A stretch of DNA of 64,000 bases from Frigoribacterium sp. Leaf263 (lineage in GTDB: Bacteria > Actinomycetota > Actinomycetes > Actinomycetales > Microbacteriaceae). The notes beneath the pieces were generated by a model. The model ran no database searches and was not told where the DNA came from. It was given only the letters and a program-made list of their open reading frames with translations. The position numbers and the translations under genes were made by a program. The DNA lies in assembly GCF_001422285.1 (NCBI RefSeq), contig NZ_LMMO01000003.1, positions 62,763 through 126,762 on the forward strand, in the 5' to 3' direction. Positions 1 through 64,000 of the stretch are shown here, piece by piece (within the stretch, counting starts at the first letter, position 1; every line of letters begins with the position of its first letter).

Positions 1-1
1 C

Positions 2-139
2 AGCCAGTGGCTCCGCGGAGCCGGGTTCAGCCGCGTCGCCTACCGCAACCTCTCGTTCGGCATCGTGGCCCTGCACCGCGGTCGCAAGCCGTCCGCCCCG
101 TCGACCCGCGCCTCCTCGAAGAAGCGGGCGACCTCGTGA
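2..139 (+). CDS. menG: Demethylmenaquinone methyltransferase MenG/UbiE, C-terminal end only
   Basis: Only the last 45 codons lie in the window; the start is upstream of base 1. The visible tail reads GAGFSRVAYRNLSFGIVALHRG and then a basic Ser/Ala/Lys-rich end. The N-L-S-x-G-I-V-A-L-H-x-G block is the classic C-terminus of the UbiE/MenG family, which methylates demethylmenaquinone with SAM in the last step of menaquinone synthesis. Its TGA stop at 137-139 overlaps the GTG start of the polyprenyl synthase (GTGA), so the two are translationally coupled. This fits supply of ring methylation and side chain for menaquinone. Family assignment rests on this short tail. Confidence 0.75.
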   Translation, partial: SQWLRGAGFSRVAYRNLSFGIVALHRGRKPSAPSTRASSKKRATS

Positions 140-1251
140 GCGCGGGTGGGCCGACGACCCACCGCAACAGCCTCGGCTCATCGCTCGGGCTCGGCGAGAA
201 GCTCTTCGCGACACCGGCCGAACGGCGCTTCGTCGCCGCCGTCGACGACGGCCTCGAGCTCGTCGAGGAGGGGCTCCTTCGCGAGATCGCCTTCGCCGAC
301 GAGATCGCCGACGCGACGACCCGCTACCTCCTGGCCGCCGGCGGCAAGCGCGTGCGACCGACCCTCACCCTGCTGATCGCGCAGCTCGGCGACGGCGCGA
401 CGCCCGGCATCGTCGCCTCGGCGCAGGCGACCGAGATCACCCACCTGGCCTCGCTGTACCACGACGACGTGATGGACGAGGCGCAGATGCGCCGCGGAGT
501 CCCCAGCGCGCAGAGCGTCTGGGGCAACAACGTCGCCATCCTCAGCGGCGATCTGCTCTTCGCCCGGGCCAGTACGATCGTCTCCGGTCTCGGACAGGAG
601 GCGATCCTGCTGCAGGCCGAGACGTTCGAGCGGCTCTGCCTCGGTCAGCTCCACGAGACGATCGGCCCCCGCGAGGGTGACGATCCGATCGCGCACTACA
701 TCGACGTGCTCGCCGACAAGACCGGCTCGCTCATCTCGACGGCCGCACGCGCCGGCGTGATGTTCAGCGGCGCACCCCGCGAGTACCTGGCGCCCGTCGC
801 CGAGTTCGGCGAGAAGATCGGCATCGCGTTCCAGCTGATCGACGACGTCATCGACCTGTCCGACCAGCCGGCCGAGACCGGCAAGAAGGCCGGCACCGAC
901 CTCCGCGCCGGGGTCGTCACCCTGCCGGTGCTGTACCTCCGCGAGCTCGCCCGGACCGACCTCGAGGCGTCCGCCCTCCTCAGCGAGATCGACCGCATCG
1001 TCGAGGCCACTCACGGCGAGGCCGACCCCGACGTCGACCAGAGCTCGCGACTCGAGGCCGAGACGACCCTCGACGACGAGTTCGCCGACGTGGTCCGCCG
1101 ACTGCGCGAGCACGACGTCACCGAGCGCACGCGTCTCGAGGCCCACCGGTGGGCCAACGAGGCGCTCGAGGCCCTGTCGTCTCTGCCGTCGGGCCCCGTC
1201 AAGAAGGCCCTCACCCGCTTCGCCGACCGCGTGGTCGAGCGCTCCGCCTGA
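136..1251 (+). CDS. Polyprenyl diphosphate synthase (all-trans, menaquinone side chain)
   Basis: A 371-residue isoprenyl diphosphate synthase that condenses isopentenyl diphosphate onto an allylic primer. Both aspartate-rich motifs are present: DDVMD at residues 110-114 (first, with nearby R-R-G) and DDVID at 236-240 (second), which bind Mg2+-diphosphate. Length and motifs fit the heptaprenyl/octaprenyl synthase group, and position directly after menG suggests the menaquinone side chain. GTG at 136 is chosen because it gives the GTGA overlap with menG; an open frame continues upstream, but only as a shadow of menG. Chain length cannot be read with confidence. The GCGCCTCC word recurs 8 nt after the stop. 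Confidence 0.93.
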   Translation: MSAGGPTTHRNSLGSSLGLGEKLFATPAERRFVAAVDDGLELVEEGLLREIAFADEIADATTRYLLAAGGKRVRPTLTLLIAQLGDGATPGIVASAQATEITHLASLYHDDVMDEAQMRRGVPSAQSVWGNNVAILSGDLLFARASTIVSGLGQEAILLQAETFERLCLGQLHETIGPREGDDPIAHYIDVLADKTGSLISTAARAGVMFSGAPREYLAPVAEFGEKIGIAFQLIDDVIDLSDQPAETGKKAGTDLRAGVVTLPVLYLRELARTDLEASALLSEIDRIVEATHGEADPDVDQSSRLEAETTLDDEFADVVRRLREHDVTERTRLEAHRWANEALEALSSLPSGPVKKALTRFADRVVERSA

Positions 1252-1334
1252 CCGGCGCCGCGCCTCCTCGTCGCCACCCGCGACACAGCCCACCCGCTCG
1301 CACCGCCGAGCCCCTCAGGATGAGAGAGAACACC

Positions 1335-2711
1335 GTGACCACCTTGCGACTGGCCATCGTCGGAGCCGGACCCGCCGGCATCTACGCCGCCGACATCCTG
1401 CTGAAAGCCCAGAAGGGGTTCGACGTCCAGATCGACCTCTTTGAGCAGCTGCCCGCCCCCTACGGCCTGGTCCGCTACGGCGTCGCGCCCGACCACCCGC
1501 GCATCAAGGGCATCGTCAACGCCCTCCGCGACGTGCTCGACAGCGGCGACATCCGCGTCTTCGGCAACGTGCGCTACGGCGCCGACATCAGCCTGGACGA
1601 CCTCAAGAAGCACTACAACGCCGTGATCTTCTCGACGGGCGCCATCCGCGACGCCGACCTCGACGTCCCCGGCATCGAGCTCGAGGGCAGCTACGGAGCA
1701 GCCGACTTCGTCAGCTGGTTCGACGGGCACCCCGACGTCCCGCGCACCTGGCCGCTCGACGCGTCGTCGGTGGCCGTCGTCGGAGTCGGCAACGTCGCCC
1801 TCGACGTCTCGCGGATCCTCGCGAAGCACGCCGACGACCTCCTTCCGACGGAGATCCCCGACAACGTCTACGAGGTGCTCAAGGCCTCGCCGGTCACCGA
1901 CGTGCACGTCTTCGGTCGCCGCGGACCGGCTCAGGTCAAGTTCACGCCTCTCGAACTGCGCGAGCTCGGCGAACTGCGCGACGTCGACATGATCGTCTAC
2001 GACGAGGATTTCGATCACGACGAGGCCTCGAAGACGGCCATCGCGACCAACAAGCAGGTCTTCGTGATGGACAAGGTGCTGAACCAGTGGCGTCAGCGCG
2101 AGGTCGGACAGGCCTCGCGGCGTCTGCATCTGCACTTCTACGCGAAGCCCGTCGAGATCGTCGGCGACGACGAGGGCCGCGTCTCGGCGTTCCGATACGA
2201 GCGCACCCGGCCCGACGGCCAGGGCGGCGTGGAGGGCACGGGCGAGATGCGCGACGTCCCCGTGCAGGCCGTGTACCGCGCCGTCGGCTACTTCGGATCG
2301 CCCCTCGACGGCATCCCCTTCGACGAGCGCCGCGGGGTCATCCCGAACCACGAGGGCCAGGTGATGGACGACGACAACCAGATCGTCCCCGGCGTCTACG
2401 CCACCGGCTGGATCAAGCGCGGCCCGGTCGGCCTCATCGGTCACACGAAGAGCGACGCGATGGAGACCGTCTCGCACGTCATCCGCGATCAGGCGAGCTG
2501 GTGGCAGCCGAGCGAGCTCGGTCCCGACGCCGTCCCCGCGCTGCTCGCGGCTCGCTGCGTCGAGTTCACCGACCTCGACGGATGGCACCGCCTCGACGAG
2601 CACGAGCAGGCGCTCGGAGCGGCGCACGAGCACGAGCGCGTCCGCGTCAAGGTCGTGCCCCGCGACGAGATGGTCCGCGTCTCGCGTGCGGACGAGGCGC
2701 GCACCGCCTGA
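1335..2711 (+). CDS. FprA-type ferredoxin/adrenodoxin-NADP+ reductase-like flavoprotein
   Basis: A two-dinucleotide-binding-domain flavoprotein of the adrenodoxin-reductase/FprA family that moves electrons between NADP(H) and a ferredoxin. The N-terminus has the FAD motif IVGAGPAGIYAA; APYGLVRYGVAPDHP follows, as in mycobacterial FprA. A second Rossmann motif VVGVGNVALDVSRIL binds NADP, GRRGPAQVKFTPLELREL follows, and the C-terminal GWIKRGPVGLIGHTKSDA is the family hallmark. GTG 1335 is preferred because the purine-rich GGATGAGAGAGA lies just upstream; ATG 1320 is possible and adds five residues. It follows the polyprenyl synthase by 83 nt, probably in one operon with menG. The physiological ferredoxin partner is not visible here. 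Confidence 0.9.
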   Translation: MTTLRLAIVGAGPAGIYAADILLKAQKGFDVQIDLFEQLPAPYGLVRYGVAPDHPRIKGIVNALRDVLDSGDIRVFGNVRYGADISLDDLKKHYNAVIFSTGAIRDADLDVPGIELEGSYGAADFVSWFDGHPDVPRTWPLDASSVAVVGVGNVALDVSRILAKHADDLLPTEIPDNVYEVLKASPVTDVHVFGRRGPAQVKFTPLELRELGELRDVDMIVYDEDFDHDEASKTAIATNKQVFVMDKVLNQWRQREVGQASRRLHLHFYAKPVEIVGDDEGRVSAFRYERTRPDGQGGVEGTGEMRDVPVQAVYRAVGYFGSPLDGIPFDERRGVIPNHEGQVMDDDNQIVPGVYATGWIKRGPVGLIGHTKSDAMETVSHVIRDQASWWQPSELGPDAVPALLAARCVEFTDLDGWHRLDEHEQALGAAHEHERVRVKVVPRDEMVRVSRADEARTA

Positions 2712-2722
2712 CCCGCGCCTCC
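2709..2722 (+). repeat. 14-mer repeat TGACCCGCGCCTCC at a stop codon, copy 1
   Basis: The TGA of the FprA-like gene is followed at once by CCCGCGCCTCC. The same 14 bases start at the stop codons of two other unrelated genes, at 10218 and 53176. The inner word CGCGCCTCC is frequent throughout the window on both strands. Confidence 0.6.
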
Positions 2723-2822
2723 TCGGTCTCCTCCGCGGGCCGCTCGCGACCTCCATGGCCGCGAGCGGCCCGTGGCGTGAACGGCGTCACCGGCGTCGGA
2801 GGGGATGGCTAGGCTGTCTCCC

Positions 2823-3311
2823 ATGGCAGACAGTTCCTTCGACGTGGTCAGCAAGGTCGACAAGATGGAGGTCGACAACGCCCTCCACCAGGCGCAGAAA
2901 GAGATCGAGCAGCGCTACGACTTCAAGAACGTGGGCGCCTCGGTCGACTACAGCGGCGAGAAGCTGCTGCTCAAGGCGAACACCGAGGAGCGCGTCAAGG
3001 CCGTCCTCGACGTGCTCGAGTCGAAGTTCATCAAGCGCAGCATCAGCCTGAAGCACCTCGACGCAGGCGATCCCTTCGCCAGCGGCAAGGAGTACCGCAT
3101 CGAGGCCGCCCTGAAAGAGGGCATCGAGCAGGATCAGGCGAAGAAGATCGGCAAGATCATCCGCGACGAGGCGCCGAAGAGCGTCAAGAGCCAGATCCAG
3201 GGCGACGAGCTGCGCGTCCAGTCGAAGAGCCGCGACGACCTCCAGGCGACGATGGCTCTCCTGAAGAAGGCCGACCTCGAGGTCGACCTGCAGTTCGTCA
3301 ACTTCCGGTAG
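2823..3311 (+). CDS. YajQ family nucleotide-binding protein
   Basis: A 162-residue protein beginning [20 protein letters not shown], the typical YajQ opening, with the FDVVSKVD block, [14 protein letters not shown] and a central YRIEAAL segment. YajQ proteins are small cytoplasmic nucleotide-binding proteins; some bind cyclic di-GMP and act with transcription factors, and the role in actinobacteria is not settled. The ATG at 2823 is supported by a TAGGCT -10 box at 2810-2815, 7 nt upstream, which implies a leaderless mRNA; an ATG six codons earlier overlaps that box and is unlikely. The next gene starts 3 nt after the stop, so the two are probably co-transcribed. Confidence 0.93.
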
Positions 3312-3314
3312 TCG

Positions 3315-4781
3315 ATGGAGCTGCCGACGTGGGTGGCCCCCACCCTCGCGGTCATCGGTCTCGTCGTCGACATCGCGATCCGGGTGTTCGCCATCGTCTA
3401 CGTGCCCATCAACCGGCGTCCCCAGACGGCCACCGCGTGGCTGCTCGCGATCTTCCTGATCCCCTACGTCGGCTTCATCGTCTTCCTGCTCGTCGGCAGC
3501 AGGCGCCTCCCGCGTCGCCGCCGCGAGAAGCAGGCCGAGATCAACAAGTACATCGTCGAGACCACCGAGGGCATCGAGCGGGTCAAACGCGACCACCCCT
3601 GGCCCGCATGGCTCGACACGATCGTCGAGCTGAACCGCAAGCTCGGTGCGATGCCCCTCGTCGGCGGCAACACCGCCGAGCTGCACTCCGACTATCAGGA
3701 GTCGATCGACGCCATGGTCGCCGCCGTCGACGGCGCCGAGCGCTGGGTGCATGCCGAGTTCTACATCACGAGCGTCGACGCCACGACCGAGCCCTTCTTC
3801 GTCGCCCTCGAGAACGCGCGTCGTCGTGGCGTCACGGTGCGCCTCCTGATGGATCACATCGCGAGCCGGGGGTACCCGGGCTACCGCAGGACCCGCAAGC
3901 GCCTCGATCGCATCGACGTCGACTGGCGACTGATGCTGCCCGTGCAGCCCTTCAGAGGCCGCTACCAGCGGCCCGACCTGCGCAACCACCGCAAACTGCT
4001 GGTGATCGACGGTCTCGTCGCCTTCGCCGGATCGCAGAACATGATCGACCGGGGTTACCAGAAGCGCAAGAACCGCCGCCGCGGGCTCGCCTGGAAGGAC
4101 TTCATGGTCCGCTTCGACGGTCCGATCGTGGCCGGCATCAACGCGCTGTTCGTGACCGACTGGTACAGCGAGACGGACGAGCTGCTGCTCCGCGAGACCG
4201 ACCCGGTGCACGTCGCCGACTCGACCGAGACGATCGACTGCCAGGTGGTGCCGAGCGGGCCCGGCTTCGACGGCGAGAACAATCTGCGGCTGTTCAACTC
4301 GCTCCTCTACAGCGCCCAGGACCGCATCATCTTGACGAGCCCCTACTTCGTCCCCGACGAGTCGATGCTCTACGCCGTGACCACGGCGGCGCAGCGCGGC
4401 CTCGACGTGCAGCTGTTCGTGAGCGAGATCGGCGACCAGCCCGTGGTGTACCACGCGCAGCGCTCGTACTACGAGGCGCTGCTGCGAGCCGGGGTCCGCA
4501 TCTTCCTGTACCGATCGCCCACGGTCCTGCACGCCAAGCACATCACGATCGACGACGAGGTCGCCGTCGTCGGGTCGAGCAACATGGACATGCGCTCCTT
4601 CAGCCTCAACCTCGAGATCTCGATCATGATCCGGGGCCGCCGATTCGTCCGTCAGCTGCGCGAGGTCGAGCAGGAGTACCGCGACGCCAGCCGGGAGCTC
4701 CTCCTCGACGACTGGCTGACCCGCCCCTTCCGCTCGAAGGTGCTCGACAACGTCGCCCGTCTCACCTCCGCGGTGCAGTGA
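3315..4781 (+). CDS. cls: Cardiolipin synthase (phospholipase D family)
   Basis: A 488-residue membrane enzyme that joins two phosphatidylglycerols, or PG and another donor, into cardiolipin. Two N-terminal membrane segments (about residues 5-30 and 38-62, with LIPYVGFIVFLLVGSRRLPRR) precede two phospholipase D domains. Each has an HxKxxxxD motif: H225-R-K227 with D232, and H406-A-K408 with D413, each followed by a G-S-x-N-M block. This is the standard ClsA architecture and length. The start lies 3 nt after the YajQ stop with only a weak ribosome site, suggesting coupled expression. No obvious terminator follows; tRNA-Tyr comes 93 nt later with its own -10 box. Confidence 0.94.
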   Translation: MELPTWVAPTLAVIGLVVDIAIRVFAIVYVPINRRPQTATAWLLAIFLIPYVGFIVFLLVGSRRLPRRRREKQAEINKYIVETTEGIERVKRDHPWPAWLDTIVELNRKLGAMPLVGGNTAELHSDYQESIDAMVAAVDGAERWVHAEFYITSVDATTEPFFVALENARRRGVTVRLLMDHIASRGYPGYRRTRKRLDRIDVDWRLMLPVQPFRGRYQRPDLRNHRKLLVIDGLVAFAGSQNMIDRGYQKRKNRRRGLAWKDFMVRFDGPIVAGINALFVTDWYSETDELLLRETDPVHVADSTETIDCQVVPSGPGFDGENNLRLFNSLLYSAQDRIILTSPYFVPDESMLYAVTTAAQRGLDVQLFVSEIGDQPVVYHAQRSYYEALLRAGVRIFLYRSPTVLHAKHITIDDEVAVVGSSNMDMRSFSLNLEISIMIRGRRFVRQLREVEQEYRDASRELLLDDWLTRPFRSKVLDNVARLTSAVQ

Positions 4782-4874
4782 CACGCTGAGCGTGCCCGTG
4801 GTCGGCGCGAGGTCCAGAAGGCTGTATATTTGTCTGGCGCCTCCGGTCGGTGAACACATGGGCTGGGCGTGCAT

Positions 4875-4956
4875 GGCAAGTTACCCAAGCGGCCAAAGGG
4901 ATCTGACTGTAAATCAGCCGGCGTAGCCTTCGGGGGTTCGAATCCCTCACTTGCCA
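4875..4956 (+). tRNA. tRNA-Tyr (GTA)
   Basis: An 82-nt class II tRNA with a long variable arm. The acceptor stem GGCAAGT pairs with ACTTGCC, with discriminator A4956. The anticodon GTA is at 4909-4911 in the loop CTGTAAA. The T arm reads GGGTTCGAATCCC with flanking pairs. CCA is not encoded. A TATATT -10 box lies at 4825-4830, and a perfect hairpin terminator begins 5 nt after the tRNA. Confidence 0.97.
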
Positions 4957-4960
4957 CTCT

Positions 4961-4990
4961 CGAACGGACTCGATCACTCGAGTCCGTTCG
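4961..4990 (+). terminator. Intrinsic terminator after tRNA-Tyr
   Basis: A perfect 12-bp stem (CGAACGGACTCG with CGAGTCCGTTCG) closes a 6-nt loop and is followed by TGTTTC. It sits directly after the tRNA and before the ribosome-binding site of the next gene, so it separates the two units. Confidence 0.85.
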
Positions 4991-5023
4991 TGTTTCACGA
5001 CCCGATCGCCCTCAGGAGGCACC

Positions 5024-5851
5024 GTGTCCGAGAAACCCCCGGTCGACGCCTCGAGCATCGCAGCCCTGCTCGAGGTGGCCCGTTCCGTCGCGATCGACGC
5101 CGCCGATCTCGCCGCCCGACGTCGTGCCGCGGGGGTCGAGGTGGCCGCGACGAAGAGCAGCCTGGTCGACGTCGTCACGCACACCGACCGCGAGGTCGAG
5201 GAGTACCTGCGCGAGAGGCTCGCCCGCGAGAGGCCGGGCGACGGCTTCTTCGGCGAGGAGGGTGCGCCCGACGACTCGTCGACGGGGCTGACCTGGGTCG
5301 TCGACCCCATCGACGGCACCGTGAACTTCCTCTACGGCATCCCGCAGTGGGCGGTCAGCGTCGCCGTCGTCGAGGGCGGTCCCGATCCGCGATCGTGGCG
5401 GACCCTGGCCGGCTGCGTGGTGAACCCGCTCGCCGACGAGACCTACGAGGCCTCGCTCGGGGGAGGTGCGTGGTCGTCGGGCCGCCGTCTCGCCGTCGCG
5501 TCGCCCGCCTCCCTGTCGCAGTCGCTGGTCGGCACCGGGTTCTCGTACGACGCGACCCGTCGCGTCGAGCAGGCCGAGATCCTCGGGAGGTTCATCGGCC
5601 GGGTGCGCGACGTCCGTCGCATGGGCGCCGCGTCGCTCGATCTCTGCGCCGTCGCGAGCGGCCGTCTCGACGCGTACGCCGAGCGCGGACTCAAGCCCTG
5701 GGATCACGCCGCCGGCGTGCTGGTGGCGTCCGAGGCGGGGGCCGTGGTCGGCGGTGAGGGCGACGACGCGCCCGACGAGCGACTCACGGTGGCGGCCGCT
5801 CCGGGCATCGCCGACGAGCTGCGGGAAGTCCTCGTCGAGGCCGGGTTCTGA
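5024..5851 (+). CDS. Inositol monophosphatase family protein
   Basis: A 275-residue Mg2+-dependent phosphatase of the IMPase/FBPase fold. The metal ligands are visible: GEEG near residue 73, DPIDGT at 94-99 followed by VNFLYGIP, and KPWDHAAG at 224-231. GTG 5024 is preceded by AGGAGG with good spacing. Family members hydrolyse myo-inositol 1-phosphate, histidinol phosphate or related sugar phosphates; in actinobacteria such proteins feed inositol for phosphatidylinositol and mycothiol, but the exact substrate cannot be told from the sequence. It is transcribed alone, after the tRNA-Tyr terminator and before the regulatory region of the M23 peptidase. Confidence 0.9.
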   Translation: MSEKPPVDASSIAALLEVARSVAIDAADLAARRRAAGVEVAATKSSLVDVVTHTDREVEEYLRERLARERPGDGFFGEEGAPDDSSTGLTWVVDPIDGTVNFLYGIPQWAVSVAVVEGGPDPRSWRTLAGCVVNPLADETYEASLGGGAWSSGRRLAVASPASLSQSLVGTGFSYDATRRVEQAEILGRFIGRVRDVRRMGAASLDLCAVASGRLDAYAERGLKPWDHAAGVLVASEAGAVVGGEGDDAPDERLTVAAAPGIADELREVLVEAGF

Positions 5852-5936
5852 GCCGTCGGGCGACCCGGCCGGGTGGCGGCGACCTCGCCCGTCCGACCCC
5901 GGCACGACGCCCGGGGTGGCCTCGATCGGCGGCCGC

Positions 5937-5967
5937 GGGTAGCCATCCGTTCACCCTTCGGCTACCC
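5937..5967. repeat. Perfect 8-bp inverted repeat upstream of the M23 gene
   Basis: GGGTAGCC (5937-5944) and GGCTACCC (5960-5967) are perfect complements around a 15-nt spacer. It could be a terminator-like hairpin for the inositol phosphatase gene, although no T-run follows, or a protein-binding site for the downstream M23 promoter. Confidence 0.55.
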
Positions 5968-6002
5968 TTGACTGGTTCGTTACTTTTCCGTGACATGGTC
6001 TA

Positions 6003-6058
6003 CGGGGTAGCGGCCGAGAAGAAGAGGGAGCAACCGCCTCTCCGTCCCGACAACCCCG
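6003..6058 (+). promoter_or_regulatory. Structured 5' leader of the M23 peptidase gene (candidate cis-regulatory RNA)
   Basis: The 70 nt before the GTG start fold into a nested structure. The outer stem CGGGG (6003-6007) pairs with CCCCG (6054-6058). An inner CGG (6011-6013) can pair with CCG (6042-6044), and a distal AGAGG (6023-6027) pairs with CCTCT (6037-6041) around the loop GAGCAACCG. The 3' strand of the outer stem abuts and slightly overlaps the GAGGA ribosome site (6058-6062). A TACTTT -10-like box lies at 5981-5986. The structure was read by eye; no Rfam family was recognised with confidence. Confidence 0.45.
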
Positions 6059-6072
6059 AGGATCCATCAGAC

Positions 6073-7338
6073 GTGTCGAAATACCAGAACATCTCCGAGC
6101 CCGACGGCGACGGCATCCCGTCCATCGGAGCAGAGAACGATCTTCTGGTCACCGTCTCGGACACCCCCACCGCGAGCATCACGGTCCCGACCTTCGCCAC
6201 GCGCCGCGAGCTGCGCGAGGCCGAGCGTGCAGCAGCCCGCGCCGCGCAGGGCAGCGCATCCGCGGTCGGATCCGAGGCACGTGCGTCGGTCGCCGCTGAG
6301 AGCGTCGTCTCGGCCCCGATCGTGACCGAGCCCGCCGTCGCAGCTCCCTCCGTCACGGCTCCCTCCGTCATGGCGCCGGTCGACGGCGTGCCCGCCCACG
6401 ACTCGCGCCGCGCCCGTCGCGCCGCCGAGGCCGCTGCCGCGACCTCCGCGCGTCGCCGCCCGGCCCACCCCGGCGCCCCTGCCGCACCCTCCGAGCCCAC
6501 CGCCCGTCGCTCGGCGGCCGGGCGCCCCGCAGCGGGTGGCGGTGCGCCGAGTCGCAGCGGCGCCGTCCGCGGCGCATCGCGCCGGCCGGCTCGCACGACC
6601 GCCGGTTCCGCGGTCGCCGCGAGCACCGCCTCCCGGGGGTCGTCGTTCAGGCGCACGTCGCAGCGCGTCACCGTCGTCGGAGCCATGCTCTTCGCCGGTG
6701 CGATGCTGGTCGCGACGTCCGTCCCGGCCAACGCGTTCTTCGTCGACACCCCCGAGCTCACGGCAGCCAAGAAGGCGGCGGGTGCGCAGCAGAGCTTCGT
6801 CGCCGCCGGGGCCGCCCCCGAGGCGAGCGTCTCGCGTGACGGCTACTCCGTCAGCACCATCGTCGTCAACGAGTACGCGTCGACCAGCTCGAGCACCTTC
6901 TCGAACGACGTCGCGGGAACCGTCCAGTGGCCGTTCCAGACCGGTGTGCCGATCAGCAGCGGATTCGGCGCCCGACAGGTCAGCAACTGCAGCTTCTGCT
7001 CGACCTTCCACCAGGGTCTCGACTTCATCCCCGGCGCCGGTTCGCCGATCCAGGCCATCGCGGACGGCACGGTCAGCGCGGTCACCGGGCCGTCGGGCGC
7101 CTTCGGCAACCACGTCGAGATCGAGCACGTCGTCGACGGCCAGAAGGTGACCTCGACCTACTCGCACATGCAGAGCGGCTCCGTGGCGGTCTCCGTCGGA
7201 CAGACCGTGACCGTCGGTCAGATCATCGGCGCCGTCGGCAGCACCGGAAACAGCACGGGCGCGCACCTGCACTTCGAGATCCACCTCAACGGCGTCCCCG
7301 TCGACCCGTACCCCTGGCTCACCGCCAACACGAACTGA
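6073..7338 (+). CDS. Membrane-anchored M23 (LytM-type) peptidoglycan endopeptidase
   Basis: A 421-residue cell-wall hydrolase or hydrolase-like protein. A long cytoplasmic, Ala/Arg/Pro-rich region (about residues 1-197) precedes one membrane segment or signal anchor (about 199-220, ending VPANAFFVD), a linker, and a C-terminal M23 domain from about 285. Zinc ligands are present: H313 and D317 (HQGLDF) and H400 in HLHFE. It is therefore probably an active metallo-endopeptidase cutting peptide cross-bridges outside the membrane. GTG 6073 is chosen for its GAGGA site; ATG 5995 would add 26 residues but would translate through the structured leader. Transcribed singly between that leader and a strong terminator. 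Confidence 0.88.
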   Translation: MSKYQNISEPDGDGIPSIGAENDLLVTVSDTPTASITVPTFATRRELREAERAAARAAQGSASAVGSEARASVAAESVVSAPIVTEPAVAAPSVTAPSVMAPVDGVPAHDSRRARRAAEAAAATSARRRPAHPGAPAAPSEPTARRSAAGRPAAGGGAPSRSGAVRGASRRPARTTAGSAVAASTASRGSSFRRTSQRVTVVGAMLFAGAMLVATSVPANAFFVDTPELTAAKKAAGAQQSFVAAGAAPEASVSRDGYSVSTIVVNEYASTSSSTFSNDVAGTVQWPFQTGVPISSGFGARQVSNCSFCSTFHQGLDFIPGAGSPIQAIADGTVSAVTGPSGAFGNHVEIEHVVDGQKVTSTYSHMQSGSVAVSVGQTVTVGQIIGAVGSTGNSTGAHLHFEIHLNGVPVDPYPWLTANTN

Positions 7339-7378
7339 CGTCGGAGACGCGCGTGGCCCGAGACGGGCCCCACGAGAA

Positions 7379-7404
7379 GACCCCCGGGCAGGCGCCCGGG
7401 GGTC
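7379..7404. terminator. Bidirectional intrinsic terminator between M23 and GH13 genes
   Basis: A perfect 11-bp stem (GACCCCCGGGC with GCCCGGGGGTC) with loop AGGC, followed by TCGTCGTCGTC on the plus strand. It lies between two convergent genes and can serve both. Confidence 0.88.
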
Positions 7405-7425
7405 TCGTCGTCGTCGGGACGGACG

Positions 7426-9177
7426 TCAGGCGTCGACGTCGCGCAGCCAGACCGCCGCGTTGGGCGGCAGGGCGGGCCCGTCGAGCGTCATGGTCGACAG
7501 CAGCACCTCGCCGAGGGGCAGCTCGACGGCGACCTCGCCCAGGTTCGCGAGCACGGTGACCCCGGCGGTGCGGAACGCCACGACGTCTCGCGAGTACTCG
7601 TCGAGCCAGCCGATCTCCGCCGTGCCCAGGTCGAGCTCCGATCGCAGACGGAGAGCCAGCCGGTACAGCTCGAGCGTCGAGCCGGTCACGCCCACCTGCT
7701 CGTCCCGGGCGTACGTCGACCAGTCCGACGGCTGCGGCAGCCAGGAGGCGCCGGTCGAGTTGAACCCGAAGGCCGGCTCGCCGGAGGCCCAGGGCAGAGG
7801 CACACGGCACCCGTCCCGCCCGTAGCGTTCGCCCTTCGTGCGGAACCAGGTGGGATCCTGACGGCTGTCGTCGGGGAGATCGATGGCCTCGGGGAGTCCG
7901 AGCTCCTCGCCCTGATAGAGGTAGGCGCTGCCGGGGAGCGCGAGCATGACGGCCGTGGCCGCGCGGGCGCGGGCGAGACCGAGCTCGGGGATCGGGAGGC
8001 CGGCGCTGAGGGGGCCGATGCCGTGGCCCTGGGGGTTCTCGGCGGTGAGGGCGAGGCGGCTGGCGTGCCGGACGACGTCGTGGTTGCTCAGCACCCAGGT
8101 GCTGGGCGCCCCGACGCTCGAGAACACCTCGAGGGAGGAGTCGACGACCCGACGGATCTCGCCCGCCGACCAGCCCGTCTCGAGGTACGAGAAGTTGAAC
8201 GCCTGGTGCATCTCGTCGGGACGCACCCAGTCGGCCAGTCGCGACAGCGGTTCGACCCAGGCCTCGGCGACGAGCACGCGGTCGCCGGGGTACTCGTCGA
8301 GCACGGTGCGCCAGGTGCGGTAGATCTCGTGGACCCCGTCCTGGCCCCAGTAGGGCGGGGGAGCGGACTCGCCCTGGCCGCCGCCCATGCTGCCGGCGTC
8401 GGAGGGGGGCGTGTAGTCGGGCAGGCCCTCGGCCTTGATCATGCCGTGGGCGACGTCGACGCGGAACCCGTCGACCCCGCGGTCGAGCCAGAAGCGGAGC
8501 ACGTCGATGAACTGCTCGCGCACCCACGGGTCGGTCCAGTCGAGGTCGGGCTGCGACGAGTCGAAGAGGTGGAGGTACCACTGGCCGGGCGAGCCGTCGG
8601 CCTCGGTCACCCGAGTCCAGGCCGGGCCTCCGAAGATCGACTCCCAGTTGTTCGGCGGCAGCTCGCCGTCGTCCCCCCGGCCGTCGCGGAAGAGGTAGTG
8701 GCCGCGCTCGACCGAGCCGGGCTCCGCCGCCAGCGCCGCCTGGAACCAGGCGTGGTCCGACGAGGTGTGGTTGGGGACGACGTCGACGATGACCCTCAGC
8801 CCGAGGTCCGTCGCTCGCGCGCGCAGGGCGTCGAAGTCGTCGAGGCTGCCGAACAGCGGGTCGACGTCGCGGTAGTCGGCGACGTCGTAGCCGGCGTCGC
8901 GCTGCGGGGATCGGTAGAACGGCGACAGCCACACGGCGTCGACCCCCAGGTCGGCGAGATCGCCGAGCCGGGAGGTGATGCCGGGCAGATCGCCGATGCC
9001 GTCTCCGTCGGAGTCGGCGAACGAGCGGGGGTAGACCTGGTAGATGACGGCAGACCGCCACCACTCGCCGCCCCTCTCCGACGAGGGGCTCGGAGCCTCG
9101 TCGATGAGGGTGGTGGCGTCGGTCTCGGAGTCTGCGGGGGCGTCGAGCGTGTCGCCCGTGGGCTCTGATGAGGACAT
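7426..9177 (-). CDS. GH13 family alpha-glucosidase / oligo-1,6-glucosidase-like enzyme
   Basis: A 583-residue cytoplasmic glycoside hydrolase with no signal peptide. The catalytic (beta/alpha)8 barrel starts WWRSAVIYQVYPRSFADSDG. Catalytic residues are in place: nucleophile D241 in GFRVDVAHG, acid/base E305 in LVAEAWVE, and D367 in LSNHDVVRH; the first conserved region is DVVPNHTS. The order and the SDAGSMGG-containing insertion match actinobacterial alpha-glucosidases acting on maltose or isomaltose-type oligosaccharides; the linkage is not certain. A TATCGT -10 box ends 6 nt before the ATG, implying a leaderless transcript. No sugar transporter is adjacent, so it is probably a stand-alone housekeeping or storage-sugar gene. 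Confidence 0.9.
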   Translation of the reverse strand: MSSSEPTGDTLDAPADSETDATTLIDEAPSPSSERGGEWWRSAVIYQVYPRSFADSDGDGIGDLPGITSRLGDLADLGVDAVWLSPFYRSPQRDAGYDVADYRDVDPLFGSLDDFDALRARATDLGLRVIVDVVPNHTSSDHAWFQAALAAEPGSVERGHYLFRDGRGDDGELPPNNWESIFGGPAWTRVTEADGSPGQWYLHLFDSSQPDLDWTDPWVREQFIDVLRFWLDRGVDGFRVDVAHGMIKAEGLPDYTPPSDAGSMGGGQGESAPPPYWGQDGVHEIYRTWRTVLDEYPGDRVLVAEAWVEPLSRLADWVRPDEMHQAFNFSYLETGWSAGEIRRVVDSSLEVFSSVGAPSTWVLSNHDVVRHASRLALTAENPQGHGIGPLSAGLPIPELGLARARAATAVMLALPGSAYLYQGEELGLPEAIDLPDDSRQDPTWFRTKGERYGRDGCRVPLPWASGEPAFGFNSTGASWLPQPSDWSTYARDEQVGVTGSTLELYRLALRLRSELDLGTAEIGWLDEYSRDVVAFRTAGVTVLANLGEVAVELPLGEVLLSTMTLDGPALPPNAAVWLRDVDA

Positions 9178-9254
9178 GAGGCCACGATACGGCAGGGCGT
9201 CGGGCGGTCATCCGCTAGCGTGCAGTCACGACCCGACTGCGATTGGCCCCCACC

Positions 9255-10220
9255 GTGACCCCACCGAGCGTCCCCGCGACCGCCGACGATCCGACCGACG
9301 GGCCCGTCTTCCCCCTCGCCCTCGGCACCAACGTCTTCGGCTGGACGGTGGGTGCGCCCACCGCCTTCGAGGTGCTCGACGTCTTCGTCGGCGACGGCGG
9401 CCGCATCATCGACACCGCGGACGTCTACTCGGCCTGGCTGCCCGGCAACGTGGGCGGCGAGTCGGAGACGATCATCGGTCGGTGGATCGCCCGCCCGGGC
9501 AATCGCGAACGGGTGCTGCTGAGCACGAAGTGCGGTCAGCATCCCGACGCCCCGGGGCTCACCCGCACGAGCATCCGGACCGCCGTGGACGCGTCCCTGC
9601 GCCGGCTGCGCACCGACTACATCGACTACTACTTCACTCACTTCGACGACGACGAGACCCCGCTCGACGAGACGGTCGCGGCGCTCAGCGAACTGGTCGA
9701 CGAGGGCAAGATCCGATACCCCGCCGCGTCGAACTACACGGGCGCGAGACTCCGGCAGGCGCTCGCGATCGCCGATCGCGACGGTCTGCACCGCTTCGCC
9801 GCCGTCCAGGCCGCCTACAATCTCGTGCGCCGGACGGACTACGAGAACGACGTCCAGCCGATCGTCGACCACTTCGGTCTCGCCGTCCTGCCGCACTCGT
9901 CGCTCGCCAGCGGATTCCTCACCGGCAAGTACCGAGGCGACTCGGGTCGGGGCGACTCCCCACGCGGCAACCGCGCCCTCAGCTACGTGACCCCCAAGAA
10001 CCTCGGCATCGTCGAGGTGCTCGTCGAGATCGCCGACCGACAGCGCGTCGTGCCGGGTGCGGTCGCCATCGCCTGGCTGGCGACCCGTCAGAACGTGGTC
10101 GGCGCCCTCGCGAGCGCTCGGACGACGATCCAGCTCGAAGGGCTCCTCGAGTCGGCCGGCGTCGAGTTCTCCGAGCACGACCTCGCCGCCCTCGAGGCCG
10201 TGTCGGGGCCGCCCGCCTGA
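9255..10220 (+). CDS. Aldo/keto reductase
   Basis: A 321-residue NADPH-dependent oxidoreductase of the AKR superfamily with the (beta/alpha)8 fold. The catalytic tetrad is recognisable: Asp and Tyr in IIDTADVYSAW, Lys in LLSTKCG and His in YYFTHFD. The middle SNYTGARLRQAL and AAYNLVRR segments resemble the AKR11/12 (YhdN/Tas-like) branch. The substrate is unknown. GTG 9255 is used as start; TTG 9243 in frame is possible. The gene is divergent from the GH13 gene with a 77-bp spacer and convergent with the 2H phosphoesterase gene. The TGACCCGCGCCTCC repeat begins at its stop. Confidence 0.9.
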   Translation: MTPPSVPATADDPTDGPVFPLALGTNVFGWTVGAPTAFEVLDVFVGDGGRIIDTADVYSAWLPGNVGGESETIIGRWIARPGNRERVLLSTKCGQHPDAPGLTRTSIRTAVDASLRRLRTDYIDYYFTHFDDDETPLDETVAALSELVDEGKIRYPAASNYTGARLRQALAIADRDGLHRFAAVQAAYNLVRRTDYENDVQPIVDHFGLAVLPHSSLASGFLTGKYRGDSGRGDSPRGNRALSYVTPKNLGIVEVLVEIADRQRVVPGAVAIAWLATRQNVVGALASARTTIQLEGLLESAGVEFSEHDLAALEAVSGPPA

Positions 10221-10231
10221 CCCGCGCCTCC
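10218..10231 (+). repeat. 14-mer repeat TGACCCGCGCCTCC at a stop codon, copy 2
   Basis: It starts at the TGA of the aldo/keto reductase gene. The four bases before it (CGCC) also match copy 1, giving an 18-nt identity between the ends of two unrelated genes. It fills part of the 38-bp gap between convergent genes. Confidence 0.6.
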
Positions 10232-10258
10232 CCGGTCCGGACCGCCGACGTCCTCGCG

Positions 10259-10822
10259 TCAGAGGATCGTCACGGTCCTCGCGTCGGAGTCCCACCGACG
10301 GAGGGCCACGACCCGGCCGCTCTCGGGGGGCCCCGCTGCACCGCCCGGCTCCGGTGCCGTCGTCGAGGCGGCGGCCCGGTCGGCCTCGGCCAGCACCTCG
10401 ATGGCGCGTGCCAGCTGATCGGGGTCCAGCCGCGAGGCGAGCGTCACGTGGGGCGTCCACCCACCGGGGGTGGTGTGCGCCACCGTCGCCGCGCCTCCTG
10501 CGCTCTCGTGCACGTCCCGGTGCAGGGCGAGCAGGGCCGCCGTCGGGATGACGCCGCGGGCGAGGACGAGCCCGCGGGGCGGGCGCCCGAAGACGACGAG
10601 TCCGCCCAGTCCGAGCGGCAGGGGCAGGGCGCGGGAGATCCGCCGGAGGCGCGGGTCGGCCCGGTCGTCGAGGTGCTCCGTCACCGACAGGCTCACGTGC
10701 GGCGCGTTGGTCTCACCCGCGTGATGGGCGAGGGAGGGCAGCCCCGCGCCGGCGAGGGCGGCCCAGGACTCGCGGACGCCCGCGTCGGTGACGTCGTCGA
10801 GGAGCAGTTCGATGCTGTGCAC
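10259..10822 (-). CDS. 2H phosphoesterase / 2'-5' RNA ligase family protein
   Basis: A 187-residue protein with the two hallmark H-x-S/T-x motifs: HVSL (in NAPHVSLSVTEH) and HVTL (in WTPHVTLASRLD). These mark the 2H phosphoesterase superfamily, whose members act on cyclic phosphates or 2',5'-linked nucleotides. The cellular substrate is unknown. The GTG at 10822 is preferred because the residues upstream (Arg/Cys-rich) look non-coding and a CAGAAT -10-like box sits 7 nt before it. The gene stands alone, convergent with the aldo/keto reductase. Confidence 0.85.
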   Translation of the reverse strand: MHSIELLLDDVTDAGVRESWAALAGAGLPSLAHHAGETNAPHVSLSVTEHLDDRADPRLRRISRALPLPLGLGGLVVFGRPPRGLVLARGVIPTAALLALHRDVHESAGGAATVAHTTPGGWTPHVTLASRLDPDQLARAIEVLAEADRAAASTTAPEPGGAAGPPESGRVVALRRWDSDARTVTIL

Positions 10823-10949
10823 CCGGTCGATTCTGCGCCGTCGAGGGGTGACGCGCCGGGTGCGCGACGGGTGGCAGCAGCACCCTCCGGGCTCTGCTAA
10901 CATTGCCTGGTGCCAATCGGCCGCGAGCAGATCGCGACCCGGTGGTCAC

Positions 10950-11021
<72 letters not shown>

Positions 11022-11072
11022 CCGGCTGTCACGGTCCCGTCGCTCATCGATACGGCGGGGTTCACAGCCTGC

Positions 11073-11146
11073 GGCGGGGTAGCTCAGTTGGTTAGAGCAC
11101 ACGGCTCATAATCGTGGTGTCGCGGGTTCGAGTCCCGCCCTCGCTA
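11073..11146 (+). tRNA. tRNA-Met (CAT), elongator type
   Basis: A 74-nt tRNA with acceptor GGCGGGG pairing CCTCGCT (two G-U pairs) and discriminator A11146. The anticodon CAT is at 11107-11109 in loop CTCATAA. The anticodon stem CACGG/TCGTG lacks the three G-C pairs of initiator tRNA, so elongator Met is favoured; a tRNA-Ile2 with modified C34 is much less likely. CCA is not encoded. It lies 51 nt after tRNA-Thr. Confidence 0.93.
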
Positions 11147-11150
11147 CCGC

Positions 11151-11172
11151 AAGGCCCTCTCCGGAGGGCCTT
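11151..11172 (+). terminator. Intrinsic terminator of the tRNA-Thr/tRNA-Met unit
   Basis: A perfect 9-bp stem AAGGCCCTC/GAGGGCCTT with tetraloop TCCG, followed by CTGTCGTC. It begins 4 nt after tRNA-Met. Confidence 0.85.
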
Positions 11173-11294
11173 CTGTCGTCTGCGGCCCGGTCCGCCCGAT
11201 CCGTCCGGTCGCAGCACCGTCCGATCCGATGGCGTCGTGTCAACCCGAGCGGCCACGCCGGTCGTGGCGGCCCTGCGGCGGAATAGCATGACGT

Positions 11295-12476
11295 ATGCCC
11301 GCCCCCGCCGATCCCGTCAGCATCCGCAGCATCGGCACCGCCGTTCCCGACACGGTCATCGGCCAGGAGCACATCCGAGACGTGTTCCGCACGCAGCCGG
11401 GGCTGAGCCGCCTCGCGACCCGCCTCGTCGGGTCCGTCTTCGACGCGGCCGCGATCGACACCCGCCACACGGTCATCGACGAGCTCGGCGCCGGCGGGTC
11501 GGAGGGCGGCGGCCTCGGGTCGGAACCCCTCGAGGCGCCCGTCTTCCTCGACTCCGAGACCGGCCGCATCCTCGATCCGAGCACCGGCACGCGCAACGAC
11601 GTCTACGTCGAGCGGAGCCCGGCCCTCTTCGAGGCGGCCGCACGTGACGCCCTCGATCGCGCCGAGGGGATCACGGCCGCCGACGTCACCCATGTCGTCA
11701 CCGTCTCGTGCACCGGCTTCTTCGCGCCCGGCCCCGACTACCTCCTCGTCCGCGCGCTCGGGCTGGCCGCCTCGACGCGCCGCCTCCACATCGGCTTCAT
11801 GGGCTGCTACGGCGCATTCCCCGCGATCCGATCGGCCCGCGACACGTGCCTGGCCGACCCGGACGCCGTGGTGCTCGTGGTCTGCGCCGAGCTCTGCACT
11901 CTGCATCTGCGGAGCTCGTCCGACCCCGACGCGATCGTGGCGTCCTCCGTCTTCGCCGACGGCGCGGCGGCCGCGATCATCACGGCTCGGCCCGCGCCCG
12001 AGGGCAGCCGGGTGCTCGACGTCGAGGCTCTCGAGACCGTGCTGACGCCGGTCGGCGAGGGCGACATGGCGTGGAGCATCGGCGACAGCGGCTTCGACAT
12101 GGTCCTCAGCAGCTACGTGCCCCACATCGTCGAGCAGCACGTCGACGAGGCCCTGGCGGCTCTGTGGACCGACGGGCTCAGGGCCGCCGACATCGACCTC
12201 TGGGCCGTCCACCCGGGCGGACGGAGCATCGTCGACCGCGTGCAGAACCGCCTCGGTCTCGCCGACCACCAGGTCGCCGCGTCGCGGAAGGTCCTGCGCG
12301 AGGCGGGCAACATGTCGAGCGCGACGGTGCTGTTCGTGATGCGCGAGGCCCTGACCGGCGAAGGAGGCGCGTGGTCGTCCACCGCGCCTCCTCGGCCTCA
12401 GCGGGTGGTCGCGATGGCCTTCGGGCCGGGACTCACCGTCGAGACGGGATCGTTCCGCAGCCGGATCGCCTCGTGA
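11295..12476 (+). CDS. Type III polyketide synthase
   Basis: A 393-residue thiolase-fold enzyme of the chalcone/stilbene synthase family. The catalytic triad is intact: C139 in VSCTGFFAPG, H306 in WAVHPGGRS and N339 in EAGNMSSATV. Bacterial members extend an acyl starter with malonyl-CoA and cyclise it to a resorcinol, pyrone or tetrahydroxynaphthalene. A TAGCAT box ends 5 nt before the ATG, indicating a leaderless start. It heads a three-gene operon with GTGA overlaps into a methyltransferase and an FAD hydroxylase, the gene content of the Streptomyces srsABC phenolic-lipid operon. The starter unit cannot be predicted. A GGAGGCGCG/CGCGCCTCC inverted pair lies in its 3' end (12363-12391). Confidence 0.93.
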   Translation: MPAPADPVSIRSIGTAVPDTVIGQEHIRDVFRTQPGLSRLATRLVGSVFDAAAIDTRHTVIDELGAGGSEGGGLGSEPLEAPVFLDSETGRILDPSTGTRNDVYVERSPALFEAAARDALDRAEGITAADVTHVVTVSCTGFFAPGPDYLLVRALGLAASTRRLHIGFMGCYGAFPAIRSARDTCLADPDAVVLVVCAELCTLHLRSSSDPDAIVASSVFADGAAAAIITARPAPEGSRVLDVEALETVLTPVGEGDMAWSIGDSGFDMVLSSYVPHIVEQHVDEALAALWTDGLRAADIDLWAVHPGGRSIVDRVQNRLGLADHQVAASRKVLREAGNMSSATVLFVMREALTGEGGAWSSTAPPRPQRVVAMAFGPGLTVETGSFRSRIAS

Positions 12477-13207
12477 GTCGAGCGCCCCGTGCGGCGCGGG
12501 TCGACCTCGACCGGCGCGACGCCGGTCTGGTCGAGCTGATGGACGATCCCGACTGCGACCTGCGGCTGCTCGAGAGGACGTACGGCCTGTTCCCGCTCGT
12601 GAACGCGCTCGTGGGCGGGTGGGGGGCGATCTACCGGGAGCTTCTCCGGCCGATGATGTCCGACGAGCGGCCGCTCCGGCTGCTCGATCTCGGTTCCGGG
12701 GGCGGTGACGTCGCACGCGGTCTGATGCGTCGCGCCCGGAAGGACGGTCTCCGTCTCGAGATCGTCGCCGCGGACCCGGACGCTCGCGCGCACGGCTGGG
12801 CCTCCGAGCACCCGCTGCCCGGCGTCGAGTACCGGTGCGTGTCGAGCGGGGATCTCGTGACGGCGGGCGAGCGCTTCGACGTCGTCGTCTCGAACCACGT
12901 CCTGCACCACCTCGACGACGAGGCGCGCGCATCCGTCCTGGACGACAGCGAGAGACTGGCGGAGCGCCTCGTCGTGCACGTCGACATCCGGCGGGCGCGC
13001 ACCGCTTACCTCGCGTACTGGATCGGGAGCCTCCCGCTCGCCGGGCGCTCGTTCGTCCGCGTCGACGGCCTGCGCTCGATCCGTCGCAGCTTCCGGCCCG
13101 ACGAGCTCCGAGCCGTCGTCCCGCCGCGGTGGCGCGTGGTCGCCCGCCGTCCGTTCCGGCTCTGGCTCGTGCACGCACCCGAGCGGGCCAGGGAGGAGGC
13201 GGCGTGA
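12473..13207 (+). CDS. SAM-dependent class I methyltransferase of the type III PKS operon
   Basis: A 244-residue cytoplasmic methyltransferase. SAM-binding motif I is LLDLGSGGGDVARGL, followed by an acidic motif II end (IVAADPD) and a motif near FDVVVSNHVLHHLDD. GTG 12473 overlaps the PKS stop as GTGA, and the stop overlaps the next gene in the same way, so it is translationally coupled on both sides. The N-terminal LMDDPDCDLRLLERTYGLF resembles methyltransferases next to actinobacterial type III PKS genes. Inferred role: O- or C-methylation of the polyketide phenol. It is soluble, with no membrane segments. Confidence 0.88.
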   Translation: MSRAPRAARVDLDRRDAGLVELMDDPDCDLRLLERTYGLFPLVNALVGGWGAIYRELLRPMMSDERPLRLLDLGSGGGDVARGLMRRARKDGLRLEIVAADPDARAHGWASEHPLPGVEYRCVSSGDLVTAGERFDVVVSNHVLHHLDDEARASVLDDSERLAERLVVHVDIRRARTAYLAYWIGSLPLAGRSFVRVDGLRSIRRSFRPDELRAVVPPRWRVVARRPFRLWLVHAPERAREEAA

Positions 13208-14361
13208 GGCGGATGCACGACGTCGCCGTGGTCGGCGGCGGCTCCGTCGGGGTCTTCGCCGCGCTGCTGCTCGCCCGGCAGGGACTCGACGTCGTCGTCT
13301 GGGAGCGCCGCGCCGCGCCTCCCGAGCAGTCGCGGGCCATCGGCATCCATCCGCCGTCGCTGCGGGCGTTCGACGCCGTCGACCTCGCCGACGACATCGT
13401 CGCGGGGGCCGTGCGGATCACGGACGCGGAGGCTCGCGGATCGGGCCGCACGCTGGGTCGCCTGAGCTTCGCCCGCGTCGACACGCGGTACCCGTTCGTG
13501 GCGGCGAGACCGCAGTCCGAGACGGAGCGGCTGCTCCGCGCCCGACTCGCGTCCGTCGCCCCCGACGCTCTGCGTCTCGGCGTCGAGGCCCTGTCGCTCG
13601 AGCAGACGGCCGAGCACGTCGTGCTGCGGGGGAGCGGACCGGACGGGCCGGCCGAGGTCGCGGCGCGGTTCGTCCTGGCCGCCGACGGTGCCCGCAGCAC
13701 CGTGCGGAGACTCGTCGGCATCTCGGCTCCGGCGTCGGAACGAGGCGATCACTACGCGATGGCCGACGTCCGCGACGACACCGGCGACGGCGAGAGGGCC
13801 GTCGTGTCGCTCGAGGGCGCCGGGGTGGTCGAGTCGTTCCCCCTCCCGGGCGGCGTCCGGAGATTCGTGGTCGCCACGCCCGTCCCGGCCGACGGAGCCT
13901 CGGTCGAGACCGTGGCGCGACTCGTCGCCGAGAGGACCGGACTGGCGCTCGACCCCTCCACCGGGACGATGAGCAGTTCGTTCACCGTGCGGACGCGACT
14001 CGCGACGTCGACCGTGGCCGGTCGTGTCGTCCTGATCGGCGATGCGGCTCATCAGATCAGCCCGATCGGCGGTCAGGGCATGAATCTCGGCTGGCTCGAC
14101 GCCGAGGCGGTCGCGCCGGTCATCGGCAGGGCTCTGCGCCGGGCGGGCGGGCGGCGTCTCGATCCGCAGCTGTTCGCCGGCTACGAGGAGGCGCGGCGAC
14201 GGTCCGCGCATCGTGCGGCCCGTCAGGCGCAGGTCAACACGGCCCTCGGCCGCCCGTGCGGTCCGGTCGCGCTCGCAGCCCGACGGACCGTGATCCGCCT
14301 GGGTCTCGGCCTCCCGACGTCGGGCCTGCTCGCAGCGACGTACGCGATGCGCTTCGTCTGA
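13204..14361 (+). CDS. FAD-dependent monooxygenase (aromatic hydroxylase family)
   Basis: A 385-residue class A flavoprotein monooxygenase. Family motifs are in order: the FAD Rossmann motif VAVVGGGSVGVFAALLLA near the N-terminus, the DG motif FVLAADGARSTVRRLVG, and the GD motif VVLIGDAAHQISPIGGQGMN. GTG 13204 overlaps the methyltransferase stop; ATG 13213 is an alternative three codons in. In this operon the expected job is hydroxylation or oxidative decarboxylation of the phenolic polyketide towards a quinone, as SrsC does in Streptomyces griseus. Convergent with the UbiA gene 27 bp downstream. Confidence 0.9.
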   Translation: MRRMHDVAVVGGGSVGVFAALLLARQGLDVVVWERRAAPPEQSRAIGIHPPSLRAFDAVDLADDIVAGAVRITDAEARGSGRTLGRLSFARVDTRYPFVAARPQSETERLLRARLASVAPDALRLGVEALSLEQTAEHVVLRGSGPDGPAEVAARFVLAADGARSTVRRLVGISAPASERGDHYAMADVRDDTGDGERAVVSLEGAGVVESFPLPGGVRRFVVATPVPADGASVETVARLVAERTGLALDPSTGTMSSSFTVRTRLATSTVAGRVVLIGDAAHQISPIGGQGMNLGWLDAEAVAPVIGRALRRAGGRRLDPQLFAGYEEARRRSAHRAARQAQVNTALGRPCGPVALAARRTVIRLGLGLPTSGLLAATYAMRFV

Positions 14362-14388
14362 TCGCACCGCCGGCCGTGACGGGCGCCG

Positions 14389-15276
14389 TCAGCGCGCGGT
14401 CAGGGCTGCTCCACCGACGGCGAGCTGCGCCACCAGGAGCAGCGCCGACGCCATGATCAGCCGGAACAGCAGCCGCGACGACCGGCCCTGCAGCACGGCG
14501 GCCGCGCCGATGCCGGCCAGGGCGACGACGACCGCGGCTCCGCCGAACGCGAGGGCGAGGTGCGGGCCGTCGATGTCCGCGGGGCTCGATGTGAGCTGAC
14601 CGACGAGGGCGAGCACGGCGGCCGACGCCAGCGCTCCGAACGCGACGAGACCGGCGCGGAGCCGGCCGAGTCGGTGAGGGAGCCCCACGATGCCCGTCCG
14701 AGCGTCGTCCGCCAGATCGGGCAGCACGTTGGTGAAGTGGATCGCCACCCCGAAGACGGCGCCGACGCCCAGCGCCCAGAGGGCCGGAGGGGCCGGGGGC
14801 GCGTCGGCGAGGGTCACGACGGCGGGGAGGATCCCGAAGCTGACGACGAACGGCACGACGGAGGCGGGCGTGCCCTTCAACCCCGCGTTGTACGCCAGAC
14901 CCGAGGCCAGCAGGACGGCATGAGCGATCCCGGTGCCGGGCCCCAGGGCGAAGGGCAGTCCGAACCCGATCAGCGCGCACGCCACGGCCACGATGAGGAT
15001 CGTGCGTGCAGCGATCACGCCCTGAGCGATCGGCTTGTCGCGGCGACCGACCCGGCGGTCGCGTTCGGCGTCGATCACGTCGTTCGAGAGACCGATCGCC
15101 AGTTGACCGGCGAGGACGCCGACGGCGACGACGGCCAGGCGGTCCGCCGGGAGTCCGATGGCGAGGCCGAGCACGACGGTCAGGACGGTGACCGTGAGCG
15201 TGGGACCGGGGTGCGACGACCGCAGCACCGCGGCGACCACCCGCAGAGCGGAGCCGGGCGACGCACGAGTGCTCAC
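14389..15276 (-). CDS. UbiA-family prenyltransferase
   Basis: A 295-residue integral membrane protein with about eight to nine predicted helices. The first Asp-rich motif N65-D-x-x-D69-x-x-x-D73 (NDVIDAERDRR) and a second, DLADDARTGI, bind the Mg2+-diphosphate of an isoprenyl donor. UbiA enzymes prenylate aromatic acceptors or act in related polyprenyl chemistry. It faces the type III PKS operon tail to tail, so it plausibly prenylates that product at the membrane, with donor from the polyprenyl synthase pool. GTG 15276 is the chosen start; the upstream 220 bp contains a strong hairpin. It could instead belong to an unrelated quinone or carotenoid pathway. Confidence 0.85.
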   Translation of the reverse strand: MSTRASPGSALRVVAAVLRSSHPGPTLTVTVLTVVLGLAIGLPADRLAVVAVGVLAGQLAIGLSNDVIDAERDRRVGRRDKPIAQGVIAARTILIVAVACALIGFGLPFALGPGTGIAHAVLLASGLAYNAGLKGTPASVVPFVVSFGILPAVVTLADAPPAPPALWALGVGAVFGVAIHFTNVLPDLADDARTGIVGLPHRLGRLRAGLVAFGALASAAVLALVGQLTSSPADIDGPHLALAFGGAAVVVALAGIGAAAVLQGRSSRLLFRLIMASALLLVAQLAVGGAALTAR

Positions 15277-15323
15277 GATGCGATCCGGGGATCGGCGATC
15301 GGTGTCACGGAGGTCGGAGCTGA

Positions 15324-15353
15324 CGTGCCCGGACCGGTGAGGATCCGGGCACG
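15324..15353. other. Perfect 10-bp stem-loop upstream of the UbiA gene
   Basis: CGTGCCCGGA and TCCGGGCACG pair perfectly around a 10-nt loop, about 50 bp upstream of the UbiA start. It could lie in the leader RNA or mark a protein site. The rest of the 222-bp gap (15277-15498) shows no gene. Confidence 0.5.
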
Positions 15354-15498
15354 CACCCCGGTGCCGCAGGGTCGATGGGGCAAGCGGATCAGAACCAGCT
15401 CCAGACCGAGAGGGGGCACCTGCGTCGAGTTACCATCCCAGACGTGGGACGAGCATACGTCGCGCCGGTCCGGGTGAGAAGACTCGGGACGCGAACGG

Positions 15499-15858
15499 TC
15501 AGGCTCCGCGCCCCGTCTTCTGCTGGAGGCGGTCGATGTGCTCGCTCGCCTCGGCCTTGGTCATGTCGGCGGGGAGCTCCTCGCCGGCCTCACGAGCGAG
15601 TGTGTCGAGGTAGCTCTTCTGCGGGCCGGTGATGGGCTCGTCGCCGGTGACCCACTGCTCCGGGTCCTTCGAGGCGGTGTTCGAGGCGTCGGGGCGCTCG
15701 CCGCCGAGCGTCTCGCCGGTGGGGGCGTCGCCGCTCGGGGCCTGGCCGCCGAGGGTCTCGCCACCGGGGGTCGTGCCGTCGGCGGGTGCGGTCTGCTCGG
15801 CCTCGGCCGAGGCGGGGTCGACGGGCGTGATGTCGGGATCGATGTTGGAGTCGCTCAT
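15499..15858 (-). CDS. DUF3072 domain protein
   Basis: A 119-residue protein. The first 65 residues are acidic, Gly/Pro/Thr-rich and low in complexity, with three related GGETLGG/TGETLGG units. The C-terminal half (EQWVTGDEPITGPQKSYLDT through KAEASEHIDRLQ) matches DUF3072, a small actinobacterial domain of unknown function. No signal peptide or membrane segment is visible. A TACGGT box ends 6 nt before the ATG, so a leaderless monocistronic mRNA is likely. DUF3072 proteins are often small and soluble; no function is claimed. Confidence 0.85.
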   Translation of the reverse strand: MSDSNIDPDITPVDPASAEAEQTAPADGTTPGGETLGGQAPSGDAPTGETLGGERPDASNTASKDPEQWVTGDEPITGPQKSYLDTLAREAGEELPADMTKAEASEHIDRLQQKTGRGA

Positions 15859-15925
15859 GCCGTGACCGTACGCCGTGCCACCGACACCCGTCCCAGCATC
15901 GGGGGCGCTCGGTACACTCGTCGAC

Positions 15926-16384
15926 GTGTCTGTGAACCCCGAGTTGTCAGGGCGGGTCCTCCCGCCGGCGCCGCCCTATCTGGTGGGCCGAGAGAAAGTC
16001 CGCGAGTTCGCGAGGGCGACCGGCTCCACGAGTCCCCTCTCGCTCGACGTCCAGGCCGCTCGGGCGGCGGGTCACGCGGACGTCGTGGCCCCGCCCACCT
16101 TCGCGATCGTCGTCCAGGAGGCGACTCTGGCGCAGCTCCTGGCCGAGCCCGACGCGGGCATCGACTTCTCGCGCGTGGTCCACGGCGAGCAGAGCTTCTC
16201 CCTCTCGCGTTCGATCGTCGCCGGCGACGAGCTGACCGCGACCCTCACGGTCACGGGCGTCAAGAACCGCGGCGGCGTCTCCGTGGTGACGGCGTCGTCC
16301 GCGATGGTCGACGCCGACGGAGCCCACGTCGTCACCGCGGTGTCGACCCTCGTGGTCCGCTCCGCCGACGGGGACGACGCGTGA
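15926..16384 (+). CDS. MaoC-like (FAS1-type) hotdog dehydratase subunit
   Basis: A 152-residue single hotdog domain of the MaoC N-terminal dehydratase family, like mycobacterial HadA/HadC. It reads YLVGREKVREFARATGSTSP and then VVAPPTFAIVVQEA, followed by HGEQSFSLSRSIVAGDELTA. This subunit type lacks the catalytic Asp/His and pairs with a MaoC partner, which here is the next gene with a 4-nt GTGA overlap. GTG 15926 is supported by a TACACT box ending 7 nt upstream. The pair probably hydrates or dehydrates beta-hydroxyacyl-thioesters, in FAS-II-like or fatty acid breakdown steps; the substrate is unknown. Confidence 0.85.
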   Translation: MSVNPELSGRVLPPAPPYLVGREKVREFARATGSTSPLSLDVQAARAAGHADVVAPPTFAIVVQEATLAQLLAEPDAGIDFSRVVHGEQSFSLSRSIVAGDELTATLTVTGVKNRGGVSVVTASSAMVDADGAHVVTAVSTLVVRSADGDDA

Positions 16385-16812
16385 GCGCCCTCGAGGTCGG
16401 GCAGGTGATCGCGACCACGACCTACGCCCTGAGTCGCGACACCCTCGTCCGTTACGCCGGCGCTTCCGGGGACTTCAACCCCATCCACTACCGCGACGAC
16501 GTCGCCGCGTCCGTCGGCCTGCCGGGGGTGCTCGCCCACGGCATGCTGACCATGGGCATGGCCGTGCAGCCCGTGGTCGACTGGCTCGAGGGCTCCGGCG
16601 ACGACTCCGGCGTGCTCGGCTGGGTCAGCTCGTACCAGGTCAAGTTCACGCGCCCGGTCGTCGTCGATCCGGTCGAGGGCGCCGAGATCTCGGTGGTCGC
16701 GACGATCGCCGATCTCGACGACGAGGCCCGGACGGCCCGTGTCGACCTGACGGTGACCCACGCGGAGAAGACCGTCCTGGGCAGGGCCCAGGTCGTGGTG
16801 ACCCTGGCGTGA
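16381..16812 (+). CDS. MaoC-family (R)-specific hydratase/dehydratase, catalytic subunit
   Basis: A 143-residue hotdog protein with the catalytic hydratase-2 motif YAGASGDFNPIHYRDDVA, where the Asp and His do the chemistry, and GVLAHGMLTMG. It resembles mycobacterial HadB. The start overlaps the partner subunit's stop and its own stop overlaps the murB start, so three genes are tightly coupled. The family hydrates trans-2-enoyl thioesters reversibly. Why a dehydratase pair precedes murB is not explained by sequence; the same order is seen in relatives as far as I recall. Confidence 0.88.
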   Translation: MSALEVGQVIATTTYALSRDTLVRYAGASGDFNPIHYRDDVAASVGLPGVLAHGMLTMGMAVQPVVDWLEGSGDDSGVLGWVSSYQVKFTRPVVVDPVEGAEISVVATIADLDDEARTARVDLTVTHAEKTVLGRAQVVVTLA

Positions 16813-17900
16813 CGACGCTCGCCGAGCTCACCACGATGCAGGTCGGCGGCGAACCCGCCCGGCTCCTCGAGGCGACCACGACCGACGAGCTCCTCCTCGC
16901 CGTGCGCGAGGCCTGGTCGCTCGGCGACCCCTGGTTCGTGCTCGGAGGCGGGTCGAACACGGTGGCCTCCGACGAGCCCTTCGACGGCACGGTCGTGCAC
17001 GTCGCCACGCGGGGCGTCGAGCGCGTCGGGTCCGACGACGACCGGGTGCATCTCCGCGTCGCCGCCGGCGAGCCGTGGGACGATCTCGTGGCCGCGACGG
17101 TCGCAGAGGGGCTCTCCGGTCTCGAGGCGCTGAGCGGCATCCCCGGTTCCACCGGCGCCTCGCCGATCCAGAACATCGGCGCCTACGGGCAGGAGGTCGC
17201 GACGACCGTGGTCGCCGTCGACTTCCTCGACGAGGACTCCGGCGAGTTCGTCCGCATCCCGGCGGCGAACCTCGGGCTCGGCTACCGCACGAGCGTCTTC
17301 AAGAAGGGCCGCCGGGGCGTGGTCACGGCCGTCGAATTCGCGCTCGTCGACGGAGGCGGGGTGAGCGAGCAGGTCGCGTACCCCCAGCTCGCGAAGGCGC
17401 TCGGCGTCGACCTCGGCGCCCGGGTCTCGGTCGCCGACGTGCGCTCGAGCGTGCTCGCGCTCCGCGCCGCCAAGGGGATGGTGCTCGACGCGGCGGATCG
17501 CGACACGGCCTCGAGCGGATCGTTCTTCACGAATCCGGTCGTCTCGCGCGCCGTCGCGGCCGAGCTGCCGTCGGACGCTCCGCGCTGGCGTCTCGAGCCG
17601 GACGCCGAGCCGCGCGTCGTCCCTCTGGGTGAAGAACCGGCCGCGCCGCCGCCCATCCGATCCGGTGCGGTGAAGCTGAGCGCGGCGTGGCTCATCGAGC
17701 ACTCCGGCATCGAGCGCGGGTTCCGTCTGCCCGGCTCGGGTGCCGCGATCTCGTCCAAGCACACGCTCGCGATCACGAACCGCGGGTCGGCGACGGGCGA
17801 CGACGTCGTCGAGCTCGCCCGCTTCGTGCAGCAGCGCGTCACCGCCGAGTTCGGGGTCGTGCTGCACCCGGAGCCGGTGCTGCTCGGCCTGTCGCTCTGA
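16809..17900 (+). CDS. murB: UDP-N-acetylmuramate dehydrogenase (UDP-N-acetylenolpyruvoylglucosamine reductase)
   Basis: A 363-residue flavoenzyme that reduces the enolpyruvyl group of UDP-GlcNAc-enolpyruvate with NADPH, the second committed step of peptidoglycan precursor synthesis in the cytoplasm. FAD-binding segments VLGGGSNTVASD and GIPGSTGASPIQNIGAYG are clear. Catalytic residues are R160 (GYRTS), S238 (GSFFTNP) and E355 (LHPEP). Its length and the GYRTS loop are those of type I MurB. GTG start at 16809 overlaps the previous stop. It is convergent with the response-regulator gene, with a short GC hairpin in the 24-bp gap. Confidence 0.96.
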   Translation: MTTLAELTTMQVGGEPARLLEATTTDELLLAVREAWSLGDPWFVLGGGSNTVASDEPFDGTVVHVATRGVERVGSDDDRVHLRVAAGEPWDDLVAATVAEGLSGLEALSGIPGSTGASPIQNIGAYGQEVATTVVAVDFLDEDSGEFVRIPAANLGLGYRTSVFKKGRRGVVTAVEFALVDGGGVSEQVAYPQLAKALGVDLGARVSVADVRSSVLALRAAKGMVLDAADRDTASSGSFFTNPVVSRAVAAELPSDAPRWRLEPDAEPRVVPLGEEPAAPPPIRSGAVKLSAAWLIEHSGIERGFRLPGSGAAISSKHTLAITNRGSATGDDVVELARFVQQRVTAEFGVVLHPEPVLLGLSL

Positions 17901-17924
17901 GTCGCACGCCCCCGCGCGGGCGCC

Positions 17925-18581
17925 TTACGACGACGGACCGCTCGGCAGGTAGCCCCGTTCGAGAGCGAGGGTGACGGCCCGGGTCCGATCCGCGACGGCC
18001 AGCTTCTCGAAGACGTGCACCAGGTGGGTCTTCACCGTGGCCTCCGCGACGAACAGCCGGCGGGCGATCTCGGGGTTCGAGCAGCCCGCGGCGACGAGAG
18101 CGAGCACCTCGGTCTCGCGGGGGCTGAGCGGACTCGCCCGCGGCACCGGCTCCGTCCCCCGCCGGGCCGATCCGGCCAGCCGCACGGCGAGGGACGGCGC
18201 CAGGGCGACCTGTCCGGCCACGACGGCGCGCAGACCCGCCAGCAGCTCCGCCTCGGGCGACGCCTTGAGCAGATAGCCGCTCGCGCCCGCCTCGATGGCC
18301 GAGAGCAGATGGTCGTCGGTCTCGTACGTCGTCAGCACGACGACGCGCGTCGACGGGCGCGCCGCCAGGACGGCCCCCGTCGCGGCGACGCCGTCGAGCC
18401 CCGGCATGCGGAGATCCATGACGACGAGATCGGGTTCCAGAGCGGCGGCCAGCGCCACGGCCTCGAGCCCGTCGCCTGCCTGGCCGACGACGTCGAAGTC
18501 GTCGGTGGCGCCCAGCAGGGCGGCGATCCCCTGGCGCACGATCGGATGGTCGTCCGCCACGAGCGTGCGGTGGCGGGTCAC
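17925..18581 (-). CDS. NarL/FixJ family response regulator
   Basis: A 218-residue two-domain regulator. The receiver domain has the acidic pair D10-D11, phospho-acceptor D56 (LVVMDLRMPG) and a conserved Lys in GYLLKASP. The C-terminal LuxR helix-turn-helix begins LSPRETEVLALVAAG, with the recognition helix in ATVKTHLVHVFEKL. The start codon overlaps the kinase stop by 4 nt (ATGA), so the pair is co-translated. It probably controls the adjacent ABC-2 exporter, a common arrangement in actinobacteria. Confidence 0.93.
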   Translation of the reverse strand: MTRHRTLVADDHPIVRQGIAALLGATDDFDVVGQAGDGLEAVALAAALEPDLVVMDLRMPGLDGVAATGAVLAARPSTRVVVLTTYETDDHLLSAIEAGASGYLLKASPEAELLAGLRAVVAGQVALAPSLAVRLAGSARRGTEPVPRASPLSPRETEVLALVAAGCSNPEIARRLFVAEATVKTHLVHVFEKLAVADRTRAVTLALERGYLPSGPSS

Positions 18582-19840
18582 GCCGTCACCGCCCCGACGG
18601 TCGACCCGGCGTCCGGGCGGAGGTCGCCGGTCCCGGCCGGGGTCCGAGGCAGGCGGCAGGTGATCGTCGTGCCCGCCGGGCCGGTCTCGACGTCGAACGA
18701 GCCGCCGGCCAGGGCGAGCCGCTCGCGCAGCCCGATCAGCCCGAAGCCGGTCGAGGGGGAGTGCGGATCGAAGCCGCGGCCGTCGTCAGCGACGGTCAGC
18801 ACCGCCGCGTCGTCGCGGGTGGTGAGGCCCACCCGGGCCGTCGGCGAGCCGCTGTGCTTGCGGACGTTGGCCAGCGCCTCCTGCACGACCCGGATCAGGA
18901 CCACCTGCAGGTCGCGCGGGAGATCGACCGCCTCGGCCCGCACCGAGACGTCGACGCCGCTCTCGCGGCGGAACCGCTCGGCGACGCGGCCGACGGCGGC
19001 GGCGACGTCACGACCCGTCAATCCCGAGGAGGCGGTGGCCGCGACGAGCGTGCGGGCCTCGGTCAGCGCCTCCCGAGCGGCCTCCTCGATGGTGCCGAGC
19101 CGCGCCAGCGCACCGTCCACGTCGCCGCCCTCGAGCGTGCCGCGCGTGCTCTGCGCCAGCATGACCACGCCGGTCAGGCTCTGCGCGATCGTGTCGTGGA
19201 TCTCCCTCGCCAGGCGCTCGCGTTCGGTGCTGCTGCCGATGTCGCGGCTGCGGGCCGCGAGCTCGGCCTGGGCGTCGCGCAGCTCGTCGAGCAGGCGTCC
19301 GCGCTCGGCGCCCACCCGGGCGATGGTCGTGATCCAGAGTCCGAGCGCGATGCTGAAGACGAGCGAGAGCGCCTCGCTCGTCACCGCCGTCGCGACCGTG
19401 TCGGCCGACCAGCCGAGCCCGACGACGAAGCCGGCCGAGATCGCCAGGCAGAGGGCGATGTTGGCCGCGATCGCGGGGCGCGGGCCGGGCATGAGGGTCC
19501 AGAGCACCGGCATGACGAAGGCCTGGAGGGTCGCGAGCTCGGGGGTCGCCGCGACCGCGGCGCCGCCGGCGACGACGAGAGCCCCGGCCGCCACGACGGC
19601 CTGCGACGAGAGCCGCCCCTCGTTCCGGCGGATCACGGGTCGGGCGACGGCGGACCAGACGAGCACGAGAGCCCCGACGGCCGCGAGCGACAGCCCCACG
19701 CGGGAGCTCGACGACGTCGCCGCGAGAACGCCGAGGACGACGGCGGTCAGGGCGAGACCCGCGTCCCACCACCGCATCGACAGGGCCGTTCCCGACAGCT
19801 CGCGCCATTCGGCATCGGATCGGTCGCGGTCGTCGTCCAT
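18578..19840 (-). CDS. Sensor histidine kinase (HisKA_3 type)
   Basis: A 420-residue membrane kinase with several N-terminal membrane helices (about residues 25-165), then a coiled region and the dimerisation/phospho-acceptor motif EREIH-type RLAREIHDTIAQSLTGVV with the phosphorylated His. The ATPase domain shows VVQEALANVRKHS, VADDGRGFD and GFGLIGLRERL. It partners the overlapping NarL regulator. ATG 19840 is chosen because a TAGCGT box ends 7 nt upstream (leaderless); a GTG three codons earlier is in frame. No large extracytoplasmic sensor domain is seen, so it may sense membrane stress or the state of the ABC exporter. Confidence 0.92.
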   Translation of the reverse strand: MDDDRDRSDAEWRELSGTALSMRWWDAGLALTAVVLGVLAATSSSSRVGLSLAAVGALVLVWSAVARPVIRRNEGRLSSQAVVAAGALVVAGGAAVAATPELATLQAFVMPVLWTLMPGPRPAIAANIALCLAISAGFVVGLGWSADTVATAVTSEALSLVFSIALGLWITTIARVGAERGRLLDELRDAQAELAARSRDIGSSTERERLAREIHDTIAQSLTGVVMLAQSTRGTLEGGDVDGALARLGTIEEAAREALTEARTLVAATASSGLTGRDVAAAVGRVAERFRRESGVDVSVRAEAVDLPRDLQVVLIRVVQEALANVRKHSGSPTARVGLTTRDDAAVLTVADDGRGFDPHSPSTGFGLIGLRERLALAGGSFDVETGPAGTTITCRLPRTPAGTGDLRPDAGSTVGAVTA

Positions 19841-19893
19841 GGGCGACACGCTAGCGCCGTCGGGGGAGGTGCGCGGCCCGATCCCGACGGCCC

Positions 19894-20703
19894 TCACCCG
19901 TCCTTCCGGATCCACCGGAAGGTCAGCACCGATGCGGCCGCGCCGGCGACGAGCCACACGACGAGCCAGAGGGCCACCCCGGGGAGGTCCCACGAGCCCC
20001 CGGCCTCGGCGGCGGCGAACGTGTCGGGCAGGAACACGCTGCGCATCCCCTGCGCGAGCCACTTGAGCGGGAACACCGAGGCCACGGTCTGCAGCCACTC
20101 GGGCAGCTGCGTGAAGGGCAGGTAGACACCCGAGATGAACTGCAGCACGAGGGTGATCGGCACGATGACGGCGGTGGCGCTCTTGCCGCTGCGGGGCACC
20201 CGCGAGAGGGCGATGCCGACGAGGGCCGAGGTCGCGATGCCGAGCAGGTAGACCCAGGCGAGCGTCGCCCACGACGACGCCTCCGTCGGCAGCGGCACGC
20301 CGAAGAGCAGCCGCGCCACGAGCACGAGCAGGGCGACCTGCAGCAGGCTCGTGACGAGCACCTGGCCGAGCTTGCCGACGAAGTACGACGCCACCGGCAG
20401 CGGGGTCCCCGCGAGCCGTTTGAGCGTCCCGTCGCCTCGTTCGAGGGCGATGTCGACGGCGAGGTTCTGCACGCCCGAGAGCAGGATGCCCGCGGCGATC
20501 ATGCCGGGCAGATAGAAGGCGGCGGCGCCGACCTCGCTGCCGTCGGCGCGTGTGCCGAACGAGCCCGACGCACTGAACGCCGTCGAGAAGATGGCCAGCA
20601 TGACCACGGGGAACAGGAACGTGAAGAAGACCGTGTCCCCGGCCCGGAAGTACGACCGCACCTCGTACCGGGTGCGACTCGCTCCGAGCGTCAGCGTCCT
20701 CAC
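19894..20703 (-). CDS. ABC-2 type transporter permease
   Basis: A 269-residue membrane protein with six predicted helices and the ABC-2 signature region around GKSATAVIVPITLVLQFISGVYLPF, then QLPEWLQTVASVFPLKWLAQGM, typical of drug/lipid exporters of the DrrB/NodJ type. It begins 4 nt inside the end of the ATPase gene, so one ATP-binding and one membrane subunit form the exporter. The substrate is unknown; antimicrobial or lipid export are the usual guesses. The kinase gene follows after a 53-nt gap with its own promoter-like box. Confidence 0.92.
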   Translation of the reverse strand: MRTLTLGASRTRYEVRSYFRAGDTVFFTFLFPVVMLAIFSTAFSASGSFGTRADGSEVGAAAFYLPGMIAAGILLSGVQNLAVDIALERGDGTLKRLAGTPLPVASYFVGKLGQVLVTSLLQVALLVLVARLLFGVPLPTEASSWATLAWVYLLGIATSALVGIALSRVPRSGKSATAVIVPITLVLQFISGVYLPFTQLPEWLQTVASVFPLKWLAQGMRSVFLPDTFAAAEAGGSWDLPGVALWLVVWLVAGAAASVLTFRWIRKDG

Positions 20704-21620
20704 GACGTCACCCCCGCCGAGGAGGCGCGGTGCGCGTCGACCGCGGCCGGCGCCTCCTCGGGGCCGTCGGCGGTCTGCTCGGCCCGCGCGACCAGGTCGA
20801 GGTAGACGTCCTCCAGCGACGGCCGGATGACCTCGAGCGAGCGCGGTTCACCTCCGTCGGCGTGGAGTCGCGCGACGAACGCGCCGGGCTCCGGGGTCCG
20901 GACGTCATGGCGCCCGTCGTCGTCGAGCCACGTGACCCGCGGTGTGCGCGTCTCCTCGTCGCCGAGCTCGTCGGGTCGGCCCAGGGCGACGAGGCGGCCG
21001 CCCGTCACGACGGCGACCCGGTCGCTGAGCTGAGCCGCCTCGTCGAGGTAGTGGGTGGTCAGCACGATGCTCGTGCCGTCCGACGAGAGAGAGCGGATGA
21101 GCTGCCAGAACGCGCGACGCGCCTCGGGGTCGAATCCGGTGGTCGGCTCGTCCAGGAACAGCAGCTCGGGGCGGCCGACCACGCCGAGCGCGACGTCGAC
21201 GCGACGACGCTGCCCACCCGACAGCGAGCGGATCCGGGCGTTCGCCTTGGCCTCGAGGCCGACGGCCACGAGCACCTCGTCGACGTCGCGCGGGCGGGGG
21301 TAGAAGCCCGCGAAGTGCGCGATCTGCTCACGGACGGTCGCCGTCCCCTGGTCGCCCGAGGTCTGCAGCACGATGCCGAGGCGGGCCTTCCAGTCGAGAC
21401 CGCCCCGACGGGGGTCGACGCCGAGCACGGACACCTCGCCGGAGCTCCGGTCGCGGTAGCCCTCGAGGATCTCGATGGTGGTCGACTTGCCGGCCCCGTT
21501 GGGGCCGAGGAGCCCGAGGGTCTCGCCGGGTTCGACGTCGAACGAGACGCCTCGCAGAGCAGCTGTCGCCCCGTAGCTCTTCGTGAGGTCGCGCACGCGC
21601 ACGACGGGTTCTGAGGTCAT
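20700..21620 (-). CDS. ABC transporter ATP-binding protein (DrrA-like)
   Basis: A 306-residue ATPase with Walker A GPNGAGKST, signature LSGGQRRRVDVALGV, Walker B LLFLDEPTTGFD and the H-loop in TTHYLDEA. The C-terminal extension of about 80 residues after the ATPase core is typical of DrrA-type exporters. ATG 21620 gives a normal MTSEPVVRVRDLTKSYG opening; a longer frame upstream is unlikely. It forms an operon with the permease gene and probably the two-component pair downstream. Its 3' end carries a 12-bp GGAGGCGC-type inverted repeat. Confidence 0.93.
   Translation of the reverse strand: MTSEPVVRVRDLTKSYGATAALRGVSFDVEPGETLGLLGPNGAGKSTTIEILEGYRDRSSGEVSVLGVDPRRGGLDWKARLGIVLQTSGDQGTATVREQIAHFAGFYPRPRDVDEVLVAVGLEAKANARIRSLSGGQRRRVDVALGVVGRPELLFLDEPTTGFDPEARRAFWQLIRSLSSDGTSIVLTTHYLDEAAQLSDRVAVVTGGRLVALGRPDELGDEETRTPRVTWLDDDGRHDVRTPEPGAFVARLHADGGEPRSLEVIRPSLEDVYLDLVARAEQTADGPEEAPAAVDAHRASSAGVTS
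20717..20761. repeat. 12-bp inverted repeat of the GGAGGCGC word inside the ATPase gene 3' end
   Basis: CCGAGGAGGCGC (20717-20728) and GCGCCTCCTCGG (20750-20761) are perfect complements separated by 21 nt, in the last 20 codons of the ABC ATPase gene. As RNA it could fold into a stable hairpin just before the permease start. Confidence 0.6.
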
Positions 21621-21715
21621 GTGACCAGGGTGCGCCCCTTCTCGGCCGGGCACCAGGGTCGACCGGTCGAGCGGGCGTCCATCGACCGGTTGACCCTCGT
21701 CGCGGCGGCCGCGTG

Positions 21716-22918
21716 CTAGCCGAAGAGACGCTGGAGGCGCCGGACCCCTTCGAGCAGCTCGTCGTCTCCGAGGGCGTACGACAGACGCAGGTACCCGCTC
21801 GGCCCGAAGGCCTCTCCGGGCACGACCGCCACGTCGGCCTGCTCGAGGATGAGATCGGCCAGCTCGAGCGACGTGGTCGGCGTCACGCCGTTCCAGTCGC
21901 GGCCGAGCAGACCGGTGACGTCGGGGTAGACGTAGAAGGCGCCCTCGGGCGTCGGGGTGACGACGCCCTCGATGGCGTTCAGCTCGCGGACGATCGTCGC
22001 GCGACGGGTGTCGAAGGAGGCGCGCATCGCCTCGACGGCGCTCTGCGAGCCGGTCAGCGCCGCGATGGCGGCCCGCTGCGACACGTTCGAGACGTTCGAG
22101 GTCAGGTGGGACTGCAGGTTGGCCGCCCCGGCGATGACGTCGGCCGGGCCGATCATCCAGCCGACCCGCCAGCCGGTCATCGCGTAGGTCTTGGCGACGC
22201 CGTTCACCAGGATGGTCTGCTCGGCGAGCTCGGGGACCGCCTGCGTGATGGAGGTGGCGACCACGCCGTCGTAGGTGAGGTTCTGGTAGATCTCGTCGGT
22301 GACGACCCAGACGCCGTTCTCGAGGGCCCAGCGGCCGATCGCCTCGACCTCGGCGGGGGAGTGGACGGCGCCGGTGGGGTTGGACGGCGAGCAGAACAGC
22401 AGGACCTTCGTCCGCTCGGTGCGGGCCGCCTCGAGCTGGTCGACGGTCACCTTGTAGTCCTGGTCGGCGCCGGAGAACACCTCGACGGACACCCCGCCGG
22501 CGAGGGCGATCGCCTCGGGGTAGGTGGTCCAGTAGGGCGCGGGGAGCAGCACCTCGTCGCCGTCGTCTAGCAGCGCCTGGAACGCCTGGTAGACGGCCTG
22601 CTTGCCGCCGTTCGTGACGATCACCTGCGAGGTCGAGACGGTCGTCCCGCTGTCGCGGAGCGTCTTGGCGACGATGGCCTCACGGAGCTCGGGGAGGCCG
22701 GCCGCCGCGGAGTACCGGTGGTTGCGCGGGTCGCGAGCCGCGGCCACCGCGGCCTCGACGATGTGATCGGGGGTGGCGAAGTTCGGCTCGCCGGGGCCGT
22801 AGCTGATGATCGGACGCCCGGCCGCGACGAGCGACTTGGCCTTCGCATCGACCTTCAGGGTGGCGGACTCGGCGATGGACGCGATGCGGGACGAGAGGCG
22901 GCGGGCTGGCGTGGTCAC
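21716..22918 (-). CDS. Class I pyridoxal-phosphate aminotransferase (aspartate aminotransferase type)
   Basis: A 400-residue fold-type I aminotransferase. Conserved residues are visible: SNPTG with N180, D208 and Y211 (VTDEIYQ), PLP lysine K243 in [15 protein letters not shown], and the substrate Arg in YLRLSY near the C-terminus. The sequence pattern ([21 protein letters not shown]) is that of the prokaryotic Ib aspartate aminotransferases, which may also take prephenate. It would interconvert aspartate and oxaloacetate. The GTG start lies 7 nt after a TAGGCT box (leaderless). It is divergent from the tRNA-Trp-secE unit. Confidence 0.93.
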
Positions 22919-22946
22919 GCCCGTCAGCCTAGCCCGCGGGCCCGGC

Positions 22947-22976
22947 TTTACACCGGCCCGCGCGGTCGCCTACACT
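22947..22976 (+). promoter_or_regulatory. Promoter of the tRNA-Trp-secE-nusG unit
   Basis: -35 box TTTACA (22947-22952) and -10 box TACACT (22971-22976) are separated by 18 bp. Transcription would begin near 22983, about 90 nt before tRNA-Trp, and no terminator separates the tRNA from secE. Confidence 0.7.
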
Positions 22977-23071
22977 GGTCCAGGCGGTCGATGATCGCCA
23001 AGCTTTTGCGCGCCTCACGGCGTCGCCCACCGTGCATCGATCGGCGGTGGTGAGCTTGGTGTCGGCCCCGA

Positions 23072-23144
23072 AGGGCGGTGGCTCAATTGGTAGAGCAGCG
23101 GTCTCCAAAACCGCAGGTTGCAGGTTCGAGTCCTGTCCGCCCTG
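23072..23144 (+). tRNA. tRNA-Trp (CCA)
   Basis: A 73-nt tRNA with acceptor AGGGCGG pairing CCGCCCT and discriminator G23144. The anticodon stem GCGGT/ACCGC holds loop CTCCAAA with anticodon CCA at 23105-23107. The T arm contains CAGGTTCGAGTCCTG. The 3' CCA is not encoded. Placement just before secE is common in actinobacteria. Confidence 0.98.
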
Positions 23145-23242
23145 CAGCCCGGTCGGGCCGTCGCGACTGATCCAGCAGGTTTCAGCGCGGCGGCCCGGAT
23201 CACGGACACAGGCCCGCGGGCCGAGCTCGGAAGGTACCCACA

Positions 23243-23524
23243 GTGGCGAGAAAAGACGTTGACGTTCCCAGCGAGGACGTCGTCGACAAGGCGAAGAAGG
23301 ACACTGCGGCACGCCGTGGTCCCTTCGCCCGGATCGCCCTGTTCATCCGACAGGTGATCAACGAACTCAAGAAGGTCGTCACCCCCACCCGCAAAGAGCT
23401 CTTCAGCTACACGGGCGTCGTCCTCGTCTTCGTCGTCATCATGATGGCGCTGGTCAGCGGGCTCGACACGGTGTTCGGCATCGTGGTCGGCTACGTCTTC
23501 GGCAACGGCCCCACCGGCAGCTGA
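23243..23524 (+). CDS. secE: Preprotein translocase subunit SecE
   Basis: A 93-residue subunit of the SecYEG channel with one C-terminal membrane helix (about residues 55-85). A charged N-terminus leads to the conserved amphipathic stretch FIRQVINELKKVVTPTRKEL, in which the VxWPTRKE block is here VVTPTRKE. GTG start. It follows tRNA-Trp by 98 nt and precedes nusG by 85 nt, the standard bacterial order. Confidence 0.97.
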   Translation: MARKDVDVPSEDVVDKAKKDTAARRGPFARIALFIRQVINELKKVVTPTRKELFSYTGVVLVFVVIMMALVSGLDTVFGIVVGYVFGNGPTGS

Positions 23525-23528
23525 GTCC

Positions 23529-23545
23529 GGCGTCGCCCCGACGCC
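23529..23545 (+). other. Stem-loop between secE and nusG
   Basis: A perfect 7-bp stem GGCGTCG/CGACGCC with a CCC loop begins 5 nt after the secE stop. There is no T-run, so an RNA processing or stability element is more likely than a terminator. Confidence 0.5.
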
Positions 23546-23609
23546 ACACGTGATCCGGCCCCGACCGACGGGCAGCCGATCCGAACCCCACGAACGGAAG
23601 TAGAAACCC

Positions 23610-24749
23610 TTGCCTGACAACGAGCGCGACGACATCGATCTCGCCACCGCTGCGGAGCAGTCCTCCGAGGTCGAAGAGGCCCAAGAGGGCGGCACCCTGA
23701 GCGCCGACGAAGAATCCGTCGAGTCCGCCGAGAGCGAGGCCATCACGGTCGTCGACGACAGCGAAGCCGGTTCGGACGACACCGACGACCTCGACGGTCT
23801 GCTCGACACGCTCGCCGAGGCCCGCGACCCCGAAGCCGACGCCATCGTCGACGACGCGCTCGACATCGACGACGCCGCTGAGGCGGAGGCCGCCGTCGAG
23901 GCGACCGACGACGAGGCCGAGACCGAGGCTGACGAAGCCGCCGCCGAGGGCGACGCCGTCGCGGCCGACGCCGCCGTCGCCGCAGAGCAGTCCGACGACG
24001 AGGATGACGACGTGGTCGTCGCCGAGGCCGAGCAGTCGGTCCAGGACGCCGACGCCCAGGCCGCCTTCGGCGACGAGGTGCTCGACGCCGACGACGTCAC
24101 GACCGACGACGAGGCCGAGCCCGTCGAGGTCGACCCCTACGAGGCGTTCCGTTCGGAGCTCCGCGGCAAGCCCGGCAAGTGGTACGTCATCCACAGCTAC
24201 GCGGGCTTCGAGCGTCGCGTGAAGCAGAACATCGAGAACCGCATGGTCTCCATGACCATGGAGGACTACATCTACCAGGTCGAGGTCCCCATGGAGGACG
24301 TCGTCGAGATCAAGAACGGCCAGCGCAAGCTCGTCACCCGCGTGCGGATCCCCGGCTACGTCCTGGTCCGCATCGACCTCAACGAGGACAGCTGGTCCGT
24401 CGTCCGTCACACCCCCGGGGTGACCGGCTTCGTGGGCAACGCGCACAACCCGACGCCGCTCCGCTTCGAAGAGGCGTTCAACATGCTGAAGAGCCTCGTC
24501 CAGATCGATACGACGCCGGCTCCCGCCAAGGGCGGCGCCAAGGGCGGCAAGCAGGCCCAGCGCGTCATCCCCGCCGAGGTCGACTTCGAGATCGGCGAGA
24601 CGATCACGATCAAAGAGGGGTCGTTCGCCGGTCTTCCCGGTACGATCAACGAGATCAAACCCGAGAGCGGCAAGCTCACGGTGCTCGTCTCGCTCTTCGA
24701 GCGCGAGACGCCGGTCGAGCTGAGCTTCGACCAGGTCACCAAGCTCTAA
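23610..24749 (+). CDS. nusG: Transcription termination/antitermination factor NusG with long acidic N-terminus
   Basis: A 379-residue NusG that binds RNA polymerase and links transcription to translation or Rho. The first 185 or so residues are Asp/Glu/Ala-rich with almost no basic residues and look disordered. The NGN domain then begins [20 protein letters not shown] and includes [10 protein letters not shown] and VTGFVG. The KOW domain at the end reads [21 protein letters not shown]. Actinobacterial NusG often has an N-terminal acidic extension, but this one makes up half the protein. The start is TTG at 23610 with GGAAG upstream. Confidence 0.96.
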
Positions 24750-24761
24750 CCCCTCCACGTC

Positions 24762-24785
24762 GCGGCATCCTCCCGGGGATGCCGC
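24762..24785 (+). other. Stem-loop between nusG and rplK
   Basis: A perfect 9-bp stem GCGGCATCC/GGATGCCGC with a 6-nt loop lies 12 nt after the nusG stop. Without a T-run it may be a weak terminator or a processing site that separates nusG from the ribosomal-protein transcript. Confidence 0.55.
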
Positions 24786-24876
24786 CCCGACAGATCACCG
24801 GAGCCCGCCCCGCGGGTCACCGGGAGAGCCGGCTGCGACCGCAGTCGTCTCGACACCCACAAGAAGGAAAAGAAGA

Positions 24877-25308
24877 ATGGCACCGAAAAAGAAGGTCACG
24901 GGTCTGATCAAGCTTCAGATCAACGCCGGCGCCGCGAACCCCGCCCCGCCCATCGGCCCGGCCCTGGGTCAGCACGGCGTGAACATCATGGAGTTCTGCA
25001 AGGCCTACAACGCCGCGACCGAGTCGCAGCGCGGCAACGTCGTCCCCGTCGAGATCACCGTGTACGAAGACCGTTCGTTCACGTTCATCCTGAAGACCCC
25101 GCCCGCCGCCGAGCTCATCAAGAAGGCCGCCGGCGTCGCCAAGGGCTCCGGTACCCCGCACACGGACAAGGTCGGCAAGCTGACCATGGACCAGGTCCGC
25201 GAGATCGCCACGACCAAGCAGGCCGACCTCAACGCCAACGACATCGACGCCGCGGCGAAGATCATCGCCGGCACCGCCCGCTCCATGGGCATCACGGTGG
25301 ACGCGTAA
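24877..25308 (+). CDS. rplK: 50S ribosomal protein L11
   Basis: A 143-residue ribosomal protein of the GTPase-associated centre, bound to 23S rRNA near L10-L12. The N-terminal [20 protein letters not shown] and [19 protein letters not shown] blocks and the C-terminal [13 protein letters not shown] are typical. The ribosome site is the AAGGAAAAG tract before ATG 24877. It is followed by rplA after 90 nt. Confidence 0.98.
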
Positions 25309-25398
25309 GCACTCGCCCCCGGGCACCCCACCACCCAGACATCTGTGGGAGAGCCGGCCAGGCTCGTAACCACACTCTCGAAATCAGGAGATTTCCGC

Positions 25399-26088
25399 AT
25401 GGCTCAGAAGTCCAAGGCGTACCGCGCCGCTGCCGAGAAGATCGAGGCAGGCAAGTTCTACAGCACCAGCGAGGCCGTCGCCGTCGCTCGTGAGACCGGC
25501 TCCAAGAAGTTCGACTCGACCGTCGAGGTCGCGCTGAAGCTCGGCGTCGACCCCCGCAAGGCCGACCAGATGGTCCGCGGAACGGTCATCCTGCCTCACG
25601 GCACGGGCAAGACCGCCCGCGTCATCGTCTTCGCGACCGGTGCGGCCGCCGAGGCCGCCCTGGCCGCCGGAGCCGACGAGGTCGGTGGCGACGAGCTCAT
25701 CGAGAAGGTCGCCGGCGGTTACACGTCGTTCGACTCCGCCGTCTCGACCCCCGAGCTCATGGGCAAGGTCGGTCGTCTCGGCAAGGTCCTCGGCCCGCGT
25801 GGTCTGATGCCCAACCCGAAGACCGGCACCGTGACGCCGAACGTGGCCCAGGCCGTGAACGACATCAAGGGCGGAAAGATCGAGTTCCGTGTCGACAAGC
25901 ACTCGAACGTGCACTTCGTCATCGGCAAGGCCGGCTTCTCGGAAGAGCAGCTGAACACCAACCTCGACGCCGCCCTCGACGAGGTCGTCCGTCTGAAGCC
26001 GTCCTCCTCCAAGGGCCGCTACATCACCAAGGGCACGCTGTCGACGACCTTCGGTCCCGGCATCCCCCTCGACATCAACGTCTTCTAG
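25399..26088 (+). CDS. rplA: 50S ribosomal protein L1
   Basis: A 229-residue L1-stalk protein with the conserved [22 protein letters not shown] and the [16 protein letters not shown] segment. L1 also represses its own L11-L1 transcript in many bacteria. ATG 25399 has AGGAG at 25386-25390; upstream in-frame codons are part of the leader. A strong terminator follows, and rplJ-rplL is 15 kb away instead of adjacent. Confidence 0.98.
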
Positions 26089-26119
26089 GCTCCGCCTCGA
26101 TCACGACGATCGTCACGAC

Positions 26120-26149
26120 AGGCCGTCCCGCTCTCGAGCGGGGCGGCCT
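26120..26149 (+). terminator. Intrinsic terminator after rplA
   Basis: A 13-bp stem AGGCCGTCCCGCT/AGCGGGGCGGCCT (one G-U pair) with loop CTCG, followed by TCGTCGTC. It closes the secE-nusG-rplKA region 31 nt after the rplA stop. Confidence 0.88.
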
Positions 26150-26179
26150 TCGTCGTCTCCGGTGGGGCACGATGGTAGG

Positions 26180-26716
26180 GTGACCGTCTCCATCCGCCTG
26201 GCCTCCGCCTCCGACGCACCACGGCTTGCGCACGTCGCCGCCATCACCTTCCCGCTGGCCTGTCCGCCCGGCACGGCCCTGGTCGAGATCGCGCGCTTCG
26301 TGACGACGCACCTCAGCGCCGAGCGCTTCGCCGAGTACGCGGCCGACCCCGATCGCACCGTGCTCGTCGCCGTCGACGAGGAGACCGACGACGTGGTCGC
26401 CTACGCGATGCTCGTCGAAGGGGACCCGTCGGACGACGACGTGTCCCGCTCCGTCGCCGCCCGGCCGACCGTCGAGCTGAGCAAGTTCTACGTCCTGCCC
26501 GACCGCCACGGTCAGGGCGTCGCCGCCCGGCTCATGGCGGCCGTGTTCGAGACCGCGGTCACCGACGGGGCGGGCTCCGTCTGGCTCGGGGTCAACACCG
26601 AGAACGGCCGAGCCCGCGCCTTCTACGCGGGACGGGGCTTCGAGGAGGTCGGCACGCGACGCTTCGTCGTCGGCGGTCGAACCCACGACGACCTCGTGCT
26701 CGAGTGCGAGGTCTGA
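26180..26716 (+). CDS. GNAT family N-acetyltransferase
   Basis: A 178-residue acetyltransferase. The acetyl-CoA-binding motif A is KFYVLPDRHGQGVAARLMAA, with R-x-G-Q-G-V-A as the pyrophosphate loop, and motif B is VWLGVNTENGRARAFYAGRGFEEVG. The N-terminus starts VSIRLASASDAPRLAHVAAI. The substrate, protein or small molecule, is not identifiable. GTG 26180 is preferred over GTG 26162, which lies in the upstream region. It is transcribed after the rplA terminator and convergent with the oxidoreductase gene. Confidence 0.88.
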   Translation: MTVSIRLASASDAPRLAHVAAITFPLACPPGTALVEIARFVTTHLSAERFAEYAADPDRTVLVAVDEETDDVVAYAMLVEGDPSDDDVSRSVAARPTVELSKFYVLPDRHGQGVAARLMAAVFETAVTDGAGSVWLGVNTENGRARAFYAGRGFEEVGTRRFVVGGRTHDDLVLECEV

Positions 26717-26723
26717 CCCCGCC

Positions 26724-27701
26724 TCACTCGTCGGCGACGCGCAGCACCAGCTTCCCCCGGGTGTGGCCCTGGGCGAGTCTCCGTTGGGCGTCCGCGGCGT
26801 CGGCGAGGTCGTAGACGTCGTCGATGTACACGCGGACGTCGCCCGAGTCGAGCAGTCGCGACACGACGGCCAGCGCCGCGGCGTCCGGGGTCACCGCGAA
26901 CCCGGTCGCCCGCACGCCGAGATCGGCGGCCATCGCGGCGACGGCATCCCAGCTCGCCGTCGGCGCGTGCACGAGCAGCCCCCCGGGGCGCAGGACCGAG
27001 AGCGAGCGCCGCGCGACGTCCTCGTCGTCGAGCAGGTCCACGACGACGTCGATGTCGCGCACCGTGCGGTCGAACTCGGCCGCCGAGTAGTCGACCACCT
27101 CGGCAGCGCCGAGCTCGCGCAGCCACGATGAGTTCCTCCCCGACCCGGTCGCGACGACATGGGCGCCGAAGTACGACGCGAACTGGACGGCGAAGTGCCC
27201 GACGCCCCCGGCGGCAGCGTGGATCAGGATCCGCTGCCCCTCGTGCGCCTTGGCGAGGTCGACGATCATGCCCCAGGCGGACAGCGCCGCGAGGGGCACC
27301 CCGGCGGCCTCGACGTGCGAGAGCGTGGCGGGTCTGCGGGTGACCGACTGCGCGGGCACGCTGACGAACGGGGCGTAGCTGCCGCCTCCTCGGGGGAACG
27401 CCGTCATGCCGTAGACGGCGTCGCCGACGCGGAGGGGGTGCGCGGCGTAGGGCGTCTCGACGACGACGCCGCTGAAGTCGTGCCCCGGGACGGATGGGGG
27501 ACCGGTGAGGACGACGCCGTCCCCCCGACCCTCGCGCGCCTCCTCGTCGCAGCGGTTGACCCCCGCGGCGACCACCTCGATCAGCACCTCGTTGCCCACG
27601 CGCTGCGGCCGGGGGACGTCGCGGGCGACGATCCGATCCGCGCCGCCCGTCCCGTCGATCACCATCGCGCGCATCGTCGTCGTCGCCATCGTCGTCGTCA
27701 T
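26724..27701 (-). CDS. Zinc-independent MDR-family NADP(H) quinone oxidoreductase-like protein
   Basis: A 325-residue medium-chain dehydrogenase/reductase. It has the GroES-like N-terminal fold (AMVIDGTGGADRIVARDVP, PGHDFSGVV) and a Rossmann motif IHAAAGGVGHFAVQFASYFGA, with the C-terminal LAQGHTRGKLVLRV typical of the quinone reductase group. The catalytic-zinc ligands of alcohol dehydrogenases are absent. NADPH-dependent reduction of quinones or enones is the likely chemistry. ATG has a GAGGGAGAG site. It is not clearly linked to its neighbours. Confidence 0.88.
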   Translation of the reverse strand: MTTTMATTTMRAMVIDGTGGADRIVARDVPRPQRVGNEVLIEVVAAGVNRCDEEAREGRGDGVVLTGPPSVPGHDFSGVVVETPYAAHPLRVGDAVYGMTAFPRGGGSYAPFVSVPAQSVTRRPATLSHVEAAGVPLAALSAWGMIVDLAKAHEGQRILIHAAAGGVGHFAVQFASYFGAHVVATGSGRNSSWLRELGAAEVVDYSAAEFDRTVRDIDVVVDLLDDEDVARRSLSVLRPGGLLVHAPTASWDAVAAMAADLGVRATGFAVTPDAAALAVVSRLLDSGDVRVYIDDVYDLADAADAQRRLAQGHTRGKLVLRVADE

Positions 27702-27850
27702 CGCTCTCCCTCGACCCCGGGGCGAGCGCTGCGCAGGTGGCGCACGACGGCCCCCCGGGATCCCACCAGTAAACGGGGGGCGTGAGTCGGCCGTGTTTCG
27801 CCGGTGTCACTGGTCGGAGAACTATCGCCGCCGTCGTCGACGAGCCGCGC

Positions 27851-28555
27851 TCAGCGCAGCGGGTCGTAGGGCGGAGGCTCGTACGCCCGGCGGCCGAGGG
27901 CGAACGGGTCGACGGGCGCCTGCCGTGCCAGCGTGTCGAGCACGTGGTCCGCGAGCACCACCAGGCGGTGGATCTCGTCGTCGTCTCGATCGACCCAGCG
28001 GCTGAGGGGGACCTCGTCGACGGGCACGAAGTCGAGGTGCTGCTCCCAGACGACGAGGGTCCGCTCGGCGCCGAGCACGTACTGCTGCCAGAAGACCTGG
28101 CGCAGGTACGTGCGGGGGATGCTCGTCCAGGCCTTCTTGGTCGTCTTGATCTCGCACAGCTCGACGCGGCCGTCGTCGCGGACGGCGACCCCGTCGGGCG
28201 TGGCGAGGTGGCGCCGCTGGTCGGCCGCGTGGAACAGCTTCGAGCTGGGCGCGATGCCGTGCTCGTTCAGCACCCAGCGGGCGATCTCGGGCTCGCGGGC
28301 GCGACCGTGGTCGGTGTAGGCGTTGCCGCCGAAGCCGTTGCCGTAGAGCTTGTCGAGCACGACGGCCTGCACGGCCTTCGGGCTCGAGAGCCTCGCGACG
28401 TCGGTGGCGGTGATGCCCTGACTGCGGGCTCGCAGCCACGCGATGCGATCGGTCGAGTCGGCGAGCACGCGGGTCTCGTGCGCGGGCCGGCGGGGAGGCG
28501 CGGGCTCGGTCTCGTCGTCGTCCCACAGCGAGAGCATGGGCTGGACGACGGTCAT
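27851..28555 (-). CDS. YqaJ-type PD-(D/E)XK nuclease
   Basis: A 234-residue protein with the viral recombinase/lambda-exonuclease-like (YqaJ) fold. A helical opening RSQGITATDVARL aligns with the family's start. The nuclease core shows E90, D121 (ATPDGVAV) and E135-I-K137 (CEIKTTK), then QVFWQQYVLGAER, which is the YqaJ QxxxQ-type signature. All catalytic residues are intact. Such nucleases are usually phage recombination proteins paired with a RecT/Bet annealer, but no phage gene or annealer lies nearby. Chromosomal copies are common in actinobacteria, with unknown roles. A GACAAT box 6 nt before ATG and a GGAG site are both present. Confidence 0.85.
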   Translation of the reverse strand: MTVVQPMLSLWDDDETEPAPPRRPAHETRVLADSTDRIAWLRARSQGITATDVARLSSPKAVQAVVLDKLYGNGFGGNAYTDHGRAREPEIARWVLNEHGIAPSSKLFHAADQRRHLATPDGVAVRDDGRVELCEIKTTKKAWTSIPRTYLRQVFWQQYVLGAERTLVVWEQHLDFVPVDEVPLSRWVDRDDDEIHRLVVLADHVLDTLARQAPVDPFALGRRAYEPPPYDPLR

Positions 28556-28615
28556 GGCTCCATTGTCCCTCGTCCGGCTGCGTCGGTCGACCGGGGCGGC
28601 CCCGTGTCGCCGCCG

Positions 28616-29806
28616 TCAGACCAGGGCGGCGAGCTCGTCGATGGCGGCGGGGGAGAGCGCGTGGTGGATGGCGAGCATGCTGGCGCCGATCATGGCCGCG
28701 CGGTCGCCCGAGCGGGACTGCACGATGCTCAGATGCTCGGTGGCGAGCGGCATCGACCGCGTGTAGACGATCTCGCGCACTCCGGCGATCAGATGCTCGC
28801 CCGCCTGGGCCATCGAGCCGCCGATGGCGATGACGGACGGGTTGATGACGTTCACGCAGGCGGTGAGCACCTCGCCGAGGTCGCGACCCGCCTGACGCAC
28901 CGCCTGGATGGCGTCGATGTCGCCCCGCCGCACCAGGTCGATCACCTGCCGTCCGCCGGCGACGTCGAGCCCCGAGGCGCGGAGCGACCGGGCGATCGCG
29001 GGCCCCGACGCCACGGCCTCGAGGCAGCCGACGTTGCCGCAGTGGCAGGCGATGCCCGCGCCGCGGGGGATCTGGACGTGCCCGATGTCGCCCGCGATGC
29101 CCTGCGCGCCCCGCTGCAGGCGTCCGCCCGAGATGATGCCCGAGCCGATGCCCGTGGCGACCTTGACGAACAGGAAGTGGTCGGTGTCGGGGAACGCATG
29201 GCCCCGTTCGCCGAGGGCCATGATGTTCACGTCGTTGTCGACGAGCACGGGCACGTCGAGATGGCGCCTGACCCAGCCGGGCACGTCGAAGCCGTCCCAG
29301 CCGGGCATGATCGGCGGGTTGACGGGTCGACCGGTGCTGAACTGCACCGGTCCGGGGAGTCCGATGCCGACGCCGATGAGATCGTCGCGGTCTCGGCCGT
29401 AGCCCGACAGGAGCGTGTCGGCGGCGGTGAGCAGGGCCGTGAGACCGCTCTCGGGGCCGTCGGCGATGTCGATCTCGGTGCGGAGCACCGCGAGCTCGAC
29501 GCCCATGAGGTCGGTCAGGGCGACGTTCAGGTGGCCGGCGCCGAAGTCGGCTCCCAGCACCACGCGCGCCGACGGCACGAGGGCGACGCGCGAGGGAGGA
29601 CGCCCCCCGGTGGACACGGCGTCGGCGTAGGGGCCGACGAGGCCGAGCTCGATGAGGGCGTCGAGCCGGAGGCCGATGGTCGATCGGGCGAGGCCGGTCA
29701 TGCTCGCCAGCTCGGCGCGGGTGCGCGGACGACCGTCGCGGAGCAGCTGGAAGAGCTCGCTGGCCCCCGCGCTCCCGAGAGCCGACGACCGCGTCGAATC
29801 GGGCAT
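28616..29806 (-). CDS. ROK family transcriptional repressor
   Basis: A 396-residue regulator with an N-terminal winged helix-turn-helix (RTRAELASMTGLARSTIGLRLDALIELGL) joined to a sugar-kinase-like ROK domain. The domain has the phosphate motif VLGADFGAGHLNVALTD, VDNDVNIMALGER and the zinc motif GIACHCGNVGCLEA. It probably represses the divergent sugar operon and is released by a sugar or sugar phosphate. ATG 29806 follows a TTTACT box by 6 nt. The 175-bp intergenic region holds the divergent promoters and repeated GTCGA words. Confidence 0.93.
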   Translation of the reverse strand: MPDSTRSSALGSAGASELFQLLRDGRPRTRAELASMTGLARSTIGLRLDALIELGLVGPYADAVSTGGRPPSRVALVPSARVVLGADFGAGHLNVALTDLMGVELAVLRTEIDIADGPESGLTALLTAADTLLSGYGRDRDDLIGVGIGLPGPVQFSTGRPVNPPIMPGWDGFDVPGWVRRHLDVPVLVDNDVNIMALGERGHAFPDTDHFLFVKVATGIGSGIISGGRLQRGAQGIAGDIGHVQIPRGAGIACHCGNVGCLEAVASGPAIARSLRASGLDVAGGRQVIDLVRRGDIDAIQAVRQAGRDLGEVLTACVNVINPSVIAIGGSMAQAGEHLIAGVREIVYTRSMPLATEHLSIVQSRSGDRAAMIGASMLAIHHALSPAAIDELAALV

Positions 29807-29850
29807 GGGAGCAGTAAAGCACAGGCAGAGGTGACGATCGAGACAAGCTC

Positions 29851-29901
29851 GTCGATTTCCGTCGACTTTTGCTTGCGCGTCGACAGAAGCGGTCCTATGG
29901 T
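29851..29901 (+). promoter_or_regulatory. Promoter of the sugar operon with candidate ROK operator words
   Basis: A -35 TTGCGC (29873-29878) and -10 TATGGT (29896-29901) with an exact 17-bp spacer face the sugar operon, about 75 nt before its first start codon. GTCGAT/GTCGAC occurs at 29851, 29861 and 29879; the last copy sits between the two promoter boxes. These repeats are candidates for ROK binding. Confidence 0.6.
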
Positions 29902-29981
29902 GAGTCTCGATCACCGGCGATCGACTCCCGAACGGGGGTGGTTCCGCCGACGCCACCACCACTCGACGAGGAGTCCATCAG

Positions 29982-30719
29982 GTGACATCACCGATCTCGG
30001 TCCAGCTCTACACGGTCAGGGACGCCATCGCGGCCGACCTCCCCGGCACGCTCAGCCGTCTGGCGAGCATCGGCTACACGCAGGTGGAACCCTGGGGGTT
30101 CGTCGAACGCGTGGACGAGTACGCCGAGGCGCTCCCCGCCGCCGGCCTCACCGCGCCGAGCGCCCACGCCAAGCTCGTCGGCCAGGATCTCGAACCCATC
30201 TTCGCGGCTGCCGTGCGACTCGGCGTCGGGACGATCATCGACCCGCACATCGACGAGACCCGGTGGATCACCCGGGAGGACGTCGAGGCCGTCGCCGCCG
30301 AGCTCGGCGAGATCGCCGAGGCGGCCAGCGCGCACGGTCTCACCGTCGGGTACCACAACCACGCCTTCGAGCTCGAGAACCTCATCGACGGCACCCCGGC
30401 GCTCGAGGTCCTCGCCGCGGCGCTGCCGCCCGAGGTCGTGCTCGAGGTCGACACCTACTGGGTCGAGGTCGGCGGCGTGGATGCGGCCGAGCTGCTCGCC
30501 CGCCTGGGCGACCGGGTGCGGTTCCTCCACGTGAAGGACGGCCCCAAGACCAAGGACGACACCGAGCAGGTGGCCGTCGGGCGCGGCACGATGCCCGTGC
30601 GCGACATCCTCCGGGCCGCCCCCCAGGCGCTCGCGGTGGTCGAGCTCGACGACCACGCCGGCGACGTGTTCACGGCGCTCGAGCAGAGCTTCTCCTTCCT
30701 GGACGGGGTGCGCGCATGA
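29982..30719 (+). CDS. Sugar phosphate isomerase/epimerase (xylose-isomerase-like TIM barrel)
   Basis: A 245-residue AP-endonuclease-2-type TIM barrel. Metal-site candidates are visible: the His/Glu in VGYHNHAFELE, Asp in VLEVDTYWVE, His/Asp in RVRFLHVKDG and Glu in AVVELDDHAGD. Family members isomerise or epimerise keto-sugars; several act in 3-keto-glycoside breakdown. It opens the operon, with GTG 29982 after a strong AGGAG site, and its stop overlaps the next start (ATGA). Paired with a Gfo/Idh/MocA oxidoreductase, this suggests oxidation of a sugar followed by isomerisation, elimination or hydration. Confidence 0.88.
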   Translation: MTSPISVQLYTVRDAIAADLPGTLSRLASIGYTQVEPWGFVERVDEYAEALPAAGLTAPSAHAKLVGQDLEPIFAAAVRLGVGTIIDPHIDETRWITREDVEAVAAELGEIAEAASAHGLTVGYHNHAFELENLIDGTPALEVLAAALPPEVVLEVDTYWVEVGGVDAAELLARLGDRVRFLHVKDGPKTKDDTEQVAVGRGTMPVRDILRAAPQALAVVELDDHAGDVFTALEQSFSFLDGVRA

Positions 30720-31879
30720 CCGCCACCGACACGACCTCGACGACCAGCGCCTCCTCGGCGGCCCCCGCCCGCGCGGCGAAGACGGGACCGGTCGGAGTCG
30801 GCGTCATCGGCGCCGGCGTCATCAGCGACCAGTACCTCGGCAATCTGACCCGGTTCCCCGACCTGACGGTGCTCTTCATCGCCGACATCGACGAGGCCCG
30901 CGCCGCGGCGCAGGCCGAGAAGTGGGGCGTGCCCGCCAGCGGCTCGGTCGACGAGCTGCTCGCCGTGGAGGAGGTCGAGATCGTCGTCAACCTCACCATC
31001 CCCGCCGCGCACGTCGACGTGGCGCTGAAGGCCGTCGCAGCCGGCAAGCACGTCTGGGGCGAGAAGCCCTACGCGCTCGACCGCGAGAGCGGGGCGCGAC
31101 TGCTCGCCGCGGCGAAGGAGGCCGGCGTGCGGGTGGCCGTGGCCCCGGACACGTTCCTCGGCGCCGGACTCCAGACGGGTCTCCGCGTCGTCCGCCGCGG
31201 CGACATCGGCACGCCGCTCACCGGGCTGGCGCTGTTCCAGGTGCCCGGCCCCGAGTCGTGGCACCCGAGCCCCGAGTTCCTGTTCGCCTACGGCGCCGGT
31301 CCGATGTTCGACGTCGGCCCGTACTACCTGACCACGCTCGTGCAGGTCTTCGGCCCGGTCGCGAAGGTCACCGCGACCTCGTCGAAGGCCCGCGACACCC
31401 GCACGATCGGCTCGGGCCCGAAGGCGGGCACCGTGTTCCCCGTCGAGGTGCCCACGCACATCAGCGCCCTGCTCGAGTTCGAGAGCGGTGCGAGCGCGCA
31501 GGCCGTCTTCAGCTTCGACTCCAAGCTCGCCCGGGCCGGTTTCGTCGAGATCGCCGGCACCGAGGGCACGGCGGTGTTCCCCGATCCGAACGAGTTCGAG
31601 GGCGACACGCTCGTGCACACCGGCTCCGACGAGCCGACGGTCGTCCCGCCGAGCGGGTCGACCTTCACCCGCGGCACCGGCGTCGCCGAGCTGGCGCAGG
31701 CGATCCGCGGCGGTCGACGCGAGCGGGTGCCCGGCGAGCTCGCGTTCCACGTGCTCGACGTCATGGTCTCGCTCGCCGAGTCGGCCGAGCGCCACGAGGG
31801 CGTCGTCGTCGACTCGACCCTCGAACCGACACCCGAGCTGCCGGAGGACTGGGACCCTTCGGTCGCGACCCTCGGCTGA
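30716..31879 (+). CDS. Gfo/Idh/MocA family oxidoreductase (first of two)
   Basis: A 387-residue NAD(P)-dependent sugar oxidoreductase. After a Thr/Ser/Ala-rich 24-residue lead, the Rossmann motif GVGVIGAGVISDQYL and the dinucleotide-site EKP (GKHVWGEKPYALD) are clear; GAGPMFDVGPYYLTTLVQVFG carries the substrate-side Asp and the position usually occupied by His in this family reads Tyr-Tyr. The C-terminal half is the alpha/beta substrate domain. It is coupled by ATGA to the isomerase and followed by a strong stem-loop before the binding-protein gene. The exact sugar is unknown. Confidence 0.88.
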   Translation: MTATDTTSTTSASSAAPARAAKTGPVGVGVIGAGVISDQYLGNLTRFPDLTVLFIADIDEARAAAQAEKWGVPASGSVDELLAVEEVEIVVNLTIPAAHVDVALKAVAAGKHVWGEKPYALDRESGARLLAAAKEAGVRVAVAPDTFLGAGLQTGLRVVRRGDIGTPLTGLALFQVPGPESWHPSPEFLFAYGAGPMFDVGPYYLTTLVQVFGPVAKVTATSSKARDTRTIGSGPKAGTVFPVEVPTHISALLEFESGASAQAVFSFDSKLARAGFVEIAGTEGTAVFPDPNEFEGDTLVHTGSDEPTVVPPSGSTFTRGTGVAELAQAIRGGRRERVPGELAFHVLDVMVSLAESAERHEGVVVDSTLEPTPELPEDWDPSVATLG

Positions 31880-31897
31880 ACCGGCGCCGACGCCCGG

Positions 31898-31935
31898 CCC
31901 CGGGTGCCCCTCGACGACGAGACAGGCACCCGGGG
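31898..31935 (+). other. 11-bp stem-loop upstream of the binding-protein gene
   Basis: CCCCGGGTGCC and GGCACCCGGGG pair perfectly around a 16-nt loop, 18 nt after the preceding stop. It lies in the 185-bp gap before the solute-binding-protein gene and can stop 3' exonucleases or pause polymerase. The rest of the gap shows no gene. Confidence 0.65.
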
Positions 31936-32064
31936 GCCCGGGTCGCAGCACCTCCCGCCCCACAGACCGCACCACCGACGCACAGCACCAGAGACGCACA
32001 GCACCATCAGCACCCTCCCTACTCGATGAAGAGAAATCTCGAAGATGAGACACCAGGAGAAGTC

Positions 32065-33390
32065 ATGACGAAGAAGACCCGTTGGATCGCAGCACTGGCC
32101 GTAGGAGTCGTGGCCGCAGGGTCGATGACCGCCTGCTCCGCCTCAGGCGGCGACGGCGACAGCAAGACGATCACGTACTGGGCCAGCAACCAGGCCCCCA
32201 CGGTCGAGAAGGACGCGGAGATCCTCCAGGAATCCATCGACCGCTACACCGAGGAGACCGGGGTGGAGGTCGAGCTCGAGGTCATCCCGTGGTCCGACCT
32301 CTACAACCGCATCCTCACCGCCGTGTCGAGCGGCGAGGGCCCCGACGTGCTGAACATCGGCAACACGTGGGCGGTGTCGCTGCAGTCGAGCGGCGCGTTC
32401 GTCCCGTGGGAGGGCGACCCGCTCGAGGCCGTCGGCGGGCAGGACCGCTTCGTGCAGTCCAGCTTCGCGACCGGTGGCGCGGAGGGGCAGGCTCCGACGT
32501 CGGTGCCGCTCTACGGACTCTCGTACTCGCTGTACTACAACACGGCCATGTTCGAGGCGGCCGGGATCACCGACCCGCCCGCCACATGGGACGAGTTCGT
32601 CGAGGACGCCAAGAAGCTGACCATCGACACCGACGGCGACGGCGAGATCGACCAGTGGGGCGTGACGATGGCGGGCTCGAGCATCTCGAACAACTCGCAC
32701 CAGGCGTTCGTCCGTGGTCTGCAGAACGGCGGGGCCCTGTACGACGACAGCGGCGAGCCCGACTTCGCGAACGACGGCGTCGTCGCGGGCGTCAAGCAGT
32801 GGGTCGACCTCATGGCCGTCGACAAGGTGGTCTCGCCCTCCGACGCCGAGAGCGTCAACGGCTCCGACATGGCGGCGACCTTCGCCGACGGTCAGGCCGC
32901 GATGTTCTTCGACCAGGCGCCCGACGCGAACCTCGCAGCCCGTGACTTCACGGACTACGCCGCGGCACCGGTGCCGATGGAGAGCGCCGACGCTACGGGT
33001 CTGCTCGGCACCCAGAGCCACGTCGCCGGCATCAACATCAGCGTCTTCGACAACTCGGACAACAAGGATGCGGCGATCGACTTCGTCAAGCACCTCACGA
33101 GCGACGAGGAGCAGGTCTACCTGAACCAGTCGTTCAGCTCGCTGCCCGTCGTCACCAGCGCGTACGACGACCCGGCGTTCCAGTCGGAGACCATCAAGCT
33201 GAAGCAGGTCACGCTCGCCGACCACGCCCAGCCGATGCCCCTCTTCCCCTCGGAGGGACAGATGGAGACCCTGGTCGGCACCGCCGTCAAGGGACTCCTC
33301 GCCACCGCTGCCCAGGGCGGTTCCGTCAGCGAGGACGACGTGAAGTCGGCCCTCGAGGACGCGAACAGCCAGATGAGCTCGGGTCAGTAG
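32065..33390 (+). CDS. Sugar ABC transporter solute-binding lipoprotein (CUT1 type)
   Basis: A 441-residue family-1 extracellular binding protein. A Sec lipoprotein signal (MTKKTRWIAALAVGVVAAG) ends in lipobox MTAC with lipidated C24. The mature part has SYSLYYNTAMFEAAGI and TWDEFVEDAKKL, standard in maltose-type binding proteins. It delivers a sugar or oligosaccharide to the two permeases that follow. ATG 32065 has AGGAGA upstream; an earlier in-frame ATG lacks such a site. Stem-loops on both sides suggest that its mRNA segment is stabilised for higher output. Confidence 0.93.
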   Translation: MTKKTRWIAALAVGVVAAGSMTACSASGGDGDSKTITYWASNQAPTVEKDAEILQESIDRYTEETGVEVELEVIPWSDLYNRILTAVSSGEGPDVLNIGNTWAVSLQSSGAFVPWEGDPLEAVGGQDRFVQSSFATGGAEGQAPTSVPLYGLSYSLYYNTAMFEAAGITDPPATWDEFVEDAKKLTIDTDGDGEIDQWGVTMAGSSISNNSHQAFVRGLQNGGALYDDSGEPDFANDGVVAGVKQWVDLMAVDKVVSPSDAESVNGSDMAATFADGQAAMFFDQAPDANLAARDFTDYAAAPVPMESADATGLLGTQSHVAGINISVFDNSDNKDAAIDFVKHLTSDEEQVYLNQSFSSLPVVTSAYDDPAFQSETIKLKQVTLADHAQPMPLFPSEGQMETLVGTAVKGLLATAAQGGSVSEDDVKSALEDANSQMSSGQ

Positions 33391-33414
33391 CCCGTCCCAC
33401 CGCTGCAGGTCGGA

Positions 33415-33441
33415 GCGGCCGGTCGATCGACGACCGGCCGC
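33415..33441 (+). other. 11-bp stem-loop downstream of the binding-protein gene
   Basis: GCGGCCGGTCG and CGACCGGCCGC pair perfectly with loop ATCGA, 24 nt after the stop. With no T-run and the permease gene 28 nt on, it probably protects the upstream mRNA or gives partial termination. Confidence 0.65.
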
Positions 33442-33468
33442 CCCGGCCGAGGCCCCGAGAGGACCCTC

Positions 33469-34467
33469 ATGACCGTCAACGTCCTGCCCCCCGCGACGTC
33501 CGAGAAGGACACGCCGCCCGATCCGCATCAGCAGGCTCCGATCGAGCCCGTCAGACGCAAGAGGCACCGCTCGCCCCTGGCGTACCTCCTGGTGACGCCG
33601 GCCGCCCTGGCCGAGCTGCTCGTCCACATCGTCCCGATGGTGCTCGGAATCTGGATCGCCTTCATCACGCTCAACCAGCTGAGCATCGCGAACTGGGTCA
33701 ACGCCCCCTTCGTGGGGCTGCAGAACTTCGTCACCGCGCTCGACCCGAGCTCGCCGATCGCGGCGCAGCTCTACGGGGCGCTCGGGCGGACGCTGCTCTT
33801 CACCGTGATCGTCGTCGCGATCGCCTGGAGCATGGGCATGCTGGGGGCGGTGCTGCTCACCAGCTCGTTCAAGGGCCGGGGGATCCTCCGCACCCTCTTC
33901 CTGGTGCCCTACGCGCTGCCGTCCTACGTCGGGACGATCGCCTGGGCCTTCATGTTCAACCAGCGCGACGGAGCCATCAACCGGTTCCTGGTCGACGACC
34001 TCGGCATCCTCCAGGACCGCCCGTTCTGGCTGCTCGGGGGCAACTCGTTCTGGGCCATCGTCATCGTGACCGCCTGGCAGTTCTGGCCCTTCGCGTTCCT
34101 GATGCTGCTGGCGGCGCTGCAGAACATCCCCGGCGACGTCTACGAGGCCGCCAGTCTCGACGGCGCCAGCCTCTGGAAGCAGTTCACCCAGATCACGCTG
34201 CCGATGGTGAAGCCCGCCAACGCGGTGCTCCTGCTCATCATGAGCCTCTGGATCTTCAACCAGTTCAACGTGCCGTACGTGCTCTTCGGCCCCGCGTCGC
34301 CCGAGCAGGCGACGCTCATCTCGCCGCTGATCTACCAGCAGTCGTTCAACAACTGGAACTTCGGTCTCGGCGGCGCCATGAGCGTCATGCTGCTGATCGT
34401 CCTGCTGATCGCCTCGGCGTTCTACATCCGCATGGTTCTCCCGAAGGGACAGAACGACAATGATTGA
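33469..34467 (+). CDS. Carbohydrate ABC transporter permease, MalF type
   Basis: A 332-residue membrane protein with about six to seven helices after a 40-residue charged N-terminus. The EAA loop reads YEAASLDGASLWKQFTQITLP, the site that docks the ATPase. Its stop lies 8 nt inside the second permease gene. No ATP-binding gene is in this operon, so a shared MsiK-type ATPase encoded elsewhere is expected to energise it. Confidence 0.93.
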   Translation: MTVNVLPPATSEKDTPPDPHQQAPIEPVRRKRHRSPLAYLLVTPAALAELLVHIVPMVLGIWIAFITLNQLSIANWVNAPFVGLQNFVTALDPSSPIAAQLYGALGRTLLFTVIVVAIAWSMGMLGAVLLTSSFKGRGILRTLFLVPYALPSYVGTIAWAFMFNQRDGAINRFLVDDLGILQDRPFWLLGGNSFWAIVIVTAWQFWPFAFLMLLAALQNIPGDVYEAASLDGASLWKQFTQITLPMVKPANAVLLLIMSLWIFNQFNVPYVLFGPASPEQATLISPLIYQQSFNNWNFGLGGAMSVMLLIVLLIASAFYIRMVLPKGQNDND

Positions 34468-35299
34468 GACCCGCGGCTTCAAGATCTTCCGGTTCTTCGG
34501 GCTCGCCTTCCTGTCGCTGGTCGTCGTCGTGCCCCTGTACGTCGTCCTCACGACGTCGATCAAGCCGCTCGCCGACGTGCAGGGCCTGTTCACCTGGATC
34601 CCCTCGCGGGTGACCCTCGAGCCCTACATCCAGATCTGGCAGACGGTGCCCCTGGCGACGTACTTCAAGAACAGTCTCATCGTGACGGTGTCGGCGACGA
34701 TCCTGTCGGTGGCGATGGCGGTCCTGGCCGCCTACGCTCTGGCCCGCCTGCGGTTCCGCGGGCAGCGCAGCTTCAGCCTCGTCGTGCTGTCGACGCAGAT
34801 GTTCCCCGGCATCCTGTTCCTCCTGCCGCTGTTCCTCATCTTCGTGCAGATCCAGCGCACGGTGGGGGTCCAGCTGACGGGCAGCTACATCGGTCTGATC
34901 ATCACGTACATGACGTTCTCGCTGCCGTTCTCGATCTGGATGCTCACGGGGTACTTCGCCTCGATCCCGAAGGAGCTGGAGGAGGCCTCGATGATCGACG
35001 GCACGGGTCGTCTCGGCGCCCTGTTCCGCGTCATCATCCCGGTCGCGAAGCCCGGCATCATCGCGGTGGCCGTCTACGCCTTCATCACGGCGTGGGGCGA
35101 GGTGCTGTTCGCCTCCGTCCTGACGAGCAAGGACACCCGCACCTTGTCCATCGGCCTCCGGGCCTACGCATCGCAGCAGGACGTCTACTGGAACCAGCTC
35201 ATGGCCGCCTCGGTCGTCGTGTCGCTGCCGGTTCTCATAGGCTTCATGCTCGTGCAGAGACACCTGATCACCGGACTCTCGTCGGGGGCCGTGAAGTGA
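34460..35299 (+). CDS. Carbohydrate ABC transporter permease, MalG type
   Basis: A 279-residue, six-helix permease. The EAA loop is LEEASMIDGTGRLGALFRVI, followed by IPVAKPG. The N-terminal VVVVPLYVVLTTSIKP is typical of MalG-like proteins. It overlaps the first permease by 8 nt and the following oxidoreductase by 4 nt (GTGA). Together with the binding protein it forms a CUT1 importer lacking its own ATPase. Confidence 0.93.
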   Translation: MIETRGFKIFRFFGLAFLSLVVVVPLYVVLTTSIKPLADVQGLFTWIPSRVTLEPYIQIWQTVPLATYFKNSLIVTVSATILSVAMAVLAAYALARLRFRGQRSFSLVVLSTQMFPGILFLLPLFLIFVQIQRTVGVQLTGSYIGLIITYMTFSLPFSIWMLTGYFASIPKELEEASMIDGTGRLGALFRVIIPVAKPGIIAVAVYAFITAWGEVLFASVLTSKDTRTLSIGLRAYASQQDVYWNQLMAASVVVSLPVLIGFMLVQRHLITGLSSGAVK

Positions 35300-36450
35300 C
35301 CGACCCGGGCGGGGCCGCGGCGGCCGGTCTCGCCGTCTCCGCTCCGGCCTCCCGCTCAGGAGGCGCGGGTCGGGTCGTGCCGCTGCGCATCGGCATCGTG
35401 GGCGGCGGGTTCATGGCCCGCGTCCACGCCGGTGCGGCCCGGTCGGCCGGTGCCGAGGTGGTGGCCCTCGCGTCGTCGAGCCCCGCCAGCGCCGCCCGGG
35501 CGGCCGACGACCTCGGCGTCGGCACCGCCCACGAGAGCGTCGACGACCTCGTGCACGACCCCCGGGTCGACGTCGTCCACGTCTGCTCGCCGAACGCGAC
35601 GCACGCGCCCGTGGCGCTCGCCGCGCTCGCGGCCGGCAAGCACGTGGTGTGCGAGAAGCCTCTGGCGACGTCGACCGGCGAGGCGGAGGCGATGGTCGAG
35701 GCCGCAGCGGCGAACGGCCTCGTCGGGGCCGTGCCCTTCGTCTACCGCTACCACCCCATGGTGCGGGAGGCGCGTGCTCGCGTCGCCGCGGGCGAGGCGG
35801 GCCGCGTGCTCAGCATCCGCGGGTCGTACCTCCAGGACTGGCTGCTCGAGCGCGACGACGTCGACTGGCGGGTGGACTCCGCGGCCGGCGGCCCGTCGCG
35901 CGCCTTCGCCGACATCGGCAGCCATCTGGTCGACCTCATCGAGTTCGTCGCCGGCGACCCGCTGGCGCGACTGACCTCGACCACCAACCGCGTGCACGCC
36001 GACCGCGGCGGCAGCCGGGTCGACACGGAGGACGAGGCGGCCGTGGTCTTCGAGACCGTCGGCGGGGCCATCGGCACCCTCTTCGTGTCGCAGGTCGCCC
36101 CGGGTCGGAAGAACCGCCTCCTGCTCGACGTCTCGGGCACGGCCGAGAGCCTCGAGTTCTCGCAGGAGGAGCCCGAGACCCTCTGGGTCGGACGCCGTTC
36201 GGGCACGCGACTCGTCCCGCGGGACACCGCCCGGCTCTCGCCCGACGCCGCCCGGCTGTCGACCGTGCCGGCCGGGCATCCGATGGGCTACGTCGACGCG
36301 TTCGCCGGATTCGTCCGCGACGCTCACGACGCCGTGCGGGGCGGTGCGCCCGAAGGGCTGCCGACGTTCGCGGACGGGCTCCGGGCCGCCCGCGTGACCG
36401 AAGCGGTGCTCGACTCCGCCGCGAGCCGGTCGTGGGTCGACGTGACCTGA
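35296..36450 (+). CDS. Gfo/Idh/MocA family oxidoreductase (second of two)
   Basis: A 384-residue dehydrogenase. The Rossmann motif is LRIGIVGGGFMARVHA, the dinucleotide site is GKHVVCEKPLATS, and the active-site block SRAFADIGSHLVDLIEFVAG carries D and H as expected. GSYLQDWLL and the C-terminal HPMGYVDAF, FADG and WVDV segments resemble levoglucosan-dehydrogenase-like sugar oxidoreductases. GTG 35296 overlaps the permease stop; the first 25 residues are Ala/Gly-rich. It differs clearly from the first oxidoreductase in this operon, so the two probably do separate redox steps. Confidence 0.9.
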   Translation: MTDPGGAAAAGLAVSAPASRSGGAGRVVPLRIGIVGGGFMARVHAGAARSAGAEVVALASSSPASAARAADDLGVGTAHESVDDLVHDPRVDVVHVCSPNATHAPVALAALAAGKHVVCEKPLATSTGEAEAMVEAAAANGLVGAVPFVYRYHPMVREARARVAAGEAGRVLSIRGSYLQDWLLERDDVDWRVDSAAGGPSRAFADIGSHLVDLIEFVAGDPLARLTSTTNRVHADRGGSRVDTEDEAAVVFETVGGAIGTLFVSQVAPGRKNRLLLDVSGTAESLEFSQEEPETLWVGRRSGTRLVPRDTARLSPDAARLSTVPAGHPMGYVDAFAGFVRDAHDAVRGGAPEGLPTFADGLRAARVTEAVLDSAASRSWVDVT

Positions 36451-36523
36451 GGGATCGCCGTCCGCATCGTCCTCCGCGACCCCTCCCGTGCCTCCTGACA
36501 TCCACCCCCACCGAGAAGGACCC

Positions 36524-37537
36524 ATGACCGAGAGCTCCCGCCCCGTCACCTTGTTCACCGGCCAGTGGGCCGACCTGCCGTTCGAGGAGGTCGCGGCGCT
36601 CGCGGCGGGCTGGGGCTACGACGGGCTCGAGATCGCCGCGTCGGGCGACCACCTCGACCTCGAGCGGGCGGACGAGGACGACGCCTACCTGCGGTCGCGC
36701 CTCGAGGTGCTCGACCGCCACGGGCTGCGGGTCTGGGCGATCTCGAACCACCTCACCGGCCAGGCCGTCTGCGACGATCCCATCGACTTCCGGCATCAGG
36801 CGATCGTCCGTCCGTCGACCTGGGGCGACGGCGAGCCCGAAGGGGTCCGCCGGCGCGCTGCGGAGGACATGAAGCGCGCCGCCCGGGTGGCCCGCAAGAT
36901 GGGCGTCGACACCGTCGTCGGCTTCACCGGCTCGAAGATCTGGCCCTACGTGGCGATGTTCCCGCCGGTGCCGGCCGCCGTCATCGACGCCGGCTACCAG
37001 GACTTCGCGGACCGCTGGAATCCCATCCTCGACGTCTTCGACGCCGAGGGCGTCCGGTTCGCGCACGAGGTGCACCCGAGCGAGATCGCGTACGACCACT
37101 GGACGAGCGTCCGCGCTCTCGAGGCGATCGAGCACCGGCAGGCGTTCGGCTTCAACTGGGACCCGTCGCACATGCTCTGGCAGGGCGTCGACACCGTCGG
37201 CTTCATCACCGACTTCGCCGACCGGATCTACCACGTCGACTGCAAGGACACGCGCATCAAGCCCCCCTCGGGTCGGTCGGGCGTGCTCGGCTCGCATCTG
37301 CCCTGGGGCGACCCCCGGCGGGGCTGGGACTTCGTGTCGACCGGTCATGGCGACATGAACTGGGAGGACGCCTTCCGCGCCCTCGACTCCATCGGGTACG
37401 CGGGCCCCATCTCGATCGAGTGGGAGGACGCCGGCATGGACCGCCTGCACGGGGCGCCCGAGGCGCTCGCCCACATCCGTTCCCTGCTCTGGAAGCGGCC
37501 GACCGCCTCCTTCGACTCCGCCTTCTCGAACCAGTAG
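36524..37537 (+). CDS. Sugar phosphate isomerase/epimerase (larger TIM barrel)
   Basis: A 337-residue AP-endonuclease-2-type TIM barrel. It has a likely full metal site: Glu in RFAHEVHPSEIAYDHW, Asp/His in NWDPSHMLWQG, His/Asp in IYHVDCKDTRI and Glu in SIEWEDAGMD. The length and the KDTRI motif match enzymes grouped with inosose-type and keto-sugar isomerases near Gfo/Idh/MocA genes. ATG 36524 follows GAGAAGG; a longer frame upstream is non-coding. It lies 73 nt after the second oxidoreductase. Confidence 0.88.
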   Translation: MTESSRPVTLFTGQWADLPFEEVAALAAGWGYDGLEIAASGDHLDLERADEDDAYLRSRLEVLDRHGLRVWAISNHLTGQAVCDDPIDFRHQAIVRPSTWGDGEPEGVRRRAAEDMKRAARVARKMGVDTVVGFTGSKIWPYVAMFPPVPAAVIDAGYQDFADRWNPILDVFDAEGVRFAHEVHPSEIAYDHWTSVRALEAIEHRQAFGFNWDPSHMLWQGVDTVGFITDFADRIYHVDCKDTRIKPPSGRSGVLGSHLPWGDPRRGWDFVSTGHGDMNWEDAFRALDSIGYAGPISIEWEDAGMDRLHGAPEALAHIRSLLWKRPTASFDSAFSNQ

Positions 37538-37554
37538 CCCGAGAGACCCGACGC

Positions 37555-38520
37555 ATGCCCCGCACCCTCCTCCCCGGTCAGCTCTGCCGTCTGCTGATCG
37601 TCGACCCCGCGACCCGCGCGACCGAGACCGTCTTCGAGAGCCGGACGGTGCTGGTCGAGGCGCCCAACTGGAGCCCCGACGGCCGGTGGCTCGTCGTCAA
37701 CGGCGACGGTCTGCTCTGGCGCCTGCCCGCCGACGCCCGGGGCGTCGACGAGACCGCTCTCGAGTCCGTGCCGCTCGGCGACGTGCCCGAGATCAACAAC
37801 GACCACGTGATCGCGCCAGACGGTTCGGCCGTCTTCGTCAGCGCTCGCGACGGGCACGTGTACGAGGTGCCCTGGGACGGCGTGCCCGAGGGGGAGTCGG
37901 CCCGCCGAGTCACCGCCCCGCACCCCGAGGGTCGCAACCACAAGAACTACCTGCACGGGGTCTCGCCCGACGGTCGCACGCTGAGCATGATCGTGGGCGC
38001 GCTGCCCGCGCCGGTCGCCGACCCCGGAGCCGAGGAGGCGCGGGTCGCCTGGCGCACGAACGTCGCCCTGGTCGCGACCGCCGACGGGGCGACGACCCCC
38101 GTCACGGACGACGAGCACCCCGACGACGGCGCCGGGTTCTCGCCCGACGGCTCCCGGCTGTGGTTCAACTCGGAGCGGGCCTCCGGGGGAGTCGCCGGTC
38201 ACGCTCAGCTGTTCCGGGCGGGTCTCGACGGCTCGGACGCCGTGCAGGTGACGCACGACGAGCGGGTGAACTGGTTCCCGCACGTGTCGCCCGACGGTCG
38301 CACGCTGCTCTACGTCTCGTTCGAGCCGGGGACGCTCGGCCATCCCGAGAACCGCGACGTCGTGCTGCGCACCCTCCCGCTCGGCGTCGACGGCCTGCCC
38401 GAGCCGGGGGCGACGCCGCAGGACGTCCTCGCGGTGCTCGGCGGCCAGGGCACGATCAACGTGCCGGGCTGGAGCCCCGACTCGAGCCGCTTCGCCTGCG
38501 CCGCCTACCCCCTCGGGTGA
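37555..38520 (+). CDS. TolB-like beta-propeller protein
   Basis: A 321-residue cytoplasmic protein, with no signal peptide, built of WD40/TolB-like repeats: NWSPDGRWLV, VIAPDGSAVF, GVSPDGRTLS, GFSPDGSRLW, HVSPDGRTLL and GWSPDSSRFA. Six blades are countable. Such proteins close sugar-degradation operons in actinobacteria and some are annotated as biopolymer transporter TolB, but without a Tol system or export signal this name is unlikely to describe its role. It may be an oligosaccharide-binding or lyase-like propeller. Last gene of the operon; no clear terminator follows. Confidence 0.82.
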   Translation: MPRTLLPGQLCRLLIVDPATRATETVFESRTVLVEAPNWSPDGRWLVVNGDGLLWRLPADARGVDETALESVPLGDVPEINNDHVIAPDGSAVFVSARDGHVYEVPWDGVPEGESARRVTAPHPEGRNHKNYLHGVSPDGRTLSMIVGALPAPVADPGAEEARVAWRTNVALVATADGATTPVTDDEHPDDGAGFSPDGSRLWFNSERASGGVAGHAQLFRAGLDGSDAVQVTHDERVNWFPHVSPDGRTLLYVSFEPGTLGHPENRDVVLRTLPLGVDGLPEPGATPQDVLAVLGGQGTINVPGWSPDSSRFACAAYPLG

Positions 38521-38637
38521 CCGGCCCGTCGCTCGGATCCCGCGCACGCGCCCGGCGGTGAGCTGCAGGCGGCGACGGACGGGTGGTCCGCGCCGCCGAC
38601 GTCAGGGAGCCGCGTCATCCGGCCCCGGTCGCCCGTC

Positions 38638-38696
38638 TATGAGGCGGTCATGAGACGGACACGGCGCCTTCATCGGCACGTCACAGTCCGCTCATA
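38638..38696 (+). promoter_or_regulatory. Direct and inverted repeats upstream of the OmpR-family regulator
   Basis: TATGAGGCGG (38638-38647) and CATGAGACGG (38649-38658) are direct repeats with an 11-bp period, one helical turn, as bound by OmpR/PhoB dimers. A third copy, reversed (TATGAGCGG on the minus strand), lies at 38688-38696, just before the GATACT -10 box (38707-38712). This suggests autoregulation by the gene downstream. The rest of the gap 38521-38719 shows no gene. Confidence 0.6.
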
Positions 38697-38719
38697 GGAA
38701 GCTCTCGATACTGGAAGAC

Positions 38720-39466
38720 GTGACCACGACCACTCCCGCCACCGCCTCCGCCCCGCGACTCACCCGGGCCGACGGAACCCCCCTCCGCGTCCTCGTCGTC
38801 GACGACGAGAACAGCCTCACCGACCTGCTCTCGATGGCGCTGCGCTACGAGGGATGGGACGTCAAGGCGGCCTCCGACGGGCAGACGGCCCTCACGCTCG
38901 CTCGCGAGTTCAAGCCCGATGCGATGGTCCTCGACTGGATGCTGCCCGACATCGACGGCATCCAGGTGCTCGGTCGGCTGCGGCAGTCCGGCGACGACAC
39001 GCCCATCCTCTTCCTGACCGCGAAGGACGCCGTCGAGGACCGCGTCCAGGGACTGACCGCCGGGGGAGACGACTACGTCACCAAGCCGTTCTCGCTCGAG
39101 GAGGTCGTGGCCCGCCTCCGCGGACTCATCCGCCGATCGGCCTCGGCCGTCAGCGAGGCGGGCGACTCGCGCATCGTCGTCGGCGACCTCGTGCTCGACG
39201 AGGAGAGCTACGAGGTGCACCGCGGCGACCGCGAGATCGAGCTGACCGCGACCGAGTTCGAGCTGCTGAGGTTCCTCATGCGGAACCCCCGCCGCGTGCT
39301 CAGCAAGGCGCAGATCCTCGATCGGGTCTGGAGCTACGACTTCGGCGGCAAGTCGAGCGTCGTCGAGATCTACATCTCGTATCTGCGCAAGAAGATCGAC
39401 GTCGGCGAAGAGCCCATGATCCACACCGTGCGCGGCGTGGGTTACGTGATCAAGCCGACTTCGTGA
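38720..39466 (+). CDS. OmpR/PhoB family response regulator
   Basis: A 248-residue regulator with a receiver domain (D28-D29-E30, phospho-acceptor D72 in MVLDWMLPDIDG, Lys in YVTKPFSLEE) and a C-terminal winged helix (IELTATEFELLRFLMRN, then SSVVEIYISYLRKKI and HTVRGVGYVIKP). GTG 38720 has GGAAG upstream and a GATACT box 7 nt away. The stop overlaps the kinase start as GTGA. The target genes are unknown; repeats in its own promoter suggest self-control. Confidence 0.94.
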   Translation: MTTTTPATASAPRLTRADGTPLRVLVVDDENSLTDLLSMALRYEGWDVKAASDGQTALTLAREFKPDAMVLDWMLPDIDGIQVLGRLRQSGDDTPILFLTAKDAVEDRVQGLTAGGDDYVTKPFSLEEVVARLRGLIRRSASAVSEAGDSRIVVGDLVLDEESYEVHRGDREIELTATEFELLRFLMRNPRRVLSKAQILDRVWSYDFGGKSSVVEIYISYLRKKIDVGEEPMIHTVRGVGYVIKPTS

Positions 39467-41016
39467 GCGACGCCCTGCCCGCGCGGGCGGGTTCGAGCCT
39501 GCGACGCCTGGCGCGTCGTCTGCCGGGGGCGTCTGGTCCGTTCACCCTGCGGCAGCGTCTGATCCTCAGCATCGTGGCCCTGGTCGTGCTGCTGACCGTC
39601 GTGATCGGCTCGCTGAGCGTCCTCGTGCTGCGGGTCTCCCTCGTCGACCAGCTCGACGGCGAGCTCGACGGGGCGACCACGCGCGCCGCCTCGCCGTTCG
39701 GGGGCGCCTCCGAGCCGTCGCTCACGCCCGACGGCGGCGAGTTCGACGGACCGCGTCAGGCCCCGGGAACGCTGACGGCGGTCGTCGTCGACGGGCAGGT
39801 CAGAGCCGCCTACCGCATCACCGTCGGCGGCGAGCTGGCGGCGGTCGATCTCGCCGAGCTCGACGAACCGCTGGCCGGCGTCGTCGGGCGGCCCGTCGAC
39901 GCCGAGGGCCGGACGGAGCCGACGACCGTCGATCTGGGTGGCTCGCTCGGGTCGTACCGCGTCGAGTCGCAGAAGGGGACGCTCGTCTCGACCTCGACGA
40001 CGGCCCACCTCGTGGTGGGTCTGCCGACCAGCGGCGTCGACCGCACCATCACCGTCATGGTCGTCGCCATCGCGGGCGTCACGATCATCGGGCTGGCGGT
40101 CGCCATCGCGATCGCCTTCGCGGTCGTCCGATCCGCCCTCCGGCCGCTCGAGCGGATGTCCGACACGGCCCTCCGCGTCGCCGAGCTCCCCCTCGATCGC
40201 GGCGAGGTCGCGCTCGCCGAACGCGTCGACGAGCAGGACACCGACACCCGCACCGAGGTCGGTCGGGTCGGGGCGTCGCTGAACCGCATGCTCGGTCACG
40301 TCGCCGGAGCCCTGGAGGCGCGGCAGCAGTCCGAGAACAAGGTGCGGCAGTTCGTGGCCGACGCCTCGCACGAACTGCGGACGCCGCTCGCCTCGGTGCG
40401 CGGCTACGCCGAGCTCACCCGACGCATGAACGCCGATCTGCCCGACGACGTCGTCTACGCGATGGGACGCATCGAGTCGGAGGCCGTCCGCATGACGTCG
40501 CTCGTCGAGGATCTCCTGCTGCTGGCACGACTCGACGAGGGTCGCGATCTCGTGCTCGGCGACGTCGATCTCACCCGCATCGTCCTCGACGCGGTGAGCG
40601 ATGCGCACGTGGCCGGGCCCTCGCACGCGGTCGACGTCGACGTCCCCGACGAGCCGGTGATCGTCACGGGCGACGGCATGCGACTGCACCAGATCGTCGC
40701 CAATCTGCTGACCAACGCCCGGACGCACACGCCGGCGGGGACGCAGGTCCACGTGACGCTCGCCGTCGAGGCCGACTCGGTCGTCGTGCGCGTCGCCGAC
40801 GAGGGCCCCGGCATCGACCCGGGGGTCCTGCCGGTGCTCTTCGAGCGATTCGCCCGCGCGGACAGCTCGCGGTCGCGGTCGGCCGGGTCCACCGGTCTCG
40901 GTCTGGCGATCGTGCAGGCCGTCGTGCAGGCGCACGGCGGCCTGGTCGAGGTCGACAGCTCGCCGGCGGGCGCGGTCTTCACCGTCCGACTGCCGCAGGA
41001 GGCGCGACTTGCGTGA
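39463..41016 (+). CDS. Sensor histidine kinase (HAMP-HisKA-HATPase)
   Basis: A 517-residue membrane kinase. Two membrane helices (about residues 33-58 and 187-210) flank an extracytoplasmic domain of about 130 residues. Then come a HAMP linker (SALRPLERMSDTALRV), the H-box FVADASHELRTPLASVRGYAEL and the ATPase boxes (NLLTNARTHTP, VADEGPGIDP, GSTGLGLAIVQAV). It partners the overlapping OmpR regulator. Layout resembles actinobacterial envelope-stress kinases such as MprB-type, but the signal is unknown. A 12-bp inverted repeat spans its stop codon. Confidence 0.93.
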   Translation: MSDALPARAGSSLRRLARRLPGASGPFTLRQRLILSIVALVVLLTVVIGSLSVLVLRVSLVDQLDGELDGATTRAASPFGGASEPSLTPDGGEFDGPRQAPGTLTAVVVDGQVRAAYRITVGGELAAVDLAELDEPLAGVVGRPVDAEGRTEPTTVDLGGSLGSYRVESQKGTLVSTSTTAHLVVGLPTSGVDRTITVMVVAIAGVTIIGLAVAIAIAFAVVRSALRPLERMSDTALRVAELPLDRGEVALAERVDEQDTDTRTEVGRVGASLNRMLGHVAGALEARQQSENKVRQFVADASHELRTPLASVRGYAELTRRMNADLPDDVVYAMGRIESEAVRMTSLVEDLLLLARLDEGRDLVLGDVDLTRIVLDAVSDAHVAGPSHAVDVDVPDEPVIVTGDGMRLHQIVANLLTNARTHTPAGTQVHVTLAVEADSVVVRVADEGPGIDPGVLPVLFERFARADSSRSRSAGSTGLGLAIVQAVVQAHGGLVEVDSSPAGAVFTVRLPQEARLA

Positions 41017-41028
41017 TCGCGCCTCCTG
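40996..41028. terminator. 12-bp inverted repeat across the kinase stop codon (terminator-like)
   Basis: CAGGAGGCGCGA (40996-41007) and TCGCGCCTCCTG (41017-41028) are perfect complements with a 9-nt loop that contains the stop codon. It is one of the GGAGGCGCG inverted pairs of this window. There is no T-run; termination of the kinase transcript is plausible but unproven. The rplJ -35 box lies in its loop. Confidence 0.5.
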
Positions 41029-41038
41029 CCTCTAGTCT
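41009..41038 (+). promoter_or_regulatory. Promoter of rplJ-rplL
   Basis: -35 TTGCGT (41009-41014) and -10 TAGTCT (41033-41038) with an 18-bp spacer place the start near 41045, giving a leader of about 250 nt. The -35 box overlaps the end of the kinase gene. Confidence 0.6.
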
Positions 41039-41044
41039 GTACGG

Positions 41045-41294
41045 AGCCCAAGACCGCCGGTCGTGTTCGTCTGCTCGCAGACGATCACCGAAGGTTCTCG
41101 AGAGAGAGCGACCAGCGCAGGTGTGTGAAGTCGTTCCTCTTCTCGAAGAGATCCAGCTCCGTGCCCCTGTGCCGGAGCTTTTTTCTTTGTGCTGAACACC
41201 TCAGACCCGAGCTCAGAACTCTGAACTCAGACCTGAGGCGTCCAGTCCGATCGAGGCCGGGGGGCTGCCGGCACACCCACGTTTTAGGAGAGCC
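41045..41294 (+). promoter_or_regulatory. Long rplJ leader (candidate L10-leader autoregulatory RNA)
   Basis: About 250 nt of untranslated leader separate the promoter from rplJ. It contains CCAAGACCGCCGGT, resembling the conserved start of actinobacterial rplJ leaders, a small CTCTT/AAGAG hairpin at 41137-41150, a strong terminator at 41155-41188 and a CCTCAG/CTGAGG-based fold at about 41199-41233. L10 with L12 is known to bind such leaders and repress its own operon; here the internal terminator suggests control by attenuation. Structures were read by eye. Confidence 0.6.
41155..41188 (+). terminator. Intrinsic terminator inside the rplJ leader (attenuator)
   Basis: A 7-bp stem AGCTCCG/CGGAGCT with an 11-nt loop is followed by TTTTTTCTTT, the clearest U-tract in the window. 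It lies about 110 nt before the rplJ start in the sense direction, so it must be read through for L10/L12 synthesis. Confidence 0.8.
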
Positions 41295-41810
41295 ATGGCG
41301 AACAAGGAAGCATCGGTCGCCGAGCTCACGGAGAACTTCCGTGACTCGACCGCCGTTCTGCTCACCGAGTACCGCGGTCTCACTGTTGCTGAGCTGAAAG
41401 AGCTCCGCAAGTCCATCAGTGCAGACGCGACGTACGCCGTGGTGAAGAACACGCTCAGCAAGATCGCGGCGAACAACGCCGGAATCAGCTCGTTCGACGA
41501 CGAACTCGTCGGACCTTCTGCGATCGCCTTCGTGCACGGAGACCCTGTCGCCGTCGCCAAGAGCCTGCGTGACTTCGCCAAGGCACACCCCGCTCTGATC
41601 GTGAAGAACGGTTACTTCGACGGTAACCCCCTCACGGCAGACGAGGTCAAGCAGCTCGCCGATCTCGAGTCCAGGGAGGTGCTGCTGGGCAAGCTGGCCG
41701 GCGCCTTCAAGGCTTCGCTGTTCGGAGCTGCCTACCTGTTCCAGGCACCGCTGTCTCAGGCCGTTCGCACGGTCGAGGCGCTGCGTGCCAAGCAGGAAGC
41801 CGACAGCTGA
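41295..41810 (+). CDS. rplJ: 50S ribosomal protein L10
   Basis: A 171-residue protein forming the base of the ribosomal stalk that holds L7/L12 dimers. The N-terminus [20 protein letters not shown] and the [18 protein letters not shown] and [10 protein letters not shown] segments are standard. The C-terminal helix binds L12. AGGAG at 41286-41290 precedes the ATG. It is co-transcribed with rplL and lies 15 kb from rplA, which is usually its near neighbour. Confidence 0.98.
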
Positions 41811-41859
41811 ACAGCTGTCGCACGAACCCACACTTCAGAAAACACATAAGGAGAACACC

Positions 41860-42243
41860 ATGGCGAAGCTCACGCAGGACGAACTGATCGAGGCCTTCAA
41901 GGAGCTCACGCTCATCGAGCTCAGCGACTTCGTGAAGAAGTTCGAAGAGGTCTTCGAGGTCACCGCTGCTGCCCCCGTGGCCGCCGCCGGTGCCGCCGGC
42001 CCCGCCGCCGCTGCCGAAGAGGTCGAAGAGCAGACCGCCTTCGACGTCGTGCTCGAGGCTGCCGGCGACAAGAAGATCCAGGTCATCAAGGAGGTCCGTG
42101 CGCTCACCAGCCTCGGACTCGGCGAGGCCAAGGCCGTCGTCGACGGCGCCCCCAGCACCGTCCTCGAGGGTGCTTCGAAGGAAGCCGCCGAGAAGGCCAA
42201 GGGCCAGCTCGAGGCTGCCGGCGCCACCGTCACCCTCAAGTAA
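41860..42243 (+). CDS. rplL: 50S ribosomal protein L7/L12
   Basis: A 127-residue stalk protein that recruits elongation-factor GTPases. The N-terminal dimerisation domain ([20 protein letters not shown]), an Ala-rich hinge ([17 protein letters not shown]) and the C-terminal domain (EKTAFDV-like [20 protein letters not shown] and [14 protein letters not shown]) are all clear. AAGGAG precedes ATG 41860. A strong terminator follows. Confidence 0.98.
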
Positions 42244-42263
42244 TCCCGCTTCACCGCTTCACA

Positions 42264-42297
42264 CGAAAGGCGTCACCCTCCGGGGTGGCGCCTTTCG
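42264..42297. terminator. Terminator after rplL
   Basis: A 15-bp stem (CGAAAGGCGTCACCC with GGGTGGCGCCTTTCG, one G-U pair) and tetraloop TCCG. With AAAGG and CCTTT in the arms it can act in both directions, also for the convergent permease gene. Confidence 0.9.
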
Positions 42298-42366
42298 CCG
42301 TCCCGGCCGGCAGCGATGGCCGGGGCTGCGCCGACCATGGCCTCCCTCAGCCGACCCGGGCCTCCC

Positions 42367-43812
42367 TCAGGAGGCGCGGGCGAGCACCGAGTGACGGCGC
42401 CCGTACCCGAGGTACACGGCGGCGCCGACCAGCATCCAGACGGCGAAGGCGAGCCAGGTGATCCAGCCGAGGGTCACCATGAGCAGCACGCAGAACGCGC
42501 AGCCGAGCAGTGGGACCACCGGGTAGAACGGCACGCGGAACGTCCGGTCGAGCTCGGGCCGGTTGCGGCGCAGCCAGATGACCGACACGTTGACGAGAGC
42601 GAACGCGAAGAGGGTGCCGATGCTCGTGGCGTCGGCGAGGGCGCCGAGCGGCACGAGGGCCGCGGCGAGGGCGACCACCCCGCCGACGATCAGGGTGCCG
42701 GCGACCGGCGTCCGCGTGCGCGGCGAGATGCGACCGAGCACCCTCGGGACGAGCCCGTCGCGGGCCATCGAGACGAAGATGCGGGTCTGGCCGTAGAGCA
42801 CGGTGAGCACGACGCTCGCGATGGCGAGCACGGCCGCCACGGCGAACACGAACGCGACCCACGGCTGCCCGGTGATGTCCGCGACGATCGTGACGAGCGA
42901 GGCCTCGCCGTCGGTGAACGTCCGCCAGGGCCGGGCCCCGATCGCGGCGACCGCGACGAGGATGTACAGCACGGTGATGATCACGATCGAGGCGATGATC
43001 GCCCGCGGGAGGTCGCGCTTCGCATCGCGCGCCTCCTCGCCCGCCGTCGACGCCGCGTCGAAGCCGATGTACGAGAAGAAGAGCCGGGATGCCGCGGCCG
43101 AGACCCCGGCGGCGCCCATCGGCGCGAGGGGCTCGAAGTTGCCGGCGCTGAAGGCCGTGAACGCGACGGCGACGAAGAAGACGAGCAGGCCGATCTTGAC
43201 CACGACGAGGAGGGTGTTCACCCAGGCGCTCTCGCGGGCGCCGGGGACGAGCACGAGGGTCGCGATGATCACGAGCAGGGCGGCCGGCAGGTTGAGCACC
43301 CCTCCGGCGCCCGGCGGCTCGGCGATGGCGTCGGGCAGCGCCAGGCCGAAGACGGCGAGCGCCTCGTTGACGTACTGACCCGCGCCGACGGCCACCGCGG
43401 CCACCGAGACGGCGTACTCGAGCACGAGGCACCACCCGCACACCCACGCCAGACCCTCGCCGAGCGTCGCGTAGGCGTAGCTGTAGCTGGACCCCGAGAC
43501 GGGCACGCTGCCGGCCATCTCGGCGTACGACAGAGCCGAGAGCAGGGCGGCGACGCCTGCCAGGACGAATGCGATCCACACGGCGGGGCCCGCCAGGGGG
43601 ACGGCCGTGCCCAGGACGACGAGGATCCCGGTGCCGAGCGTGGCCCCGATGCTGATGGCCGTCAGATGCCAGACGCCGAGCGAACGTCGCAGGCGCGGCC
43701 CGCCCCCGGTCGAGTCGTCGCTCTCGGCGGCGAACGCCTCGAGCGGCTTGCGGCGCCTCAGCTGGGCGACGAGCGGAGGACGGCTGACGGTGGAGGGGGC
43801 GTTCTCGGACAC
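42367..43812 (-). CDS. APC superfamily amino acid permease
   Basis: A 481-residue transporter with 12 or more predicted helices. The N-terminal region has the APC motif AISIGATLGTGILVVLG and the following YAEMAGSVPVSGSSYSYAYA; SYIGFDAASTAGEEARD lies in the sixth helix region. This is the cationic amino acid transporter (CAT) branch, likely importing basic or other amino acids with protons. GTG 43812 lies 6 nt after a TAGCCT box, so a leaderless mRNA is expected. Its last codons contain a GGAGGCGCG word. Confidence 0.92.
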   Translation of the reverse strand: MSENAPSTVSRPPLVAQLRRRKPLEAFAAESDDSTGGGPRLRRSLGVWHLTAISIGATLGTGILVVLGTAVPLAGPAVWIAFVLAGVAALLSALSYAEMAGSVPVSGSSYSYAYATLGEGLAWVCGWCLVLEYAVSVAAVAVGAGQYVNEALAVFGLALPDAIAEPPGAGGVLNLPAALLVIIATLVLVPGARESAWVNTLLVVVKIGLLVFFVAVAFTAFSAGNFEPLAPMGAAGVSAAASRLFFSYIGFDAASTAGEEARDAKRDLPRAIIASIVIITVLYILVAVAAIGARPWRTFTDGEASLVTIVADITGQPWVAFVFAVAAVLAIASVVLTVLYGQTRIFVSMARDGLVPRVLGRISPRTRTPVAGTLIVGGVVALAAALVPLGALADATSIGTLFAFALVNVSVIWLRRNRPELDRTFRVPFYPVVPLLGCAFCVLLMVTLGWITWLAFAVWMLVGAAVYLGYGRRHSVLARAS

Positions 43813-43857
43813 CGCGAGAGGCTACCAGGCGCCCGGGGCCGCCCCCGGGCCGCGGGG

Positions 43858-45468
43858 TCAGTCGTCGACGTGGAGTCCGAGCTCGCGCACCCGCGTCATC
43901 GCCTCGCGGCGCGACGACGCCTGCAGCTTGCGGTAGATGCTCCGCACGTGGCTCTTGACCGTGTTGACCGAGATGAAGAGCTGGCTCCCGATCTGGCCGA
44001 GGGTCTGTCCCGTCGCGAGGTGGCGCACGATCACGAGCTCGCGGTCGCTCAGCGGCTCGTCCAACCGCGGTACCGCGCCGACCGAGGAGCCGAGGAGGCG
44101 CTCGAGGGTCGTGCGGATCGCCTCCGGCTGGTCGCGGTGCGCCGCCCGGTCGAGGAGGTGCTTCAGCACGTCGTCCTGGAGCGTGGCGAACATCCACCGG
44201 GAGTCGTTCCGGCCGGCGGCGAGGAGCGCCCGGTCGAAGGCGATGTCCGCGCGGGCCGTGTCGCCGAGGGCGAGATGCGCCGCGGCGACGACGGCGTGCA
44301 CGTGCGGCATGGTGCGTTCGCTGTGCAGATCGCCGAGCACGAGGCACGGCTCGAGCGCGTCGAGGGCCGCCTCGGGCTCGCCCGCTGCGAGGTGCACGAG
44401 CGCCAGCACGCGGGCCGGGCACTGGATGTGGCGTGCGGTGGCGACGAGCGGGGCGGCCAGACGCCGCGCCTCCTGGGGCTGCTGCAGGCACCGCATGGTC
44501 TCGGCCCGCAGCGAGGCGACCGCCGCGGCCAGCGTCGGTCGACCGGTGAAGGCGTCGAGGAGGCGCGTGATGCGCGCCAGCAGATCGAGCACCTCGATGA
44601 AGCGGCCCTCCTCGAGGTAGGCGTGCGCCTCGGCGAACCAGCCGTGCGCCTCCCAGTCGTTGCCGCGGGTCGCCTGGCGGACGTCGTCGATGAGCTCGGG
44701 GATCCCGCCGGGCTGACCGCGGTCGAGGGCCAGCTGGAGCCGGGTGATCTGGGCGAGCGCGCCGAACGAGCTCGTCATGAGCTCGGTCCCCTCGGCGAGG
44801 GTCGTGGCCGCGGCGAGGTGCTCGTCGGCGAGTCGGAAGTCGCCGAGCAGCATGGCGACGTGGGCGAGGGCCGAGAGGCACTCGACGCGCTCGGCGAGGC
44901 TGAGGTGCTCGGAGGCGAGGCCGCCGGCGAGACCCAGGGCGAACTGCGCCTGGTCGTACTCGCCGTAGTGGATGCGGATCAGACCGAGCTGCAGCGAGAA
45001 CGACGCGCTGAGCGAGATGCGGCTGCTGATCGACTCGGTGGTGTCCGTCTCGATCATCGTGCGGGCGACCTCGAGGTGCTCGTGCGCGACGACGAGGTTC
45101 CCGAGCGTGCGGAGCGTGGCGGCGAGGTGCACGTGGTAGCCGGCCCGCACCTCCAGCGACATCGCGGGGTCGGCGTCGATCGCCTTCGCGACGCCTCGGA
45201 ACCAGGGGAGGGCGGCGCTCCGGGAGCGGGAGCCGACCGAGCGATGGCTGGCCGCGAGGGCGAGCAGGATGCGGGGTCTGCCCCGCCATTCGTCCTCGGG
45301 GGTCGAGCGGATCGCGTCGCGCAGGCGGGCGCCCTGCAGCGGGGCGATGCTCGTCCAGGCGCGCTCGATGGCGTCGAGGGCAGCACGGTGGTCTGCGGGT
45401 CGCATCTCGGCGCTCGGGGGTGCGGCCGTCTCGTCAGGCGTCTTCACGGGTCCTAACCTCTGCCGCAT
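43858..45468 (-). CDS. LuxR-type regulator with long TPR-like N-terminal region
   Basis: A 536-residue regulator. About 450 residues of helical, TPR-like repeats (many ALDAL, LAAGEPEAALDALEPC and ALGDTARADIAFDRAL helices) are followed by a LuxR DNA-binding domain: LSDRELVIVRHLATGQTLGQI with SVNTVKSHVRSIYRKL. It resembles the C-terminal part of MalT/LAL regulators but lacks the N-terminal AAA ATPase, so it may sense by protein or ligand binding to the repeats. ATG 45468 has a GAGGAG site 8 nt upstream. It is divergent from an ABC exporter, which it may control through shared GGATGAGC repeats. Confidence 0.9.
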   Translation of the reverse strand: MRQRLGPVKTPDETAAPPSAEMRPADHRAALDAIERAWTSIAPLQGARLRDAIRSTPEDEWRGRPRILLALAASHRSVGSRSRSAALPWFRGVAKAIDADPAMSLEVRAGYHVHLAATLRTLGNLVVAHEHLEVARTMIETDTTESISSRISLSASFSLQLGLIRIHYGEYDQAQFALGLAGGLASEHLSLAERVECLSALAHVAMLLGDFRLADEHLAAATTLAEGTELMTSSFGALAQITRLQLALDRGQPGGIPELIDDVRQATRGNDWEAHGWFAEAHAYLEEGRFIEVLDLLARITRLLDAFTGRPTLAAAVASLRAETMRCLQQPQEARRLAAPLVATARHIQCPARVLALVHLAAGEPEAALDALEPCLVLGDLHSERTMPHVHAVVAAAHLALGDTARADIAFDRALLAAGRNDSRWMFATLQDDVLKHLLDRAAHRDQPEAIRTTLERLLGSSVGAVPRLDEPLSDRELVIVRHLATGQTLGQIGSQLFISVNTVKSHVRSIYRKLQASSRREAMTRVRELGLHVDD

Positions 45469-45531
45469 CGGGTGGCTCCTCGGTCGGGTACGAGGAATAC
45501 GGCGTCGGGATGGTGGTCAACCAACCGTCGC

Positions 45532-45642
45532 GCTCATCCTAAGAGCGGGAAGCTCATCCGGTGAGGAAATATCGGGATGAAGCCCAGAAATGGGGGCGAT
45601 CATGTACCCCGATGCGGATCGGCGTACCGTGACCGGATGAGC
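45532..45642. promoter_or_regulatory. GCTCATCC/GGATGAGC repeats in the LuxR-ABC divergent region
   Basis: GCTCATCC occurs at 45532-45539 and 45552-45559 (20-bp period), and its reverse complement GGATGAGC at 45635-45642, across the start of the ABC gene. The second and third copies extend to a 10-bp inverted match (GCTCATCCGG/CCGGATGAGC). They are candidate regulator sites. No gene is seen in the 168-bp gap. Confidence 0.45.
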
Positions 45643-47514
45643 AGGATGGACTCCGTCGCGTCTGGCGGCGGGATGCGCGGCGGCGGAACGCGACCCGGTC
45701 GTGTCTCGAGCGGCGACGCGCGGGCTCAGAAGGCGGCCAACGCCGAGGCCCCGCGCGTGCCCCACCTGCTGCGCCGGATCCGCGCGCTGTTCGAGCCGCA
45801 CCGGCGGGCGCTCGTCGTCACGGTCGTGCTCGTGTTCATCGGCGCCGCCATCAGCGTGCTGCCGCCCCTGCTGACCAAGCAGGCGTTCGACCGGGGCCTG
45901 TTCGCGGACGGGGGGCCCGACGTCCCCGTGCTGCTCGAACTCGTCGGGGCCATGATCGGCCTGTGGGTGCTCTCGGCCGGCATCGGCGTGGGGCAGACCT
46001 TCCTCACGGCGACCGTCGGCAACAAGGTCATGGGGGCGCTGCGCATCCGGCTCTTCGGGCATCTGCAGCGGATGGAGCTGGCCTTCTTCACCCGGACCAA
46101 GACCGGCGTCATCCAGTCGCGGCTGCAGAACGACGTCGGTGGCGTGGCCAACGTCCTCAGCAACACCGTCTCGAGCGTGCTCGGCAACACCGTCACGGTC
46201 ATCGCGGCGTTCGTGTCGATGCTCGTGCTCAGCTGGCAGATGACGCTCGTCACGGTCATCCTCCTGCCGCTGCTCGTCGTGGCGCAGCGCCGGGTCGGGC
46301 AGGTCCGCGCCCGCATCGCCACCCAGACGCAGGAGTCGCTGAGCGACATGACCGCGATCACGCAGGAGGCCCTGAGCGTCAGCGGCATCCTGCTCGCCAA
46401 GAGCTTCAACCAGCAGCGCGCCGAGATCGAGCGCTACTCGGCCGAGAACCGCACGCAGATCGGTCTGCAGGTGCGTCAGCAGATGAGCGGCCAGTGGTTC
46501 TTCGCCGTCGTGCAGATCTTCCTGTCGGTCATCCCGGCCATCATCTACCTGGTCGCCGCCTGGCTCATCCTGCGCGACGTCCCGGTCACCGCGGGCACGA
46601 TCGTGGCCTTCACGACCGTTCAGGCGCGACTGACGTTCCCCCTGATGGGCCTCCTGCGCGTCGCCCTCGACCTCCAGACCTCGGGGGCGCTGTTCGCGCG
46701 CATCTTCGAGTACCTCGACCTGCACCCGGCGATCGACGACGACCCCGCCGCGGGCGACGTCGACGTGACGCGACTCGGTCGCGTCGAGTTCGACGACGTG
46801 TCGTTCTCGTACCCGGACGCCGAGCCCGGCCAGAAGACGCTCGACGGCGTCTCGTTCGACATCGAGCCCGGCCGGTTCGCGGCCTTCGTCGGGCCGAGCG
46901 GAGCAGGCAAGACGACGGTGTCGTACCTGATCCCGCGGTTCTACGAGGCCTCAGGAGGCGCGGTGCGGTTCGCCGGGACGGACGTCCGCGAGCTGCGCCA
47001 GGAGTCCCTGATCGAGCACATCGGCATCGTCAGCCAGGAGACGTACCTCTTCCACGCCTCGATCGCCGACAATCTCCGCTACGCCCGCCCCGGCGCCACC
47101 GACGACGAGCTCGTCGACGCGGCGCGTCGGGCGAACATCCACGAGACGATCGCCTCGTTCCCCGACGGCTACGAGACGCTGGTCGGCGAGCGGGGCTACC
47201 GGCTGTCCGGCGGCGAGAAGCAGCGCATCGCGATCGCCCGCGTCCTGCTGAAGGACCCTGCCGTCCTCGTGCTCGACGAGGCGACGAGTGCGCTCGACAC
47301 GGTCTCGGAGCGGGTCGTCCAGGAGGCCCTCGACACCGCCGCCCGCGGCCGCACGACCATCGCCATCGCCCACCGGCTCTCGACCGTGCGGTCGGCCGAC
47401 GTCATCTTCGTCGTGGACGCCGGACGCGTGGTCGAGCGGGGCACCCACGACGAGCTCGTCGCGCTCGGAGGCGTCTACGCCGGGCTCTACGGGCAGCAGA
47501 TCGCGGCCGACTGA
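45637..47514 (+). CDS. ABC exporter, fused membrane and ATPase domains
   Basis: A 625-residue half-transporter that acts as a dimer. Six membrane helices (about residues 55-330, with ELAFFTRTKTGVIQSRLQND in the coupling region) precede the ATPase: Walker A GPSGAGKTT, signature LSGGEKQRIAIARVLL, Walker B VLVLDEATSALD and the H-loop AHRLST. It fits the MsbA/LmrA/BmrA multidrug and lipid family. ATG 45637 is preferred because a TACCGT box ends 6 nt upstream; ATG 45646 is also possible. Substrate unknown. It is divergent from a LuxR-type regulator. Confidence 0.93.
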   Translation: MSRMDSVASGGGMRGGGTRPGRVSSGDARAQKAANAEAPRVPHLLRRIRALFEPHRRALVVTVVLVFIGAAISVLPPLLTKQAFDRGLFADGGPDVPVLLELVGAMIGLWVLSAGIGVGQTFLTATVGNKVMGALRIRLFGHLQRMELAFFTRTKTGVIQSRLQNDVGGVANVLSNTVSSVLGNTVTVIAAFVSMLVLSWQMTLVTVILLPLLVVAQRRVGQVRARIATQTQESLSDMTAITQEALSVSGILLAKSFNQQRAEIERYSAENRTQIGLQVRQQMSGQWFFAVVQIFLSVIPAIIYLVAAWLILRDVPVTAGTIVAFTTVQARLTFPLMGLLRVALDLQTSGALFARIFEYLDLHPAIDDDPAAGDVDVTRLGRVEFDDVSFSYPDAEPGQKTLDGVSFDIEPGRFAAFVGPSGAGKTTVSYLIPRFYEASGGAVRFAGTDVRELRQESLIEHIGIVSQETYLFHASIADNLRYARPGATDDELVDAARRANIHETIASFPDGYETLVGERGYRLSGGEKQRIAIARVLLKDPAVLVLDEATSALDTVSERVVQEALDTAARGRTTIAIAHRLSTVRSADVIFVVDAGRVVERGTHDELVALGGVYAGLYGQQIAAD

Positions 47515-47545
47515 GCCGGGGGCGAGGCGCCCTCGTCACGAGGCG

Positions 47546-48277
47546 TCACTCGCGCTCGGCGAGCATGTCCTCCATGGCGTCGATCTCGCTCTCCTGACTC
47601 TGCAGCATGCCGGTCGCGAAGACGCGCACCTGACGGTTCTCGCTGCGCGCCAGCACCGCGTCGGCCATCTCGACCCCGCCGCGGTGATGCGCGATCATCA
47701 GGGTCAGGAACCGCCGTTCGGCCTCCACGCCGCTCGCCTCCTGCAGCGCGGCCATCTGCTCGTCGGTGGCGAGCCCGGGCATGCGACCACCCGGCTGATG
47801 AGCGGCGGGCGTCGGGGAGCCCTCCGTGCCTCCGGAGGGGGTGTGCTCGTGATCGCCGTACGAGCCGTCGAGCGTCGGCCGCGTCATCCAGGTCATCGTG
47901 GGCTCCGCCGGCGCCTGCGAGACGCCCCAGAGCTCCAGCCAGGCGAACATCTGCCCGGCCTGCTGCGACTGGGTCAGAGCCATGTCGTAGGCCATCGAGC
48001 GCGTGGCCGGGTCGTCGGTGCGGTCGCGGACGATCATGGCCATCCGCACGGCCTGCTCGTGGTGCACCTGCATGTCGCGCGAGAAGCCCGCCTCGACGCT
48101 CTCGGTGCCGGGGGTCACCGGGTTCGGCGAGCTCAGGCGTCCGACCGCGACGCCGACCAGCAGCACGAGGACGAGCGTCAGCGCAGCGGCGACGACGACC
48201 CGGGTGCGCCGCCTGCCCGGGGCGCGACCGGAGGCCTCGTCGGACGACGACCCGCCCGTCGCGCCGGAGTCGGTCAC
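47546..48277 (-). CDS. DUF305 membrane-anchored protein
   Basis: A 243-residue protein with one N-terminal membrane anchor (about residues 26-47, VVVAAALTLVLVLLVGVAVG) and an extracytoplasmic DUF305 domain. His/Met-rich helices are clear: FSRDMQVHHEQAVRMAMIV and MIAHHRGGVEMADAVL, plus MLQSQESEIDAMEDML. DUF305 is a ferritin-like four-helix domain often tied to metal, including copper, handling, but no metal role is shown here. The start overlaps the stop of the DUF3105 gene, so they are coupled. Confidence 0.9.
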   Translation of the reverse strand: MTDSGATGGSSSDEASGRAPGRRRTRVVVAAALTLVLVLLVGVAVGRLSSPNPVTPGTESVEAGFSRDMQVHHEQAVRMAMIVRDRTDDPATRSMAYDMALTQSQQAGQMFAWLELWGVSQAPAEPTMTWMTRPTLDGSYGDHEHTPSGGTEGSPTPAAHQPGGRMPGLATDEQMAALQEASGVEAERRFLTLMIAHHRGGVEMADAVLARSENRQVRVFATGMLQSQESEIDAMEDMLAERE

Positions 48278-48942
48278 GCGATCTTGCCGGATCCGTCGAT
48301 GCCGCCGGTGCAGGGCGCACCGGGCTCAGGCGCGTCGCCGGATTTCCAGTACTTCGTGACGAAGTCCGAGACGTCCTCCTCGTCGTCGGTCACGTTCGAG
48401 AACGGCAGCTGCGCGCCCCACGCCGAGACGTACATCGGCGAGTCGAGACCCTCGTACGGCGAGACGACCGCGTAGGTGCTGGGGGCGAAGTCCTGCAGCG
48501 CCTCGATCTCGGCCTCGCTCACCTGGGCGGGGTCGTACGTGAACCAGATCGCGCCGTGCTCGAGGTCGTGCACGGCGTTCTCGTTCGGCACGGGCTCGGT
48601 GTAGACGCCGCAGTTGAGCCAGATCTGGTTGTGATCGCCGCCGGCCGGCGGGGTCTGCGCGTAGTCGACCGGGCCGGTGACGTGGTTGGCGGTGAGGTCC
48701 GAGAAGGTCTGCGCCCCCTCGACCACGATGTCGCGCGGGTTCTCGCGCGGCTGCCCGCTGGTCACGACGAAGGTGACGATGAGGCCGATCACGGCGAGCC
48801 CGGCGACCGAGCCGGTCACGATGCCGATGAGGCGGTTGCGGCGGGCTCGCTCCTGCTGCTTCTTGAGCGCCGCGACCTTCTCTTGGCGTCGGGCGTCGCG
48901 CTGCTGCTTGACGGAGGGCTTGTCGTTGTTGCCGTTGACCAC
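48274..48942 (-). CDS. DUF3105 membrane-anchored protein
   Basis: A 222-residue protein. A charged, Lys/Arg-rich cytoplasmic N-terminus (QQRDARRQEKVAALKKQQE) leads to one membrane helix (IGIVTGSVAGLAVIGLIVTFVV) and an outside DUF3105 domain with GGDHNQIWLNCGVYTEPVP and HDLEHGAIWFTYDP; it contains conserved His and Cys residues, and a second Cys near the end (APCTGG) may form a disulphide with the first. Function unknown. GTG 48942 follows an AGGA site. It is the first gene of a two-gene operon with DUF305, and such pairs recur in actinobacteria. Confidence 0.9.
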   Translation of the reverse strand: MVNGNNDKPSVKQQRDARRQEKVAALKKQQERARRNRLIGIVTGSVAGLAVIGLIVTFVVTSGQPRENPRDIVVEGAQTFSDLTANHVTGPVDYAQTPPAGGDHNQIWLNCGVYTEPVPNENAVHDLEHGAIWFTYDPAQVSEAEIEALQDFAPSTYAVVSPYEGLDSPMYVSAWGAQLPFSNVTDDEEDVSDFVTKYWKSGDAPEPGAPCTGGIDGSGKIA

Positions 48943-49062
48943 GTGAGGTCCTGTCGTCCGGAGGGGCCGATGCGGGATCGGACTGTCGCCTCCATTGTCC
49001 GGCACGCGTCGCTGAGAGGAAGGTCACAGTCTGCGCATCGTGCACGACGGGCGTCGCGTCCC

Positions 49063-49091
49063 GTAACACGCGCAGGGCCGCTGGATAGACT
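49063..49091 (+). promoter_or_regulatory. Candidate promoter of the cbs-cgs operon
   Basis: A TAGACT -10 box (49086-49091) has a GTAACA sequence (49063-49068) 17 bp upstream as a weak -35. Transcription would start near 49098, giving a leader of about 75 nt. The 231-bp gap holds no gene. Confidence 0.45.
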
Positions 49092-49173
49092 CGACGCCGG
49101 CTCGCCACCCCCGCGACCGCGTCCGCCACCTCGATCCGCACCCCACGACGGTGCCGGAGAAATGCGAGTCCTC

Positions 49174-50538
49174 GTGAAGTACGCCGAGACCGTCCTCGAC
49201 CTCGTGGGGAACACCCCGCTCGTCAAGCTCAACAAGGTGACGGAGGGCATCAGCGCGACCGTCCTCGTCAAGGTCGAGTACCTCAACCCCGGCGGCTCCT
49301 CGAAGGACCGCATCGCCACGCGCATCATCGACGCCGCCGAACGCGAGGGGCTGCTGAAGCCGGGCGGCACCATCGTCGAGCCGACGAGCGGCAACACGGG
49401 CGTCGGGCTCGCCCTCGTCGCGCAGCAGCGGGGCTACCGCTGCGTCTTCGTGCTGCCCGACAAGGTCGGCGAAGACAAGCGGAACGTGCTCAAGGCCTAC
49501 GGCGCCGAGATCGTCGTCACCCCGACCGCCGTCGAGCCCACCAGCCCCGAGTCGTACTACAGCGTCTCCGACCGCCTCGCCCGCGAGATCCCCGGGGCCT
49601 TCAAGCCGAACCAGTACGCCAACCCGAACGGCCCGCTCAGCCACTACGAGACGACCGGCCCCGAGATCTGGCGCGACACCGACGGGCGCATCACGCACTT
49701 CGTCGCCGGCGTCGGCACCGGGGGCACGATCAGCGGCACCGGCCGCTACCTCAAGGAGATCTCCGGAGGCGCGGTGCAGATCGTCGGGGCCGATCCCGAG
49801 GGCAGCGTCTACAGCGGCGGCACCGGCCGCCCGTATCTGCTCGAGGGCGTCGGCGAGGACTTCTGGCCGAGCGCCTACGACCCGAGCGTCGTCGACCGGA
49901 TCATCGCCGCGTCGGACGCCCGGTCGTTCGAGCTGACCCGACGTCTCGCCCGCGAGGAGGGCCTGCTCGTCGGCGGGTCGTCCGGGCTGGCCGTGGCGGC
50001 GGCCCTCGACGTCGCCCGGGAGCTCGGACCCGACGACGTCGTCGTCGTCCTGCTGCCCGACGGCGGACGCGGCTACCTCGGCAAGATCTTCAACGACGCC
50101 TGGATGCGCTCGTACGGATTCTCGGACAGCACCGACGAGCGCACGGTGCGCGATCTGCTCGCCTCGAAGACCGGAGCGCTGCCCGAGCTGGTGCACGCTC
50201 ACCCGAGCGACACGGTGCACGACGTCATCGGCATCATGACCACCTACGGGGTCTCGCAGATGCCCGTGCTCTCGGCGGAGCCGCCCGTCGTCATCGGCGA
50301 GGTCGTGGGCGCCATCGAAGAGAAGGCGCTGCTCGAGGCCCTCTTCGCCGGCGGTGCGACCATGGGCGACGCTCTGGCCCGGTTCGTGGGCGAGCCGCTG
50401 CCGCTCATCGGCATCAACGAGTCCGTGGCCGCTGCTCGCACCGCCCTCGAGTCCACCGACGCGCTGCTGGTCACCGACGACGGCAAGCCGGCCGGCGTCA
50501 TCACCCGGCACGACGTGCTCGCGTTCGTGTCCGCCTGA
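49174..50538 (+). CDS. cbs: Cystathionine beta-synthase
   Basis: A 454-residue PLP enzyme that joins serine and homocysteine to cystathionine, the first step of reverse transsulfuration. PLP lysine K44 is in GGSSKDRIA; the phosphate loop is GTGGTISGTGRYL and SGNTGVGLALVA binds substrate. Two C-terminal CBS motifs (about residues 330-450) follow, as in full-length Cbs; no heme domain is present. GTG 49174 gives the typical MKYAETVLDLVGNTPLVKL opening; ATG 49162 adds four residues, and neither has an ideal ribosome site. The next gene supplies the following step. Confidence 0.94.
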   Translation: MKYAETVLDLVGNTPLVKLNKVTEGISATVLVKVEYLNPGGSSKDRIATRIIDAAEREGLLKPGGTIVEPTSGNTGVGLALVAQQRGYRCVFVLPDKVGEDKRNVLKAYGAEIVVTPTAVEPTSPESYYSVSDRLAREIPGAFKPNQYANPNGPLSHYETTGPEIWRDTDGRITHFVAGVGTGGTISGTGRYLKEISGGAVQIVGADPEGSVYSGGTGRPYLLEGVGEDFWPSAYDPSVVDRIIAASDARSFELTRRLAREEGLLVGGSSGLAVAAALDVARELGPDDVVVVLLPDGGRGYLGKIFNDAWMRSYGFSDSTDERTVRDLLASKTGALPELVHAHPSDTVHDVIGIMTTYGVSQMPVLSAEPPVVIGEVVGAIEEKALLEALFAGGATMGDALARFVGEPLPLIGINESVAAARTALESTDALLVTDDGKPAGVITRHDVLAFVSA

Positions 50539-50581
50539 CCCCCTCCTCCCGCACCGTCGTCCCCCTCGAAAGGACACCCGC

Positions 50582-51739
50582 ATGACCCACGGCTTCTCCA
50601 CCCGCGCCATCCACAGCGGCCAGGACTTCGACCCCACCACCGGTGCGGTCGTCCCGCCGATCTACCAGTCGTCGACCTTCGTCCAAGACGGCATCGGCGG
50701 GTTCCGCGGCGGCTACGAGTACGCCCGCTCGGCCAACCCCACGCGCGACTCGCTGCAGACCCTGCTCGCCGACCTCGAGGGCGGCAGCCACGCCTACAGC
50801 TTCGCGTCCGGCCTCGCCGCGGAGGACGCCCTGCTGCGGTCGGTGCTGCGTCCGGGCTCGCGCATCGTCATGGGCAACGACGTCTACGGCGGCACGCACC
50901 GACTCGTGAACCGGCTGCACGTGCCGTGGGGGGTGGTGCTCGAGACCGTCGAGATGACCGACCTCGACGCCGTCCGCGCCGCGGTCCGTCCGGGCGAGAC
51001 GGCGATCCTCTGGGTCGAGACCCCGAGCAACCCCCTGATGAAGATCAGCGACGTCACGGCGCTCGCCGAGATCGGTCACGCCGCCGGCGCGATCGTCGTC
51101 GTCGACAACACCTTCGCGTCGCCGTACCTGCAGCAGCCGCTGTCGCTCGGCGCCGACGCCGTCGTCCACTCGACGACCAAGTACATCGGCGGGCACTCGG
51201 ACGTCGTCGGGGGAGCCGTGGTCGTCGACGACGCGGAGCTCGCCGAGAAGATCGGGTTCCTGCAGTTCGGCGCCGGGGCCGTCTCGGCCCCCATGGAGGC
51301 CTGGCTGACCGTCCGCGGCATCAAGACGCTGGGGGTCCGGGTCGATCGCCACTCGTCGAACGCGGCCACGATCGCCGAGACGCTCGAGGGTCACCCGGCG
51401 ATCGATCGGGTCTACTACCCGGGGCTCGCCTCGCACCCCGGGCACGAGATCGCGGCCCGGCAGATGAGGGCCTTCGGGGGCATGATCTCCGTCTCGCTGG
51501 CGGACGGGCCCGCCGTGGCGCGTCGCTTCGCCGAGTCGACCGAGCTCTTCCAGCTCGCCGAGTCGCTCGGGGGCGTCGAGTCGCTGATCGGCTACCCCAC
51601 CGAGATGACGCACGCGTCGGTGCGCGGAACCGAGCTCGAGGTGCCCGAGACCGTGGTCCGGCTCTCGGTCGGAATCGAGGACGTCGACGACCTCCTGGCC
51701 GACGTGCTGCAGGCACTCGACCGCGCGACGACCGACTGA
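50582..51739 (+). CDS. Cystathionine gamma-synthase/gamma-lyase (PLP, Cys/Met metabolism)
   Basis: A 385-residue enzyme of the Cys/Met PLP family. PLP lysine K200 is in HSTTKYIGGHSD; VDNTFASPYLQQPLSLGAD and AGAVSAPMEAWLTVRGIKTL are standard. Next to cbs it most likely cleaves cystathionine to cysteine (gamma-lyase), completing homocysteine-to-cysteine conversion, although gamma-synthase activity cannot be excluded by sequence. ATG 50582 has a GAAAGGA site, and it is 43 nt after cbs in the same operon. Confidence 0.93.
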   Translation: MTHGFSTRAIHSGQDFDPTTGAVVPPIYQSSTFVQDGIGGFRGGYEYARSANPTRDSLQTLLADLEGGSHAYSFASGLAAEDALLRSVLRPGSRIVMGNDVYGGTHRLVNRLHVPWGVVLETVEMTDLDAVRAAVRPGETAILWVETPSNPLMKISDVTALAEIGHAAGAIVVVDNTFASPYLQQPLSLGADAVVHSTTKYIGGHSDVVGGAVVVDDAELAEKIGFLQFGAGAVSAPMEAWLTVRGIKTLGVRVDRHSSNAATIAETLEGHPAIDRVYYPGLASHPGHEIAARQMRAFGGMISVSLADGPAVARRFAESTELFQLAESLGGVESLIGYPTEMTHASVRGTELEVPETVVRLSVGIEDVDDLLADVLQALDRATTD

Positions 51740-51798
51740 CGTCCGCCCCGCCCCCGCCGACCGTCCGCGCCGGAGGGGGCGCGGCCTAGGCTGGGACG

Positions 51799-53178
51799 AT
51801 GACCGACGGCGTCCTGCGAACCCGGCCCGAGGGCGTCCTCAGCAGTCGCTATCGCCTGGCCACGCTGGGGATGTGCGCGCTGATCGGCATCGCGGCGTTC
51901 GAGTCGCTCGCCGTGACGACGATCATGCCCCTGATCAGCGCCGAGCTCGACGGGGAGCGCCTCTACTCGCTGAGCTTCGCCGCCCCGCTGGCGACCGGGC
52001 TGGTCGGCATGGTGGTGGCCGGCAACTGGGCCGATCGCAGCGGCCCCCGGGTCGTCGTCATCGCCTCGATGCTGCTCTTCGCGGTCGGCCTGCTCGTGGT
52101 CGGCACCGCGCCCGACATGCTGGTCTTCCTGCTGGGTCGTCTGGTCCAGGGGCTGGGGTCGGGCGCCGTCATCGTCGGGCTGTACGTGATGGTGGCCCGG
52201 CTGTTCCCACCGGGTCTGCACCCGTCGATCTTCGCCGGATTCGCCGCGGCCTGGGTCGTCCCCGCCCTCGTCGGTCCGCTGATCGCCGGCTTCATCGCCG
52301 AGACCCTCGGCTGGCACTGGGTCTTCATCGGCGCCGTCGTGCTGGCCGTCCCGGCGTTCGTCATGATCCTGCCGAGTCTCCGGCGGGTGCCCCCGCCGGC
52401 TCGGGCCGAGGGGGCCGACGTCGTCCCGTGGAGCCCGAGGCGCATCCTCTGGGCGGCGGGCGCCGCTCTCGGCGTCCTCGCCCTGAACCTCGTGAACGAG
52501 TTCGAGCCGGTGCTCGCGGTCGCCGTCGTCGTGGCAGCCGTCGCGGCCCTCGCGATCGCGTTGAGGCCGCTGCTGCCGCCCGGAACGCTGCGGGCCCGGC
52601 CGGGTCTTCCGACCCTCGTGCTCCTCCGGGGCCTGGCCGGGGCGGCGTTCCTCGCGAGCGAGGTCTACATCCCCTATCTGCTGCACGACCGGTACGGCTT
52701 CTCGGCCTCCGCCTCGGGCACGGCGCTCACGCTCGGCGCCCTCGGCTGGGCCCTCGCCAGCTGGGCCCAGGGGCGACTCGGCGACCGGGTGCCGCAGCGG
52801 ACCGGCATCCGGGTCGGCCTCGCGCTGGTGCTCGCCGGTCTCGTGGTCGCCGTCGTCACCCCCCTGCTCGACCTGGCCCCGGGGCTGCTCATCGCGACGT
52901 GGACCCTCGCGGGCTTCGGCATGGGGTTCATGTACCCGCGGTTCTCGGTGCTGACGCTCGCCCTGTCGACCCCGACCGATCGCGGGTTCAACAGCTCGGC
53001 GCTGACCATCTCCGACTCGGCCGGCTCCGCCGTCGCCCTGGCCGTCGCGGGCGGCGTGTTCGGGCTGCTCGGAGGGTCGCCCGGCGCCGCGGCGTTCGCC
53101 GCGTGCTTCGCCGTCGGCGCCCTCGTCGCGCTGCTGGCGCTGGTCCTCAGCGGGCGCGCGGTGCCGCGCCCGAGCTGA
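51799..53178 (+). CDS. MFS transporter (DHA2/EmrB-like)
   Basis: A 459-residue transporter with about 14 membrane segments. The first-half motif GNWADRSGPRVVVIAS matches MFS motif A in modified form, and GRLVQGLGSGAVIVGLYVMVARLFP is typical of drug:H+ antiporters. A second-half region around GFGMGFMYPRFSVLTLAL is conserved in actinobacterial members. A TAGGCT box ends 6 nt before the ATG (leaderless). Substrate unknown. The TGACCCGCGCCTCC repeat starts at its stop. Confidence 0.9.
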   Translation: MTDGVLRTRPEGVLSSRYRLATLGMCALIGIAAFESLAVTTIMPLISAELDGERLYSLSFAAPLATGLVGMVVAGNWADRSGPRVVVIASMLLFAVGLLVVGTAPDMLVFLLGRLVQGLGSGAVIVGLYVMVARLFPPGLHPSIFAGFAAAWVVPALVGPLIAGFIAETLGWHWVFIGAVVLAVPAFVMILPSLRRVPPPARAEGADVVPWSPRRILWAAGAALGVLALNLVNEFEPVLAVAVVVAAVAALAIALRPLLPPGTLRARPGLPTLVLLRGLAGAAFLASEVYIPYLLHDRYGFSASASGTALTLGALGWALASWAQGRLGDRVPQRTGIRVGLALVLAGLVVAVVTPLLDLAPGLLIATWTLAGFGMGFMYPRFSVLTLALSTPTDRGFNSSALTISDSAGSAVALAVAGGVFGLLGGSPGAAAFAACFAVGALVALLALVLSGRAVPRPS

Positions 53179-53189
53179 CCCGCGCCTCC
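53176..53189 (+). repeat. 14-mer repeat TGACCCGCGCCTCC at a stop codon, copy 3
   Basis: It starts at the TGA of the MFS gene, identical over 14 bases to the copies at 2709 and 10218. Confidence 0.6.
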
Positions 53190-53254
53190 CGCCGTGGGCG
53201 GCCCGTGGTCGTCGATCCGGTCCGCCGAACTGCATAATGGTCAGCAGACAGCGA

Positions 53255-53268
53255 TGTGTACGGTCACA
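53255..53268 (+). promoter_or_regulatory. LacI-type operator before the lacI-family gene
   Basis: TGTGTACGGTCACA differs by one base from the operator at 54452 and keeps the central CG typical of LacI-family sites. It lies about 10 nt downstream of the expected start from the CATAAT -10 box (53233-53238), placed for autorepression. Confidence 0.75.
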
Positions 53269-53297
53269 CCGCTCGGCAGCAGAGCGACGGAGCCACG

Positions 53298-54317
53298 GTG
53301 AAGCCTGACATCGACAAGGTGCGTGCTCCCAACATCCGCGACGTCGCCGCCCTCGCCGGGGTGTCGTACCAGACCGTCTCGAGGGTGCTGAACGACAGCC
53401 CGAGCATCCGGCCGGCCACGCGACAGCGGGTGCTCGACGTCATCGACGAGATCGGCTACCGGCCGAACCAGGCGGCCCGGGCCCTCGTCACCAGCCGCTC
53501 GCGGGCCATCGGGGTGCTGACGCTGCAGAACGTCCACTTCGGGCCGCAGACCATGGTGAACGCGATCGAGGCCGAGGCGCGCGCCGCCGGCTACCGGCTG
53601 AGCATCGCGAGCACGACGCGGGCCGACGGGGACGTGCGCGCGAGCCTCGACCTGCTGACGAGCCAGGCGGTCGAGGCGATCATCGTCATCGCGCCCCAAC
53701 GCAAGTTCTTCGACATCATCGACGAGCTCGATCTCGACGTGCCGATCGTCGCCCTCGACTCGACCCAGCGCAATCGTGCGCACAGCCTCTCGGTCGACCA
53801 GTTCGCCGGCGCGCGTCTGGCGACCCGGCATCTCATCGACCTCGGTCATCGGCACATCGTGCACGTGGCCGGCCCGCAGGACTGGATCGAGGCCGACGAG
53901 CGCATGCAGGGCTTCCTCTTCGAGATGGGCGAGGCCGAGCTCTCCATCGAGCCGCCCATCCTCGGCGACCTGACCGCCGACTTCGGGTACCTCGCAGGCA
54001 AGGAGCTGCTGCGTCGTCGCGACTTCACGGCCGTCTTCGCGGCGAACGACCTGATGGCCGTCGGGCTCCTCCACGCGTTCCGCGAGGCCGACGTCGACGT
54101 CCCGCGCGAGGTCAGCGTCGTCGGCTTCGACGACGCCCCGACCGCGGCGCACCTCTGGCCGCCGCTCACGACGGTCCGTCAGGACTTCGATCTGATCGGC
54201 CGTCGGGCCGTCGAGCTCGTCATCGGCGAGCTCGAGGGTCGAGAGGTCGTGGACCGCACCCTGCTGGCCGCCGAGCTCATCGTCCGCGCCTCGACCGACC
54301 GGCCCTGGTTCCTCTGA
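53298..54317 (+). CDS. LacI family transcriptional repressor of the monosaccharide ABC operon
   Basis: A 339-residue repressor with the LacI helix-turn-helix and hinge at the N-terminus (RDVAALAGVSYQTVSRVLND, SIRPATRQRVLDVI and GYRPNQAARALVTSRS) and a periplasmic-binding-protein-like sensor domain with LGHRHIVHVAGPQDW and VFAANDLMAVGLLHAF. GTG 53298 has GGAG upstream. Matching palindromes in front of this gene and of the mmsA operon 317 bp downstream show its likely targets. The inducer is presumably the sugar that ChvE binds. An earlier in-frame codon lies across the operator and is not used. Confidence 0.94.
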   Translation: MKPDIDKVRAPNIRDVAALAGVSYQTVSRVLNDSPSIRPATRQRVLDVIDEIGYRPNQAARALVTSRSRAIGVLTLQNVHFGPQTMVNAIEAEARAAGYRLSIASTTRADGDVRASLDLLTSQAVEAIIVIAPQRKFFDIIDELDLDVPIVALDSTQRNRAHSLSVDQFAGARLATRHLIDLGHRHIVHVAGPQDWIEADERMQGFLFEMGEAELSIEPPILGDLTADFGYLAGKELLRRRDFTAVFAANDLMAVGLLHAFREADVDVPREVSVVGFDDAPTAAHLWPPLTTVRQDFDLIGRRAVELVIGELEGREVVDRTLLAAELIVRASTDRPWFL

Positions 54318-54408
54318 CGGCAGGCGGCGCGGCGACGTCCCCGCGCCTCCTCGGCGGGTCCGTCGCGACGGCGATCCGGCGGGCTTCATAACAGATCGGC
54401 CACGGCAT

Positions 54409-54437
54409 TTGACACGGGGCATTCCCAGGATTAGCTT
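54409..54437 (+). promoter_or_regulatory. Promoter of the mmsA-mmsB-chvE operon
   Basis: A consensus -35 TTGACA (54409-54414) and a -10 TAGCTT (54432-54437) with a 17-bp spacer. Transcription would begin near 54444, just before the operator at 54452. The 317-bp intergenic region otherwise holds no gene. Confidence 0.8.
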
Positions 54438-54451
54438 TGCTCCAGTCGCGG

Positions 54452-54465
54452 TGTGAACGGTCACA
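54452..54465 (+). promoter_or_regulatory. LacI-type operator of the mmsA-mmsB-chvE operon
   Basis: TGTGAACGGTCACA has perfect TGTGA/TCACA arms around a CG-centred core. It lies within 10-20 nt downstream of the predicted start of transcription, where a bound repressor would block RNA polymerase. It matches the site before the LacI gene at 13 of 14 positions. Confidence 0.85.
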
Positions 54466-54634
54466 TTCAGTCCCCGCCCTGATCCGCCGCCCTCGGCGCG
54501 GGTCGCCACCCGACGTCGAACAGACAGTGCCCACCACGCCTCGCGGCGGGGCGGACCGACAGAGAAGTCGAACGTGGAGGTCAGCGTGCCCGGTGCACAC
54601 ATCGCGACGAACGGAACCCCCGGGGGTGACTCGC

Positions 54635-56182
54635 GTGGCTGAGTCCCCGATCATCCTCGAGATGCGCAGCATCACGAAGGAGTTCCCCGGCGTCAAGGCG
54701 CTCGACTCCGTGTCGATGCAGGTGCGGGCCGGAGAGGTCCACGCCATCTGCGGCGAGAACGGCGCCGGCAAGTCGACCCTCATGAAGGTCCTCTCGGGCG
54801 TCTACCCGTACGGCACCTACGCCGGCGACATCGTCTACCAGGGCGACGAGATGCGCTTCCGCGACATCAAGTCGAGCGAGTCGGCCGGCATCGTGATCAT
54901 CCACCAGGAGCTCGCGCTGATCCCCGAGCTCTCGATCACCGAGAACATCTTCCTGGGCAACGAGCCCACCCGCTTCGGCGCCATCGACTGGACGACCGCC
55001 AAGCTCCGCGCCATCGACCTGCTCGCCCGCGTCGGTCTGAAGGACGACCCCGACACGGCCATCAAGAACCTCGGCGTGGGCAAGCAGCAGCTGGTGGAGA
55101 TCGCGAAGGCGCTCAACAAGAACGTCAAGCTGCTCATCCTCGACGAGCCCACGGCCGCGCTCAACGAGGCCGACTCGCAGCACCTGCTCGACCTCATCCG
55201 CGGGCTCAAGGGCCGCGGCATCGCGTCGATCATGATCAGCCACAAGCTCAACGAGATCGAGGCCATCGCCGACTCGATCACGATCATCCGCGACGGCAAG
55301 ACGATCGAGACGCTCGACGTGAAGGCGGACGGCGTCAACGAGGACCGCATCATCCGCGGCATGGTCGGCCGCAACCTCGCGAGCCGATTCCCCGACCGCA
55401 GCCCGAAGATCGGCGAGGTCTTCTTCGAGGTCAAGGACTGGTGGGTCCGTCACCCGCAGACCGCCGAGCGCTTCGTCTGCAAGGGCTCGAACATCACGGT
55501 GCGCCGCGGTGAGATCGTCGGTCTCGCCGGGCTGATGGGCGCCGGTCGCACCGAGCTCGCGATGAGCGTGTTCGGTCGGTCGTACGGGCAGTTCGTCTCG
55601 GGCACGATCGTCAAGGACGGTCACGAGGTCGAGATCAAGAACGTCCGCGACGCCATCGACAACGGACTGGCCTACGTCTCCGAAGACCGGAAGGTGCTCG
55701 GGCTCAACCTGCTCGACGACATCAAGCGCTCGACGGTGTCCGCCAAGCTGACGAAGATCTCGCGCGGCACGGTCGTCGACCGCTACCAGGAGCACACGAT
55801 CGCCGAGGAGTACCGCAAGAGCCTCCGCGTGAAGACGCCCACGGTCGACGAGGGCGTGGCCAAGCTGTCCGGCGGCAACCAGCAGAAGGTCGTCCTGGCG
55901 AAGTGGATGTTCACCGACCCCGACCTGCTGATCCTCGACGAGCCGACCCGCGGCATCGACGTGGGCGCCAAGTTCGAGATCTACAACATCATCAACCAGC
56001 TCGCGGCCCAGGGTAAGGGCGTCATCGTGATCTCGTCCGAGCTGCCCGAGCTGCTCGGTCTCTCGGATCGCATCTACACGATCTTCGAGGGCACCGTCAC
56101 CAACGAGATCGACGCGTCCGAGGCCGATGCCGAGACGCTGATGAGAACAATGACGTCGAAGAAGAAGGAGAACGCCGCATGA
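54635..56182 (+). CDS. mmsA: Multiple monosaccharide ABC transporter ATP-binding protein
   Basis: A 515-residue CUT2-family ATPase with two fused ATPase domains. The first has Walker [10 protein letters not shown], a signature region [15 protein letters not shown] and Walker [12 protein letters not shown]. The second has a degenerate Walker A ([11 protein letters not shown]) and the signature [14 protein letters not shown] with [12 protein letters not shown], as in XylG/GguA proteins. The opening [20 protein letters not shown] is close to GguA. GTG 54635 gives this start; GTG 54626 is in frame. It energises import with the permease and ChvE-like binding protein, under control of the LacI repressor. 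Confidence 0.94.
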
Positions 56183-57555
56183 GTGGCATCAAAGACCTGA
56201 AGAAGGTGTTCGGCGGCAACCAGTCGAACGCCCGCCAGTTCGGGATGATCGCGACCCTGGTGGTCGCCATCCTGATCTTCCAGGTGCTCACGGGCGGACT
56301 CACCCTCGACCCGCCGAACCTGATCGCTCTGGTCAGCCAGTACTCGTACATCCTGATCCTCGCCATCGGCATGGTGATGGTCATCGTCGCCGGGCACATC
56401 GACCTCTCCGTCGGCTCGGTCGCGGCGTTCGTCGGCATCATGGTCGCGACCTCGATGACCACCTGGAACTTCCCCTGGCCCGTCGCCATCGTCTTCGGCC
56501 TCGTCGTGGGCGCCGCGATCGGCGCCTGGCAGGGCTTCTGGGTCGCGTACGTCGGAGTGCCCGCGTTCATCGTGACGCTCGCCGGCATGCTGCTGTTCCG
56601 CGGTGCCAACCAGTTCGTCGGCAACGCGGTCACCCTGCCCGTCCCCGAGGGCTACACGGTCATCGGCGCCGGCTACCTGCCCGAGTTCGGCCCGAACACC
56701 GGGTACAACAACGCGACCCTGCTGCTCGGGCTCGTCCTGGCCGCCGTCGTCGTCTGGCGCGAGTTCCGCCTGCGTCGCAAGCAGCAGGCCATGGGCTCCG
56801 ACATGGCGCCGATGTGGGTCAGCCTCGTCAAGATCGGCGTGCTCGTCGCCATCATCCTGTACGCCGCCACGCTCTTCGGCGGCGGTCGGGTGGGCACCTC
56901 GTTCCCGATCTCGGGCATCATCCTCGGCGTGCTCGTGCTGGTCTACGGCTTCATCACGCAGAACACGATCTTCGGTCGCCACATCTACGCCGTCGGCGGC
57001 AACTCGCACGCCGCCGAGCTCTCGGGCGTCAACGCCCGCCGGGTCAACTTCCTGGTCATGATGAACATGTCCGTCCTGGCCGCGGTCGCCGGCATGATCT
57101 ACGTCGCCCGAGCCGGAGCCTCCGGACCTCAGGACGGCCTCAACTGGGAGCTCGACGCCATCGCGTCGGTCTTCATCGGTGGAGCGGCGGTCGCGGGCGG
57201 CATCGGGACCGTCACCGGCTCGATCGTCGGTGGTTTCGTCATCGCCGTGCTGAACAACGGTCTGCAGCTGCTCGGAGTCGGCTCCGACAAGGTCCAGATG
57301 ATCAAGGGCCTCGTGCTGCTGATCGCGGTGGCCGTCGACGTCTACAACAAGAGCCAGGGCCGACCGTCCATCACGGGCTTCCTGACCCGTGGGCTGAACC
57401 GCGACAAGAACGGCGTCGCGGCACCCGCCGCCGCGCAGTCCGCGGCCGGCACCCAGAACGGCGTCGGTCCGTCGACCGACTCCGCGAGCCCCGTCCTCAC
57501 CCCCAACGGCGACGTGTCCGACGTGCAGCGTCCGAACTCGACGACCCCCAACTAG
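56179..57555 (+). CDS. mmsB: Multiple monosaccharide ABC transporter permease
   Basis: A 458-residue membrane permease of the XylH/GguB type with about ten helices. [19 protein letters not shown] is the CUT2 hallmark, and [20 protein letters not shown] and [20 protein letters not shown] follow. The last 50 residues are a hydrophilic, Ala/Pro/Ser-rich tail. ATG overlaps the mmsA stop as ATGA. A single permease forms a homodimer in this family. Confidence 0.95.
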
Positions 57556-57603
57556 ACCCTCCACCCGGCGCGACCGTCCACGACGGCCGGCCGCGCCTCC
57601 CCG

Positions 57604-57623
57604 GGGTCGTCGCTCGACGACCC
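57604..57623 (+). other. Stem-loop before the chvE-like gene
   Basis: An 8-bp perfect stem GGGTCGTC/GACGACCC with tetraloop GCTC lies 48 nt after the mmsB stop and 37 nt before the binding-protein start. As in the other sugar operon, it may set the level of the binding-protein mRNA. Confidence 0.55.
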
Positions 57624-57660
57624 GCCTCGCACCACCTCACACACGAGAAAGAGACACAGC

Positions 57661-58758
57661 ATGCGCAAAATCGCGCTGGCGACCATGGCGGTCGCCGCAG
57701 CAACGACGCTGATCCTGAGCGGCTGCTCGAACTCCGCCCGCACCGAGGCCGGATCGGGCGACGCGTCCGCCGGCTTCGAGCAGGGCTCGATCGTCGGGGT
57801 CGCGCTCCCCGCGAAGACCAGTGAGAACTGGGTCCTCGCCGGCGACCTCTTCAACGAGGACCTCGAGGCCGCGGGCTTCGAGCCCGACGTGCAGTACGCG
57901 GCCGCCAGCGGCACCGTCGCGAACCAGCAGGAGCAGATCCAGTCGATGGTCACCAAGGGTGCGAAGGTCATCGTCATCGGCGCCGCCGACGGCGGTCAGC
58001 TCGGCACGCAGGTCAAGGCGGCGCACGACGCCGGCGCGATCGTCATCGCCTACGACCGTCTGATCCTCAACACCGAGGACGTCGACTACTACGTCGCCTA
58101 CGACAACTACAAGGTCGGCGAGCTCCAGGGCCAGGCCCTCCTCGACGGCATGAAGGCCAAGAAGGCCGACGGCCCGTACAACATCGAGCTGTTCTCGGGC
58201 TCGTCCGACGACGCCAACTCGGCCGTGTTCTTCGACGGTGCGATGAGCGTCCTGCAGCCGGCCATCGACGACGGCACCGTCGTCGTGGGCTCGGACCAGA
58301 CCGACATCAAGCAGACGGCGACCGACGGCTGGAAGGCCGAGAACGCCCAGCGCCGCATGGACTCGCTGCTCACCAGCACCTACACCGACACCGAGCTCGA
58401 CGGCGTGCTGAGCCCCAACGACACGCTCGCCCGCGCCATCATCACCTCGGTGAAGCAGGCCGGCAAGGACGTCCCGGTCGTCACCGGTCAGGACTCCGAG
58501 GTCGAGTCGGTCAAGTCGATCATGGCCGACGAGCAGTACTCCACCATCAACAAGGACACCCGCAACCTGGTCAAGCAGGCCGTGGCCATGGTGACCTCGG
58601 TCTCCGAGGGCGACACCGCCGAGACGAACGACGACGAGTCGTACGACAACGGCTCGAAGGTCGTCCCCGCGTACCTCCTGCCCCCGCAGATCGTCACGAA
58701 GGAGAACGCGGCCGAGGCCTATGCCAACGACCCCACGCTGGGCCCGTTGACCAAGTAG
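57661..58758 (+). CDS. chvE: ChvE-like multiple-sugar binding lipoprotein
   Basis: A 365-residue family-1 periplasmic-type binding protein anchored as a lipoprotein: signal MRKIALATMAVAAATTLILS with lipobox LSGC and C22. The mature part shows VGVALPAKTSENWVLAGDLF, IGAADGGQLGTQVKAAHDAG and IAYDRLILNTEDVDYYVAYD, matching the ChvE/XylF group that binds xylose, glucose, galactose or arabinose. It is last in the operon, as often seen for ChvE-GguAB relatives in other order. A hairpin terminator follows. Confidence 0.93.
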   Translation: MRKIALATMAVAAATTLILSGCSNSARTEAGSGDASAGFEQGSIVGVALPAKTSENWVLAGDLFNEDLEAAGFEPDVQYAAASGTVANQQEQIQSMVTKGAKVIVIGAADGGQLGTQVKAAHDAGAIVIAYDRLILNTEDVDYYVAYDNYKVGELQGQALLDGMKAKKADGPYNIELFSGSSDDANSAVFFDGAMSVLQPAIDDGTVVVGSDQTDIKQTATDGWKAENAQRRMDSLLTSTYTDTELDGVLSPNDTLARAIITSVKQAGKDVPVVTGQDSEVESVKSIMADEQYSTINKDTRNLVKQAVAMVTSVSEGDTAETNDDESYDNGSKVVPAYLLPPQIVTKENAAEAYANDPTLGPLTK

Positions 58759-58777
58759 TCGCACCGACAGCACCAGA

Positions 58778-58813
58778 CGAGAGCCGATCGCCCAGCCGGG
58801 TGGTCGGCTCTCG
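58778..58813 (+). terminator. Terminator after the chvE-like gene
   Basis: A perfect 10-bp stem CGAGAGCCGA/TCGGCTCTCG with a 16-nt loop, 20 nt after the stop. No strong T-run follows. It ends 17 nt before the -10 box of the next gene. Confidence 0.7.
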
Positions 58814-58841
58814 CCGTGCGCCCGCTTGCTACGGTGACGGG

Positions 58842-59378
58842 ATGGACGAGGAGGCGCGGGTCGGCACGGTCGCGCCCGTCACGATCGAGCTGCTGCTCGC
58901 GTCACCGCGCTCCCGGTACGTCGGGCGCCCCTCCGACGGGCCCGAGCCCGCGACGGACGACGAGACGCCCGATCGCATCGAGCTCCGAGCCGGACTCGGC
59001 ATCGTCGGCGACCGCTACTTCGCGAGACCGGCCCACCGCGGCGCGTCCGTGACCCTGCTCGCCGCGGAGTCCCTCGAGACCGTCGCGCGCCTCCTCGGCT
59101 CCGGGGTGCTGGATCCGGCCGCCGCGAGACGGAACATCGTGCTGCGCGGCGTCGACGTCGACGCCCTGCTTGGCTTCGAGTTCTCGCTCGACTCGGGGGA
59201 GGGGCCGGTCGTGCTGCGGGCGAACCGCCCCGCGAACCCCTGCGCCTGGATGGACGTCGTGCTCGCACCCGGCGCGTTCCGTGCGATGCGGGGACGCGGG
59301 GGCGTGCGCTGCGAGCCGCTCAGCGACGGCGCGCTGACCCTCGGTCCGGCCGTGCTCTCGGTCGAGGGCGCCGTCTGA
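58842..59378 (+). CDS. MOSC domain protein
   Basis: A 178-residue protein with the MOSC fold, a beta-rich domain related to the molybdenum-cofactor sulfurase C-terminus. ELRAGLGIVGDRYFARPAHRG, RRNIVLRGVDVDALLGFEFSL and the conserved Cys in RPANPCAWMD are the family marks. MOSC proteins are thought to carry or transfer sulfur or detoxify N-hydroxylated compounds. The start lies 6 nt after a TACGGT box (leaderless). The first 10 residues are Glu/Arg-rich. Convergent with the TetR gene. Confidence 0.9.
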   Translation: MDEEARVGTVAPVTIELLLASPRSRYVGRPSDGPEPATDDETPDRIELRAGLGIVGDRYFARPAHRGASVTLLAAESLETVARLLGSGVLDPAAARRNIVLRGVDVDALLGFEFSLDSGEGPVVLRANRPANPCAWMDVVLAPGAFRAMRGRGGVRCEPLSDGALTLGPAVLSVEGAV

Positions 59379-59385
59379 CGAGGGG

Positions 59386-59952
59386 TCAGCGCCACCAGGC
59401 GGGAATCATCGCGGTGATCGTGTCGAGGAGCGTCCTGCGGCTCGTCCGGCGACCGCCGAGCCAGGCCTCGATGGCGCCCACGAGCGCGTGCGCGAAGAAC
59501 CCCGACGCGATGTGCGGCGCGATGCCGTCGGGTGCCGTGCCGACCGGCAGGGCCTCGATGTGCGTCAGGGACGTGGCCGCGAAGTGCTCGGCCAGGGTCT
59601 GGTGGATCGACGCGTCGAGCCGATCGGGCAGGGCCAGGCGGTAGACGTCGCGGTAGCGCACGACGTGGTCGACGACCCTCTCGACGGCCCACCGGGTGAC
59701 CGCCTCGGGGTCGGCGTCGGGTTCCGACCGCCGAGCGGCGTCCTCGTCGCGGATGGCGTCGAGCTCGGGGGTCAGCACGGCGGCGAGGAGGCTGCCGGGA
59801 GACGTGGCGTGGCTGTAGAAGGTGGCGCGGTTGATGCCGGCGGCCCGGGTGACGTCGGCGACCGTGATGGTCGAGACGGGCCGGCTCGAGGCCAGGTCGA
59901 TGATCGCGGCGTGCAGCGAGCGGGTCGTCTGGACGATTCGGGCGTCGACCAT
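59386..59952 (-). CDS. TetR family transcriptional regulator
   Basis: A 188-residue regulator. The N-terminal helix-turn-helix reads TITVADVTRAAGINRATFYSHATSPGSLL, and the rest is a helical ligand-binding domain with HTLAEHFAATSLTHIEAL. ATG 59952 follows AGGAGG. It is divergent from the Bcr/CflA-type exporter gene across a 316-bp region and probably represses it. A TAGGCT box on the minus strand (60008-60003) may be its -10. The ligand is unknown. Confidence 0.9.
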   Translation of the reverse strand: MVDARIVQTTRSLHAAIIDLASSRPVSTITVADVTRAAGINRATFYSHATSPGSLLAAVLTPELDAIRDEDAARRSEPDADPEAVTRWAVERVVDHVVRYRDVYRLALPDRLDASIHQTLAEHFAATSLTHIEALPVGTAPDGIAPHIASGFFAHALVGAIEAWLGGRRTSRRTLLDTITAMIPAWWR

Positions 59953-60102
59953 CGGTGGCCTCCTGGGGGCGATTCGGGGCCCGAACGAGCGGGACTGACC
60001 CGAGCCTAGACCGTGCGGACCGCCGTCAGGATCCGTGTCGAGTCCGCGATCCCCTCGGCCGGCGGCCGGTCCGATCCGGCCGGGGGAGCGGTACGCTTGA
60101 CG

Positions 60103-60294
60103 ATGACGACGCCGGCACGCCGGACCCGATCGTCGCCTCCCCCTCCTCTCCCGACCCTGTCGCGGCGCACTCGACTCGAAACGATTCGATCTGCGGGAAC
60201 GTCGAGCGGAACCCCGCTCGCCGTCCCGGCCGATCCGCGCCTGGCGATCCCTGACGCTTCGGAGCCCCGTGACCACAGTCGTCCACCCCGGTGA
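60103..60294 (+). CDS. Possible leaderless leader peptide (63 aa) overlapping the exporter start
   Basis: A TACGCT box (60092-60097) lies 5 nt before ATG 60103, the same layout as the leaderless genes of this window. The 63-residue product is Arg/Pro/Ser-rich with SSPPPPLPTLSRR near residue 10, a polyproline run of the kind that stalls ribosomes. It ends 26 nt inside the exporter gene, in another frame. A CGAGCGG/CCGCTCG hairpin (60203-60220) lies in its 3' half. No homologue is recognised, so it may be a chance frame. The rest of 59953-60268 shows no other gene. Confidence 0.3.
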   Translation: MTTPARRTRSSPPPPLPTLSRRTRLETIRSAGTSSGTPLAVPADPRLAIPDASEPRDHSRPPR

Positions 60295-61498
60295 CTCGCT
60301 CACCCGCCGCCAGCGACTCGTCTACGTCGTCGTGCTGGGGGCCCTGACCGCTCTCGGCCCGTTCACGATCGACCTGTACCTTCCCGCGTTCCCGCAGCTG
60401 CGCGAGGAGTTCCGCGTCGACAGCGGGGTCATCCAGCTGACCCTCACGGCCACGACGATCGGCTTCGGCGTCGGCCAGCTGCTGGTCGGGCCGTGGAGCG
60501 ACAAGGTGGGTCGGCGGCTGCCGCTCATCGTCGCGACCGCCGTGCACATCCTCGCGAGCATCGGGGTGGCGACCGCGCCCTCCATCGAGGTGCTCGGCCT
60601 GTTCCGCGTGCTGCAGGGCATGGGGGCCGCCGCGGGCGGCGTCGTCGCCATGGCGACCGTCCGCGACCTCTTCGGCGGGCTGCCCCTCGTGAAGATGCTC
60701 TCGCGGCTGGCGCTCGTCAACGGGCTCGCGCCGATCGTCGCGCCCGTGCTCGGATCGCAGCTGCTGCGGTTCACCAGCTGGCGGGGCATCTTCGTCTTCC
60801 TCGTCGCGTACGGCGCGTTCGTCATCATCGCGGCGATCTTCCTGATCGTCGAGACCCTGCCCCCGGCCCGACGGCTGGCGGCAGGGCACACGACCCTGGG
60901 GCAGCGGTACAAGGCGCTCTTCAGCGACCGCGTCTTCGTGGGGGTGGCCCTGATCGGGGCGATGACCTTCTCGGGGCTGTTCTCGTACCTCTCGGCGTCG
61001 TCGTTCCTGTTCCAGACGGTCTACGGCCTCGACGCGCAGCAGTACGGGTACCTGTTCGCCGTCAACTCGCTCGGCATCGTCGCGGGGGTCCAGATCAGCT
61101 CGCGTCTGGCCCGTCGGGTCGGCCCGCAGTGGATCCTCGCCTGCTCCACGATCGTGCTGCTCGTGTCGGCGACGACCATCGTCGTGCTCGACTCGGCGGG
61201 GGCGGGCCTGGTCGGGATCCTCGTGCCCCTCTGGTTCTTCATCGCCGCATGCGGCTTCTCGTTCCCGCAGGTCCAGGTGCTCGGTCTGGCCAATCATGGC
61301 AAGGAGGCCGGCACGGCGGCGTCACTCCTCGGGGCGCTGAACTTCGGACTCGCCGGACTCATCTCGCCGATCGTCGGGTTCCTCGGGATCGGGTCGGCGG
61401 TGCCCATGGGCAGCGTCATGATCGCCACGTCGTGCGTCACCATCGCGAGTCTCTGGCTGCTCGTCCGACCGAGGACGGTGCCGGCGCTCGGTCACTGA
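60269..61498 (+). CDS. MFS multidrug transporter, Bcr/CflA type
   Basis: A 409-residue, 12-helix drug:H+ antiporter. It opens FTIDLYLPAFPQL, the Bcr/CflA signature, with GPWSDKVGRRLPLIVAT (MFS motif A) and RVLQGMGAAAGGVVAMATVRDLF (motif C region). The C-terminal half has LGLANHGKEAGTAASLLGAL, as in CflA. GTG 60269 has GGAG 4 nt upstream. Likely repressed by the divergent TetR; substrates are probably drugs or sulfonamide-like compounds, not identified here. A candidate leader peptide overlaps its first codons. Confidence 0.93.
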   Translation: MTTVVHPGDSLTRRQRLVYVVVLGALTALGPFTIDLYLPAFPQLREEFRVDSGVIQLTLTATTIGFGVGQLLVGPWSDKVGRRLPLIVATAVHILASIGVATAPSIEVLGLFRVLQGMGAAAGGVVAMATVRDLFGGLPLVKMLSRLALVNGLAPIVAPVLGSQLLRFTSWRGIFVFLVAYGAFVIIAAIFLIVETLPPARRLAAGHTTLGQRYKALFSDRVFVGVALIGAMTFSGLFSYLSASSFLFQTVYGLDAQQYGYLFAVNSLGIVAGVQISSRLARRVGPQWILACSTIVLLVSATTIVVLDSAGAGLVGILVPLWFFIAACGFSFPQVQVLGLANHGKEAGTAASLLGALNFGLAGLISPIVGFLGIGSAVPMGSVMIATSCVTIASLWLLVRPRTVPALGH

Positions 61499-61525
61499 CC
61501 GTCGCGGTGCGGGTACCTTCTGGGG

Positions 61526-62272
61526 ATGCGCACCGACCCCCTCGCTCCGAAGCCCGCCTCGCCGTCCGAAGAGCGGGTCGCGCGACGCGTGCAACGCCGG
61601 TGGTGGGTGTTCAGCGCGCTCGGGGCCATCGGCGTCGTGCTGCTGCTCGGCATCGTCATCACGGCCCGGTCGGGGGCCATCACGGTCGACGAGGAGTTCA
61701 TGGGGGAGCTCGTCGAGCACCGGAACCCCTTCTGGGACGTCCCGTCGTTGATCTTCAACTCGATCGGGGGTGGCGTGATCGGCGTGTTCGTCGTCCCGCT
61801 CGGGGTGGCGGCCGTGCTGCTGCTCCGGCGGCGGTCGTGGGCCGCCCTGTACTGGATCGCCGCCTGCGCGCTGAGCGCCGGGGTGGTCCAGGTCATCAAG
61901 CACGCATTCGGTCGCGCCCGGCCGGCCGACATCATGGTCGTCAGCGACTACGGCTCGTTCCCGTCGGGTCACACGGCGAACGCCGCTACCCTCGCCGTCG
62001 TGCTCGGCGTCATCCTCCGCCGGGTGTGGGTCTGGGTGGTCGGCGTGCTCTACACGGTGGCGATGCTCCTCAGCCGCACCTACCTCGGGGCCCACTGGCT
62101 CACCGACACGATCGGGGGGCTGCTGATCGGCGCCGGCGTGGCGGTCGTCCTCTGGGCTCCGGTCGCCCACCGGCTGCTGGCCGAGCAGGAGCGCGTCCGC
62201 TCACGCGGCTGGGTGTGGCAGCACCGGACGGCCGAGCCGGTCGGCGGGCCCTCGGGCTCCGCGGGTGCCTAG
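61526..62272 (+). CDS. PAP2 family phosphatase
   Basis: A 248-residue membrane phosphatase of the lipid phosphatase/undecaprenyl pyrophosphatase superfamily with about six helices. The three motifs are in place: KHAFGRARP (KxxxxxxRP), the FPSGHTAN block with the catalytic His, and SRTYLGAHWLTD with the second His and Asp. Substrates in this family include phosphatidic acid and undecaprenyl pyrophosphate. A TACCTT box ends 6 nt before the ATG (leaderless), 27 nt after the exporter stop. Confidence 0.92.
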   Translation: MRTDPLAPKPASPSEERVARRVQRRWWVFSALGAIGVVLLLGIVITARSGAITVDEEFMGELVEHRNPFWDVPSLIFNSIGGGVIGVFVVPLGVAAVLLLRRRSWAALYWIAACALSAGVVQVIKHAFGRARPADIMVVSDYGSFPSGHTANAATLAVVLGVILRRVWVWVVGVLYTVAMLLSRTYLGAHWLTDTIGGLLIGAGVAVVLWAPVAHRLLAEQERVRSRGWVWQHRTAEPVGGPSGSAGA

Positions 62273-62281
62273 GCTGACCCC

Positions 62282-64000
62282 ATGACCGACGCGCTCGAAC
62301 AGGCCCGGGCGGAGGCCGCCGCGGCGGTCGCCGCCGCCGAGAAGGCGAAGCACGACGCGGAGGCGGCGCTCGCCCGGGCCGAGCGGCTCGCAGCGGATGC
62401 GGCAGGGGCCCCGTCGACCGGCACGGCCTCGACCGGCACGGCCTCGACCGTCACGGCCTCGAGCGGTACGGCCTCGAGCGGTACGGCCTCGACAGGCACG
62501 GCGTCGTCGGGTCCGCTCTCGGCGGTCGCCGTCGACGCCGTCCGCACCGGATACGCGTTCGACGGTCCCGCCCTCGAGCTCGGCGCGCTCGTCAACGGCG
62601 ACCCGCTCGCCGACGTCCCGGTGCGCATCCCCCTCGGCATGCTCGCGCGTCACGGGCTCGTGGCCGGTGCCACCGGCACGGGCAAGACCAAGACGCTGCA
62701 GGTGATGGCCGAGCAGCTGTCGGCCTCGGGCGTCCCCGTGTTCGCGGCCGACGTCAAGGGCGACCTCTCGGGCATCGCCACCCCGGGCGAGTCCGGCGCC
62801 AAGCTGCTCGAGCGGACGAGGGGCATCGGGCAGGACTGGTCGCCCGAGGGCGCACCCACCGAGTACTTCGCGCTCGGCGGCATCGGCACGGGCGTGCCCG
62901 TCCGGGCGACGGTCAGCGGGTTCGGCTCGCTGCTGCTCGCGAAGGTGCTGGGCCTCAACGACACGCAGGAGTCCAGTCTCGGGCTCGTGTTCCACTACGC
63001 CGAGCAGGCGGGTCTGCCCCTGCTCGACCTGGCCGACCTCCGCGCCGTGCTGGTGCACCTCACGAGCGACGAGGGCGAGGGCGAGCTGGACGGGCTCGGC
63101 GGACTCAGCAGGTCCACCGTCGGGGTCATCCTGCGCGAGCTCATCACGTTCGCCGATCAGGGGGCCGACGCGTTCTTCGGCGAACCCGAGATCGACACCG
63201 CCGAGTTCCTCCGCACGACCGCCGACGGCCGAGGCGTCGTCAGTCTGCTCGAGCTGCCCGGCGTGCACGACCGCCCGGCGCTCTTCTCGACCTTCCTGAT
63301 GTGGCTGCTCGCCGACCTCTACAACGACCTGCCCGAGGTCGGCGACCTCGACCGGCCGAAGCTCGTCTTCTTCTTCGACGAGGCGCATCTGCTCTTCGCC
63401 GACGCCTCGAAGGAGTTCACGGCGCAGATCACCCGGACCGTGCGGCTGATCCGCTCCAAGGGCGTGGGCATCGTGTTCGTCACCCAGACGCCGAAGGACG
63501 TCCCCGCCGACGTCCTCGCGCAGCTGGGCTCGAGGGTCCAGCACCAGCTGCGGGCGTTCACGCCCGACGACGCCAAGGCGCTGCGGGCGACCGTCTCGAC
63601 GTATCCGACGAGCGAGTACGAGCTCGACGAGGTGCTCACGAGCCTGGCCATCGGGGAGGCGGTGGTCACCGTCATGAACGAGAAGGGGGCGCCCAGCCCG
63701 GTCGCCTGGACCCGCGTCCGCGCGCCGCGCGGATCGATGTCGCCGACCCCGCCCGACGTGATGGCCGCCGCGGTCGCGGCCTCGCCCCTGCAGTCCGTCT
63801 ACGGGGCCGCCCTCGACCGCGACTCGGCCCGCGAGATGCTGGCTCGCCGGCTCGAGGCGGCCGCCCTGGTCGCGCGCGAGCGGAGCGACGCGGCGGCCCG
63901 TCAGGCCGCCATCGACGCGGGCCTCAAGGAGGCCGCCGCCCGAGAGCGATCCGACGCGAAGGCCGCCGCCGTCGCCGAACGGGAGCGGAAGGCGGCCCAG
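62282..64000 (+). CDS. HerA/DUF853-like ATPase (C-terminus outside the window)
   Basis: At least 573 residues are visible, with no stop before the window end. A helical lead with a 6-fold STGTA repeat (residues 45-74) precedes the ATPase domain: Walker A GATGTGKTKT with K135, then VFAADVKGDLSGI, and Walker B FFFDEAHLLF with D366-E367. The region after 470 is Ala/Glu/Arg-rich and probably coiled. This is the DUF853 (YjgR) family related to HerA-FtsK ATPases, whose precise role is unknown. A TAGGCT box ends 6 nt before the ATG. Confidence 0.9.
   Translation, partial: MTDALEQARAEAAAAVAAAEKAKHDAEAALARAERLAADAAGAPSTGTASTGTASTVTASSGTASSGTASTGTASSGPLSAVAVDAVRTGYAFDGPALELGALVNGDPLADVPVRIPLGMLARHGLVAGATGTGKTKTLQVMAEQLSASGVPVFAADVKGDLSGIATPGESGAKLLERTRGIGQDWSPEGAPTEYFALGGIGTGVPVRATVSGFGSLLLAKVLGLNDTQESSLGLVFHYAEQAGLPLLDLADLRAVLVHLTSDEGEGELDGLGGLSRSTVGVILRELITFADQGADAFFGEPEIDTAEFLRTTADGRGVVSLLELPGVHDRPALFSTFLMWLLADLYNDLPEVGDLDRPKLVFFFDEAHLLFADASKEFTAQITRTVRLIRSKGVGIVFVTQTPKDVPADVLAQLGSRVQHQLRAFTPDDAKALRATVSTYPTSEYELDEVLTSLAIGEAVVTVMNEKGAPSPVAWTRVRAPRGSMSPTPPDVMAAAVAASPLQSVYGAALDRDSAREMLARRLEAAALVARERSDAAARQAAIDAGLKEAAARERSDAKAAAVAERERKAAQ
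62414..62503 (+). repeat. Six 15-bp tandem repeats in the HerA-like gene
   Basis: Six in-frame 15-bp units encode STGTA, STGTA, STVTA, SSGTA, SSGTA and STGTA. The copies are near-identical in DNA (TCGACCGGCACGGCC and variants), so the unit count may vary between strains. It lies in the disordered region before the ATPase domain. Confidence 0.9.

Follow-up and report, generated by a model that had tools for sequence, protein, structure and literature searches.

In the genome of Frigoribacterium sp. Leaf263, a three-gene operon encoding a type III polyketide synthase (PKS), a methyltransferase, and an FAD hydroxylase faces a gene for a UbiA-family prenyltransferase, which raises the question of whether the four genes act together and, if so, what they would make. 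We addressed this question in a 64,000-nucleotide stretch of contig NZ_LMMO01000003.1 (hereafter, the window). In our judgement, the four genes probably constitute a single route to a phenolic lipid that carries a prenyl group. This reading is supported by the integrity of the genes, their family assignments, the co-conservation of UbiA with type III PKSs, and the grouping of the window UbiA with the probable AgqD of Actinoplanes missouriensis; from these we infer each catalytic step, the order of the steps, the prenyl donor, and the choice between O- and C-prenylation.

Translation of the four open reading frames gave no internal stop codons, and their coordinates (Table 1) agree with those of an earlier note on this DNA, as do the GTGA overlaps at 12473–12476 (PKS and methyltransferase genes) and 13204–13207 (methyltransferase and hydroxylase genes) and the tail-to-tail placement of the UbiA and hydroxylase genes, whose stop-to-stop distance is exactly 27 bp. 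The four proteins matched Pfam families above cut-off (Chal_sti_synt_N/C, class I methyltransferase domains, FAD_binding_3, and UbiA). A promoter and terminator scan of the window found nothing, and Rfam returned four tRNAs and nothing else over the same stretch. The catalytic residues of the PKS had been read as C139, H306, and N339. The histidine and asparagine stand, but the nucleophile is C171, which lies in a GFMGC motif and aligns with the GCFG/GCFA cysteine of type III PKSs of solved structure; C139 sits in an upstream SCTGF stretch. The solved structures that best match the window PKS are plant enzymes with varied products. The methyltransferase scored 292.3 bits against NCBIfam PRK06202 (cut-off 243), and a Pfam search of this protein for an isoprenylcysteine carboxyl methyltransferase (ICMT) match gave none.

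Table 1. Features of the type III PKS locus, in window coordinates.
Feature	Coordinates	Strand	Remarks
Type III polyketide synthase, 393 aa	11295..12476	+	Chal_sti_synt_N/C; C171/H306/N339; clade A in PKS tree
Class I SAM methyltransferase, 244 aa	12473..13207	+	NCBIfam PRK06202; GTGA overlap with PKS stop
FAD hydroxylase, 385 aa	13204..14361	+	FAD_binding_3; GTGA overlap with methyltransferase stop
Gap between convergent stop codons, 27 bp	14362..14388	.	No terminator-like pattern found
UbiA-family prenyltransferase, AgqD-type, 295 aa	14389..15276	-	NDxxDxxxD from residue 65; DxxxD from 187

The earlier note had equated this gene content with that of the srsABC operon, a likeness that proved to be one of function only. 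The order PKS, methyltransferase, FAD_binding_3 hydroxylase is shared with srsABC of Streptomyces griseus and with the Marisediminicola antarctica form outlined in part of PMC6669644, and the window has the FAD_binding_3 hydroxylase gene downstream, as srsABC does. However, srsABC combines an SrsA-clade PKS with an ICMT, whereas the window combines a PKS of a separate clade (clade A) with a class I methyltransferase outside the SrsB family. The difference between a class I enzyme and an SrsB-type ICMT means that the cluster is not srsABC, and we ruled out that identity on the PKS clade and the methyltransferase family. The M. antarctica SrsB is called an isoprenylcysteine carboxyl methyltransferase in a passage of PMC6669644; at that locus (L107, genome G121) the ICMT gene lies between the PKS and FAD genes, and the srs-type loci L107, L073, and L059 have an ICMT (PF04140) match. 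The window PKS shares 33.6% identity with the Marisediminicola SrsA, and the FAD hydroxylase is 33.8% identical to its L107 counterpart over 320 residues. The operon as described in that part of PMC6669644 is without UbiA, whereas in the window UbiA adjoins.

In trees of fetched loci only, excluding UbiA proteins shorter than 240 residues, PKSs shorter than 300 residues, and UbiA duplicates, rooting the PKS tree on clade B gave a clade A that contains the window enzyme (93 leaves, support 0.63) and an agq-type clade C (12 leaves, support 0.997). Microbacteriaceae hold two type III PKS clades, A with a class I methyltransferase and B of srs type, with an ICMT in the scanned loci. The two are nearly mutually exclusive in this family: they occur together in one of 116 PKS-positive genomes (E 1e-20), where approximately 21 would be expected if they were independent and kinship is ignored.

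The window UbiA scored 83.4 bits against PF01040 (cut-off 34.2) and keeps both aspartate motifs, with NDVIDAERD starting at residue 65 and DLADD at residue 187; N65, D66, D69, D73, D187, and D191 are invariant in alignments of 14 and 7 UbiA sequences. It reached no NCBIfam cut-off, its best score being 42.6 bits against a cut-off of 269. Because the genome encodes MenA (346.7 bits, NCBIfam cut-off 264), heme O synthase (451.7 bits, cut-off 246), and a PRK13105 enzyme (449.4 bits, cut-off 217) elsewhere, we rejected assignments of the window UbiA as MenA, heme O synthase, or the carotenoid enzyme. In genome G843, probably that of A. missouriensis, locus L284 groups the gene for a UbiA protein with those for a type III PKS, a flavoenzyme resembling acyl-CoA dehydrogenases, and a class I methyltransferase that is UbiG-like. 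Its PKS is the sole PF02797 match in that genome and is therefore very probably AgqA; on gene content and this sole match, L284 is probably the agq locus. The window UbiA and this probable AgqD fall in one 161-leaf clade (local support 0.97), with MenA, CtaB, and carotenoid-type enzymes outside. The clade spans UbiAs found beside PKSs of clade A, clade B, and agq type, and the UbiA set is incompletely monophyletic when rooted, as 10 of the 171 collected members lie outside it. Pairwise identity of the window UbiA to the L284 enzyme is 46% over 263 residues (39% in the multiple alignment), and the same pairwise comparison gives 35.5% over 231 residues to MenA of its own genome; the grouping therefore leans on the tree, and identity alone would be weak evidence for assigning a UbiA class.

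The link between UbiA and the operon had been drawn from position only. Frigoribacterium genomes keep the entire block in synteny, which makes gene order within the genus a poor guide to linkage; we dropped within-genus synteny as proof and used other genera, families, and the order instead. Across 160 Microbacteriaceae genomes from 85 genera, with clades A and B assigned by E-value and identity (cut-off E 1e-20), a UbiA ortholog was found in 57 of 60 clade-B-only genomes, 24 of 55 clade-A-only genomes, and 3 of 44 PKS-less genomes, the last count being 5 of 44 with the weak matches G148 and G027; two of those three PKS-less genomes are incomplete drafts (G136, 66%; G182, 87%). Counted by genus, every one of the 36 clade B genera and 13 of the 29 clade A genera include one or more sampled genomes with UbiA. 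Where clade A genomes have UbiA, it lies within 6 kb of the PKS in 19 of 24 and beyond that distance in five (G069, G082, G152, G108, and G142).

The order set of 198 genomes, which partly overlaps the family set and includes G053 by hand, gave UbiA in 55 genomes besides the window's own: 45 of 60 with a non-A PKS, 9 of 37 with a clade A PKS, and 1 of 100 without a PKS, where every PKS not of the window type was labelled B and two (G210, G303) later looked agq-like. A type III PKS lies within 6 kb of UbiA in 35 of the 55, from 9 families and 21 genera; 24 of these pairs are divergent and 3 codirectional with a non-A PKS, and 8 are convergent with a clade A PKS. The binomial probability of such linkage was 5e-67 (p 0.005 per ≤6 kb; entered as 35 of 54, the count being 35 of 55), a yardstick only, as the genomes are related; on this yardstick we rejected chance linkage. 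The link weakens at greater distance: in a phylum-wide set, window-type UbiA was found in 35 of 346 genomes, and among nine hand-picked wide loci outside the order (L154–L162) a type III PKS is near UbiA in four and none is recognisable in five. In the Actinoplanes-containing family (that of G565), 191 of 200 genomes carry UbiA, and all nine hand-picked wide loci (L154, L284, and L286–L292) have a type III PKS close by.

The neighbourhood comparison in relatives that the earlier note had proposed thus bears out co-conservation for type III PKSs generally. For the window-type operon it does so in part: UbiA is far commoner with this operon than without any PKS but is present in under half of the genomes that carry it. 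Window-type PKSs stand without UbiA in 31 of the 55 clade-A-only family genomes and in 28 of the 37 order-set genomes with clade A, so the three-gene operon works alone elsewhere. The clade A–UbiA link is therefore partial, yet far above the PKS-less background, and it now has support beyond position from co-occurrence and varied arrangements. UbiA is a widespread, optional partner of type III PKSs.

Those arrangements differ between lineages. UbiA is convergent after the PKS, methyltransferase, and FAD genes in the window, Clavibacter, Okibacterium, Labedella, Microbacterium, Nesterenkonia, and Flavimobilis, and is divergent and upstream of the PKS in Plantibacter and at loci L261 and L274. 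In genomes G069 (Curtobacterium), G082, and G152, UbiA is convergent with a hydroxylase homolog elsewhere and the PKS keeps only its methyltransferase; convergent FAD–UbiA pairs (L079, L081, L082) stand apart from PKS–methyltransferase pairs (L098, L100, L101). In G108, 710 kb separate UbiA from the PKS. UbiA is the fourth gene of a PKS-ICMT-FAD-UbiA series at L073 and similarly at L074 (the ICMT assignment coming from the L073 scan only), and is divergent from an srs-type PKS with an ICMT at L059, L166, and L169. With clade B, UbiA is often solitary and far from the PKS; of 20 loci opened, 11 place it tail to tail with an MFS transporter gene. Among 80 named UbiA loci, the best of at least 569 confirmed, with ten of the 80 being shorter than 10 kb, the PKS, methyltransferase, and FAD genes adjoin UbiA in 31, the FAD gene only in 20, and no tested partner in 29; the 31 include Clavibacter, Okibacterium, Labedella, Leifsonia, Microbacterium, Nesterenkonia, Flavimobilis, a Cellulomonadaceae record, and Plantibacter.

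In the pathway that we favor, the PKS would use malonyl-type units to lengthen a long-chain acyl-CoA and would cyclise the chain to an alkylresorcinol, which the methyltransferase would methylate, most likely on one phenol oxygen. Ring hydroxylation by the FAD enzyme would then give an alkyl-methoxyhydroquinone, or a quinone once oxidised. The membrane-bound UbiA would finally attach a short isoprenyl chain, for which oxygen is the most likely site, in line with the chemistry reported from Actinoplanes. The predicted window products are accordingly worded as prenylated alkyl-methoxyhydroquinones, and if prenylation is on oxygen the product would be a capped hydroquinone lipid.

Other outcomes can be drawn from the same four genes. 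The operon could make an unprenylated alkyl-methoxybenzoquinone, a polyketide quinone of the kind made by Mycobacterium smegmatis and Streptomyces MNU77 that serves as an alternative electron carrier, with UbiA a mere neighbour that acts on another substrate. The function order equals that of the three-gene PkQ operon as outlined in part of PMC9927152, and the many clade A genomes without UbiA point the same way; this outcome is nevertheless unlikely, given that UbiA tracks type III PKSs across genomes in several arrangements, that the FAD–UbiA pairing is kept in three genomes whose PKS and methyltransferase genes lie elsewhere, and that the M. smegmatis polyketide quinone operon is described, in the part of the literature covered, as homologous to srs, whereas the window methyltransferase is not an ICMT. 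UbiA might instead prenylate a ring carbon, giving a prenylated alkylquinone that still undergoes quinol/quinone cycling, a polyketide–isoprenoid quinone hybrid. UbiA and MenA C-prenylate their substrates, and the FAD hydroxylase would provide the quinol. AuaA likewise C-prenylates, but the nearest enzyme with reported chemistry, the agq prenyltransferase of Awakawa et al. 2011, O-prenylates a small polyketide, according to a passage of PMC4044012 and to the compound name, and we regard C-prenylation as distinctly unlikely. Were it true, the product could be a redox quinone akin to the polyketide quinones of PMC9927152, in the portion describing them.

A more distant alternative, which we consider very improbable, is that the PKS product is a pyrone or an aromatic compound other than a lipid, with the cluster leading to a different meroterpenoid. 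The product of a type III PKS is unreadable from sequence alone, and the best solved matches being plant enzymes with varied products leaves room for it. Against this, the window PKS is nearer to the probable AgqA (41.8% identity over 335 residues, although in a separate clade) than to the reference of SrsA type, a section of PMC10896814 places both AgqA and SrsA among the resorcinol synthases, and a methyltransferase plus a hydroxylase suits a resorcinol route.

We tentatively raise the rather doubtful generalisation that, across Actinobacteria, an AgqD-type UbiA regularly accompanies several type III PKS modules that can stand in for one another. On this view, their joint product would be a prenylated phenolic lipid or quinone with a physiological role, perhaps that of a redox carrier, and not a sporadic antibiotic, and the window would represent the module with a PRK06202-type methyltransferase. 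The near-universal presence of UbiA in the Actinoplanes-containing family, together with the exclusion between clades A and B in Microbacteriaceae, would fit such a partnership. Since this UbiA occurs widely and follows type III PKSs, what such prenylated lipids do could be addressed in small-genome actinobacteria such as Frigoribacterium. A candidate annotation rule is that a UbiA of this clade and a type III PKS in one genome hint at a prenylated product, even if the genes lie apart.

Several characterised systems resemble the locus. By description, pkqABC (M. smegmatis and Streptomyces MNU77) shares its function order of PKS, methyltransferase, and oxidoreductase, but the relevant part of PMC9927152 describes no UbiA, unlike the window. 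The loseolamycin locus of Micromonospora endolithica, also compared by description from part of PMC7587189, has UbiA, a methyltransferase, and an acyl-CoA dehydrogenase beside a type III PKS, the dehydrogenase standing in place of the FAD_binding_3 enzyme. A clone of that locus with a promoter inserted before losA only gave unprenylated alkylresorcinols despite its UbiA gene (PMC7587189, same part); given where the promoter was placed, this result is not clear evidence against UbiA. The cyanobacterial hierridin clusters (hidABC), as described in an excerpt of PMC8086630, join a PKS with a methyltransferase and an oxidoreductase, as in the window, but usually in the order methyltransferase-oxidoreductase-PKS, and with a prenyltransferase in one of 47 clusters. 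For Microbacteriaceae, our literature search, over the portions of papers it returned, found no prenylated type III PKS product and no measured type III PKS product. In the parts covered, the R. toxicus genome paper notes a type III PKS region and, separately, a carotenoid UbiA gene, and the Marisediminicola (PMC6669644) and Herbiconiux papers give antiSMASH-type alkylresorcinol predictions without a prenyl step.

The closest precedent is agq of A. missouriensis, a distant relative, whose products are alkyl-O-dihydrogeranyl-methoxyhydroquinones (Awakawa et al. 2011, as summarised in part). AgqA gives alkylresorcinols that are then prenylated and hydroxylated, with a function called enigmatic in a passage of a 2024 paper (PMC10896814), and the remaining genes are agqB to agqD (PMC7692728, in the section naming them). 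Like the window, agq combines a type III PKS, a SAM methyltransferase, a flavin enzyme, and UbiA; both methyltransferases are class I, and the window UbiA is of the AgqD clade, with L284 as the probable agq locus. The window has neither an AgqB-type methyltransferase nor an AgqC-type flavoenzyme, as we infer those assignments: the agq methyltransferase is UbiG-like, below cut-off, and matches the PRK06202-type window enzyme locally over 68 residues only, and the agq flavoenzyme is acyl-CoA-dehydrogenase-like, whereas that of the window is FAD_binding_3. The agq UbiA gene is divergent from the methyltransferase gene, whereas that of the window is convergent with the hydroxylase gene. A prenylated alkyl-resorcinol or quinone from such a host had been flagged as new; the chemotype is that of the agq product, but the enzyme combination and the host family are new. 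For the window we thus predict an agq-like function that combines a PKS of clade A with a methyltransferase not of SrsB type and a hydroxylase of the FAD_binding_3 family: the class of chemistry is known, and the make-up is new.

The window-type PKS (clade A) and the srs-type PKS (clade B) were close to mutually exclusive in the family set of 160 Microbacteriaceae genomes, occurring together in only 1 of the 116 genomes with a PKS hit, and this sole exception (G110) was without a UbiA match. At three loci (L073, 8465-9289; L074; L108), an srs-type PKS run was followed by a UbiA gene downstream on the same strand; the ICMT (SrsB-type methyltransferase) in these runs was assigned on Pfam evidence for L073 only.

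In three genomes (G082, G069, and G152), the PKS–methyltransferase pair was separate from a convergent FAD hydroxylase/UbiA pair. Among the best 80 of 569 confirmed loci, 17 from Curtobacterium and 3 from Rathayibacter had UbiA with an FAD hydroxylase nearby and no PKS within the flanks examined. The actinobacterial PKS–methyltransferase–FAD hydroxylase–UbiA cluster was present in JASDDH010000042.1 (L250), a record titled Planococcus that is probably a mislabelled or contaminated assembly.

Where UbiA stood without an adjoining PKS, a homologous MFS transporter gene was convergent with it in 11 of the 20 loci opened. By our reading this transporter, for which the MFS_1 assignment was checked with Pfam at L078 only, is DHA2-like, and it could possibly export the pathway product.

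Positions of features in the window and in comparison loci
Feature	Location	Remark
tRNA-Thr and tRNA-Met	window 10950-11148	immediately upstream of type III PKS start
UbiA–MFS, convergent	L065-L072, L076, L078, L083	
FAD hydroxylase–UbiA, convergent	L079, L081, L082	PKS–methyltransferase pairs at L098, L100, L101

In the family containing Actinoplanes, UbiA of the AgqD type, the clade that unites the window enzyme with that of the probable agq locus of Actinoplanes missouriensis, was nearly universal (191 of 200 genomes), and resembles a core lipid gene more than part of a sporadic cluster.
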